This document shows positions 1 through 37,306 of a DNA stretch of 37,306 nucleotides, piece by piece. The stretch lies in NCBI RefSeq assembly GCF_000620125.1, contig NZ_JHVL01000037.1, forward strand, positions 1 through 37,306, read 5' to 3'. The notes beneath the pieces were generated by a model. The model ran no database searches. It was not told the DNA's origin and saw only the letters and a list, made by a program, of their open reading frames with translations. Source of the stretch: Clostridiisalibacter paucivorans DSM 22131 (GTDB taxonomy: Bacteria > Bacillota > Clostridia > Tissierellales > Clostridiisalibacteraceae). Within the stretch, counting starts at the first letter, position 1. Each line of letters starts with the position of its first letter. The position numbers and the translations under genes were made by a program.

Positions 1-1
1 G

Positions 2-256
2 ATTAAATTCAAGGAAGAAAGCTATACAAGTGGTTGCAGTGCCTTTGACTTAGAGCCGATAACTAAAAAGACATATGATAAATCTCGTAGAGTAGTAAGA
101 GGACTATTTAAGTCAAGTTTTGGATTGGTAAATTCGGACGTGAATGGTAGTCTAAACATATTAAGAAAAGAAGAAAAATGTATTCCCAAGTTAGTTGAGA
201 CTATGAGGGATAAGGGCAAGTGTTCTCGCCCGTTAAGAATAAGGGTTGCCTGCTAA
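2..256 (+). pseudogene. tnpB: TnpB (IS200/IS605-type) C-terminal fragment, cut by the window edge
   Basis: An open frame runs in from the left edge and ends at TAA 254-256, giving 85 residues. The reading ESYTSGCSAFDLEP, then RRVVRGLF, then NSDVNGSLNILRK matches the end of TnpB/OrfB proteins: the zinc-finger region followed by the last RuvC motif, whose Asp sits in SDVNGSLN. TnpB is the RNA-guided nuclease carried by IS200/IS605 elements. The zinc-finger pairs look degenerate, because only one Cys remains in TSGCS and no second CxxC is seen. The N-terminal part lies outside the window, so I cannot tell whether the full gene is intact; it may be a complete TnpB cut by the edge. Confidence 0.85.
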
Positions 257-325
257 GGTCAAAAGTTAAATACCAAACTTCTTACAAAGAAGCCACCGTT
301 GCTTGTCTCGGTGGTAAGTTCACGA
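257..325 (+). ncRNA. Candidate omega-RNA scaffold / right end of the TnpB element
   Basis: Directly after the TnpB stop codon lie nested inverted repeats: CTTC/GAAG around 279-291, then CCACCG (293-298) pairing with CGGTGG (309-314), followed by GTAAGTTCAC. In IS200/IS605 elements the 3' end of tnpB and the right-end hairpin form the guide (omega) RNA, with the guide starting just past the element end. The element boundary near 320 (TTCAC) is inferred from the position of the hairpin, not proven. Confidence 0.5.
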
Positions 326-340
326 TTATGTTATCTTACT

Positions 341-371
341 GAGAACCCAAAGATTAAGGGTTCTTTTTTTG
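341..371 (+). terminator. Intrinsic terminator after the TnpB remnant
   Basis: AGAACCC (342-348) pairs with GGGTTCT (358-364) across a short loop and is followed by a run of seven T. It would end transcripts coming from the TnpB element before the sigma-factor operon. Confidence 0.7.
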
Positions 372-498
372 TTATGATTAATATAGAAGTAGAAAAATAT
401 TTTAAAAAATATGTAATGAAATCATAATTATTGCGTATTAACATGTGAAAGCAACTTGGCGCTGAGCAGAAAGCTTTTGAGAAGGGGGATTCAAAAGG

Positions 499-1056
499 AT
501 GCAGGAATTTGTCTTAACAAAGGGCTTAAGTGAAAAAGATACAGATGAAATATCTAGGGAACAAGAATTCACTTATATTTTTCAAACCTATTATAAAAGG
601 GTTTATAATTATATATACTATCGTGTGAACAATCACTACACTGCAGAAGATTTAACCAGTAGTGTTTTTGAAAAGGTAATGTCTAAGATAGACACATATT
701 GTAAAGGGGAATCTCCCTTTGAAGTATGGCTATTTGCCATAGCTAGAAATGTTATACGAGATTATTTTAGGAAATTTAAAAAGAGAAAGATATTTTCTAT
801 GGATAAAATAAAGGAATTGATATCAAAGGAGAAAACTCCAGAAGAGAAGATACTAACTGCAGAAACCAATGATAGACTTTTAAAACTTTTGGATATTTTA
901 AATGAAAGAGAAAGAAATATTATAGCATTTAAATTTGGTGCTAATTTAAAGAATAGAGAGATAGCAGAGTTGTTGGATATTAGTGAAAGTAATGTTGGAG
1001 TGATACTTTACCGTTCGATGAAGAAGTTAAAAAAGGAGATGGAAAGGGAGGGGTAA
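499..1056 (+). CDS. ECF-type sigma-70 family RNA polymerase sigma factor
   Basis: A 185-residue sigma factor with the two-domain layout of the extracytoplasmic-function group. Region 2 covers about residues 25-95 (FQTYYKRVYNYIYYRV, AEDLTSSVFEKV, PFEVWLFAIARNVIRDYFR), and region 4 about 125-182 (LLDILNERERNIIAFKFG, then the helix-turn-helix NREIAELLDISESNVGVILYR). It redirects RNA polymerase to a small set of promoters. The start ATG follows GAAGGGGG with a spacer of about ten bases. The next gene starts one base after the stop and encodes a membrane protein that looks like its anti-sigma partner, so the two are surely one operon. The target regulon and signal cannot be read from the sequence. 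Confidence 0.92.
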   Translation: MQEFVLTKGLSEKDTDEISREQEFTYIFQTYYKRVYNYIYYRVNNHYTAEDLTSSVFEKVMSKIDTYCKGESPFEVWLFAIARNVIRDYFRKFKKRKIFSMDKIKELISKEKTPEEKILTAETNDRLLKLLDILNERERNIIAFKFGANLKNREIAELLDISESNVGVILYRSMKKLKKEMEREG

Positions 1057-1057
1057 C

Positions 1058-2023
1058 ATGAAAAGAGAAAGTATAGAAGAGAGATTTTCTATTGAAATAG
1101 ATGACTATTTAAATGGTGTAGAAGGAAATCATAATTCTATATCATCTGAATATGACGAGCTGATAAAATTGAGTAAAAATTTAGCAGATAAAGACTTCAG
1201 TGGCAAAGGTAATAAAGATCATGTGTTGAATAAGGTATTGGAAAATAAGGATAAATATGAGGAGGAAAATATTATGAAAAAACCAAATAGAATAGGAAGA
1301 AAAGCTGTGGCAGCAGCAGTAATATGTATTATGAGTATTTCTATTATGAGTACATCCTTTGCCCAAGATTTTGTAGGAAGAGTGATAAACAAATTATCTT
1401 TGGGACATGTAAATGTTATAGTGGAGCCACAAACAGAGTCTCCTGAATCTGTACCAGTTCCAGAGGAATTAAAGGGTAAAATTTTTGATGAAGATGGAAA
1501 TGAAGTAAAAATATTTTCACGTGAATATAAAGGGAAATATTATACTGCCGATGGTGAAGAGATTGAAAGTTTTGGAAATAATGAAATAGTAACTAAATCA
1601 GAACAAGATGATTCAGCATTAGTGATTACAGAAGCAGATGAGTTAGAAGTAGATGAATTAAATAAATATACTTGTTTTGATGTAATATTGCCTACTTATT
1701 TACCGGAAGGATATAGATTCGATAAAGCAGAATTTTTCAAGGATGAAAATGGTGTTGTAGAAAATAGCAAGTATATTAGTTTATATTTTACTAATGAAGA
1801 AACAGGAGGATATATGTATATGCAACAAAGGTTTGCAGATGAAGAGACAGCATATACAAGAGGATCCTATGGAGAGACAGAATTGATAAAAATAAATGGC
1901 GTAGATGCAATACTTGATGCCAGTACTGTTGAATGGGAAGCCAATAATGTAATATATATGTTATTAGGTAGAGGAGAAGTTGAGAAGAGTGAACTGATAA
2001 AGATCGCAGAATCTATTAAATAA
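1058..2023 (+). CDS. DUF4367-type membrane protein, probable anti-sigma factor
   Basis: 321 residues. A charged cytoplasmic N-terminus (1-80) precedes one membrane segment at about 82-103 (AVAAAVICIMSISIMSTSFA). An extracytoplasmic region follows, ending in a DUF4367-like domain at about 205-320 (LPTYLPEGYRFDKAEFF, then GYMYMQQRF, then INGVDAILDAS, then IYMLLGRGEVEKSELIKIAESI). The gene follows the sigma factor by one base with the ribosome site GGGAGGGG inside the sigma gene's end. Single-span proteins encoded next to ECF sigma factors normally hold the sigma factor inactive until an envelope signal arrives; that role is inferred from position and topology. The middle section (130-200) is acidic, with short KIFDEDGNEV/KYYTADGEEI repeats resembling those of surface-exposed modules. 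Confidence 0.85.
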   Translation: MKRESIEERFSIEIDDYLNGVEGNHNSISSEYDELIKLSKNLADKDFSGKGNKDHVLNKVLENKDKYEEENIMKKPNRIGRKAVAAAVICIMSISIMSTSFAQDFVGRVINKLSLGHVNVIVEPQTESPESVPVPEELKGKIFDEDGNEVKIFSREYKGKYYTADGEEIESFGNNEIVTKSEQDDSALVITEADELEVDELNKYTCFDVILPTYLPEGYRFDKAEFFKDENGVVENSKYISLYFTNEETGGYMYMQQRFADEETAYTRGSYGETELIKINGVDAILDASTVEWEANNVIYMLLGRGEVEKSELIKIAESIK

Positions 2024-2045
2024 TAATTAAGTTAATATGGTTTAG

Positions 2046-2151
2046 AAACAGTTAGTAGTTCGTAGCTAGTAGTTAGTAGTTTATGGTGGAAATCCTATGG
2101 ATTTCATCATTGTACTACGGACTACACGATACGAACTACTAACTGTTTTTT
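2046..2151. repeat. Dispersed palindromic repeat, copy 1 (complete form), doubles as terminator
   Basis: The left arm AAACAGTTAGTAGTTCGTA (2046-2064) is matched perfectly by its reverse complement at 2130-2148, and the right arm runs into six T. The centre holds TGGTGGAAATCC-TAT-GGATTTCATCA. It lies just after the anti-sigma gene and would act as its terminator. Other copies or fragments are at 4890-4927, 18836-18870, 23043-23100, 28091-28175, 29560-29663 and 36911-36968. Confidence 0.85.
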
Positions 2152-2255
2152 AGTCATAAAATGAAATAGTTACCAGATTGTAAATATATTGTAATATAAA
2201 GGTCTAAATAATATGTTATCATGTATAGGTGTTTAACAGGAAGGAGATGAGATTT

Positions 2256-2711
2256 ATGAAATTGGCAGAGGCATTAATCTTACGAGCAGATTATAAGAAG
2301 AGAATTGCACAGTTGAATGTTAGATTACAGAATAGTTCCAAGGTACAGGAAGGAGAAGAACCTCCTGAAAATCCACAGCAACTCTTGAAAGAATTAGATA
2401 CTATTATGAATGAATTAACAGTACTTATTCAAAGAATAAATAGGACAAATAGTTTAACAAATTTTGATGATAAATATTCATTGGCAGATATATTGGCAGA
2501 GCGGGATAAAATATGGGATAAAAGACAAATACTAAGTCAGCTAATTAAATCTGCTGTTGTAAAGCAGGATAGATATAGTCGCTCAGAGGTAAAGTTTTTT
2601 AGCACTGTAGATATTGGAAAAATACAAAAAGAGGTAGATAGATTATCTAAGGTCTTTAGGGAGCTAGATACTAAGATACAGTCAAAGAATTGGACTACAG
2701 AATTAAAATAA
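2256..2711 (+). CDS. DIP1984 family protein (DUF6847)
   Basis: 151 residues starting at ATG 2256, chosen because AAGGAG lies ten bases upstream and MKLAEALILRADYKKRIAQL is the usual family start; upstream ATG codons lack a site. The family hallmarks are LAEALILRAD, the NSSKVQEGEEP loop, LIQRINRTNS, DILAERD and the tail SRSEVKFFSTVD...NWTTELK. It is predicted to be almost entirely helical with long coiled coils. Homologues are sometimes labelled septicolysin, a name with no clear functional support. The gene is followed at once by a tRNA-like RNA on the same strand with no terminator between, suggesting cotranscription and a possible protein-RNA partnership. Its biochemical function is unknown to me. 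Confidence 0.88.
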   Translation: MKLAEALILRADYKKRIAQLNVRLQNSSKVQEGEEPPENPQQLLKELDTIMNELTVLIQRINRTNSLTNFDDKYSLADILAERDKIWDKRQILSQLIKSAVVKQDRYSRSEVKFFSTVDIGKIQKEVDRLSKVFRELDTKIQSKNWTTELK

Positions 2712-2714
2712 AAA

Positions 2715-2855
2715 CCAATATATTGAGTTGGTAGACTTATATTAACAAAAGTGGGTACAAACCCGCCAACGGGGTAAAAGTTGGACAATAGAGGGTAGCA
2801 TGGAGCATGCTAGTGGTTCGATTCCACACATTATAATTTATGCTCAGTATTGTTA
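2715..2855 (+). ncRNA. tRNA-like structured RNA downstream of the DIP1984 gene
   Basis: A perfect T-arm is present at 2813-2827: GTGG, the canonical seven-base loop TTCGATT, then CCAC. Just before it is a seven-pair hairpin TAGCATG-GAG-CATGCTA (2796-2812). Earlier are CAAC/GTTG (2767-2770 with 2780-2783) and GTGGGT-ACAA-ACCCGC (2751-2766). A D-loop-like GTTGGTAG lies at 2727-2734. The ends close with CAATA/TATTG (2716-2720 with 2848-2852) and TTGAG/CTCAG (2723-2727 with 2843-2847). There is no standard anticodon arm and the T-arm to acceptor spacing is wrong for a tRNA, so this is a tRNA mimic. I vaguely recall tRNA-like RNAs described with RNA-repair protein families, but cannot confirm that link here. 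Confidence 0.7.
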
Positions 2856-2933
2856 CAAGGGTACAAATAGATTGTAAAAGTAACTACCATGTATCAGTTT
2901 GTTAATTGAGTTGAGGTGGGATAGGGGATAATT

Positions 2934-2978
2934 AAAGGGAAGATGATATATTACATATATTGTCTTCTCTTTGATATT
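2934..2978. terminator. Bidirectional-type terminator hairpin
   Basis: AAGGGAAGA pairs with TCTTCTCTT around an inner ATATAT/ATATAT stem, with T-rich sequence following. It separates the DIP1984/tRNA-like unit from the YtrA promoter. The stretch 2856-2933 between the RNA and this hairpin shows nothing else I can name. Confidence 0.6.
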
Positions 2979-3006
2979 TTACCTATAAAATTGTTTGATA
3001 GATACA

Positions 3007-3050
3007 TTGACACCAATACTGATATAGTGTACTATATAAATATAACACTA
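3007..3050 (+). promoter_or_regulatory. Promoter and overlapping YtrA operator
   Basis: TTGACA (3007-3012), a 17-base spacer and TACTAT (3030-3035) form a strong sigma-A promoter. An inverted repeat TAGTGT (3025-3030) and ACACTA (3045-3050) overlaps the -10 box and start site. YtrA-subfamily GntR repressors typically bind GTGTA-type dyads with this spacing, so autorepression by the next gene is likely. Confidence 0.75.
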
Positions 3051-3069
3051 CTACAATTGAGGTGAGTCA

Positions 3070-3450
3070 ATGGAATTTGATACGAGGATACCTATATACT
3101 TACAAATAATTAAGAAAATAAAAGAAGACATTGTATTGGGAACATTAAAAAGAGGGGAAAAGCTTCCATCTGTAAGGAATATGGCGAGTCAACTCAAGGT
3201 AAATGTAAACACAATACAACGGGTATATCAAGAATTAGAAAGAGAAGGTATTACCTTTACACAAAGAGGTAAGGGGTCTTTTATTACAGAAGAAGAAAAA
3301 AAGATTTATGAAATCAGAGTTCATATGGGGTCTGAATTGTTGAAAGAGTTTCTAGAGGGTATGAAGTCATTGGGATATTCCAATGAAGAAATTATAAAAT
3401 GCTTAAATGAGTATATAGAGGAGGAAGAAAATGGAGATATTAAGAGCTGA
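3070..3450 (+). CDS. GntR-family transcriptional regulator, YtrA subfamily
   Basis: 126 residues. The winged helix-turn-helix fills about residues 8-75 (PIYLQIIKKIKEDIVLGTL, then GEKLPSVRNMASQLKVNVNTIQRVYQELE, then GITFTQRGKGSFI), followed by a short helical tail of about 45 residues. This small C-terminus with no ligand-binding domain is the mark of the YtrA group, which usually represses an adjacent ABC transporter. The ribosome site GAGGTGAG precedes the ATG. The stop codon lies 20 bases inside the next gene, so the repressor, ATPase and permease are translationally linked. A matching dyad overlaps its own promoter. Confidence 0.93.
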   Translation: MEFDTRIPIYLQIIKKIKEDIVLGTLKRGEKLPSVRNMASQLKVNVNTIQRVYQELEREGITFTQRGKGSFITEEEKKIYEIRVHMGSELLKEFLEGMKSLGYSNEEIIKCLNEYIEEEENGDIKS

Positions 3451-4129
3451 AAATATTACCAAAAAGTACATTACCCAAAAGGCATTAAAAGGTTTAGATA
3501 TAACAATAGAAGAGGGTAAAATATATGGGCTATTGGGTCCCAATGGTAGTGGTAAAACTACATTTATGAAGATGGTTGCAGGGTTTATACAGCCTAGTAG
3601 TGGTGAAATTCAAATTATGGAGAAGAGGATAGGAAAGGAATCAAAGAAGATTGTATCTTATATGCCAACAAGTAACCATATACCTAAGTGGATGAAAGTA
3701 AAGCATTGTATTGAATACTATGGTGATTTCTTTAAGGATTTTGATAAAAATAAGGCTGTAGAATTGATAGAGTTTATGGGTTTAGATCAGAATCAAAAAG
3801 CAAAAAACCTTTCTACAGGAATGCTTGGAAGGTTAAAATTAAGTTTGACTCTTTCTAGAGATGCCAAATTATATATATTGGATGAGCCATTAAATGGAAT
3901 TGACCCCGTATCGCGGGAGAAAATTATGGATGCAATTTTAGGTGCATGTAAAGAGGAGAATAGTATTATAATTTCAAGTCATTTAGTTAATGAGTTGGAG
4001 CCTATTTTAGATGAAGTGATATTCATAGATAAAGGCAAAACGGTGTTATCAGGAAATGCAGAAAACTTTAGAATAGAGAAGGGTTTATCTATTGATGAGT
4101 TATATAGGGAGGTATATAAAGATGCTTAA
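3431..4129 (+). CDS. ABC transporter ATP-binding protein
   Basis: 232 residues with all nucleotide-binding motifs: Walker A GPNGSGKTT at about 35-43, a signature-like LSTGMLGRLKLSL in place of LSGGQ, Walker B LYILDEPLNGID, and the H-loop SSH. It powers the membrane protein encoded just downstream. The combination YtrA regulator, ATPase and six-helix permease is common in Firmicutes and is often induced by cell-wall-active antibiotics or peptides; the actual substrate here is not visible. The LSTGM variant is normal for this subfamily. Confidence 0.92.
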   Translation: MEILRAENITKKYITQKALKGLDITIEEGKIYGLLGPNGSGKTTFMKMVAGFIQPSSGEIQIMEKRIGKESKKIVSYMPTSNHIPKWMKVKHCIEYYGDFFKDFDKNKAVELIEFMGLDQNQKAKNLSTGMLGRLKLSLTLSRDAKLYILDEPLNGIDPVSREKIMDAILGACKEENSIIISSHLVNELEPILDEVIFIDKGKTVLSGNAENFRIEKGLSIDELYREVYKDA

Positions 4130-4874
4130 AATATTGAAATATGATTGGATAAGTCGTTGGAAACTTTTTTTATCAGGAATAATCATTGGTATATTATTAA
4201 ATATAGAGATTATAAGGAATGTATTGAATGAAGGTAATAGTACTAAAACAATGGGTATATATGGTGGAATCTTGATTTTTCTTATAATTGGTTTTGGGAT
4301 AGCATTAGCCATTGACCATGTAAGGAGAGTTTCTAAAAGTCTATTTACAGAAGAAGGATACTTTTTATTATCCACTCCATTGAATGGCTATCAAGTTTTA
4401 GGAGGCAAAATAATTACAATTATTTTGGAATGTATAGGGATTGTATCGTTTATAGGGTTAACCTTATTTATAGATTATAAATTTATTATAAACAAATTTC
4501 CTGAAGTAGAAAGAATATCTGAGATACCTCCAGAATTCATGAAAGAGGGATTTAAGTTTTTAGTGTTAATTTTAGTAGGTTATATTACGTTTATGTTAAT
4601 GATATATCTGTCTATTACATTGGCAAAAAGTATTTTTTCTGCAATTAAATATGGTAAAATATTGTCTTTTGTATTTTTTATCATTATTTCAAAGTTGATA
4701 TCTAAGTTAGGGAGCTATTTAGGAGATTTTACAGAGCAAGTGATAGATTCCAATATATATGAAAATACACAGTTTGTTAATGTCACCAGTGGATACCTCT
4801 TATTAAATATTTGTATAGCATTAGTGTTATTTGGATTGACAGGATATCTATTAGATAGGAAGATTAATATATAA
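4122..4874 (+). CDS. ABC transporter permease (YtrA-linked exporter type)
   Basis: 250 residues from ATG 4122, which overlaps the end of the ATPase gene by eight bases and has GGGAGG at a good distance; an ATG at 4092 lacks a site. About six hydrophobic segments are visible (near 18-35, 53-72, 103-125, 150-175, 185-205 and 225-245). The loop LLSTPLNGYQVLGGKII resembles the family's conserved coupling stretch (LLSTPVS..YILGKK). It should form the membrane half of the transporter with the preceding ATPase. The substrate is unknown. The reading frame ends close to a fragment of the dispersed repeat at 4890. Confidence 0.85.
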   Translation: MLKILKYDWISRWKLFLSGIIIGILLNIEIIRNVLNEGNSTKTMGIYGGILIFLIIGFGIALAIDHVRRVSKSLFTEEGYFLLSTPLNGYQVLGGKIITIILECIGIVSFIGLTLFIDYKFIINKFPEVERISEIPPEFMKEGFKFLVLILVGYITFMLMIYLSITLAKSIFSAIKYGKILSFVFFIIISKLISKLGSYLGDFTEQVIDSNIYENTQFVNVTSGYLLLNICIALVLFGLTGYLLDRKINI

Positions 4875-4889
4875 AAATTATATCTGCCG

Positions 4890-4927
4890 TCAACTATTAG
4901 CTGTGAACTACTAACTAAGAATCCATT
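4890..4927. repeat. Dispersed palindromic repeat, copy 2 (fragment)
   Basis: CAACTATTAGCTGTGAACTACTAACTAAGAATCCAT matches pieces of the repeat arms and part of the core, but without a good matching arm. It lies between the ABC permease and nhaC. In 4928-5084 I see only AT-rich sequence, including a 14-base palindrome around 5045-5058. Confidence 0.6.
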
Positions 4928-5084
4928 ATATGATTAAATATAAAACATCAATACAACAATTAATTAGAAAATTATTAGTATGAACCAAGGTAAACATGCT
5001 GTATTGAAGCTATTATAATATATATTAGTTAATTGTGAGAAGATTGTTTATTTATAAACATACTTTAAAACATTATATGACATA

Positions 5085-5121
5085 CCCCCTTGTTATGATG
5101 AAATCGACAAAACAAAGGGGG
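5085..5121 (+). promoter_or_regulatory. Leader hairpin covering the nhaC ribosome binding site
   Basis: CCCCCTTGTT (5085-5094) can pair with AACAAAGGGGG (5111-5121) with one bulged base. The right arm contains the AAGGGGG that must serve as the ribosome binding site for ATG 5131. Folding would hide it, so translation could respond to ions, temperature or a bound factor. The pairing is seen; the control is inferred. Confidence 0.55.
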
Positions 5122-5130
5122 TTTATAAAA

Positions 5131-6564
5131 ATGACAAAAGAGAAGAAGACTAGCTTTGGGGGTTCACTTTTCGTAATTTTATCTTTATGTGTAGTTATGT
5201 ATATGCAGATATTTGTTTTACATCAAGACTATGCTACCCATATTAGTTTGTTAGTAGTTGCAGCTATAGCTACGGTAGTTGCTATGCTTTCAGGATTTAC
5301 TTGGGATGAGGTACAGGCAGGGATAGTGCATGGATGTAATATTGCTATGATTCCTATGCTTATATTGATGTTAGTAGGTGTACTAATTGCAACTTGGATT
5401 CCTGCAGGGACTATTCCCACATTGATTTATTATGGACTCAATATTCTATCACCATCTATATTTTTAGTTACAGTAGCATTTATATGTTCAGTAGCTTCAG
5501 TTGCCACAGGAAGTAGCTATACAACAGGGGCAACCTTTGGAGTTGCTTTTATGGGTATTGGCATAGGACTGGGGATTCCTCCAGCATTGACTGCAGGAGC
5601 TGTTATTTCAGGCGCTATCTTTGGAGACAAGATGTCACCGCTTTCAGATTCTACAAATTTAGCTGCAGGGGTAGCAGAGGCTAATCTATTTGACCATATT
5701 AAAAGTATGTTCTATACTACAGGCCCAGCATTTATTATTTCTTTAGTTATTTATGGAATATTGGGAATGAGATTTAGTGCTGGTAGTATAGATACAAGTC
5801 AAATAGATATTATTTTAAAAGGATTAGAGGCAAATTACTGGATCAACCCTGTTACTTTAATACCAGCTGTTGTAGTTGTTATATTAGCAGTTAAAAAGGT
5901 TTCAGGTTTGGCTGTTATGGTAATTGCTTCTTTAGTTGGTGCAGCCTTTGCAATTATTTTTCAAGGATATGGATTGGGAGAAATGTTTGCATTTATGAAT
6001 GATGGTTTTGTTTCCAACACAGGCGTAGAAGCAGTAGATGCCCTTTTAAGCCGTGGAGGACTTCAAAGTATGATGTGGACTATATCTTTGGGTTTTATTG
6101 CATTGAGCTTAGGAGGTATATTAGAAAAAACCAAAATGTTACAGGTGTTATTAGACAGAATTTCTCATCTTGTAAATAATACAGGAGGATTAGTTACGAC
6201 TCACGTTTTGGCCAGTATATTTGTAAACATTTTTTCAGCGAGTCAGTATATGGCTATTCTTATTACTGGAAGAATGTTAGTACCAGCATATAAAAAACAA
6301 AGGCTTTTGCCCCAAGTTTGCTCAAGGACTTGTGAGGATTCGGCTACAGTAACTTCACCACTTATACCTTGGGGATTATGTGGAGTATACTTTACAGGAG
6401 TATTAGGAGTAGCTACTGTTGAATATATGCCCTATGTATTTCTATCATATTTAACACCTTTAATTTCTATTATATATGGATTTACAGGAAAGTTCATGTT
6501 CAAAGAAGGAGATATTCCATCAGTTAAGACATATCATGATGATGAGGCCAAGGGAGTAAGCTAA
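5131..6564 (+). CDS. nhaC: Na+/H+ antiporter, NhaC family
   Basis: 477 residues from ATG 5131, chosen over an open upstream extension because AAGGGGG lies nine bases before it and the family N-terminus begins just before the first membrane helix. About eleven to twelve hydrophobic segments are seen. NhaC signatures include GAVISGAIFGDKMSPLSDSTNLAAGVA (around 168-194), ASVATGSSYTTGATFG, and the C-terminal EDSATVTSPLIPWGLCGVYF. It exchanges internal Na+ for external H+ for salt or pH balance; some relatives move malate/lactate with Na+ exchange. It is a single gene with its own terminator, and its leader hairpin suggests post-transcriptional control. Confidence 0.92.
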   Translation: MTKEKKTSFGGSLFVILSLCVVMYMQIFVLHQDYATHISLLVVAAIATVVAMLSGFTWDEVQAGIVHGCNIAMIPMLILMLVGVLIATWIPAGTIPTLIYYGLNILSPSIFLVTVAFICSVASVATGSSYTTGATFGVAFMGIGIGLGIPPALTAGAVISGAIFGDKMSPLSDSTNLAAGVAEANLFDHIKSMFYTTGPAFIISLVIYGILGMRFSAGSIDTSQIDIILKGLEANYWINPVTLIPAVVVVILAVKKVSGLAVMVIASLVGAAFAIIFQGYGLGEMFAFMNDGFVSNTGVEAVDALLSRGGLQSMMWTISLGFIALSLGGILEKTKMLQVLLDRISHLVNNTGGLVTTHVLASIFVNIFSASQYMAILITGRMLVPAYKKQRLLPQVCSRTCEDSATVTSPLIPWGLCGVYFTGVLGVATVEYMPYVFLSYLTPLISIIYGFTGKFMFKEGDIPSVKTYHDDEAKGVS

Positions 6565-6581
6565 AAAACAAAATATAATTT

Positions 6582-6625
6582 AAAAGACCTTAGGAAAACC
6601 TTTTATTTCTTAAGGTCTTTTATGT
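6582..6625. terminator. Bidirectional terminator between nhaC and ytaF
   Basis: AAAAGACCTTA (6582-6592) and TAAGGTCTTTT (6611-6621) pair perfectly, giving A-run/T-run symmetry suited to ending both converging genes. Confidence 0.85.
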
Positions 6626-6631
6626 TTTAAT

Positions 6632-7255
6632 TTATAGGCATTTCAATAATCCAACAAAGATTAAAATACTACCTGGTAATAATGAGGTCTTTAAATCATT
6701 TTCGTATTTTTTTACTTTACTACCTAGATATATGCCATATAATATGGACAATATATTGAGAAAAAACACAAATACAAGGAAAAAAACAGGATTTATATTT
6801 CCTAAAGAAAGCCCAAATCCTGCACCTAGTGAATCTATTGAAAGTATAACACCTAAATTTAAGGCTTCTTTTGGATTTATATCTCCAGATATATCTGAAT
6901 CACCCTTGGTCATATCTAGGGCTATATCTACTATAAGTCCTAGCTTAGGGATATAAAACTTAATTAACTTATTACTTTTTTTATTTTTCAGTTTATATTT
7001 AATATAGCCTTCAATAATGAGAACAGTTCCCAGCAATATTAAGACTATACAACTTATTATAGAGACCATGTTTTCAGAAACAAAAAGCTTTAATATATGA
7101 CTCAAATAAATCGATATGCCTAAAACACCAATGATTACTAAATTCATTATTAATATAGCTGTTTTAGGAATCTTTATTTGTTTAATTCCATAAGTTATGC
7201 CTAGAGCAAATGAGTCTATACAAATAGCTAATGATATTAAAAGTATTTCAAACAC
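6632..7255 (-). CDS. ytaF: Sporulation-type membrane protein YtaF (MntP/LysE-like fold)
   Basis: 207 residues starting with GTG 7255, preceded by AAGGAGG. The N-terminus LLISLAICIDSFALGITYGI and the second half LGVILSIDSLGAGFGLSLG are the paired D-S repeats of the YtaF/MntP family, each with an Asp inside a membrane helix. The central hydrophilic part (about 85-125, with DMTKGDSDISGDINPKEAL) is typical of YtaF and not of manganese exporter MntP. YtaF is found in spore formers and named for sporulation-linked expression; its exact function is not known. It lies 74 bases after the Ca2+/Na+ exchanger gene on the same strand and is probably cotranscribed. Confidence 0.9.
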   Translation of the reverse strand: MFEILLISLAICIDSFALGITYGIKQIKIPKTAILIMNLVIIGVLGISIYLSHILKLFVSENMVSIISCIVLILLGTVLIIEGYIKYKLKNKKSNKLIKFYIPKLGLIVDIALDMTKGDSDISGDINPKEALNLGVILSIDSLGAGFGLSLGNINPVFFLVFVFFLNILSILYGIYLGSKVKKYENDLKTSLLPGSILIFVGLLKCL

Positions 7256-7329
7256 TATAATACCTCCTTGAGTAAGACAGATATAATGAATGAGTTTAGT
7301 ATTATAGTATTTATTAGATACTATTAATG

Positions 7330-8283
7330 TTATATATATATATATATTTGATATAGTATAGATATATATACTATATATATAGTCAATAGAATAATTCCTT
7401 GAATGCGAGTGATTTTATTCTTTAGTAAACAAGGTACAATGACAACAAGCATCATAAAGAAAGAAACGGGAATATCTAATATTAAATTTTGCTTTTCTAC
7501 TATGAGAGGAGTTGTCAATGCTGAGCCTCCAATAACTAATGTTAAGTTTAAAATATTGGCTCCTATTATATTGCCTATTGATAATGAGCTATGTCCCTTT
7601 TTTATAGCGGTTAAAGCAGTTGTCAACTCTGGCAGAGAAGTCCCAAGAGATATCAAAGAGAGACTTATTACTGACTCAGGCACCCCAATAAATCTAGCCA
7701 AGACTATAGTATTATTGATAAGAAGATTTGAACCTATTATTATACCAGATAGCCCTATAATAAAGGTCAATATGATTTTAATAGTGGAGTTGGATTCAAA
7801 ATTCTTGTTTTTAGATTTTGAGTTTTTTTCTTTTTTATTTTTTAATGTGAATGTATCCAATATTATATAGATTAATAATAGTATTAATAGAATAAATCCA
7901 TCCATAATATTAATTAGACCATCATATGCTAAAGTGCCAAAAATTAAAAAAAACAATAAAAATACGATAGATTTTATTTTAAAAAGTCTATGATTGATTT
8001 TACTGGGTACTATTATATTGGATATACCTAGTATTAGACCTGTATTACATATTATAGAACCAATAGCATTACCAATGCTTATAGAATCGTGGCCTCTACT
8101 GGCAGCAGTAATAGATACGATAGCTTCAGGTGCCGTTGTGGCTATACTTATTATTGTAGCCCCTATAAATATTTCAGGTAGATGATATGTCCTAGCAAAT
8201 TCAACTGACGATTCAATGAATAAATCTCCACCTTTTATAATGAATAAAATTCCAATACAAAATAAGATAAAAGTAATTATCAA
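7330..8283 (-). CDS. Calcium/sodium antiporter (YrbG/CaxA-type, CaCA superfamily)
   Basis: 317 residues starting with TTG 8283, seven bases after AGGAGG. Two inverted halves each carry the exchanger motif: ATIISIATTAPEAIVSITAASRGHDSISIGNAIGS in the first and LISLGTSLPELTTALTAIKKGHSSLSIGNIIGANILN in the second. The Glu residues in APE and LPE coordinate the ions. Ten hydrophobic segments fit the family, with a lysine-rich loop between the halves (around 150-165). The first half reads ATTAPE where many members read GTSLPE. The end of the gene overlaps an AT microsatellite with a nine-pair dyad (7352-7360 with 7367-7375), which may aid termination or weaken it before ytaF. Confidence 0.93.
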   Translation of the reverse strand: MIITFILFCIGILFIIKGGDLFIESSVEFARTYHLPEIFIGATIISIATTAPEAIVSITAASRGHDSISIGNAIGSIICNTGLILGISNIIVPSKINHRLFKIKSIVFLLFFLIFGTLAYDGLINIMDGFILLILLLIYIILDTFTLKNKKEKNSKSKNKNFESNSTIKIILTFIIGLSGIIIGSNLLINNTIVLARFIGVPESVISLSLISLGTSLPELTTALTAIKKGHSSLSIGNIIGANILNLTLVIGGSALTTPLIVEKQNLILDIPVSFFMMLVVIVPCLLKNKITRIQGIILLTIYIVYISILYQIYIYI

Positions 8284-8451
8284 TAAAATTCCTCCTGATT
8301 TTGAAATTATGAAAATCCTATCATAATAATCTTTATGTGAATTAAAATTTTAATATTCAAGTTTAATTGGATAGGATATAGTAAAAGTGTTATATAATTA
8401 TAGAGATAAGAATTTTATATGGATATCAATTAAGATGAAAGGGAGTTTATA

Positions 8452-9105
8452 ATGGGTGTCAAGAAAAAAGATATAAAAGTAATGAAACCAAAATTCATAA
8501 AGGGGATTGAAGATAGGTGCGCAGAGATTAGTAAAATTAAAGATGAGGACAGTTTTGAGTATGTGTATGTATCAGATTGTAAAATTCAAAATGAAGTAGC
8601 TGATAAGGTTAGTCTTAAAGGCGTAATTTTTAAGAATGTAGATTTTATAGATACAAGATTAAATTTATTGGATATTACAGATGTTAGGTTTGAAAATTGT
8701 GATTTATCAAATATCAATTTTGATGGTGCAATAATTCATAGGACAGAATTTATAAATTGTAGACTTACAGGCCTAAACCTTAATAATGGGACATTACAGA
8801 ATGTTTATATGAAGCAATGTAATGGTGAATTTGCATTTATGAGATTTATTCAAATGAAGAAAGTTATATTTGAAGATACTATATTGAGAAATGCTGATTT
8901 TCAAAATAGTAATTTTAGCAATATAATATTTAGGAAATGTGACTTAAGATTAAGTCAGATGTCTGGTACAAGTTTATCTAAAATAGATTTGAGTGATTCT
9001 AATATTGAAGGTCTAGGTATAAGGCAAGAAGATATAAAGGGGGCCATAGTTTCTCCTATGCAGGCCTTAGATTTTGCAAAGTTATTAGGAATCGTTATAA
9101 AATAA
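8452..9105 (+). CDS. Pentapeptide repeat protein, Qnr-like
   Basis: 217 residues. Taking every fifth residue from 55 to 200 gives L/F/I/M/V with a single break near 125, so about 29 coils form an uninterrupted right-handed beta helix (VIFKN-VDFID-TRLNL, VRFEN-CDLSN-INFDG, ADFQN-SNFSN-IIFRK). The ending SNIEGLGIRQEDIKGAIV then MQALDFAKLLGIVIK resembles the closing coils and dimer helix of Qnr proteins (usually about 218 residues). Qnr and MfpA mimic DNA and protect gyrase from quinolones. No Qnr-style loops are seen. Qnr-like activity is inferred from length and C-terminus, not demonstrated. AAGGGAG precedes the ATG. A CatB-type gene follows after 47 bases. Confidence 0.88.
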   Translation: MGVKKKDIKVMKPKFIKGIEDRCAEISKIKDEDSFEYVYVSDCKIQNEVADKVSLKGVIFKNVDFIDTRLNLLDITDVRFENCDLSNINFDGAIIHRTEFINCRLTGLNLNNGTLQNVYMKQCNGEFAFMRFIQMKKVIFEDTILRNADFQNSNFSNIIFRKCDLRLSQMSGTSLSKIDLSDSNIEGLGIRQEDIKGAIVSPMQALDFAKLLGIVIK

Positions 9106-9152
9106 TACTATAATGTATATTAATATGTATCTATAAAGATGGAGGTTTAAAA

Positions 9153-9785
9153 ATGACTAGCAATATTTTTAAAGATTGGCAACATAGCTATATAATAAAA
9201 GATCATATAACTAATAAGAATATAGAGGTAGGAGATTATACATATTATTCAGGATATTACCATAAAGAGCATTTTGAAGACTATTGTGTTAGATATCTTG
9301 CACCAGATAGAGACGATGTAGATAAGCTAAAGATAGGAAAATTTTGTTCTATTGGTTCAGGAGCTATATTTATAATGGCTGGAAATCAAGGACATAGGAT
9401 GGATTGGATTACAACATATCCTTTTTTCTATACACCAGATTTTAATAAAAATGCTATAGATGGATTTAAAACAAAGGGAGACACAATAGTTGGAAATGAT
9501 GTATGGATAGGAACGGAGGCAATGATAATGCCAGGTGTTAAAATTGGACATGGTGCTGTTATAGCCTCAAGGGCAGTAGTCACCAAAGATGTAGCACCTT
9601 ACACTGTAGTTGCTGGAAATCCTGCTAGAGAGATAAAGAAGAGATTTTCAGAGGAACAAATAGAAATGCTATTAGAATTTGAATGGTGGAATCTAGATAT
9701 AGAGATTATAGAAAAATATATACCTTTAATGTGTAATAATGATATAGAAAAATTCATTATGAAGATAAAAGAAGAGGTTAAATAA
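9153..9785 (+). CDS. catB: CatB-type xenobiotic/chloramphenicol O-acetyltransferase
   Basis: 210 residues, the normal CatB length. The left-handed beta-helix acyltransferase signatures are strong: YTYYSGYYH, then [39 protein letters not shown] with the catalytic His at 81, then the hexapeptide coils [56 protein letters not shown]. The DRDDVDKL and AGNQGHR blocks are those of CatB rather than of the Vat streptogramin enzymes. It would transfer acetyl from acetyl-CoA to a hydroxyl of chloramphenicol or a similar compound in the cytosol. GGAGG precedes the ATG. Real resistance cannot be judged from sequence, since chromosomal copies often act weakly. Confidence 0.9.
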
Positions 9786-9948
9786 ACACACAGACAAAAT
9801 AGAATATATTAACAAGAAAGAAGGATTGATAAAAACATATATCATATTGTAATAAAGAAATGAGAAAAGGCATAATCTATGATGGGGACAGATATATATT
9901 AATTTTTATAAACTTATTAAGTTTATTAATTTGAGAAAGTAAACATAT

Positions 9949-10002
9949 AAAAAAAGAGCTGTATCAGGTATGAATTTTACCGTGAGACAGCTCTTTTTTA
10001 TA
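9949..10002. terminator. Bidirectional terminator between catB and the GNAT gene
   Basis: AAAAAAGAGCTGT pairs with ACAGCTCTTTTTT, with an inner stem GGTA/TACC. The symmetric A and T runs suit the two converging genes. The 160 bases before it (9786-9948) show no supported gene. Confidence 0.85.
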
Positions 10003-10006
10003 CTTG

Positions 10007-10504
10007 CTATTCATTTATTTTAAGATACATATCGTACCATTTAGCTCCACCATGGACAGATTTAGATACTCCTTCATTAATATATCCAAATTGTTCATAA
10101 AATGTGATTAAGTGTTCTTTACATGTAAGTAATATGTTTTTGATACCTTTCTTTTTTGCTGAATCAATAAAATGTTCCATCAATGCTTGAGCATAGCCAT
10201 TCTTTTGATATTGGGGGTGTACATCAAGGCCAAAGATTAAAATGTTTTTACCATCATGCATATGAAAATCCATGTTTTCGAAAAACACATCTTCTATATG
10301 ATTATGATTTGTTAAACCACCATTAATAAATCCTATAATCTTACCATCTAGTTCAGCTACAAAAAATCCTTCAGGGTAAACAGACAATCTTTCTTTTAGT
10401 GCTGATTTAGGGGCTGCTTCAGCTTCGGGAAAACATTCTGCCTCTATATGTGATACATAGTCTAAATCTTCCATTAAAACATTTCTTATTTTTAGTTTAT
10501 TCAA
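10007..10504 (-). CDS. GNAT-family N-acetyltransferase
   Basis: 165 residues starting with TTG 10504, chosen because AAGGTGGG sits seven bases before it; a GTG at 10516 would fall inside that site. The GNAT core is seen as FVAELDGKIIGFINGG, then ILIFGLDVHPQYQKNGYAQALMEHFIDSAKKKGIKNILLTC, where HPQYQKNGYA is the acetyl-CoA pyrophosphate loop (usual Q/RxxGxG/A), then FYEQFGYINEG. It should acetylate an amine using acetyl-CoA; the substrate is not deducible. The HNHIEDVFFENMDFHMHDG insert between strands is shared with a clostridial subgroup of small GNAT enzymes. Confidence 0.88.
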   Translation of the reverse strand: MNKLKIRNVLMEDLDYVSHIEAECFPEAEAAPKSALKERLSVYPEGFFVAELDGKIIGFINGGLTNHNHIEDVFFENMDFHMHDGKNILIFGLDVHPQYQKNGYAQALMEHFIDSAKKKGIKNILLTCKEHLITFYEQFGYINEGVSKSVHGGAKWYDMYLKINE

Positions 10505-10628
10505 ACTTATTCCCACCTTTTTTAAATTATTATAACATAGATTTCACTATAATTAGCTATTAGGCATATATATTTATGGAAATACTAATAATAAAAGGGT
10601 TAAAAATTATATGGGGAGCTGATTTAGT

Positions 10629-11858
10629 TTGAGATTGATAAGTGGAGAAACTATATGGACAAAGATAAATGAAATACCAAAAAAATATACATATTTAAGC
10701 GATGATCTGGAATGTGATGTGGCGATTATAGGAGCAGGTATAACTGGTGCTATATGTGCATACCATTTAACCAAAGCTGGCATAGATACAATTATAGTAG
10801 ATAAGAATATAATAGGCTATGAAAGTACAAGTGCTTCTACTTCAATCCTTCAATATGAAATAGATTATAATTTAGTAGGTTTAAAAGGGATCATAGGAGA
10901 GGAAAATGCTGTAAAGTCTTTCAAACTTACTGCTGATGCAGTATATGAGATACAAAATATAATTAAAGATTTAGATGATGATTGTGGATTTAATCTGCGG
11001 GACTGTTTTTATTACACTAATAATGAATCAGATATATCTTTGCTAAGGAAAGAATATGATTTGAGAAAAAACAATGGATTTGATGTAGAATTTATAGATA
11101 AGTCTAAAGCTGAAGAGAGATTTTCATTTCCTGTAAAAGCAGGTATATATACAAATGGAAATGGAGGAGAGATAGATCCATATAGGTTTGCTCATGCCCT
11201 TATCAGTAAGGCAGAGAAAAATGGGCTTAAAGTCTTTGAGAACACAGAAATTGTTAAAATCAATCCCAGTATGAATGGGGTACAATTGACTACAAAGAAT
11301 GGGTTTAATATAAGCTGTAAAAAAGCATTAATAGCTGCAGGATTCGAAAGTAAGAATTATATTCAACAAAAAACAGCAATTCTAAGTAGGTCATTTACTA
11401 TTGCTACTAAACCTATAAAAAACTTTGCAGGTTGGTATAAAAGATGTATAATTCGTGATACAAATTCTCCATATACATATTTGAGAACTACAAGTGATGA
11501 CAGAATATTAATTGGTGGAGAAGACTTAGATGTGGGAGGTATAAATAGTAAGGTTTCTAACTTGAGTCATGAAAATCCTATTTCATTGGACAAATATAAT
11601 GTATTGCAGAAGAAATTAGGAGAGATGTTTCCTAATATTAGAGATATAGGAGTAGAATATTCATTTAGTGGTATTTTTGGAGAGACTAGAGATGGTCTCC
11701 CCTTTATTGGAGAACATGAAAAATACCCAAATTGTTATTTTTGTTTAGGATATGGTTCCAATGGCATACTATATGCTACATTGGAAGGGAAATTATTAAC
11801 TGACTTATATCAGGGTAAAATAAGAGAAGAATTAGATTTATTTAAATTCCATAGATGA
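10629..11858 (+). CDS. FAD-dependent oxidoreductase (DAO/glycine oxidase-like)
   Basis: 409 residues from TTG 10629 with GGGGAGC upstream. The dinucleotide-binding fold is clear at residues 29-60 (CDVAIIGAGITGAICAYHLTKAGIDTIIVDK). The second FAD contact appears near the C-terminus (FSGIFGETRDGLPFIGEHE then FCLGYGSNGILYATLEGKLLTDL). The STSASTSILQYEID stretch after the first motif is the usual ligand loop of DAO-fold proteins. It probably oxidises a small amine or amino acid. The family often has a C-terminal Rieske domain that is absent here. The gene stands alone; a hairpin at 11943 follows. Confidence 0.85.
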   Translation: MRLISGETIWTKINEIPKKYTYLSDDLECDVAIIGAGITGAICAYHLTKAGIDTIIVDKNIIGYESTSASTSILQYEIDYNLVGLKGIIGEENAVKSFKLTADAVYEIQNIIKDLDDDCGFNLRDCFYYTNNESDISLLRKEYDLRKNNGFDVEFIDKSKAEERFSFPVKAGIYTNGNGGEIDPYRFAHALISKAEKNGLKVFENTEIVKINPSMNGVQLTTKNGFNISCKKALIAAGFESKNYIQQKTAILSRSFTIATKPIKNFAGWYKRCIIRDTNSPYTYLRTTSDDRILIGGEDLDVGGINSKVSNLSHENPISLDKYNVLQKKLGEMFPNIRDIGVEYSFSGIFGETRDGLPFIGEHEKYPNCYFCLGYGSNGILYATLEGKLLTDLYQGKIREELDLFKFHR

Positions 11859-12210
11859 AAAATATTGGAGAGCACATAATGATCTACCTTACACCATTAT
11901 AGATAGATTACAGTGAGTTATTATCTATAATGATGATTTGTTAGACTTTACATAATATCATATAGATACTATGTAAAGTCTTTGCTTGATTCCATATGAT
12001 AGATTTGAATCCACCATATAGAATCTTCCCTCCAACCTCATGTCAGCCATATAAGACCAACATAAAATTTTTGGTCGACATATATATGCTTTTGTTGTAA
12101 AGCATATATACATCTTAGCTCAACCATTATGCACCCTCAATAAATATGATAACCATATTTATAAAAAATATTAGTTTTGTAAATAATTTTGAATTTTTCT
12201 GAAAAATCTG
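11859..12210. other. Gene-poor AT-rich stretch with several hairpins
   Basis: No coding frame is supported. Perfect dyads occur at 11943-11981 (AGACTTTACATA with TATGTAAAGTCT, perhaps the end of the oxidoreductase transcript), 12055-12076 (GACCAA with TTGGTC) and 12081-12110 (TATATATGCTTT with AAAGCATATATA). Such clustering may mark a decayed insertion or MITE, but I find no terminal repeats or target duplication. Confidence 0.5.
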
Positions 12211-12239
12211 TTTACTTTTTGATAAACCTATGCTATTAT
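12211..12239 (+). promoter_or_regulatory. Promoter of a small transcription unit
   Basis: TTTACT (12211-12216), a 17-base spacer and TATTAT (12234-12239) with an extended -10 TGC just before it. Transcription would begin inside the perfect palindrome that follows. Confidence 0.6.
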
Positions 12240-12241
12240 AT

Positions 12242-12269
12242 ATATAAGAAGAATATATTCTTCTTATAT
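12242..12269. repeat. 28-base perfect palindrome at the predicted start site
   Basis: Each half reads ATATAAGAAGAATA on its own strand with no loop. Its place directly after the -10 box suits either an operator or a 5' hairpin in the transcript. Confidence 0.8.
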
Positions 12270-12395
12270 GGATTCTAATCCACTTATCATGCAAGATTAG
12301 TTTTAAGTTAATTTTGGTAAAAGGTACTGGATTTTAGAATCAAAGTTTTAAGAGTTGGTTATTTTGATTTAGATTTAAAAGAATAGGAGTTAAAA

Positions 12396-12530
12396 ATTAG
12401 TAATCAAGCGTTACTTTTGGTTTTGAGGGAAGAAGCAAAGAGTATTATGTTTGATGAGTAAGAAGGGAATGAGGTAGTAATAGAATTTGAAATTGAGAAC
12501 CAAATAAGTGGATTAGATCCTAATTTATAA
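12396..12530 (+). pseudogene. Small broken ORF or noncoding transcript body
   Basis: After AGGAG at 12385-12389 a frame reads from ATT 12396: SNQALLLVLREEAKSIMFDE, a TAA at 12459, then EGNEVVIEFEIENQISGLDPNL and a final TAA. The site, the frame continuing past the stop and the strong terminator after it suggest a 44-residue protein gene damaged at its start codon (ATG to ATT) and by a nonsense change. Equally, the unit may be a noncoding RNA whose reading frame is chance. I recognise no family. An upstream stem GATTCTAA (12271-12278) with TTAGAATC (12334-12341) gives the leader some structure. Confidence 0.4.
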
Positions 12531-12577
12531 ATATCTTGGTATATGATAATATTATATATCAAGATATTTATTTTTTT
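12529..12577 (+). terminator. Strong intrinsic terminator
   Basis: AAATATCTTG (12529-12538) pairs with CAAGATATTT (12560-12569), extended by TATAT/ATATA pairs, then seven T follow. It closes the small unit that begins at 12211. Confidence 0.85.
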
Positions 12578-12639
12578 ATATATGTACTTATTTTACACAA
12601 TATAATACAAAATATTATTATGATTGAGGTGGTGATATA

Positions 12640-13605
12640 ATGAATAGAAAAGATTTGTATAGATATATAGATGGACAATTTAAGATTAATGATAAGGTTA
12701 ACTTATTTTATAATATAAATGATGATTTTTCTGATACAATTAGTCCTATTAGGCCTTCACGGGATTTTTTAGATATTTGTAGGGAGCCTAGAGTTGAGTT
12801 GATAGATTGTCTAAAACAAGAATACCAGAGAGATGAATGGGAGGATATCTCAAGGTATTTTACTACAAGGGTTATAAGAATTTTTACATATAATAATCAA
12901 TACTTATATTTCAAAAGAGAAAGTCAAGAGAAACTAAAAGAAATCTATAGGGGGTTTATAGGAAATATTTATACATTGTTGAATAGAAAAAAAATAGATA
13001 GACAGGATATAGAGATGGAATTGTACAAGCACTCTTGTAATCTGTGCGATTTTTTAATAGCAACTAATGGGAATGATATATTTAATCGGTATAGAAATAG
13101 GTATATAGATAAATTGGTATGTGAAGAATATTCTGCAAGGTTACAGCTAAAGATATTAAAATTAGATTTGAACCATATTGTTGAACCTATTTTAGATATA
13201 GGATGTGGAGAAAGTGCCAATTTAGTTAAATATCTTAGAAAGTTGGGGTTTGATGCATATGGTGTTGATAGGAGTTTAAAGTCAAATGACTATTTGATAT
13301 TATCGGATTGGTTTGATGTAGATTATAGTAAGGAATATTGGGGAACTATAATATCCCATATGGCATTTTCAAACCATATATGGCATCATAAAAATAGAAA
13401 GGATGGATATGTATTAGATTTATATAATAAAATGGAAGAAATCTTACAGTCTTTAAAAATAGGTGGGAGGTTTATTTATGCCCCAAGTTTACCTGATATA
13501 GTATCTTATATTTGTAATATAGAGGATTATAATATAAAGAAAGTTAAAATTGGACCTAATATGAAGAATGATAGGTTTTATACCACTATAATAACTAGAG
13601 TGTAA
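12640..13605 (+). CDS. Class I SAM-dependent methyltransferase-like protein with unknown N-terminal half
   Basis: 321 residues with GAGGTGGTG before the ATG. The C-terminal half holds a Rossmann methyltransferase core: motif I PILDIGCGESANLVKYL at about 182-198, GFDAYGVDR ending strand 2, then a core that lacks a clear motif IV but has MEEILQSLKIGGRFIYAPSLPDI like the usual LKPGG strand. The first 175 residues (charged, helical, with a pair CNLCDF) match no domain I know. The substrate is unknown; the N-terminal half is the likely specificity part. It stands alone, with no terminator obvious before the amidohydrolase 105 bases on. Confidence 0.7.
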   Translation: MNRKDLYRYIDGQFKINDKVNLFYNINDDFSDTISPIRPSRDFLDICREPRVELIDCLKQEYQRDEWEDISRYFTTRVIRIFTYNNQYLYFKRESQEKLKEIYRGFIGNIYTLLNRKKIDRQDIEMELYKHSCNLCDFLIATNGNDIFNRYRNRYIDKLVCEEYSARLQLKILKLDLNHIVEPILDIGCGESANLVKYLRKLGFDAYGVDRSLKSNDYLILSDWFDVDYSKEYWGTIISHMAFSNHIWHHKNRKDGYVLDLYNKMEEILQSLKIGGRFIYAPSLPDIVSYICNIEDYNIKKVKIGPNMKNDRFYTTIITRV

Positions 13606-13710
13606 ATAGATTGATAGTATAAAATCTTTTACATGGTGTATTGATACTCATCATCAAAAAGGATAGAATAGAAATTGAGTGTATTTAATACATAATATGG
13701 AGGTAGGGTT

Positions 13711-14952
13711 ATGGATAAGTTGGCATTTATAGGGGGATTATTGATAGATGGTAATGGAAAAGAACCTATTAGAAATTCTTTAGTAATGATTAATTGTAAA
13801 AAGATCGAATATGTAGGTCCAATGAGAGATATTGGTGCTGATTATAAGATAATTGATATAAGTAATAAGACAATTATGCCTGGTCTAATTGACACTCATT
13901 TACACTTTAGTGGCAATAGAACAGATAATGATACTGAGTGGGTAATTGATCCTGTAATACAAAAGACTATTGTGGCTGTGGCACAGGCCAGAGAAGCATT
14001 GGAGCATGGTCTCACATCTGTAGGTGAAATATCTCGTTCAGGGATACATATCCGCAATATGATTGAAGAGGGGGTTATACCTGGACCACGAGTAGTTGCT
14101 ACAGGACTTGGATTTTGTAGGACATCGGGACATGGAGACTCCCATGAACTACCGCTACAATATAATAATATATCCCATCCTTGGGCTGATAGGGTTGATG
14201 GACCATGGGAGCTGAGAAAGGCCATTAGAAAAAGGATTCGAGAAAACCCCGATGCTATAAAGATTTGGTCTACAGGTGGAGGTATATGGAGACATGATGC
14301 CAAGGCCCATTCCCACTATTGTATGGAAGAAATTCAGGCAGTCGTTGATGAGTGTGATATGGTAGGACTACCTGTATGGTCCCATGCCGAGGGATATGAA
14401 GGGGTATTTAATTCATGCAAAGCAGGTGTATCTGCTATTATTCATGGACAAGAACTTAATGAAGAATGTCTAGATATAATGAAAGAAAAGGATATTACTT
14501 TTTGTCCCACACTCCAATTTTTTTATGAATGGTTTACTGTATATGAACCACCATATAGGCCAATCCATGATAAATATCCAGGTAATACAACTGCTGAAAA
14601 AGAACTCAATCGTATAATTGACAATTTGCAAAACGCAAAGAAAAAGGGTATTAGGATTACTGTAGGTTCAGACTCATTTTGTAGTAGTTTAACCCCTTAT
14701 GGCAAATATGCTATCACAGAGATGTATGCCCTTAATAAATCTGGTTTCAACGAAATGGAGACCATAGTAGCTGCAACTAAGAATGGAGCTGAAATGCTTA
14801 AAATAGATGATATTACAGGGACATTAGAACAGGGCAAATTTGCTGATATTATTGTGTTAGCGGGTAATCCTTTGAAAGATATACATAATATTTCTAGTGA
14901 TAAGATGGATATTATAATGAAGGAAGGTAAGTTTGTTAGGAATAGGTACTAA
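13711..14952 (+). CDS. Metal-dependent amidohydrolase (imidazolonepropionase/prolidase-like)
   Basis: 413 residues with GGAGG before ATG. The binuclear-metal TIM-barrel ligands are all present: H63 and H65 in DTHLHF, the carboxylated lysine K184 in DAIKIWSTGG, H225 in VWSHAEG, H245 in AIIHGQ and D321 in TVGSDSF. The small beta domain is formed by the N-terminus (IGGLLIDGNGKEPI) and the C-terminus (TGTLEQGKFADIIVLAGNPLKDI). Relatives hydrolyse dipeptides ending in proline, arginine or lysine, or cyclic amides. HGDSHELP and WRHDAKAHSH are typical of the Xaa-Pro/Arg carboxypeptidase branch (Sgx9260/Cc2672-like), but the substrate cannot be fixed here. It is cytosolic, with no signal peptide. Confidence 0.88.
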   Translation: MDKLAFIGGLLIDGNGKEPIRNSLVMINCKKIEYVGPMRDIGADYKIIDISNKTIMPGLIDTHLHFSGNRTDNDTEWVIDPVIQKTIVAVAQAREALEHGLTSVGEISRSGIHIRNMIEEGVIPGPRVVATGLGFCRTSGHGDSHELPLQYNNISHPWADRVDGPWELRKAIRKRIRENPDAIKIWSTGGGIWRHDAKAHSHYCMEEIQAVVDECDMVGLPVWSHAEGYEGVFNSCKAGVSAIIHGQELNEECLDIMKEKDITFCPTLQFFYEWFTVYEPPYRPIHDKYPGNTTAEKELNRIIDNLQNAKKKGIRITVGSDSFCSSLTPYGKYAITEMYALNKSGFNEMETIVAATKNGAEMLKIDDITGTLEQGKFADIIVLAGNPLKDIHNISSDKMDIIMKEGKFVRNRY

Positions 14953-14996
14953 CTTATTTTATGACTTTGTCATAAATATATGTTGCCAATAATATA

Positions 14997-15026
14997 GCCT
15001 CAAGTATAAAACTTGGGGTATTTTTA
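14997..15026 (+). terminator. Intrinsic terminator after the amidohydrolase
   Basis: CCTCAAGT pairs with ACTTGGGG across a short loop and is followed by TATTTTTAT. Confidence 0.75.
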
Positions 15027-15118
15027 TATAAAAACCTGAAGGACTTGACAAGTAATAAAAACAATGTAAAAGTTTATATAAATGGATTTTTAAATATGTA
15101 TATAGGAAAGGGATTAAT

Positions 15119-17035
15119 ATGAATTTTTTAACTGGAGAAAATATTTCAAAGAGTTATGGAGAGAGACAATTATTTAAGGATATAAATTTGGGAATAAACG
15201 ATGGAGATAAGATAGGGCTAATAGGTATAAATGGAACGGGAAAGAGTACCCTGCTAAAGATAATTGGAGGGATTGAATCTGGAGATACTGGTAAAATAAT
15301 CAAAGGAAATACAGTGCATATTGAATATCTAGCTCAAAATCCAGACTATGATTATGAGGCCACTGTAATAGACCAGGTATTTAATGGAAATGCACCTATT
15401 ATGAAGGTAATAAGAGATTATAGACAGGCAATTCAAAAGCCTGACAAAGAGAATGAAATGATAATAAAATTGTCGCAAAAGATGGATGAATTAAAGGGAT
15501 GGGACATAGAAAGCGAGGCTAAAGCGGTACTTACCAGATTAGGAATATCAGATTTCGATGTAAAGATTAAGGAACTTTCAGGGGGACAGAGAAAGAAAAT
15601 AGCATTGGCATCTGCCCTTATAAAGCCTTCTCAAATCCTTATATTAGATGAGCCCACTAACCATCTTGATGATGATATCATCAGTTGGTTAGAAGAATAT
15701 TTGAAGACTAAAAAGGGAGCACTACTTATGGTTACCCATGATAGATATTTTTTAGACAGGGTTGCAAATAGGATAGTAGAATTGGATAATGGGATTCTTT
15801 ATGAATATAAGGGAAATTACAGTGATTTTGTTGAAAAAAAGTTGGAAAGACAAAAGATAGAGGCATCTGTTGAAAGAAAGAGACAGAGATTATTCAAAAA
15901 AGAGTTGGAATGGATGAGAAAAGGTGCCAAAGCAAGGACTACTAAACAAAAAGCGAGAATAGATAGGTTTGAAAAGATTAATGAGGAATCCTCAAATATT
16001 TCCCAGGAAAACATTGAAATATCAGTAGCTGGAAGCCGACTTGGAAAAAAAGTAATTGAACTTAAAGATATATGTAAATCCTTTGGCAATAAAAAAATTA
16101 TAGATAATTTTAGCTATATTTTGCTTAGAAACGACAGAGTAGGAATAGTAGGCCCCAATGGTAGTGGAAAGTCTACCCTTATAAATATAATAGCAAATAA
16201 AGTGTCTGCTGATAGTGGAATAGTGGAGATTGGAGAAACAGTAAGGTTAGGCCTTTACTCTCAAGAAACATACCATATGGATGATAACCTAAGGGTTATA
16301 GAATATATAAGGGAAGTGGCGGAGTATATAACTACATCTGATGGAGAAAAAATAAGTGCATCTCAAATGTTAGAGAATTTTCTATTTTTTGGAGAAGATC
16401 AATGGATATTTATAAGAAAACTTTCTGGTGGTGAAAAAAGAAGATTATATTTACTTAGGGTGCTGATGGGTTCTCCCAATGTACTTTTGTTGGACGAACC
16501 TACAAATGATCTTGATATTGAGACATTGAAGGTATTGGAAGATTATATTGACAATTTTAGAGGTGCTGTAATTGCTGTTTCCCATGATAGATATTTTTTA
16601 GATAGAATAGCAGATAAAATATTTTCATTTGAAGGTAATGGTAATATAGTCCAATACACTGGAAACTATACAGACTATAGAGACCATATGAAAGGGATAG
16701 AAGATAATAGAAAATCAACATCTATATCTAAACCAAAGGTCAATAAAAAAAAGTCAGAGAAGAAAGAAAAAAAGATATATAAATTGTCATATAAGGAACA
16801 GCAAGAATATGATCAAATAGATAAAATCATTGCTGATATTGAAGAAAAGATAGAGTGTTTAGAAGTAAAAATAGAAGAGGCAGCTACAGACTATATACTT
16901 TTGCAAGAACTCTTAGATGAAAAGGAAGGGTTAGAAGTAACACTGAATGAAAAAATGGAGAGATGGGTATATCTCAATGAATTAGTTGAAGAGATTGAAA
17001 AAAACAAGGCAGAAAAAAATAAATATGATATTTGA
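15119..17035 (+). CDS. uup: ABC-F family ATPase, Uup-like
   Basis: 638 residues with two ATPase domains and no membrane part. Domain 1 has GINGTGKST (about 37), LSGGQRKKIALASALI and ILILDEPTNHLD. Domain 2 has GPNGSGKST (about 345), LSGGEKRRLYLLRVLM and VLLLDEPTNDLD. The linker between them (about 235-300) is long and basic (KKLERQKIEASVERKRQR). The C-terminus (about 545-638) is a lysine-rich stretch then a two-helix coiled coil (DQIDKIIADIEEKIECLE), the mark of the Uup branch, which acts on ribosomes or branched DNA. The linker does not single out an antibiotic-resistance type. AAAGGG precedes the ATG, and the AEC transporter follows closely. Confidence 0.9.
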   Translation: MNFLTGENISKSYGERQLFKDINLGINDGDKIGLIGINGTGKSTLLKIIGGIESGDTGKIIKGNTVHIEYLAQNPDYDYEATVIDQVFNGNAPIMKVIRDYRQAIQKPDKENEMIIKLSQKMDELKGWDIESEAKAVLTRLGISDFDVKIKELSGGQRKKIALASALIKPSQILILDEPTNHLDDDIISWLEEYLKTKKGALLMVTHDRYFLDRVANRIVELDNGILYEYKGNYSDFVEKKLERQKIEASVERKRQRLFKKELEWMRKGAKARTTKQKARIDRFEKINEESSNISQENIEISVAGSRLGKKVIELKDICKSFGNKKIIDNFSYILLRNDRVGIVGPNGSGKSTLINIIANKVSADSGIVEIGETVRLGLYSQETYHMDDNLRVIEYIREVAEYITTSDGEKISASQMLENFLFFGEDQWIFIRKLSGGEKRRLYLLRVLMGSPNVLLLDEPTNDLDIETLKVLEDYIDNFRGAVIAVSHDRYFLDRIADKIFSFEGNGNIVQYTGNYTDYRDHMKGIEDNRKSTSISKPKVNKKKSEKKEKKIYKLSYKEQQEYDQIDKIIADIEEKIECLEVKIEEAATDYILLQELLDEKEGLEVTLNEKMERWVYLNELVEEIEKNKAEKNKYDI

Positions 17036-17049
17036 CTTTGGAGATGAGG

Positions 17050-18009
17050 ATGTTGATATTAGATAATTTACTTTTTAGTATAAATGCAGTAATGCCAATA
17101 TTTATAATATTGATATTAGGATATTTTTTAAAAGAAAAGGGATTAATAGATCAGTATACTATAAAGAAAATGAATGCTGTTTTATTCAATGTGGCATTAC
17201 CTATGTTTTTATTTAGAGATATTTCCCGTTCAAACTTCACAGATGTTTTTGACTTAAGATTACTGATTTTTGCAGTTGGTACAACCTGTTTATCCTTTGT
17301 ATTAATCTGGGTAGTAGCAGAAATATTTATAAAGGATAAATCATCAATAGGTGCCTTCGTTCAAGGCTCATTTAGGAGTAATTATGCCCTTATAGGACTG
17401 GCCTTGGCATATAATGTTGGTGGTAGTGAAGCAGTAACTAAAGGGGCATTGCTTATGGCATTTGTAATACCTTGTTATAATGTATTATCAGTTATTGTAC
17501 TGACCTTTAGATCTAAGGGAAATTCTGATGTAGGTATAAAGACTGCATTAATAAGTATAATAAAGAATCCTTTGATCATTTCCATAGTATTATCATTGCC
17601 CTTTTGCTTACTACAGATTGGTATACCTTCTATAGTCAATAAATCAATAGATTATATGGCAGGTATGGCTACACCATTAGCTATGTTGGCCATTGGAGGG
17701 ACAATATATTTAGATGAGATTAAAAATAGAAGAATTAGACTGGCAGTTGTGGGTTCTGCAATAAAGCTTATAGTTCAACCTATTATATATATTCCTATAG
17801 CATTATTTTTAGGGATAAGGGGCAATGGACTTTTAGTTTTATATATAATGTATGGTTCTCCCACTGCAGTTAGTAGTTATGTAATGGCTAGCAATATGAA
17901 TGGGGATGTAGAATTGGCATCGGATATCTTTATAATCACTACTCTTTTTTCTGTGATTACATTTACAATAGGAATATATACATTTAAAGTTTTGGGTTTT
18001 ATACTGTAA
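17050..18009 (+). CDS. AEC family transporter (auxin efflux carrier-like permease)
   Basis: 319 residues from ATG 17050, chosen because GGAGATGAGG lies just upstream; open codons back to 17032 overlap the Uup stop and lack a site. Ten hydrophobic helices in two five-helix halves are seen, starting AVMPIFIILILGYFLKEKGLID with the family's NAVLFNVALPMFLFRDIS. The middle has GSFRSNYALIGLALA, and the second half MAGMATPLAMLAIGGTIYL and YGSPTAVSSYVMASNM. Bacterial AEC proteins move small acids such as malate or lactate; the substrate here is not known. Only a few bases separate it from uup, so they are probably one transcript. Confidence 0.9.
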   Translation: MLILDNLLFSINAVMPIFIILILGYFLKEKGLIDQYTIKKMNAVLFNVALPMFLFRDISRSNFTDVFDLRLLIFAVGTTCLSFVLIWVVAEIFIKDKSSIGAFVQGSFRSNYALIGLALAYNVGGSEAVTKGALLMAFVIPCYNVLSVIVLTFRSKGNSDVGIKTALISIIKNPLIISIVLSLPFCLLQIGIPSIVNKSIDYMAGMATPLAMLAIGGTIYLDEIKNRRIRLAVVGSAIKLIVQPIIYIPIALFLGIRGNGLLVLYIMYGSPTAVSSYVMASNMNGDVELASDIFIITTLFSVITFTIGIYTFKVLGFIL

Positions 18010-18088
18010 TTAATTCACACTATATGGGTATGTATATTCTAGTGGTTTTAATCTTAAACATTGATAATTTAAAATGGAGGTAGAAAAG

Positions 18089-18844
18089 ATGAAGTTAGTT
18101 TCATGGAATGTAAATGGTCTTAGAGCCTGTGTTAGAAAGGGATTTTTGGAATACTTTAATGAAGTGGATGCGGATATATTTTGTGTTCAAGAGACGAAAT
18201 TACAAGAAGGGCAGATAGAATTGGAACTGGATGGATATCATCAGTATTGGAACTATGCAGTTAAAAAAGGATACTCTGGAACTGCTGTATTTACAAAGAA
18301 AAAACCTTTATCTGTTACATATGGAGTGGGAGTGGAAGAACATGAGCAGGAAGGTAGAGTAATAACTTTAGAATTTGAAGAATTTTACTTAGTAAATGTA
18401 TATACTCCCAATAGTCAGAGAGGATTGGCGAGACTGGATTATAGGATGGATTGGGAAGATGTATTTAGGGCATATTTAAAGGAATTAGATAGTAAGAAAC
18501 CAGTAATATTATGTGGAGATTTAAATGTGGCACATAAAGAAATAGATTTAAAAAATCCTAAAAATAATAAAAAGAATGCAGGGTTTAGTGATGAAGAAAG
18601 GGAGAAGATGACAAAACTTTTATCATCAGGATTTATAGATACCTTTAGATATTTTTATCCTGAAAAAGAAGAAGTATATACATGGTGGTCATATATGAGA
18701 AAGGCCAGAGAACGGAATTCTGGATGGAGAATTGATTATTTTATAGTATCTGAAAGTTTAAAGGACAAGTTAATAGATGCAGAGATTCATTCAGAGGTTA
18801 TGGGAAGCGATCATTGTCCAGTAGTATTAAAGGTTAACAGTTAG
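18089..18844 (+). CDS. xth: Exodeoxyribonuclease III (AP endonuclease family)
   Basis: 251 residues from ATG 18089, with GGAGG ten bases upstream; the ATG at 18074 would bury that site. The catalytic blocks are all visible: SWNVNGLRAC (N7), FCVQETKLQ (E35), VNVYTPNSQRGLARLDYRMDW, LCGDLNVAHKEIDLKNPKNN, TWWSYMRKARERNSGWRIDYFI, and the ending GSDHCPVVLKV with its catalytic Asp-His. It cuts DNA at abasic sites and removes 3' blocking groups in base excision repair. Its last codons and stop (GTT AAC AGT TAG) lie inside a copy of the dispersed palindrome that also forms its terminator. Confidence 0.96.
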   Translation: MKLVSWNVNGLRACVRKGFLEYFNEVDADIFCVQETKLQEGQIELELDGYHQYWNYAVKKGYSGTAVFTKKKPLSVTYGVGVEEHEQEGRVITLEFEEFYLVNVYTPNSQRGLARLDYRMDWEDVFRAYLKELDSKKPVILCGDLNVAHKEIDLKNPKNNKKNAGFSDEEREKMTKLLSSGFIDTFRYFYPEKEEVYTWWSYMRKARERNSGWRIDYFIVSESLKDKLIDAEIHSEVMGSDHCPVVLKVNS

Positions 18845-18870
18845 TAGTTATTAACTACTAACTGTTTTTT
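18836..18870. repeat. Dispersed palindromic repeat, copy 3 (minimal), terminator of exonuclease III
   Basis: AACAGTTAGTAGTT (18836-18849) pairs perfectly with AACTACTAACTGTT (18853-18866) and ends in six T. The TAG in the left arm is the stop codon of the nuclease gene. The hairpin also faces the converging antiporter gene. Confidence 0.85.
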
Positions 18871-18889
18871 ACTGTTTATAAAATTATAA

Positions 18890-20089
18890 TTACTCAGCAG
18901 TTTGGACTTTTGGATTTTCCATATTTATATCTCCAGACTTTATGAGTGCATATTTAGTAACAGCAGGTCCAATTAGTTCATATACAATGGTTGCTCCAAG
19001 GATAATAGTTCTAACATTAGACCCTATTTGAGGAAAATCTAATTGTGCCGTCATAGACAATCCTATAGCAACACCAGCTTGAGGGATTAAAGTGAATCCC
19101 AAATATTTTTGTACTTTTTTAGGCATGTTTGATAGTTTACAGCCTAAATATGAACCGAGGACTTTGCCTGTTACTCGAGCGATTATATATCCTATACCTA
19201 ATAGTCCCACATATTTAATCAGTCTTATATCTAGCTCTACACCTGCTAATGTAAAAAACATAATGTAGACAGGTGGAGTAAATGAGTCGGTAATGCTTAT
19301 AACTTTCATATTATTAGGTGAAATATTACTTATTACAGCACCAACTGCCATACATAAAAGAAGGGTGGATATATTTAAGAAGTTTGCAATGCCTATAGAT
19401 AAACAAATAGTGGCAATTACAATACTTAATAGCTCATTTTTCCCCTTTGCCTTTCGTGAAACTAATACTAATATAAATCCTATTATTATACCTAATATTA
19501 AAGCAGCTCCAATTTCCCAAATTGGAGTTAATAGTCCAGTTGTTAATGAAAAACCGTTGACATTGCTGGATACTTGTTTTGCTATAGATATTATTATGCC
19601 AAAAATCATAATGCCTATGGCATCGTCCATGGCTACCACAGGTAATAATGTATTAACAAGGCTCCCCTTTGCTTTATATTGTCTTATTACCATTATAGTT
19701 GCTGCTGGAGCTGTAGTTGCAGCAATAGATGATATAATTAGACTAAAGGGCAATGGTTGATTAAATATTACAAACATAGTAATAAAGACTATCAAAACAG
19801 CACCTAAAGATTCCAATAAGGTTATTAAAAACACGGACTTACCAAGCTTTTTCATATATTCTATGTTGAATTCACTCCCTATGCTATATGCAATAAATCC
19901 CAATGCCATTTCCGAGATTATTAATAGCTGAATAGAAATGTCTTTTGGGACTAAATTTAAAAAAGAAGGACCTATAATAATTCCTCCCAACAGATATCCA
20001 GTAACATAGGGCAAATTTAGTTTAGATATGATTCTAGCCATTATGATACCAGATATTAATACAATTGATACATAATATAAAGCATTCAT
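18890..20089 (-). CDS. Cation:proton antiporter, CPA2/Kef type
   Basis: 399 residues with about twelve to thirteen membrane helices and no C-terminal nucleotide-binding (TrkA-N) domain. Family marks are LNLPYVTGYLLGGIIIGP near the start, GFIAYSIGSEFNIEYMKKLG, SSIAATTAPAATIMVIRQYKAKG, VVAMDDAIGIMIFGI with the ion-binding Asp pair, and FTLAGVELDIRLI. It exchanges Na+ or K+ for H+ across the cell membrane. A PII-like gene starts the same minus-strand transcript 45 bases upstream. Loss of the usual soluble regulatory tail fits control by that separate protein, which is my inference. AAAAGGAGAAT precedes the ATG. Confidence 0.92.
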   Translation of the reverse strand: MNALYYVSIVLISGIIMARIISKLNLPYVTGYLLGGIIIGPSFLNLVPKDISIQLLIISEMALGFIAYSIGSEFNIEYMKKLGKSVFLITLLESLGAVLIVFITMFVIFNQPLPFSLIISSIAATTAPAATIMVIRQYKAKGSLVNTLLPVVAMDDAIGIMIFGIIISIAKQVSSNVNGFSLTTGLLTPIWEIGAALILGIIIGFILVLVSRKAKGKNELLSIVIATICLSIGIANFLNISTLLLCMAVGAVISNISPNNMKVISITDSFTPPVYIMFFTLAGVELDIRLIKYVGLLGIGYIIARVTGKVLGSYLGCKLSNMPKKVQKYLGFTLIPQAGVAIGLSMTAQLDFPQIGSNVRTIILGATIVYELIGPAVTKYALIKSGDINMENPKVQTAE

Positions 20090-20134
20090 TATCAGATTCT
20101 CCTTTTGCTTTTATATTTGTTTTAATATATACAA

Positions 20135-20479
20135 TTACTTTAGCATACCACCTTCCACATGGTTAACAGGTATAGTAAATAAAATACCTACGCCTGGGTC
20201 ATTTATATCTCCAACTTCCTTTTTTATGCAATTGATAGCAATATCAACCTGCTTATTTTCTAATACAACAAAAATAGTTTTATTAAAGGGACGACTCTCA
20301 TTTAATATCATCCTTATAGAGCCAAAGGCAGGCAAATTATTTAGATCTGTATCATTTAATACTCTAGCCATACCTATACTGTCAATTATAGTTGCTCCTG
20401 TAATACCTTCATCAATAAAATTTTGTAGAATAGATTCCAAACAATTATGTTTATTAATCACACATACAAGGACCTGCAT
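20135..20479 (-). CDS. PII-like (GlnB-fold) signalling protein
   Basis: 114 residues, the usual PII length. MQVLVCVINKHNCLESILQNFIDEGITGATIIDS is the first beta-alpha-beta unit, FGSIRMILNESRPFNKTIFVVLENKQVDIAINCIKKEVG the second, and DPGVGILFTIPVNHVEGGML the C-terminal strand. It lacks the classic uridylylated T-loop tyrosine segment, so it is not a standard GlnB/GlnK. Its promoter reads TTGACT, 16 bases, TATAAT on the minus strand. GGAGGAG precedes the ATG. Proteins of this fold form trimers that bind a small nucleotide and regulate a partner; the adjacent antiporter is the obvious candidate. Confidence 0.78.
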   Translation of the reverse strand: MQVLVCVINKHNCLESILQNFIDEGITGATIIDSIGMARVLNDTDLNNLPAFGSIRMILNESRPFNKTIFVVLENKQVDIAINCIKKEVGDINDPGVGILFTIPVNHVEGGMLK

Positions 20480-20543
20480 AAATCCACTCTCCTCCTATAA
20501 ACTCAAAATATTATAATTTTTGTAAATGACTGGATTAGATACC

Positions 20544-20571
20544 ATTATAACAAAGAAAAAATAAAAGTCAA
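20544..20571 (-). promoter_or_regulatory. Promoter of the PII-like/antiporter operon
   Basis: Read on the minus strand: TTGACT (20566-20571), 16 bases, TATAAT (20544-20549). It is divergent from the pfl promoter about 50 bases away. Confidence 0.75.
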
Positions 20572-20598
20572 TTAAGCATAAATTTCAATTTTAAAAAC

Positions 20599-20646
20599 GA
20601 ACATTTTTAAAAAAATGTTGACAAATATTCGCTTGGTTGCTATTAT
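20599..20646 (+). promoter_or_regulatory. pfl promoter with upstream dyad
   Basis: TTGACA (20618-20623), 17 bases, TATTAT (20641-20646) is a near-consensus promoter. A dyad AACATTTTT/AAAAATGTT (about 20600-20619) overlaps the -35 box and could bind a regulator such as a redox or Rex/Fnr-type factor; the protein is not identified. Confidence 0.8.
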
Positions 20647-20671
20647 GTTTATAAGAACAAAATATAAGAAA

Positions 20672-20770
20672 TCTGATCACATGACTGGCGGAAGTGGAAT
20701 TAACCACATGGAGTGTGATGCTAAATATATGCCGACCGCCTGGGCAATAAAGTCCAGGCGGTTATTTTTT
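20672..20770 (+). promoter_or_regulatory. ZTP (pfl-motif) riboswitch with terminator
   Basis: The conserved parts of the ZTP/ZMP riboswitch are all seen. P1 is ATCACA (20676-20681) with TGTGAT (20714-20719), followed inside by GACTGGCGGA. P2 is GTGG-AATTAA-CCAC (20694-20707), followed by ATGGAG. The diagnostic GCCGACCGCCTGGGCA is at 20731-20746. Its CCGCCTGG then pairs with CCAGGCGG (20754-20761) and a T run, forming an intrinsic terminator. ZTP, which signals shortage of 10-formyl-tetrahydrofolate, would stop termination and turn on formate production by the downstream pfl genes. Confidence 0.93.
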
Positions 20771-20816
20771 GTCAATCCTGGACTGTAAAATCAAAAGTCG
20801 AGGAGGTTTTTTTGTG

Positions 20817-23042
20817 ATGAAAAAGGCATGGAGAGGTTTCAAAGAGGGAGATTGGATTAAAAATATAGATGTGAGAGGTTTTATTCAAAAAAACTACACA
20901 CCCTATGAGGGTGATGAAGGGTTTTTAGAAGGCTTGTCAGGAAAAAGCAGAGATTTATGGTCAAAATGTGAAGATTTGCTCAAGAAAGAGTTGAAAAAAG
21001 GTGTATTGGATATAGATACAGAAAATATCTCTGGTATTGATAGTTTTGCACCTGGATATATAGATAAAGATAACGAAGTTATATTAGGACTCCAGACAGA
21101 TCAGCCTTTAAAAAGGATGATAAATCCCTTTGGAGGTATTCGAATGGTCAAGTCTGCACTTGAATCCTATGGATATGAATTGGATAAAGATAAGGATGAT
21201 ATATTTAATAAGTATAGAAAGACACATAATCAGGGTGTATTTGATGTATATACTGATGAAATGAAGAGAGCCAGAAGTGCAGGACTTCTTACAGGTCTTC
21301 CCGATGCATATGGAAGGGGTAGAATCATAGGAGATTATAGAAGGTTACCTTTATATGGTATAGATTATTTGATTGAAAAAAAGAAGGAAGATTTTGAGGA
21401 CTTAAGTGGATTCATGAGTGAGGAACTTATAAGGCATAGAGAGGAAGTAAAGGAACAGATTAAGGCCCTTTATAAGATAAAAAAAATGGCAGCAGATTAT
21501 GGCATAGATATATCTAAACCAGCAGAAAATGCAAGGGAAGCTGTACAATATTTATATTTTGGATATCTAGCAGGTATTAAGGAGAATAATGGTGCAGCCA
21601 TGTCGTTGGGTAGGACTAGTACATTTATAGACATATATATAAGTAGAGATTTAGAATTAGGAACAATAACTGAGTTAGAGGCACAAGAGATAATAGATCA
21701 ATTTGTTATAAAATTAAGGCTGGCAAGACATCTAAGGACCCCTGAATACAATGAATTGTTTGCAGGAGACCCCAATTGGATTACTGAAGTAATAGGGGGA
21801 ATGGGTATAAATGGTAAGACATTGGTAACTAAGACATCTTTTAGATTTTTAAATACCCTAAACAATCTAGGTCCTGCACCTGAACCCAATATGACCATAT
21901 TGTGGTCAGAGAAACTACCAGAAAGCTTTAAGAAATATTGTGCTAAGATGTCAATAATAAGTGATTCTATACAATATGAAAATGATGATATTATGAGACC
22001 TGTATATGGTGATGATTATGGTATAGCATGTTGTGTATCAGCTATGGGAATAGGTAAAGAAATGCAGTTTTTTGGGGCCAGATGTAATTTAGCTAAGTCG
22101 TTGCTATATGCTATAAATGGTGGAATAGATGAAAAGACTAATGTAGAAATAATAGAGGGTATAGATAAAATAGATGATGATATATTAGACTATGAAAAGG
22201 TAAAAAATAATTATTTTAAGGTGTTAGAGTATGTGGCAGAATTGTATGTAAACACCATGAATATAATCCATTATATGCATGATAAATATGCATATGAAGC
22301 GGGACAGATGGCATTACATGACACCGATGTAAAAAGGATAATGGCATTTGGAGTTGCAGGACTTTCTGTAGTAGCTGATTCACTAAGTGCTATAAAATAT
22401 GGAGAAGTTAGACCCCATAAAAAAGACGACATAGCTGTGGGATTTGATATAAAAGGAGACTTTCCAAAGTATGGGAATGACGATGATCGTGTCGATGATA
22501 TAGCTGTGGAGGTTTTAAAGAAATTCTCCAATGAGTTAAAAAAACATAATGCATATAGAGGTGCTAGACATACACTGTCTGTATTGACTATTACATCAAA
22601 TGTAGTTTATGGAAAAAAGACAGGAGCAACACCTGATGGCAGGGATGCAGGAGAACCATTTGCTCCAGGTGCCAATCCTATGCATGGAAGGGATGAAAAT
22701 GGGGCATTGGCATCTTTGAATTCTGTAGCCAAGATTCCCTATAGAGATGTATGCGAAGATGGAGTTTCCAATACATTTTCCATAGTTCCAGAGGCACTGG
22801 GTAATGATGATATGGCTAAAGTGAATAATCTAGTAGCTATATTAGATGGATATTTTGTCCAGGGTGCCCATCATTTAAATGTAAATGTATTAAATAAGGA
22901 AATTCTCGTGGATGCCATGGAGAATCCTGAAAAATATCCTACATTGACCATAAGGGTATCGGGATATGCAGTTAATTTCAATAGACTAACTAGAGAACAA
23001 CAGCTAGAGGTAATAAAGAGAACATTCCATAAGGCGGTGTAA
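20817..23042 (+). CDS. pflB: Formate C-acetyltransferase (pyruvate formate-lyase)
   Basis: 741 residues from ATG 20817, ten bases after AGGAGG (a GTG at 20814 is an equal option; the longer frame back to 20769 would start inside the riboswitch terminator region). It splits pyruvate with CoA into acetyl-CoA and formate by a glycyl radical. The active-site pair is in [10 protein letters not shown] (about 415), and the radical glycine in [26 protein letters not shown] at the C-terminus. The N-terminus [35 protein letters not shown] and the mid block [28 protein letters not shown] are typical PflB. Its activase follows after 118 bases holding a dispersed repeat. The riboswitch ties it to formyl-folate supply. 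Confidence 0.97.
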
Positions 23043-23100
23043 TAGTCCGTAGTGGGTAGTTCGTAGCTTGTAGTCGGTAGTTAGTAGTTCGTAGTTGATG
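23043..23100. repeat. Dispersed palindromic repeat, copy 4, between pflB and pflA
   Basis: Tandem arm units (GTCCGTAGTGGGTAGTTCG, GTAGTCGGTAGTTAGTAG, TTCGTAGTTGATGGAGGAAA) occur here without a full opposite arm. It probably cannot fold into a strong terminator, so pflB and pflA can remain cotranscribed. Confidence 0.7.
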
Positions 23101-23160
23101 GAGGAAAGTTTAAGAATTTGTTATATTGTACCAATAATCCATATAATGGCGGTGAAAAAT

Positions 23161-23868
23161 ATGATAGGTAGAATACATTCTATAGAATCCATGGGATTAA
23201 ATGATGGTCCAGGAGTAAGGTCAGTAATATTTTTTCAAGGATGTAGATTGAGATGTGCATATTGTCACAATCCTGATACATGGAGTATAAATGAAGGGAA
23301 TGAAGTAACACCTGAAGAGTTGATAAATAAAATAGTACGATTTAAATCATATTTCAATACATCTGGGGGAGGAGTTACTTGTTCTGGTGGAGAACCATTA
23401 CTTCAACCTGATTTTCTCATAGAGTTTTTTAAACTATGTAAGTCAAATAATATCCATACTGCTTTGGATACAGCAGGATTTGGTATGGGAAGATACGACG
23501 AGATATTGGAATATACTGACTTAGTATTGCTTGATATAAAACATGTAGACAATGAGGGCTATAAAGATATCTGTGGTGGAGCCTTTAAAGAGGTAAAGGA
23601 TTTTATAAATGCCCTAAACAAATCTAATACCGATATATGGATTAGACATGTGGTGGTCCCAGGTATTACTGATGGAGAAAGACATATAGATAGATTGAAC
23701 AAAGTAATATCTAAAGTAGATAATGTAAAAAAAGTGGAGCTCTTGCCTTATCATACTTTAGGGAAAAACAAATACGATTCTATGAATATACCATATAGAT
23801 TAGAAGGCGTAAAACCTATGTGTAAAGAGAAAATAAAGATTCTTAATAAGAGACTAAAAGTTGTATAA
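23161..23868 (+). CDS. pflA: Pyruvate formate-lyase activating enzyme (radical SAM)
   Basis: 235 residues from ATG 23161, preceded by GGCGGTG. The start matches the family beginning IGRIHSIESMGLNDGPGVRSVIFFQGC, while the longer open frame from 23095 reads repeat sequence. The iron-sulfur motif is CRLRCAYC (CX3CX2C, near 29-36), followed by HNPDTW, then SGGGVTCSGGEPLLQ for SAM binding, HTALDTAGF, LVLLDIKH and ELLPYHTLGKNKY. It uses SAM and a 4Fe-4S cluster to place the glycyl radical on PflB. Confidence 0.96.
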   Translation: MIGRIHSIESMGLNDGPGVRSVIFFQGCRLRCAYCHNPDTWSINEGNEVTPEELINKIVRFKSYFNTSGGGVTCSGGEPLLQPDFLIEFFKLCKSNNIHTALDTAGFGMGRYDEILEYTDLVLLDIKHVDNEGYKDICGGAFKEVKDFINALNKSNTDIWIRHVVVPGITDGERHIDRLNKVISKVDNVKKVELLPYHTLGKNKYDSMNIPYRLEGVKPMCKEKIKILNKRLKVV

Positions 23869-23876
23869 ATAAATGT

Positions 23877-23926
23877 AAAAATAAAGGGAATATATCTACT
23901 ATAGAGATTATATTCCCTTTATTTTT
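23877..23926 (+). terminator. Intrinsic terminator after pflA
   Basis: AAAAATAAAGGGAATATA pairs with TATATTCCCTTTATTTTT, an 18-pair stem with a T tail. Confidence 0.9.
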
Positions 23927-23977
23927 ACGTGTAATAGGGATTATATTTTCATTTACATATTTAGGGAAGGAGTAAAT

Positions 23978-25333
23978 ATGATGGATATAGACTTAACTAA
24001 AGGCAAAATTAATACCCATATCAAGAACATATCTATACCTGCTAGTATAGGAATGCTTTTCAATACCTTGTTTAATGTAGTGGATACTATTTTTGGAGGA
24101 AAAATAAGTACAAATGCATTGGCTGGTATGTCCTTGTCATTCCCTATATTTTTCATTGTTATTTCTTTGAGTTCTGGCATAGGAACTGGTTCAACAGCCC
24201 TTATATCTAATGCACTGGGAGAAAAGGATACTAATAAATATAATCATTATGGATATAATGGATTAGTTATAGGGATTTTTTTCTCTATAGTCATTACAAT
24301 ATTGGGGAAAATCATTTCTCCATACCTATTTACTATATTGAGTGAAGAAAAAACTACATATATTTATGGGATTGATTATATAAATATTATATTTTATGGT
24401 TCAATATTTTTTGTATTAAATGCCATATTGAATGCTATGTTGTCATCCCAAGGAGATACTAGATCTTATAGAAATTTTTTGATTATAGGATTTTTGTTGA
24501 ACTTATTATTGGATCCACTTTTTATACTGGGATGGGTAGGATTACCAAGGTTAGGGACTATGGGTATAGCCTTAGCTACTGTTATAGTTCAATTTGTAGG
24601 TACTATATATCTTGCTTATAGGGTATATAAAAGTCAGATGTTTGATATAAAGGAGTTTCTAAATGCAAAGTTTTCTATTAAAGTATGTATAGAAATACTT
24701 AAACAAGGAATCCCTGCTAGCCTTAATATGATGACAATAGCTTTAGGAGTATTTGTAATTAACTATTTTGCAAGTAAATATGGTGGGGATGTATCAGTAG
24801 CTGCCTATGGAGCTGCTGTTAGGATAGAACAATTGGCATTATTGCCTGCATTGGGATTAAATACTGCAGCGTTGACTATATCGGGTCAGAATTATGGGGG
24901 CAAAGAATATGGTAGAATTATAGAGGTATATAAAAGGACTTTATTATATGGTGTTACAATTATGACCATTGGAATGGTAGTCATATATCCACTGGCAGAT
25001 ATACTAGTTTCAATTTTTACAGATGATTTACAATTAATAAATATTGGGACAGAGTATTTAAGGATAGAGTTTTGGGCATTTAATACATATGTATTACTTA
25101 ATATATCTATATCAATATTGCAAGGAATGAAAAAGCCTTTTTGGGCTATATATGTAGGGCTTTATAGACAAATTTTAATGCCCATTATAGTATTCTATGC
25201 CTTTGGAACATTACTTGGAATGGGTATCTATGGTGTGTGGTGGGGAATAGTAGTCATAAATTGGTCAGCAGCAATTATTACTGTTTTGTATACATTGTAT
25301 AAATTGATAGGACTTAAAAAGGAAATAAAATAA
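23978..25333 (+). CDS. MATE family efflux transporter (first copy)
   Basis: 451 residues with AAGGAG before the ATG. Twelve membrane helices are arranged in two six-helix halves. The MATE family pattern is visible: ISIPASIGMLFNTLFNVVDTIFGGKIS then LAGMSLSFPIF in the first half, and LKQGIPASLNMMTIALGVFVINYFASKYGG then AAVRIEQLALLPALGLNTAALTISGQNYGG in the second. It exports organic cations or drugs using Na+ or H+. It is a single gene between strong terminators, with no regulator next to it. The substrate is not deducible, and it differs clearly from the second MATE copy at 28152. Confidence 0.93.
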   Translation: MMDIDLTKGKINTHIKNISIPASIGMLFNTLFNVVDTIFGGKISTNALAGMSLSFPIFFIVISLSSGIGTGSTALISNALGEKDTNKYNHYGYNGLVIGIFFSIVITILGKIISPYLFTILSEEKTTYIYGIDYINIIFYGSIFFVLNAILNAMLSSQGDTRSYRNFLIIGFLLNLLLDPLFILGWVGLPRLGTMGIALATVIVQFVGTIYLAYRVYKSQMFDIKEFLNAKFSIKVCIEILKQGIPASLNMMTIALGVFVINYFASKYGGDVSVAAYGAAVRIEQLALLPALGLNTAALTISGQNYGGKEYGRIIEVYKRTLLYGVTIMTIGMVVIYPLADILVSIFTDDLQLINIGTEYLRIEFWAFNTYVLLNISISILQGMKKPFWAIYVGLYRQILMPIIVFYAFGTLLGMGIYGVWWGIVVINWSAAIITVLYTLYKLIGLKKEIK

Positions 25334-25337
25334 AAAA

Positions 25338-25370
25338 AGCAGGGAAAGGATAGTGTTTCCCTTTTCCTGC
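25338..25370. terminator. Terminator between MATE and the M56/M23 gene
   Basis: AGCAGGGAAAGG pairs with CCTTTTCCTGCT, with A-rich sequence on its left, suitable for both converging genes. Confidence 0.7.
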
Positions 25371-25382
25371 TGTGTATACAAA

Positions 25383-26870
25383 TTATTTATCTTCTTCCAT
25401 TATGATATAACCTAATGGATGAACTGCTTCTTCATCTTTTCTGACTTCAAAATGCAGATGTGGTCCAGTACTCATACCGCTCATTCCAATCTTGGCAATC
25501 TCTGTACCAGCAGTTATTTCTTGGTCTTCCTCTACAAGAAGCTCGGAACAATGACCATATAAAGAAACTAAACCATCTCCATGATCAATGATTACTGTTT
25601 TTCCATAGCCACCATTTAAATCAGCTAATATTACTTTACCATCGGCTGCTGCAACAATAGAGCCACCTTTTTTTCCAGGGATATCGATACCTGTATGCAT
25701 CGATTCTTTCTTTAGAACAGGATGTATCTTTTTACCAAAGGTTGAAGAAATCTTAGTGTACTTAGGAGTTGGCCAAATCATATCTTGTTTGTCTATATTT
25801 TCTTCAGTGGCATTGTTGTTTTCCTCAAACTTGTCGGCAGCTGCATCGATATTGCCATTGGCAAAAAACACACCTGCTACTAATACAAATAACAATATGG
25901 TTACAAATGACATCTTATACGAACTTTTTTTAAATTTTTTTATCATGATAATTCTCCTTTTTAAGTATTTTTTTGTGTTAATGAACTCTGTAGTAATGAT
26001 ATTATTTAACTTAGGTCTATTTCTCTCCAATAGATGGATAAGACTCAATCCATAGCTTTCCTTTTCGTCTCCTTCGAGGGATGAAAGTGCCAATGCATCA
26101 CAGGCAACTTCACAATCATTTTTCATTCTAAAGAGACCATACCAAATGACTGGATTAAACCAATATACTACTTTCAATATGTATATTAGCATATAAGTGA
26201 AGATATCTTTTCTTTTGAAATGTGCCAATTCATGGGATATGACATATTTTAATTCACTGACATCAATTTTTTCTTCTATATTTTCTGGCAATAGGATAGA
26301 TGGTTTAAGGAGACCATATAGACATGGAGAATAGATAAATGGTGATTTATAAACATCTATATCTGCATCTATATTAAGTCTTTTTTTACTTTCTTTTAAT
26401 ATGTCGTTAATTTTATTTCCCACTTCTATTTTATTGTGGCTAATTACATAATTGAATTTAATATTGGATACTATCATATATATCATCAATGTCAATATAC
26501 CTAGAATCCATATAGTAGGCATTATGTATTCAAAAGAAAAAATATTAATATTAGACTTTACTAAATCTGTAGATACATTAAAACTATGTTCATTAAATGT
26601 AGTATTAAACCAACTGATTATATCACCTTTTGTCAGTACAGTGTTGGAATTTAATACATCATGGTAAGGATTAAGTCTAGAAAAAACATTTAGAAATCTT
26701 AAATTAATATTAGGTAAAATCAATTTTATAATAAGTAAGAACCATAGAAAAAACTGATTTTTAGCACCTATTTTTTCGCCCAGTATACTTTTTATTAATA
26801 AAATGACCCCAACTAAGATACTGGCTTTTATTGATATTTCAATAATTGTATAAAATAGTTTTATATACAT
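25383..26870 (-). CDS. BlaR1-type M56 sensor protease fused to an M23 (LytM) peptidase domain
   Basis: 495 residues. The N-terminal half has membrane helices near 13-28, 40-55, 117-135 and 225-245, and the M56 zinc site YVISHELAHFKR (HELAH 213-217) with E254 in NDCEVACD as third ligand. A further helix at about 321-337 leads outside the cell, where BlaR1 would carry its penicillin-binding sensor. Here there is instead an M23 domain (about 365-490) with FGKKIHPVL, MHTGIDIPG (H392, D396), YGH (440) and HLHFEV (471-473), all zinc ligands present. It probably senses or processes peptidoglycan and cleaves BlaI. The blaI-like gene lies 15 bases upstream on the same strand. Confidence 0.9.
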   Translation of the reverse strand: MYIKLFYTIIEISIKASILVGVILLIKSILGEKIGAKNQFFLWFLLIIKLILPNINLRFLNVFSRLNPYHDVLNSNTVLTKGDIISWFNTTFNEHSFNVSTDLVKSNINIFSFEYIMPTIWILGILTLMIYMIVSNIKFNYVISHNKIEVGNKINDILKESKKRLNIDADIDVYKSPFIYSPCLYGLLKPSILLPENIEEKIDVSELKYVISHELAHFKRKDIFTYMLIYILKVVYWFNPVIWYGLFRMKNDCEVACDALALSSLEGDEKESYGLSLIHLLERNRPKLNNIITTEFINTKKYLKRRIIMIKKFKKSSYKMSFVTILLFVLVAGVFFANGNIDAAADKFEENNNATEENIDKQDMIWPTPKYTKISSTFGKKIHPVLKKESMHTGIDIPGKKGGSIVAAADGKVILADLNGGYGKTVIIDHGDGLVSLYGHCSELLVEEDQEITAGTEIAKIGMSGMSTGPHLHFEVRKDEEAVHPLGYIIMEEDK

Positions 26871-26885
26871 AATAAGAATTTCTCC

Positions 26886-27260
26886 TTAATCCTTTTTTTT
26901 GTCTAATATTTTTTTTAAGTCATCTATATCATTGTCAGAGAGTTCATACATATCTACAAAGTTAGCAATCATAGCCTTTAGACCACCTTTATAGAATTTT
27001 TTTATAAACCTATTACTTTTGATACGGATACATTCTTCTCTTTTTAAAGTTGGATAATAGTAATGGGCTTTTCCTTTTTTTTGATAATTTATTATATTTT
27101 TGTCTACAAGTCTTGATATAAGGGTTTTAATAGTAGTTGGTTTCCAATCACTATTTTGTTGGATTTTACTGATGATTTCCTTTGATGTTTGGGGGCTTTC
27201 TTTCCAAAGTACTTCCATAACATCCCATTCTGAATCGGATATCTTAAATGATTTTTCCAT
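26886..27260 (-). CDS. blaI: BlaI/MecI/CopY family transcriptional repressor
   Basis: 124 residues. The winged helix reads ISDSEWDVMEVLWKESPQTSKEIISKI, then WKPTTIKTLISRLVDKNIINYQKKGKAHYYYPTLKREE, and the C-terminal dimer helix includes the protease-sensitive region seen in BlaI. AGGAGG lies before the ATG. It represses the promoter in front of it, which holds two 16-base dyads, and should be inactivated when the adjacent M56/M23 protein is triggered. Confidence 0.93.
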   Translation of the reverse strand: MEKSFKISDSEWDVMEVLWKESPQTSKEIISKIQQNSDWKPTTIKTLISRLVDKNIINYQKKGKAHYYYPTLKREECIRIKSNRFIKKFYKGGLKAMIANFVDMYELSDNDIDDLKKILDKKKD

Positions 27261-27283
27261 AGCACACCTCCTTTGCTTTTTAT

Positions 27284-27325
27284 GACTACAATTGTAGTTT
27301 GTAATTATAGTCTACATTTGTAGTC
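27284..27325 (-). promoter_or_regulatory. BlaI operators flanking a -10 box
   Basis: Two dyads lie 26 bases apart: GACTACAATTGTAGTT (27284-27299) and, read on the minus strand, GACTACAAATGTAGAC (27310-27325). Both hold the TACA/TGTA halves known for BlaI/MecI. The minus-strand TATAAT (27304-27309) lies exactly between them, so bound repressor would block the promoter. The -35 box is unclear. Confidence 0.85.
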
Positions 27326-27356
27326 ACAAAAAGTCAAGGCTTTTTTGAAAAACATT

Positions 27357-27384
27357 AAATATAGTTGACTTATCAACTATATTT
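27357..27384. promoter_or_regulatory. Palindromic operator before the MarR gene
   Basis: AAATATAGTTGA (27357-27368), a four-base centre, then TCAACTATATTT (27373-27384): a perfect 12-base inverted repeat just before the MarR coding sequence, of the kind MarR proteins use for autoregulation. Confidence 0.7.
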
Positions 27385-27409
27385 TTATAAAATAAATATG
27401 GTGATGAAT

Positions 27410-27844
27410 ATGGAAAATATATACGAAGAATTGGGTAGATGGATATCTATATTATATAGGCAATTTCAGATATATATAAATAATGAATTAAAGGATTTAG
27501 ATATAAAATCAGGTGAATATATATATTTAATAAAGCTATATGAGGATCAAGAACTGACCCAAGAAGATTTGGCTAAAATATATTATATAGATAAGGCAGC
27601 AATAACAAGGAGTATAAAGGGACTTGAGGATAAAGGATATATAAAGAGAACAAGAAATGAAAGGGATAAGAGGTCTTATAGTATTAAAGTTACTGAAAAG
27701 GCCTTGAGGGTTAAAAAAAGAATATACAATGCACTTAAGGACTGGGATGATTTAATTGCTTCAGATGTAAAAGATGAAGACCTTAAATATATGTCTAATA
27801 AGTTAAAGGAGATGTCAATAAAGGCATTGAGTAGAGATCAATAA
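27410..27844 (+). CDS. MarR-family transcriptional regulator
   Basis: 144 residues from ATG 27410 (MENIYEELGRWISILYRQFQIYI); nearby ATG codons at 27398 and 27404 are possible, since only a weak GGTGATG site is seen. The winged helix reads LTQEDLAKIYYIDKAAITRSIKGLEDKGYIKRTRNERDKRSYSIKVTEKA, the classic MarR recognition helix and wing with the DKR salt-bridge. Terminal helices form the dimer. It probably controls itself and the small DUF2798 membrane gene 13 bases downstream, through the palindrome upstream. No Cys suggests an oxidation sensor, so a small ligand is more likely. Confidence 0.92.
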   Translation: MENIYEELGRWISILYRQFQIYINNELKDLDIKSGEYIYLIKLYEDQELTQEDLAKIYYIDKAAITRSIKGLEDKGYIKRTRNERDKRSYSIKVTEKALRVKKRIYNALKDWDDLIASDVKDEDLKYMSNKLKEMSIKALSRDQ

Positions 27845-27857
27845 GGGGGATGATATT

Positions 27858-28085
27858 TTGAAGATAAATAAGAAGTATAGGGGAGTTGTATTTTCATGTC
27901 TTGCTGCTGTATTTATATCGGTACCCATTGCATTTTTTATGGTAATAATAAACTATGGATTTAGACCAGGATTCCTTATAGCATTTTTAAAATCTTCTTT
28001 GGTCGGCACAGCTATTTCTGTGCCGCTGGCAAATATATTTATTCCATTAGCAGAAAAGATAGTAAATAATATAGTAGAGGAGTAA
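27858..28085 (+). CDS. DUF2798 small membrane protein
   Basis: 75 residues from TTG 27858, eight bases after AAGGGGG. Two membrane helices are seen at about 8-30 (GVVFSCLAAVFISVPIAFFMVII) and 41-64 (AFLKSSLVGTAISVPLANIFIPLA). The family pattern of a short loop with N-Y-G-F and a second helix with ISVPLAN is that of DUF2798. Function is unknown; members often sit beside MarR or TetR regulators, as here. Confidence 0.85.
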   Translation: MKINKKYRGVVFSCLAAVFISVPIAFFMVIINYGFRPGFLIAFLKSSLVGTAISVPLANIFIPLAEKIVNNIVEE

Positions 28086-28090
28086 ATAAG

Positions 28091-28175
28091 GTTAGTAGCT
28101 GGTAGTTAGTAGTTGATGGTGGAAATTCTGTGGATTTCAGTATTTAAGAAACTAATTACTGGCTACTAATTTTTT
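28091..28175. repeat. Dispersed palindromic repeat, copy 5, between converging genes
   Basis: Left arm TTAGTAGCTGGTAGTTAGTAG and right arm ACTAATTACTGGCTACTAA pair imperfectly around the core GATGGTGGAAATTCTGTGGATTTC, then six T. The right arm contains the last codons and TAG stop (28152) of the minus-strand MATE gene. Confidence 0.8.
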
Positions 28176-29501
28176 ATTGGTAATTATCAATTTTTTTAAT
28201 ATCAAAAAGGACATTATTAGACAGATAATTTCTGAAACTGTTGTGGAGAGCCAGATACCTTTAGCTCCCCAAATATGGGTCATAAAATATAGGGACCCAG
28301 TTATTATGACTAATCCCCGTCCCAGAGATATAATCGTAGCCCTCAAGGGCCTTTCAATTGATGCAAAGAATCCTGATATATTGACATTGAATCCTACAAA
28401 TAAAAATGAAATAGAGAATACTCTAAAGACCTTTATAGAATAATAAAACAACTCTTTATTACTATTGTCTATAAATATAGATACTATTGATTCTGTAAAT
28501 AGCATTACAAATGCAAAGGTGGCTAGAGATACTATAGTTATAGTTTTGAAACTCATCTTAAATAATTTCAATACCAATTTTTTATCGTCTTTACCGTAGT
28601 AATAGCTAGACAGCGGTTGCATGCCTTGAGTAATCCCTATCATTGTATTTAAAACTAATATATTTATATAGGATACTATACTATAGGCAATTACGCCATG
28701 TTCTCCTATATATGTGAGTATTGTGTGGTTAAATAGGAAAATAACAATACCTGATGATAACTCTGTAATGCAGTCAGGAAATCCTGTAAGTAGAATCCTT
28801 TTAAAAATAGAAAAATCGAATTTAAATTTTACAAAATTAAGTCTGGAATTTTTCTTTATAAAATGAACTATATAAAATATACTCCCTGCCAATTGAGATA
28901 TGCCTGTGGCATATGCTGCTCCTGATATACCATATCCTAATCTTATAACAAATATATAGTCTAAAACTATATTCATGATAGCAGAGATGGATACCCCTAT
29001 GATTGCAAAATGAGGGAAACCATCGGTTTTCACTATAACTTCTAAAGAATATGAGATAATAAAAAAACCATTGAATAAGACTATTATTTTCATATAATCC
29101 TTTATATAAGGAAAGGTAGCCTTTGTAGCACCTAAAAATAAAATCAACTTATCCAAATTCAAAATACTTATTATAAGTATACTTAAAGAAACTATAATTA
29201 TAGTAACCATATGTTGAGTAAAAATCTTATTGGATTTATCAATATTATTTTTGCCTAAATATATGGCTATCAGGGTAGATGCTCCTGTAGATAATAATAA
29301 AGAAATGGCAAATATAAAACTGATAAATGGCATGGACATATTTATGGCAGCCAAAGCAGTTGGCCCTACTCCTCTACTTACAAATATACCATCAACTATT
29401 GTATATAATGAAAATATCCACATAGCTGATATAGATGGTAAAAGATATTTGATAAATTTTTTTCTAATATTTTTACTAGATTCTTTTTTTATTGTATTCA
29501 T
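28152..29501 (-). CDS. MATE family efflux transporter (second copy, MerR-controlled)
   Basis: 449 residues, twelve helices. The N-terminus LLPSISAMWIFSLYTIVDGIFVSRGVGPTALAAINMSMPFISF and the second half LTGFPDCITELSSGIVIFLFNHTIL then IVSYINILVLNTMIGITQGMQPLSSYYYGK are of the MepA/NorM-like clostridial type with two MatE repeats. The start ATG 29501 has AGGTG upstream. Its promoter has the 19-base spacer of MerR-activated genes, and a BmrR-like gene is divergent, so it is most likely a drug pump switched on by its own substrates. Its C-terminal LVASN and stop come from a repeat element. Confidence 0.93.
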   Translation of the reverse strand: MNTIKKESSKNIRKKFIKYLLPSISAMWIFSLYTIVDGIFVSRGVGPTALAAINMSMPFISFIFAISLLLSTGASTLIAIYLGKNNIDKSNKIFTQHMVTIIIVSLSILIISILNLDKLILFLGATKATFPYIKDYMKIIVLFNGFFIISYSLEVIVKTDGFPHFAIIGVSISAIMNIVLDYIFVIRLGYGISGAAYATGISQLAGSIFYIVHFIKKNSRLNFVKFKFDFSIFKRILLTGFPDCITELSSGIVIFLFNHTILTYIGEHGVIAYSIVSYINILVLNTMIGITQGMQPLSSYYYGKDDKKLVLKLFKMSFKTITIVSLATFAFVMLFTESIVSIFIDNSNKELFYYSIKVFRVFSISFLFVGFNVNISGFFASIERPLRATIISLGRGLVIITGSLYFMTHIWGAKGIWLSTTVSEIICLIMSFLILKKLIITNKKLVASN

Positions 29502-29523
29502 TTAGCAACACCTCTATAATAAG

Positions 29524-29554
29524 ATTATAAACCTTAGTATTATACTAAGGTCAA
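29524..29554 (-). promoter_or_regulatory. MerR-type promoter of the second MATE gene
   Basis: On the minus strand TTGACC (29549-29554), exactly 19 bases, TATAAT (29524-29529). The spacer holds the dyad ACCTTAGTA-N3-TACTAAGGT (29531-29551). A long spacer with a central dyad is the signature of promoters that MerR-family activators untwist. Confidence 0.9.
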
Positions 29555-29559
29555 GGATT

Positions 29560-29663
29560 ATAGTTGGTAGTCGGTAGTATTTAGTAGAAATTCTATGAAT
29601 TTCTTTTTATAATAATAAAAAAGCGTAAGGATTTTTACCATTAACTAAGAACTAAGAACTAAA
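29560..29663. repeat. Dispersed palindromic repeat, copy 6 (diverged)
   Basis: TAGTTGGTAGTCGGTAG, then TAGTAGAAATTCTATGAATTTC as core, and later TTAACTAAGAACTAAGAACTAA as the weak opposite arm. It separates the MATE promoter from merR and forms the merR leader. Confidence 0.6.
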
Positions 29664-29676
29664 ACAGGAGGAATTT

Positions 29677-30489
29677 ATGAAAGATTATTTCAAAATAGGA
29701 GAGATATCTAAGATATATGGGATAGGTAGGGATTCCTTAAGATATTATGAAAAGATAGGTATATTAAACCCTGATAGGGATACTAATGGATATAGGATGT
29801 ATAGTATGCAGGATATATGGAAGCTTAATATAGTGAAAGACTTGAGGAGCTTAGATTTTCCTATGCACATTATAAAGGAATATTTAGACAATAGAAATCT
29901 ATGTTCTACCAAAGGGCTATTAACTGAAGAAATAAAAATATTGGATAACAAGATAAAGGAATTGAACAATCTAAAAAACAATATTTATCAAAGATTAAAA
30001 AGGATTGAAATCACTATAAAAAGCAATAATTTTTATAATATTGAAATATTATTTTTCAAAGAACGAAGGGCATTTGAGCTAAATGGTGATATATCTAGAG
30101 ATGAGGAGGTAGATTTCCTCATCAAAAAGCTTCAGAAAAAACATAAAGACAAATTCTATTTATTGGGAAATAATAGCATAGGGGCTAGAGTATCCATGGA
30201 AAAAATAAATGAGGGATTTTTCAATTATTTTGAATCGGTATTTGTGCTATTGGAAAATGCTACTATTGATTATGATATGGTGTTAGAAGAAGGTGATTAC
30301 GTTACTTTATCGTATAAAGGGACATATGAACAGAGTCAGGAATATATACCTAAGATGATGGAGTTTATAGAGAAGAATAATTATGAAATCATAGGGAGTC
30401 CTATTGAAATATATAAGATAGATGTGCATGAGACAAGTGATGTAGAAGAGTTTATTACAGAGATACAAATACCTGTGGTAAAGTGTTAA
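29677..30489 (+). CDS. MerR-family regulator with GyrI-like effector domain (BmrR-like)
   Basis: 270 residues with CAGGAGG before the ATG. The MerR winged helix covers 1-70 (YFKIGEISKIYGIGRDSLRYYEKIGILNPDRDTNGYRMYSMQDI), and a dimer coiled coil 80-115. A GyrI-like domain (about 125-268) ends IEKNNYEIIGSPIEIYKIDVHETSDVEEFITEIQIPV, the usual effector-pocket end. It lacks the Cys or His metal sites of metal-sensing MerR proteins, so it should bind large organic cations like BmrR. It faces the second MATE gene, whose promoter carries the matching 19-base spacer. Confidence 0.94.
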   Translation: MKDYFKIGEISKIYGIGRDSLRYYEKIGILNPDRDTNGYRMYSMQDIWKLNIVKDLRSLDFPMHIIKEYLDNRNLCSTKGLLTEEIKILDNKIKELNNLKNNIYQRLKRIEITIKSNNFYNIEILFFKERRAFELNGDISRDEEVDFLIKKLQKKHKDKFYLLGNNSIGARVSMEKINEGFFNYFESVFVLLENATIDYDMVLEEGDYVTLSYKGTYEQSQEYIPKMMEFIEKNNYEIIGSPIEIYKIDVHETSDVEEFITEIQIPVVKC

Positions 30490-30519
30490 ATTTGTAGCTT
30501 ATAGCAAAATATAATAATA

Positions 30520-30547
30520 TTGACAATATTTATTGTAATGGTATAAT
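30520..30547 (+). promoter_or_regulatory. Promoter of the cobalamin uptake operon
   Basis: TTGACA (30520-30525), 16 bases, TATAAT (30542-30547): both hexamers are consensus. The riboswitch begins about 40 bases downstream. Confidence 0.85.
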
Positions 30548-30587
30548 CTAAGTTACAAGAGCGAATGTGATATAAAATTAAATATAA

Positions 30588-30785
30588 GATTTAGGTTTTT
30601 ATATGAATGATATAGAATTAAAAGGGAATCAGGTGAAAATCCTGAACGGTCCGGCCACTGTAAATGGGGAGGATTTCTTCAATATGCCACTGGATAACAC
30701 TGGGAAGGAGAAGAAAATCTTATGAACCATAAGTCAGGAGACCTGCCTAAATTGTGAGCACAACCTTCCGGTAGAGGTATAATAC
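30588..30785 (+). promoter_or_regulatory. Cobalamin (adenosylcobalamin-type) riboswitch
   Basis: Conserved blocks appear in order: GATTTAGG, TTAAAAGGGAATCAGGTG, AAATCCTGAACGGTCCGGCC then ACTGTAAA, TGCCACTGG, ACTGGGAAGG, and the B12 box AAGTCAGGAGACCTGCC (30731-30747). The loop CAACCTTCCGGTAGAGG follows as the kissing arm. Bound cobalamin would allow the terminator at 30797 to form and turn off the uptake genes. Confidence 0.95.
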
Positions 30786-30794
30786 GATTTTTGT

Positions 30795-30835
30795 AAAAAA
30801 GTCTTAACTTTATCGAAGTTAAGACTTTTATTTAT
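30795..30835 (+). terminator. Riboswitch expression-platform terminator
   Basis: AAAAGTCTTAACTT, loop TATCG, AAGTTAAGACTTTT, then T-rich sequence. It lies directly after the cobalamin aptamer and ends transcription before the first gene when B12 is plentiful. The 90 bases to the first ATG/GTG show only the ribosome site GAGGGGG. Confidence 0.9.
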
Positions 30836-30924
30836 ATAATTTTAAAATACAATATTGATAATAGAATAGTGAATATATTGTGTTTTGTGCATTAGTATTT
30901 ATAAAATTGTGAGGGGGAAAACAA

Positions 30925-32583
30925 GTGAATAGACTAATTAAAATAAGTATTAGTACTTTATTGATAGTGATGATGTTATTGAGTATGGTTCCATTAGCAT
31001 TGGCAACAAGCACAACTGAGCTTTCTGATGCTGTTACAGATACTGCAAAGTATATGTATAAGACAGTAAAGTCTCCACAAGTGGGTTCTATTGGCGGCGA
31101 ATGGGCGGTATTGGGTCTTGCAAGAAGTGGATATGAAGTACCTGATGAATATTATCAAAAATACTATGAGACTGTAGAGGATTATGTAAGGGCCTGTAAA
31201 GGTGTTTTGCATGAGAAGAAGTATACAGAATATTCTAGGTTGATAGTTGCACTTACATCCATAGGTAAAGATCCTTCACATGTAGCAGGATACAACCTTT
31301 TAACACCCCTTGGAGATTATGAAAAAACCATCTGGCAAGGGATGAATGGTCCTATTTGGGCACTTATTGCCTTAGATAGTGGAAACTATCCTATGCCACA
31401 AAATCCAGACGCTAAAATACAAGCAACTAGAGATATGTATATTAATAGAATTTTAGAGTCTCAGCTATCCGATGGTGGATGGTCACTTTTTGGAGGAACA
31501 AAAGCAGAAACTCCAGGGCATAGTGTTTCTGATCCTGATATCACAGGTATGGCCCTTCAGGCATTGGCAAAATATCAAGATAGACCAGAGGTAAAAAAGG
31601 CTAGTGAAGAAGCACTTGCATGTATGTCTAAGATGCAAAATAGCAAAGGGGGCTTTTCCAGTTGGGGTACAGCTAATTCTGAAAGTTGTGTGCAGATGAT
31701 TGTGGCTTTGTCCGAGTTAGGAATTCCTCTAGATGATGAGCGTTTTATAAAAAATGATAGAACAATGTTAGACAACCTAATGACTTTTTATATTAAAGGC
31801 AAAGGTTTTCTCCATACTCAAAGCGGAAGCGGTTCTAATCAAATGGCATCAGAACAAGGCTTTTATGGGCTTATTGCGGCTCAGAGAGCATTAAATGGTG
31901 AAAGTAGTCTTTATCGTATGGATGATGCGCTGAATATTGGAGAAAAAGATAGTAAGACCGTTAGCTTTGGACTTGTGGGTAAACATCCAGATGTAAATAC
32001 TCCAAAGGTAATAAAGACGGGAAAAACCTTTAGTGATATACAGGCACATGATGATCAGCCTGCCATTGAAGCCCTTGCATCAAGGGGAATTATCAATGGA
32101 AAGTCTAATGATAGATTTGATCCCAATGGGGAGATGACAAGGGGAGAGTTTGCCACCATTGTAGTTAAGGCCCTGGGACTTGTTCCGAAAGCAAATAATA
32201 ATTTTGCTGATATAAAAGGTAGTGATTGGTATTCAGACTTTGTAGGCACAGCAAATACCTATGGCATTGTTTCTGGTAAAGGGGATGGTACTTTCGATCC
32301 AAATAGTACAATTACCCGTGAAGAAGCAGCAACAATGGTTGCAAAAGCAGCAAAACTTTGTGGGATGAATACAGAGTATAATACTATGTCAACAAGAGAT
32401 GTCCTTGCTCAGTTTCCAGACTATATAAAATCCAGTGATTGGGCAATGAGTTCCCTTGCTTTTTGTTATGATAAAGAAATTCTAGATCCATCTGATATGA
32501 AGATATTACCTAAAGAATCCATAAAACGTTGTGAGATTGCACAGATGCTGTTTAATATGCTAGGTAGTTCTAAACTCCTTTAA
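30925..32583 (+). CDS. Exported alpha/alpha-barrel (transcobalamin barrel-like) protein with SLH domains
   Basis: 552 residues from the GTG at 30925 with GAGGGGG upstream. A signal peptide (1-28, hydrophobic core LLIVMMLLSMVPLALA) is followed by a prenyltransferase/squalene-cyclase-like alpha/alpha barrel (about 30-340) with repeat blocks SQLSDGGWSLFGG (179-191) and MQNSKGGFSSWG (237-248). Then come SLH repeats at about 369-420 and 427-480 (NGKSNDRFDPNGEMTRGEFA, GKGDGTFDPNSTITREEAA) and a degenerate third (495-548). SLH repeats bind cell-wall polymers. The same barrel fold forms the N-terminal domain of animal transcobalamin. With the B12 riboswitch, a corrinoid-binding surface protein is the best reading; binding is inferred. 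Confidence 0.85.
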   Translation: MNRLIKISISTLLIVMMLLSMVPLALATSTTELSDAVTDTAKYMYKTVKSPQVGSIGGEWAVLGLARSGYEVPDEYYQKYYETVEDYVRACKGVLHEKKYTEYSRLIVALTSIGKDPSHVAGYNLLTPLGDYEKTIWQGMNGPIWALIALDSGNYPMPQNPDAKIQATRDMYINRILESQLSDGGWSLFGGTKAETPGHSVSDPDITGMALQALAKYQDRPEVKKASEEALACMSKMQNSKGGFSSWGTANSESCVQMIVALSELGIPLDDERFIKNDRTMLDNLMTFYIKGKGFLHTQSGSGSNQMASEQGFYGLIAAQRALNGESSLYRMDDALNIGEKDSKTVSFGLVGKHPDVNTPKVIKTGKTFSDIQAHDDQPAIEALASRGIINGKSNDRFDPNGEMTRGEFATIVVKALGLVPKANNNFADIKGSDWYSDFVGTANTYGIVSGKGDGTFDPNSTITREEAATMVAKAAKLCGMNTEYNTMSTRDVLAQFPDYIKSSDWAMSSLAFCYDKEILDPSDMKILPKESIKRCEIAQMLFNMLGSSKLL

Positions 32584-32596
32584 GGAGGTAATTCAA

Positions 32597-33364
32597 ATGA
32601 AATTAAGTAAAAATAAAATTATTGTTGGCATTGTAATATTAGCTGTACTTGCAATAACCTTTTGGTGGGGAGGAAATGCACCGGGATTACAGGGGTGGAA
32701 TATTGAGGGTTTAAAAACTCGCCCTGGTGGTATTGATGATAAGCTGACTGCAGAAGAAAAGATGGAACTTGCTAAGGAGTTGGCGGGGGAGTCCTCGCCG
32801 GGAGTGGAAAAAGGTGATGAAGATTACTCTTCAGTCAAGGGAATGCAAATTGATCAAAGTACAGGAAAGGATAAATACCTTACAGATCCCGTACCTGAAG
32901 GAAAGCCTGTACCCATAGAACCCCAAAATGTGGAAATTACCGACAATGAACTTACATGCACCTTGTCAGTACGGTGTGACACAATTTTAGATAATATAGA
33001 TTGGCTTGACCCAGAAAAGATTGAACTTGTACCAGAGGATGGAGTAATCTTTAAAAAACAGACAGTTACCTTTTATGAGGGGGAAAGTGTGTTCAATTTA
33101 CTCCTTCGTGAAATGAAGCAAAATCAAATCCACATGGAGTTTGTGAATACTCCCATGTATAATAGTGCCTATATTGAAGGCATAAATAACCTTTATGAGT
33201 TTGATTGTGGCGAGCTATCCGGTTGGATGTATAAAGTAAATGGATGGTTTCCTAACTATGGTTGTAGCCGTTATCAATTAAAAGAAGGGGATGTTGTGGA
33301 ATGGGTATATACCTGTAATTTAGGTATAGATGTAGATGGCTATTCTGCACTGGGAGATGACTAA
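32597..33364 (+). CDS. DUF4430 (transcobalamin beta-domain-like) membrane-anchored protein
   Basis: 255 residues with AAGGAGG before the ATG. A single hydrophobic stretch (8-24, IIVGIVILAVLAITFWW) anchors or exports it, with no lipobox cysteine. A charged linker (40-110) leads to a beta region, and the DUF4430 domain at about 155-242 holds VTFYEGESVFNLLLREM, CGELSGWMYKVNGWFPN and YQLKEGDVVEWVYTC. This domain equals the C-terminal beta domain of transcobalamin and intrinsic factor, which closes over the corrinoid. Two cysteine pairs (121/127, 204/223) may form disulfides. It follows the barrel protein by 13 bases and overlaps ecfT by one base. Confidence 0.88.
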   Translation: MKLSKNKIIVGIVILAVLAITFWWGGNAPGLQGWNIEGLKTRPGGIDDKLTAEEKMELAKELAGESSPGVEKGDEDYSSVKGMQIDQSTGKDKYLTDPVPEGKPVPIEPQNVEITDNELTCTLSVRCDTILDNIDWLDPEKIELVPEDGVIFKKQTVTFYEGESVFNLLLREMKQNQIHMEFVNTPMYNSAYIEGINNLYEFDCGELSGWMYKVNGWFPNYGCSRYQLKEGDVVEWVYTCNLGIDVDGYSALGDD

Positions 33365-34254
33365 TGAATAGTGCCTTTGCAGGATACCATCCAACTATAA
33401 ACTTTCTATACTTTACTTTGGTATTCTTGTGTTCCATGTTTTTTATGCATCCCGTTAGCCTTTTTATTTCCTTTGTTTGCGCATTTTCTTATTCTGTGGT
33501 ACTTCGGAGAAAAAGAGCAGTAAAGTTTAATATATTATATTTATTACCTATGATGCTTATGGCTGCACTTATAAATCCTGCTTTTAACCATGAGGGTGCT
33601 ACCATACTTGCATATTTAGATAGTGGGAATCCCCTTACATTGGAATCCATTACCTACGGCATCGCAGCGGCAGTAATGCTTGCTTCTGTGGTATCGTGGT
33701 TTTCCTGTTACAATGTAATTATGACCTCGGATAAGTTTATATATTTATTTGGCAGTGTAATTCCTGCGTTGTCCCTTATTTTATCTATGGCCCTTCGCTT
33801 TGTCCCGAAATTTAAGGCTCACATTAAGATTGTTTCTAATGCACAAAAATGTGTGGGACGAGATGTATCAAACGGAAGTATTTTACAAAGGGCAAAGAAT
33901 GGTATTAAAATTTTATCTATTATGATTACGTGGGCGTTGGAAAATGCCATTGAAACAGCGGATTCTATGAAGACTCGTGGTTATGGACTTTCTGGCCGTA
34001 CAGCTTTTTCTATCTATCGCTTTGATAGGAGAGATAAAAAAGCCCTTTTAGTAATAGGAGGTACAGGAGCATATGTACTTTTAGGTGCTTTTTTTGGAGG
34101 GATGTATTTCCGCTATTTTCCCAGTATGAAAAGCGTATCTCTTACTCCCTTTTCCACAAGTGTATTTGCAGCCTATTTCATATTAAGTATTTCACCTATA
34201 GTTATAGAAAGATGGGAGGATAGAAAATGGAAGGAATTACAGTCAAAGATTTAA
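33364..34254 (+). CDS. ECF transporter transmembrane component EcfT (CbiQ family)
   Basis: 296 residues. The ATG overlaps the previous stop (TAATG). Membrane helices are seen near 12-35, 57-75, 92-112, 125-150, 223-245 and 260-280. The coupling helix segment MITWALENAIETADSMKTRGYGLSG contains the family's A-x-x-x-RGYG signature, which contacts the ATPases. It joins the substrate-binding S component to the two EcfA domains in the next protein. Cobalamin as substrate is inferred from the riboswitch and neighbours. The stop lies 28 bases inside the next gene. Confidence 0.92.
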   Translation: MNSAFAGYHPTINFLYFTLVFLCSMFFMHPVSLFISFVCAFSYSVVLRRKRAVKFNILYLLPMMLMAALINPAFNHEGATILAYLDSGNPLTLESITYGIAAAVMLASVVSWFSCYNVIMTSDKFIYLFGSVIPALSLILSMALRFVPKFKAHIKIVSNAQKCVGRDVSNGSILQRAKNGIKILSIMITWALENAIETADSMKTRGYGLSGRTAFSIYRFDRRDKKALLVIGGTGAYVLLGAFFGGMYFRYFPSMKSVSLTPFSTSVFAAYFILSISPIVIERWEDRKWKELQSKI

Positions 34255-36887
34255 CTTTTACCTACCCTAAACAAAGAAATGCTGCACTTAAAAGTATTTT
34301 TCTTTCAGTAAATCAGGGAGAATTTGTAACATTGTGTGGGAAGTCAGGTTGTGGGAAATCTACTTTGCTTCGACATTTTCGTTCTACCCTTATGCCCCAT
34401 GGCAAAAGAGAGGGAGCAGTTTACTTTGGCAATAAACAGATAGATCAATTAAGCCAGAGAGAACAAACAGAAAAAATTGGCTTTGTTCATCAATCTCCTG
34501 ATAATCAGATAGTAACAGATAAGGTATGGCATGAACTTGCCTTTGGTCTTGAGAGTCTTGGCTATAGTACCTCTGAAATTAGAGGTAGGGTATCGGAAAT
34601 GGCATCATTTTTTGGGATACAGACTTGGTTTCACAAAAAGGTAACGGAACTTTCAGGGGGACAAAAACAATTACTCAATCTAGCTTCTATTATGGCGATG
34701 CAACCCTCTGTGCTGGTTTTAGATGAGCCTACCAGTCAACTTGATCCTATTGCAGCAACAGATTTTTTAGAAACTATAAAGAAGATAAATCGTGAGTTAG
34801 GCACTACTATTATTCTTGTAGAACATCGTTTAGAAGATGCAATGCCCCTCTCTGATCGTGTTATTGTTATGGATAATGGGGATATTATTGTGGATGATAC
34901 CCCAAGTATGGTGGGAGAAAAGCTAAAAGAATTTAACCATGATATGTTTGTGGCCATGCCTACACCTATGCGTATCTATGGAAAAGTAGACAATGATTTA
35001 ACTTGTCCCATTACTGTCCGTGATGGACGGCACTGGATTACTGAATTTGCAAAGAATAGACCTCTTAATAAAGATGCTATTCCAAAGGATTGTAAGACTG
35101 ATTTATCTAACCCTATAATTGAAATGGACGAAGTTTGGTTTCGATATGAAAGGGAGTTGCCAGATGTAGTCAAGGGTCTGTCTATTACTATTAATAAAGG
35201 GGAATTGTTTGCCATAGTAGGGGGGAATGGCACGGGAAAAACTACAAGTCTGTCCATTATGAGTGGAATACTTAAGCCCTATCGTGGAACTGTAAATATA
35301 AATGGAAATTTGGGTGCCCTTCCACAGAATCCCCAGGCATTGTTTGTAAAGAAAACTGTAGAACTTGATTTATACGAGATGTTTTCTGGAAGAAAAATTC
35401 CTAGAGATGAACAAGAAAGACGTATTATGGCAGTATCAGAACTTTGTGAGCTTACAGATTTACTTCATATGCATCCCTATGATTTGTCGGGAGGAGAACA
35501 GCAGAGGGCAGCCCTTGCAAAGGTATTGTTAATGACCCCGAAAATTCTTCTATTGGACGAACCTACTAAGGGACTTGATGGACATTTCAAAGAAAAACTA
35601 GGGGATATATTAAGAAGACTACAAAAAGATGGTGTTACCATTATTATGGTGTCTCATGATATTGAGTTTTGTGCAAGTTATGCTACCCGTTGTGCCATGT
35701 TTTTTGATGGAAACATTACAAGTATTGGTACACCAAGAACATTTTTTGGAGGTAAGAACTTCTATACTACTGCTACAAATCGGATGGCAAGAACGGTGTT
35801 ACCAGAGGCAATTATTCCTGAAGATGTTATTCTCGCTTGTGGCGGTAAGATACAATCTAAAAAACATTTATCAAAAGAATATGATGAAGATGGCTTGTTT
35901 TCTGAGACAAATATAAAAAAAATAGACAATAATGATAAAGTAAGTCCAAAGAGTTCTTATAGCTCACATTTTTGCTTTACACCTGTACGTATTTCTATAT
36001 CTGTTTTATGTCTTTTGGCATTTATTTTAACTACTGTGTTTTTGTGGGGAAAATATACGGATTGGAGAGATTATATTGTACAGCTTATCCTTGTATTGGA
36101 ACTTGCAGTAGGTCTTGCTGTTATTATGCCAGGGAAAGATTTAGATATGCCTGATTTCTCAGTACAGGTACCCAAGGAAAAACGGATATTGTCTAAAAGA
36201 ACCATTGTGGCCATGGCTACGGTACTTCTTGCTGCACCTTTGACCATATATATTGGTGTGTATTTTTTAGGAGATAAAAAATACTATTTTATAAGTCTAT
36301 TGATAATATTAGAAACTATCTTGCCTTTTGCCTTTATATTTGAGAGTAGAAAACCCCAGGCAAGGGAGCTTGTCATCATAGCTGTGCTTTGTGCTATTGG
36401 TGTGGCTGGGAGAGCTGCTTTTTTTATGCTTCCTCAATTTAAACCTGTGGTGGCTGTGGTGATTATATCGGGGGTATGTTTTGGTGGTGAAACTGGCTTT
36501 TTGGTAGGTGCCGTTACTGCATTTACCTCAAATATGCTCTTTGGACAAGGTACATGGACCCCATGGCAGATGTTTGCTTTTGGTATTACAGGTTTTATTG
36601 CAGGTATATTGTTTCGAAAGGGATTCCTTAGGAAAAAACGAAGTTCTCTTTGCATTTTTGGTGCACTGACTACATTTTTTATATGTGGATTTGTTTTGGA
36701 TACGGGGGCAGCACTAATGTGGCAAGCGAATCCTACATTAGAAAGTATGATTACCTATTATTTGATGGGCATCCCCTTTAATATAATTCATGCTGCGGCT
36801 ACAACTTTTTTCCTTTGGTTTGGTGCAGAACCTATGATTGAAAAACTTGATCGCATTAAAATTAAGTATGGGCTTGTGGAAATTTAA
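34227..36887 (+). CDS. EcfA-EcfA-S fusion: two ATPase domains plus ECF S component
   Basis: 886 residues with GGGAGG before the ATG. ATPase 1 (1-245): GKSGCGKST (38-46), LSGGQKQLL (142-150), VLVLDEPTSQLD (162-173), VEHR. ATPase 2 (296-505): GGNGTGKTT (332-340), LSGGEQQRAALAK (420-432), LLLDEPTKGLD (441-451), VSHD. A charged linker (515-582) precedes four membrane helices (585-605, 617-634, 658-680, 687-705). The S component (713-870) then follows, with GRAAFFMLPQFKPVVAVVIISG, GETGFLVGAVTAFTSNMLFGQGTWTPWQM and FNIIHAAATTFFLW. Separate subunits in most ECF systems are thus joined in one chain. It should import cobalamin or a precursor with the upstream EcfT and capture proteins. Confidence 0.92.
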   Translation: MEGITVKDLTFTYPKQRNAALKSIFLSVNQGEFVTLCGKSGCGKSTLLRHFRSTLMPHGKREGAVYFGNKQIDQLSQREQTEKIGFVHQSPDNQIVTDKVWHELAFGLESLGYSTSEIRGRVSEMASFFGIQTWFHKKVTELSGGQKQLLNLASIMAMQPSVLVLDEPTSQLDPIAATDFLETIKKINRELGTTIILVEHRLEDAMPLSDRVIVMDNGDIIVDDTPSMVGEKLKEFNHDMFVAMPTPMRIYGKVDNDLTCPITVRDGRHWITEFAKNRPLNKDAIPKDCKTDLSNPIIEMDEVWFRYERELPDVVKGLSITINKGELFAIVGGNGTGKTTSLSIMSGILKPYRGTVNINGNLGALPQNPQALFVKKTVELDLYEMFSGRKIPRDEQERRIMAVSELCELTDLLHMHPYDLSGGEQQRAALAKVLLMTPKILLLDEPTKGLDGHFKEKLGDILRRLQKDGVTIIMVSHDIEFCASYATRCAMFFDGNITSIGTPRTFFGGKNFYTTATNRMARTVLPEAIIPEDVILACGGKIQSKKHLSKEYDEDGLFSETNIKKIDNNDKVSPKSSYSSHFCFTPVRISISVLCLLAFILTTVFLWGKYTDWRDYIVQLILVLELAVGLAVIMPGKDLDMPDFSVQVPKEKRILSKRTIVAMATVLLAAPLTIYIGVYFLGDKKYYFISLLIILETILPFAFIFESRKPQARELVIIAVLCAIGVAGRAAFFMLPQFKPVVAVVIISGVCFGGETGFLVGAVTAFTSNMLFGQGTWTPWQMFAFGITGFIAGILFRKGFLRKKRSSLCIFGALTTFFICGFVLDTGAALMWQANPTLESMITYYLMGIPFNIIHAAATTFFLWFGAEPMIEKLDRIKIKYGLVEI

Positions 36888-36910
36888 TAAATATAGTTTT
36901 AAGGAAAAAA

Positions 36911-36968
36911 TTTAGAATCCATAGGATTTCCACCATCAACTACTAACTACGGACTATGAATTATTAAT
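36911..36968. repeat. Dispersed palindromic repeat, copy 7 (inverted relative to copy 1)
   Basis: AGAATCCATAGGATTTCCACCATCAACTACTAACTACGGACTATGAA is the reverse complement of the core and one arm of copy 1. It lies just after the cobalamin operon. Confidence 0.8.
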
Positions 36969-37013
36969 TTTATCTTAGAGTATAATTTTAGTAGGCAAAA
37001 AGGACAAAAAATA

Positions 37014-37040
37014 AAAAAGATGCCTTAAGGCATCTTTCAT
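37014..37040. terminator. Terminator-like perfect hairpin before the transposase
   Basis: AAAGATGCC and GGCATCTTT (37016-37037) pair around TTAA, with an A run on the left. It could end the cobalamin operon transcript on one strand or shield the insertion element from outside transcription. Confidence 0.65.
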
Positions 37041-37100
37041 ATACATGCATCATCCAATATAATAGTATCTGCGAAGAAAACTAGAAAGTTAGGTGATTAC

Positions 37101-37306
37101 ATGTATAAGATAAGTTTAAAGGAAATGGATATAAATTTCAAGGATTTAGAGAAAAGGATTTATGAATTTGTTTGCCGTCAGGCATGTGAAATAATCACAG
37201 AGCTACTTAATCAACTAGATGATGAGCTAATGAAAGAAAGAGATAAGAAGATATATAGAAATAAAGGTTTCAAGAAAACATGTATCAAGACAGTAATGGG
37301 TGAGAT
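37101..37306 (+). mobile_element. ISLre2-family transposase, N-terminal part (cut by window edge)
   Basis: An open frame from ATG 37101 (preceded by TTAGGTGATTAC) runs off the right edge after 68 codons: MYKISLKEMDINFKDLEKRIYEF, then MKERDKKIYRNKGFKKTCIKTVMGE. This is the conserved start of ISLre2/UPF0236 transposases, including the basic YRNKGFKKTCIKTVMGE block. The element's left terminal repeat should lie within the preceding 150 bases, but I cannot point to it without the right end. Confidence 0.85.

Follow-up and report, generated by a model that had tools for sequence, protein, structure and literature searches.

A cobalamin riboswitch operon encoding a possible two-piece relative of transcobalamin and an ECF importer in Clostridiisalibacter paucivorans

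Results

Organization of the operon

The window, which is the whole stretch of 37,306 nucleotides that was analysed, contains on its forward strand a regulatory region followed by four tightly packed genes, with the following features.

30520..30547, + strand: candidate promoter, TTGACA-16-TATAAT, its second hexamer preceded by TG, assigned purely by its 12/12 consensus match
30576..30764, + strand: cobalamin riboswitch aptamer RF00174, 122.3 bits (gathering score 31.5), E 2e-30, model positions 1-189 complete
30797..30829, + strand: intrinsic terminator between the aptamer and gene 1, 15-pair stem
30925..32583, + strand: gene 1, toroid-SLH protein, open reading frame with GTG start, 552 aa
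about 31012-31929, + strand: alpha/alpha toroid of gene 1, from the predicted structure
about 32023-32577, + strand: C-terminal SLH domains of gene 1, Pfam SLH E 3.4e-33
32597..33364, + strand: gene 2, DUF4430 protein, open reading frame, 255 aa
33080-33313, + strand: DUF4430 domain of gene 2, PF14478 E 5.2e-18
33364..34254, + strand: gene 3, EcfT (CbiQ-like) transmembrane subunit, open reading frame, 296 aa, PF02361 E 7.3e-8
34227..36887, + strand: gene 4, EcfA-EcfA'-S fusion, open reading frame, 886 aa, with two ABC_tran stretches and ECF S-component families in Pfam
36294..36884, + strand: CbrT-like S-component domain of gene 4, phmmer match to 6fnp_A (ECF-CbrT), E 6e-10

The original prediction had placed a riboswitch and terminator ahead of these genes within 30520-36887, and the Rfam match, the open reading frames and the folding of the terminator (-16.3 kcal/mol, z -5.9 relative to shuffled sequences) bear this out; the gene content it had proposed is likewise borne out by Pfam, which returns SLH, DUF4430, CbiQ (EcfT) and two copies of ABC_tran joined to S-component families. 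The promoter lies in a region in which 3.1 promoter-like sites would be expected by chance, weaker ones included. Genes 1 and 2 are separated by a gap of 13 bp, and the two junctions that follow are overlaps of 1 bp and 28 bp. The four-gene arrangement is well beyond chance, because the same gene order recurs in many genera. The riboswitch would act as an off-switch, such that when adenosylcobalamin is scarce the terminator would stay unformed and the operon would be read.

The importer and its cargo

Genes 3 and 4 together supply the EcfA, EcfA' and EcfT components of an ECF transporter (355 bits for TIGR04520, whose cut-off is 315; PF02361, above its cut-off), and import would be driven by EcfT together with the pair of fused EcfA ATPases. 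The S domain, which is preceded in gene 4 by extra hydrophobic segments with peaks from residue 589, is homologous to CbrT by both the phmmer search and a profile of the domain, for which 6fnp_A is found at E 1.8e-19 and the next chain only at E 0.003. The entry 6FNP is ECF-CbrT, for which import of cobalamin and cobinamide has been demonstrated (PMC5997447). Taken at face value, the CbiQ and CbiO annotations point to uptake of the cobalt ion by a CbiMNQO-like system, and this reading draws on the match of EcfT to the CbiQ family and on the fact that cobalt importers too sit behind cobalamin riboswitches (PMC11477304), but cobalt import is rejected as hardly credible because the S domain is CbrT-like, matching ECF S-component families as well as CbrT, and because the CbiQ equivalog model TIGR02454, whose cut-off is 112 bits, scores only 13; nor is any CbiM family present among the best 25 of 47 families for gene 4.

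The host genome carries the B12 synthesis genes cbiC, cobQ, cbiB, cobU, cobS, cobT and cbiD and a gene of cbiA type, and by this gene content the host would make B12 itself, so that uptake would represent salvage rather than necessity. The late steps encoded by cobU, cobS and cobT could finish cobinamide, which raises the alternative that the corrinoid actually taken up is not cobalamin but an incomplete or different one (cobinamide or other cobamides), with the operon as a precursor-salvage route. The cobalamin riboswitch senses the finished cofactor and thus reports need, not cargo, and the present evidence separates no corrinoid from another. Even with cobinamide also being carried by CbrT (PMC5997447), we consider the salvage of precursors a rather doubtful account of the operon.

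Folds of the two extracellular proteins

The gene 2 product consists of an N-terminal helix at residues 5-25, which is a predicted membrane anchor, a linker and the DUF4430 domain, and it would be held in the membrane by this helix and its flexible linker. In the predicted structure (pLDDT 89.6) a helix at residues 165-175 is followed by a hairpin with strands at 180-185 and 190-196; a hairpin inserted after the helix is the mark of the SLBB transcobalamin-like clade as characterized by Burroughs et al. 2007 (PMC1796856), and on the basis of this hairpin and of PF14478 gene 2 belongs to that clade. The model has the beta-domain fold of the transcobalamin and intrinsic factor family: its best structural matches are 14 entries of transcobalamin, intrinsic factor and haptocorrin (Z 11.6-13.3), followed by the bacterial 3u7z (Z 11.1) and by other beta-grasp folds (Z at most 7.4), and every one of the top 17 chains in Foldseek belongs to transcobalamin, intrinsic factor or haptocorrin. 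Full-length profiles gave no link to transcobalamin from sequence alone; a weak one emerged solely from a profile of the DUF4430 domain by itself, which matches 5no0 at E 0.004. It is likely that the gene 2 protein contacts the ligand.

The gene 1 product is probably secreted, and would be held in the wall by its SLH domains, which by the Pfam match and by comparison of the predicted structure with 3pyw (VIA-align Z 21.9) have the fold that binds pyruvylated wall polymer. The predicted structure (pLDDT 91.7) shows its alpha/alpha barrel clearly; in Pfam the barrel is represented by a weak match to SQHop_cyclase_C at E 0.004, below the cut-off of that family. In VIA-align the toroid part is closest to squalene-hopene and related cyclases (2sqc, Z 23.0), with sugar epimerases next, and transcobalamin is absent among the best 50 rows; in Foldseek the first transcobalamin comes at rank 19, with E 3.7e-4. 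Judged from the model, the toroid fold is generic and does not appear specifically nearest to transcobalamin, and the kinship is at the level of the fold only. Since the nearest solved folds are those of cyclases and of sugar epimerases and hydrolases, the toroid might be an enzyme (a cyclase or a glycan-active protein) and not the ligand-binding half, but of 58 relatives only 3 carry the cyclase motif DxDD in their toroid part, and both the regulation and the fusion partner (see below) are linked to B12, which leaves an enzymatic role highly unlikely.

Association with the riboswitch across genomes

The original prediction could be checked by the frequency with which its genes stand behind cobalamin riboswitches, and for DUF4430 this was determined across a further 63 genomes belonging to the class, using 145 DUF4430 matches outside genome G000, among the matches listed. 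In 53 of the 100 resulting clusters, which were chosen by DUF4430 only, a cobalamin riboswitch lies on the same strand within 10 kb upstream, as compared with a chance expectation of 0.53; five of the 126 riboswitch matches fall below Rfam's cut-off, and without them the counts drop from 53 to 51 of the 100 clusters and from 46 to 44 of the 63 genomes. All five DUF4430 matches of the host's own genome sit in riboswitch loci.

Among 40 ECF-type clusters, 23 were counted as having a cobalamin riboswitch within 12.5 kb, the strict number being 22 because the element in L043 belongs to a neighbouring surface gene on the opposite strand. The remaining 17 weigh against an uptake system for B12. In six of them the contig ends at most 216 bases upstream of the operon, and in three more within 1.2 kb; the other eight have at least 8.8 kb upstream, so that a contig end does not explain them. 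It had been recognized that such operons might stand mainly behind a riboswitch for another ligand. An Rfam scan of 16 loci, comprising L043 and 15 of the 17 (all except L057 and L073), rejects this candidate: no other riboswitch is in a controlling position in those 15 clusters, and over all 16 loci the hits were limited to cobalamin elements that belong to neighbouring genes (L029, L043) and a single FMN element, found in L043 and cut off from the operon by genes on the opposite strand. In two of seven named-strain loci (L136 and L175) no cobalamin riboswitch was found in the stretch examined even at E up to 1.

The cassette is widespread. At least 581 relatives of gene 2 were confirmed in one scan, and named hosts include Flavonifractor plautii and several Paenibacillus. 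The same order of genes is seen again at named loci from Clostridia-type and Paenibacillus hosts; the 80 named loci were picked by likeness to gene 2, and counts of architecture among them are therefore biased. Small DUF4430 genes also occur paired with solo S genes and were considered as a minimal CbrT system, but the one such S protein that was checked (L117) had no relative in the PDB. The assignment of B12 as the ligand class by the original prediction is supported by the riboswitch and these statistics, by the kinship of the S-component to CbrT and by the transcobalamin beta-domain fold of DUF4430, and the operon is very probably one for the uptake of B12 or other corrinoids.

Natural fusions and the question of a shared site

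The DUF4430 and toroid proteins might be independent binders, with DUF4430 alone catching B12 for the S-component and never forming one site with the toroid-SLH protein, which would bind something else or store corrinoids on the wall. The human beta domain has been solved in isolation, free of the toroid, with cyanocobalamin bound (5np4, one of the top 17 Foldseek chains of gene 2), and DUF4430 adjoins EcfT more constantly than does the toroid: a DUF4430-only gene lies directly upstream of EcfT in 34/44 and 56/62 EcfT records in two sets, and the full order of toroid-only, DUF4430-only and EcfT genes is found in 18/44 and 42/62. The two sets have four EcfT genes in common, and the set of 44 includes two records from the host itself, one duplicate that arose where stretches overlap (L050) and a probable second duplicate (L058_10, which looks like a cut copy of L059_2), none of the duplicates being among the 18 records with the split order. 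A toroid was also undetected in 8 of the 40 ECF-type clusters, where the domain labels come from iterated HMMs seeded by proteins of the window and of its own genome, so that diverged toroids can be missed.

Against independent binding stand both the recurrence of the gene order in the named loci and the existence of natural fusions. In L187, from a Gracilibacteraceae MAG, a single protein contains a toroid followed by DUF4430, with 56% and 73% identity, respectively, to the corresponding window proteins, and its gene has a cobalamin riboswitch (RF00174) upstream and EcfT next downstream; L187, L041 and L056 all carry toroid-DUF4430 fusions in the transcobalamin order directly ahead of EcfT. 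The L187 fusion is a Rosetta stone for the split pair, joining in one chain the toroid and beta domain that the window encodes in two open reading frames. The idea of a transcobalamin split in two is supported by L187, in which close relatives of both proteins are fused in the domain order of transcobalamin and at the corresponding place in the operon, with the generic fold of the toroid as a qualification. On balance, independent binding appears unlikely, and there is a slight preference for the gene 1 and gene 2 proteins sharing one site.

Discussion

The whole of the evidence is probably best explained by a system dedicated to the uptake of cobalamin (corrinoids) into a Gram-positive cell. 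Its binding site would be of the transcobalamin type, with the gene 1 toroid as one half and the gene 2 beta-grasp domain as the other; B12 would be caught at the wall, clamped between these halves and then passed on to gene 4's CbrT-like S domain. The strictest form of this mechanism, a true two-piece transcobalamin whose site exists only where the wall protein meets the membrane protein and from which B12 proceeds to the S-component, is put forward tentatively, as somewhat less than an even prospect. Since ECF-CbrT needs no helper for B12 import in liposomes (PMC5997447), the surface proteins might not be indispensable.

A literature search found no demonstrated Gram-positive catcher of B12 at the level of the wall, BtuF-type binding proteins aside. 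In ECF importers the S-component itself is regarded as the binding protein (PMC5997447), and a two-piece transcobalamin, if true, would give this importer class an extracellular partner. The split form would then also be the common relative, among bacteria, of the fused protein that has been proposed as the source of the animal B12 carriers. The L187 fusion together with the split pair provides a ready-made test of whether animal transcobalamin arose from bacteria, as has been proposed.

Comparison with known systems

Animal transcobalamin, intrinsic factor and haptocorrin share with the window the beta-domain fold and an alpha/alpha toroid partner, but the animal carriers are one chain whereas the window has two. 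ECF-CbrT of Lactobacillus delbrueckii (PMC5997447) has a related S-component and an EcfA/EcfA'/EcfT engine; the window differs in that its engine is dedicated, its S domain is fused to both ATPases, and its operon adds extracellular proteins to an importer type that in ECF-CbrT works alone. In BtuG and BtuH of Bacteroides (PMC8941943, PMC6143338) a surface protein likewise captures B12 for an importer, but these are Bacteroides systems, the B12-binding domain of BtuH being described as having no known structural homologs (PMC8941943), while the window encodes a Gram-positive ECF system.

The closest precedent is the prediction by Burroughs et al. 2007 (PMC1796856) that surface proteins with toroid and SLBB domains, accompanied by CbiO/CbiQ-type transporter genes, scavenge B12; stand-alone SLBB domains are also mentioned there. 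These systems and the window have in common the beta-grasp domain with its hairpin insert, the toroid partner, the surface location, the transporter genes and the predicted function. The window differs in that toroid and SLBB are separate proteins, one anchored by SLH domains and the other by a membrane helix, in its cobalamin riboswitch control and CbrT-like S-component, and in that its host has B12 synthesis genes, of which the bacteria treated by Burroughs et al. usually lack key ones; the passages of that paper on these systems do not describe the toroid-SLH/DUF4430 pair, the riboswitch or the link to CbrT. The idea is thus not new in kind, and the operon appears to be a variant form of a system whose first prediction dates from 2007.

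Organization of the operon

The original prediction of an operon at this position is borne out, both in its existence and in its location, by a promoter, a cobalamin riboswitch and a terminator followed by four genes.

Regulatory elements of the window operon
30520-30547, promoter
30576-30764, cobalamin riboswitch (RF00174), 122 bits
30797-30829, terminator

The four genes are separated by a 13 bp gap and then by overlaps of 1 bp and 28 bp. Gene 1 encodes an alpha/alpha toroid and SLH domains behind a signal-like N-terminus; in gene 2 a linker connects an N-terminal hydrophobic helix to a DUF4430 domain; the product of gene 3 is EcfT; and gene 4 fuses two EcfA domains with an S-component. Adjoining the operon upstream (28152-30489) are an ORF which by eye resembles a multidrug exporter and a divergent MerR/GyrI-like regulator, an ordinary efflux pair. 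Elsewhere in the window, a ZMP/ZTP riboswitch (20671-20752, 60.7 bits) precedes a 757-aa ORF that looks by eye like a pyruvate formate-lyase, also an ordinary pairing.

Identity of the ligand

Three lines of evidence, namely regulation, the kinship of the S domain with CbrT (a B12 S-component) and the modelled fold of the DUF4430 domain, agree on B12 as the ligand.

The first line is regulation: the operon has a cobalamin riboswitch, and DUF4430 clusters are associated with such riboswitches across the class Clostridia. In a sample of 100 DUF4430 clusters from 63 genomes besides the window's own, 53 (51 if only matches over the cut-off are counted) have RF00174 on the same strand, at most 10 kb upstream of their nearest DUF4430 match, compared to a chance expectation of 0.53; in 2 clusters the only element within 10 kb is on the opposite strand. 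Conversely, 54 of the 126 cobalamin riboswitch matches in the class genomes have a DUF4430 match within 10 kb downstream. A riboswitch lies within 12.5 kb of 23/40 ECF-type clusters (22/40 if the locus L043 is read strictly), 28/42 surface-type clusters and 4/18 small or solo clusters. None was found within that distance of the other 17/40 ECF-type clusters; a contig edge lies within 216 bases in 6 of these and within 1.2 kb in 3 more, while 8 have at least 8.8 kb of upstream sequence, so that the edge does not account for the absence in these. One 4.0-Mb genome (G079) contains 16 cobalamin riboswitch matches, 14 of them above the family cut-off.

By sequence, the S domain of gene 4 is a relative of CbrT (E 6e-10 to 6fnp_A and 1.8e-19 as a profile; 0.003 for the next chain). 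The 6FNP structure is ECF-CbrT, for which import of cobalamin and cobinamide is demonstrated in PMC5997447.

The predicted model of the DUF4430 domain (pLDDT 89.6) has transcobalamin, intrinsic factor or haptocorrin chains as all of its 17 best Foldseek matches, and structural alignment with 14 entries of that family gives Z 11.6-13.3, followed by bacterial 3u7z (Z 11.1) and other beta-grasp folds (Z at most 7.4). The best structural matches of the gene 1 toroid are squalene-hopene cyclases (Z 23), transcobalamin appearing further down the Foldseek list (E 3.7e-4); the toroid alone is a common fold.

Split and fused forms of the toroid and DUF4430 domains

The split arrangement recurs: a toroid-only gene and then a DUF4430-only gene stand directly before EcfT in 18/44 EcfT records from the class draw and the window's own genome, and in 42/62 records from named loci, the two sets having four EcfT genes in common. 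A fused toroid-DUF4430 gene occupies that place in 3/44 records of the first set (one from the own genome, at L017) and 1/62 of the second. The clearest fusion, in a Gracilibacteraceae MAG (L187), is a 539-aa lipoprotein-like chain with the domain order of transcobalamin, preceded by a cobalamin riboswitch (52.7 bits); its toroid shares 56% identity with gene 1 (333 aligned columns), and its DUF4430 part 73% with gene 2 (165 columns). The fusion elsewhere of genes that are neighbours here is a classic sign of joint action.

Distribution

A scan with the gene 2 alignment confirmed at least 581 relatives, the best 80 of which belong by title to Clostridia-type or Paenibacillus hosts (including Flavonifractor plautii, Sporobacter termitidis, Lutispora thermophila and Fusibacter paucivorans) or to unassigned Bacillota or bacterial MAGs. 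An Rfam scan of seven named-strain loci found one to three cobalamin riboswitches in each of five and none in two. Occurrence in the order Tissierellales is patchy, since a match to gene 2 at E 1e-10 is present in 11 of 60 genomes drawn from it, counting the own genome. At five loci (L111, L115, L117, L118, L119) a solo S-component-like gene comes directly after the gene of a small DUF4430 protein (128-164 aa), with a cobalamin riboswitch just upstream of the pair at L111 and L118; no PDB relative was found for the solo S protein of L117.

Other B12 loci of the genome

The genome of C. paucivorans contains 12 cobalamin riboswitches and five DUF4430 matches, all of the latter within four riboswitch loci. 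Besides the window operon, these include a second ECF operon with a separate S-component.

Second cobalamin-riboswitch ECF operon
G000:C13:57400-68000, L017

Its S-component is likewise CbrT-like (E 6.5e-14). Of its three surface proteins, one is lipoprotein-like with DUF4430, one is toroid-SLH, and the third, of 1006 aa, is toroid-DUF4430-SLH. The two remaining loci encode surface proteins of 727-2242 aa with varied mixtures of DUF4430, toroid, Big_2 and SLH domains. A B12 synthesis operon is also present; the host is thus probably a producer of B12, and uptake by the window operon would be salvage.

Further observations concern individual riboswitch loci. At L016 (G000:C44), a tandem pair of nearly identical cobalamin riboswitches (18104-18277 and 18423-18596) precedes a 544-aa protein, for which Pfam gives no match at E 0.01, together with an SLH protein of 1916 aa; another such riboswitch stands ahead of an ORF of 210 aa and the 2242-aa Big_2/toroid/DUF4430/SLH protein. 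At L009 (7977-10364), a cobalamin riboswitch precedes nrdD, which encodes an anaerobic ribonucleoside-triphosphate reductase; this is the expected arrangement if there is a B12-dependent isozyme. At L014 (4839-11063), a cobalamin riboswitch is followed by a gene that is methyltransferase-like by eye and then a NikA-like ABC importer. The B12 synthesis operon itself contains a 172-aa membrane ORF (L011, 3766-4284) resembling an ECF S-component by eye.

Relation to known systems

Bacterial SLBB-toroid surface proteins and their CbiO/CbiQ operons were described by Burroughs et al. (2007, PMC1796856), with B12 scavenging as their likely role; among the titles listed from the open-licence literature, none was that of an experimental study of these proteins. 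The additions made here are the link to CbrT, the statistics on riboswitches, the split cassette seen as a recurring unit, and the fusion.
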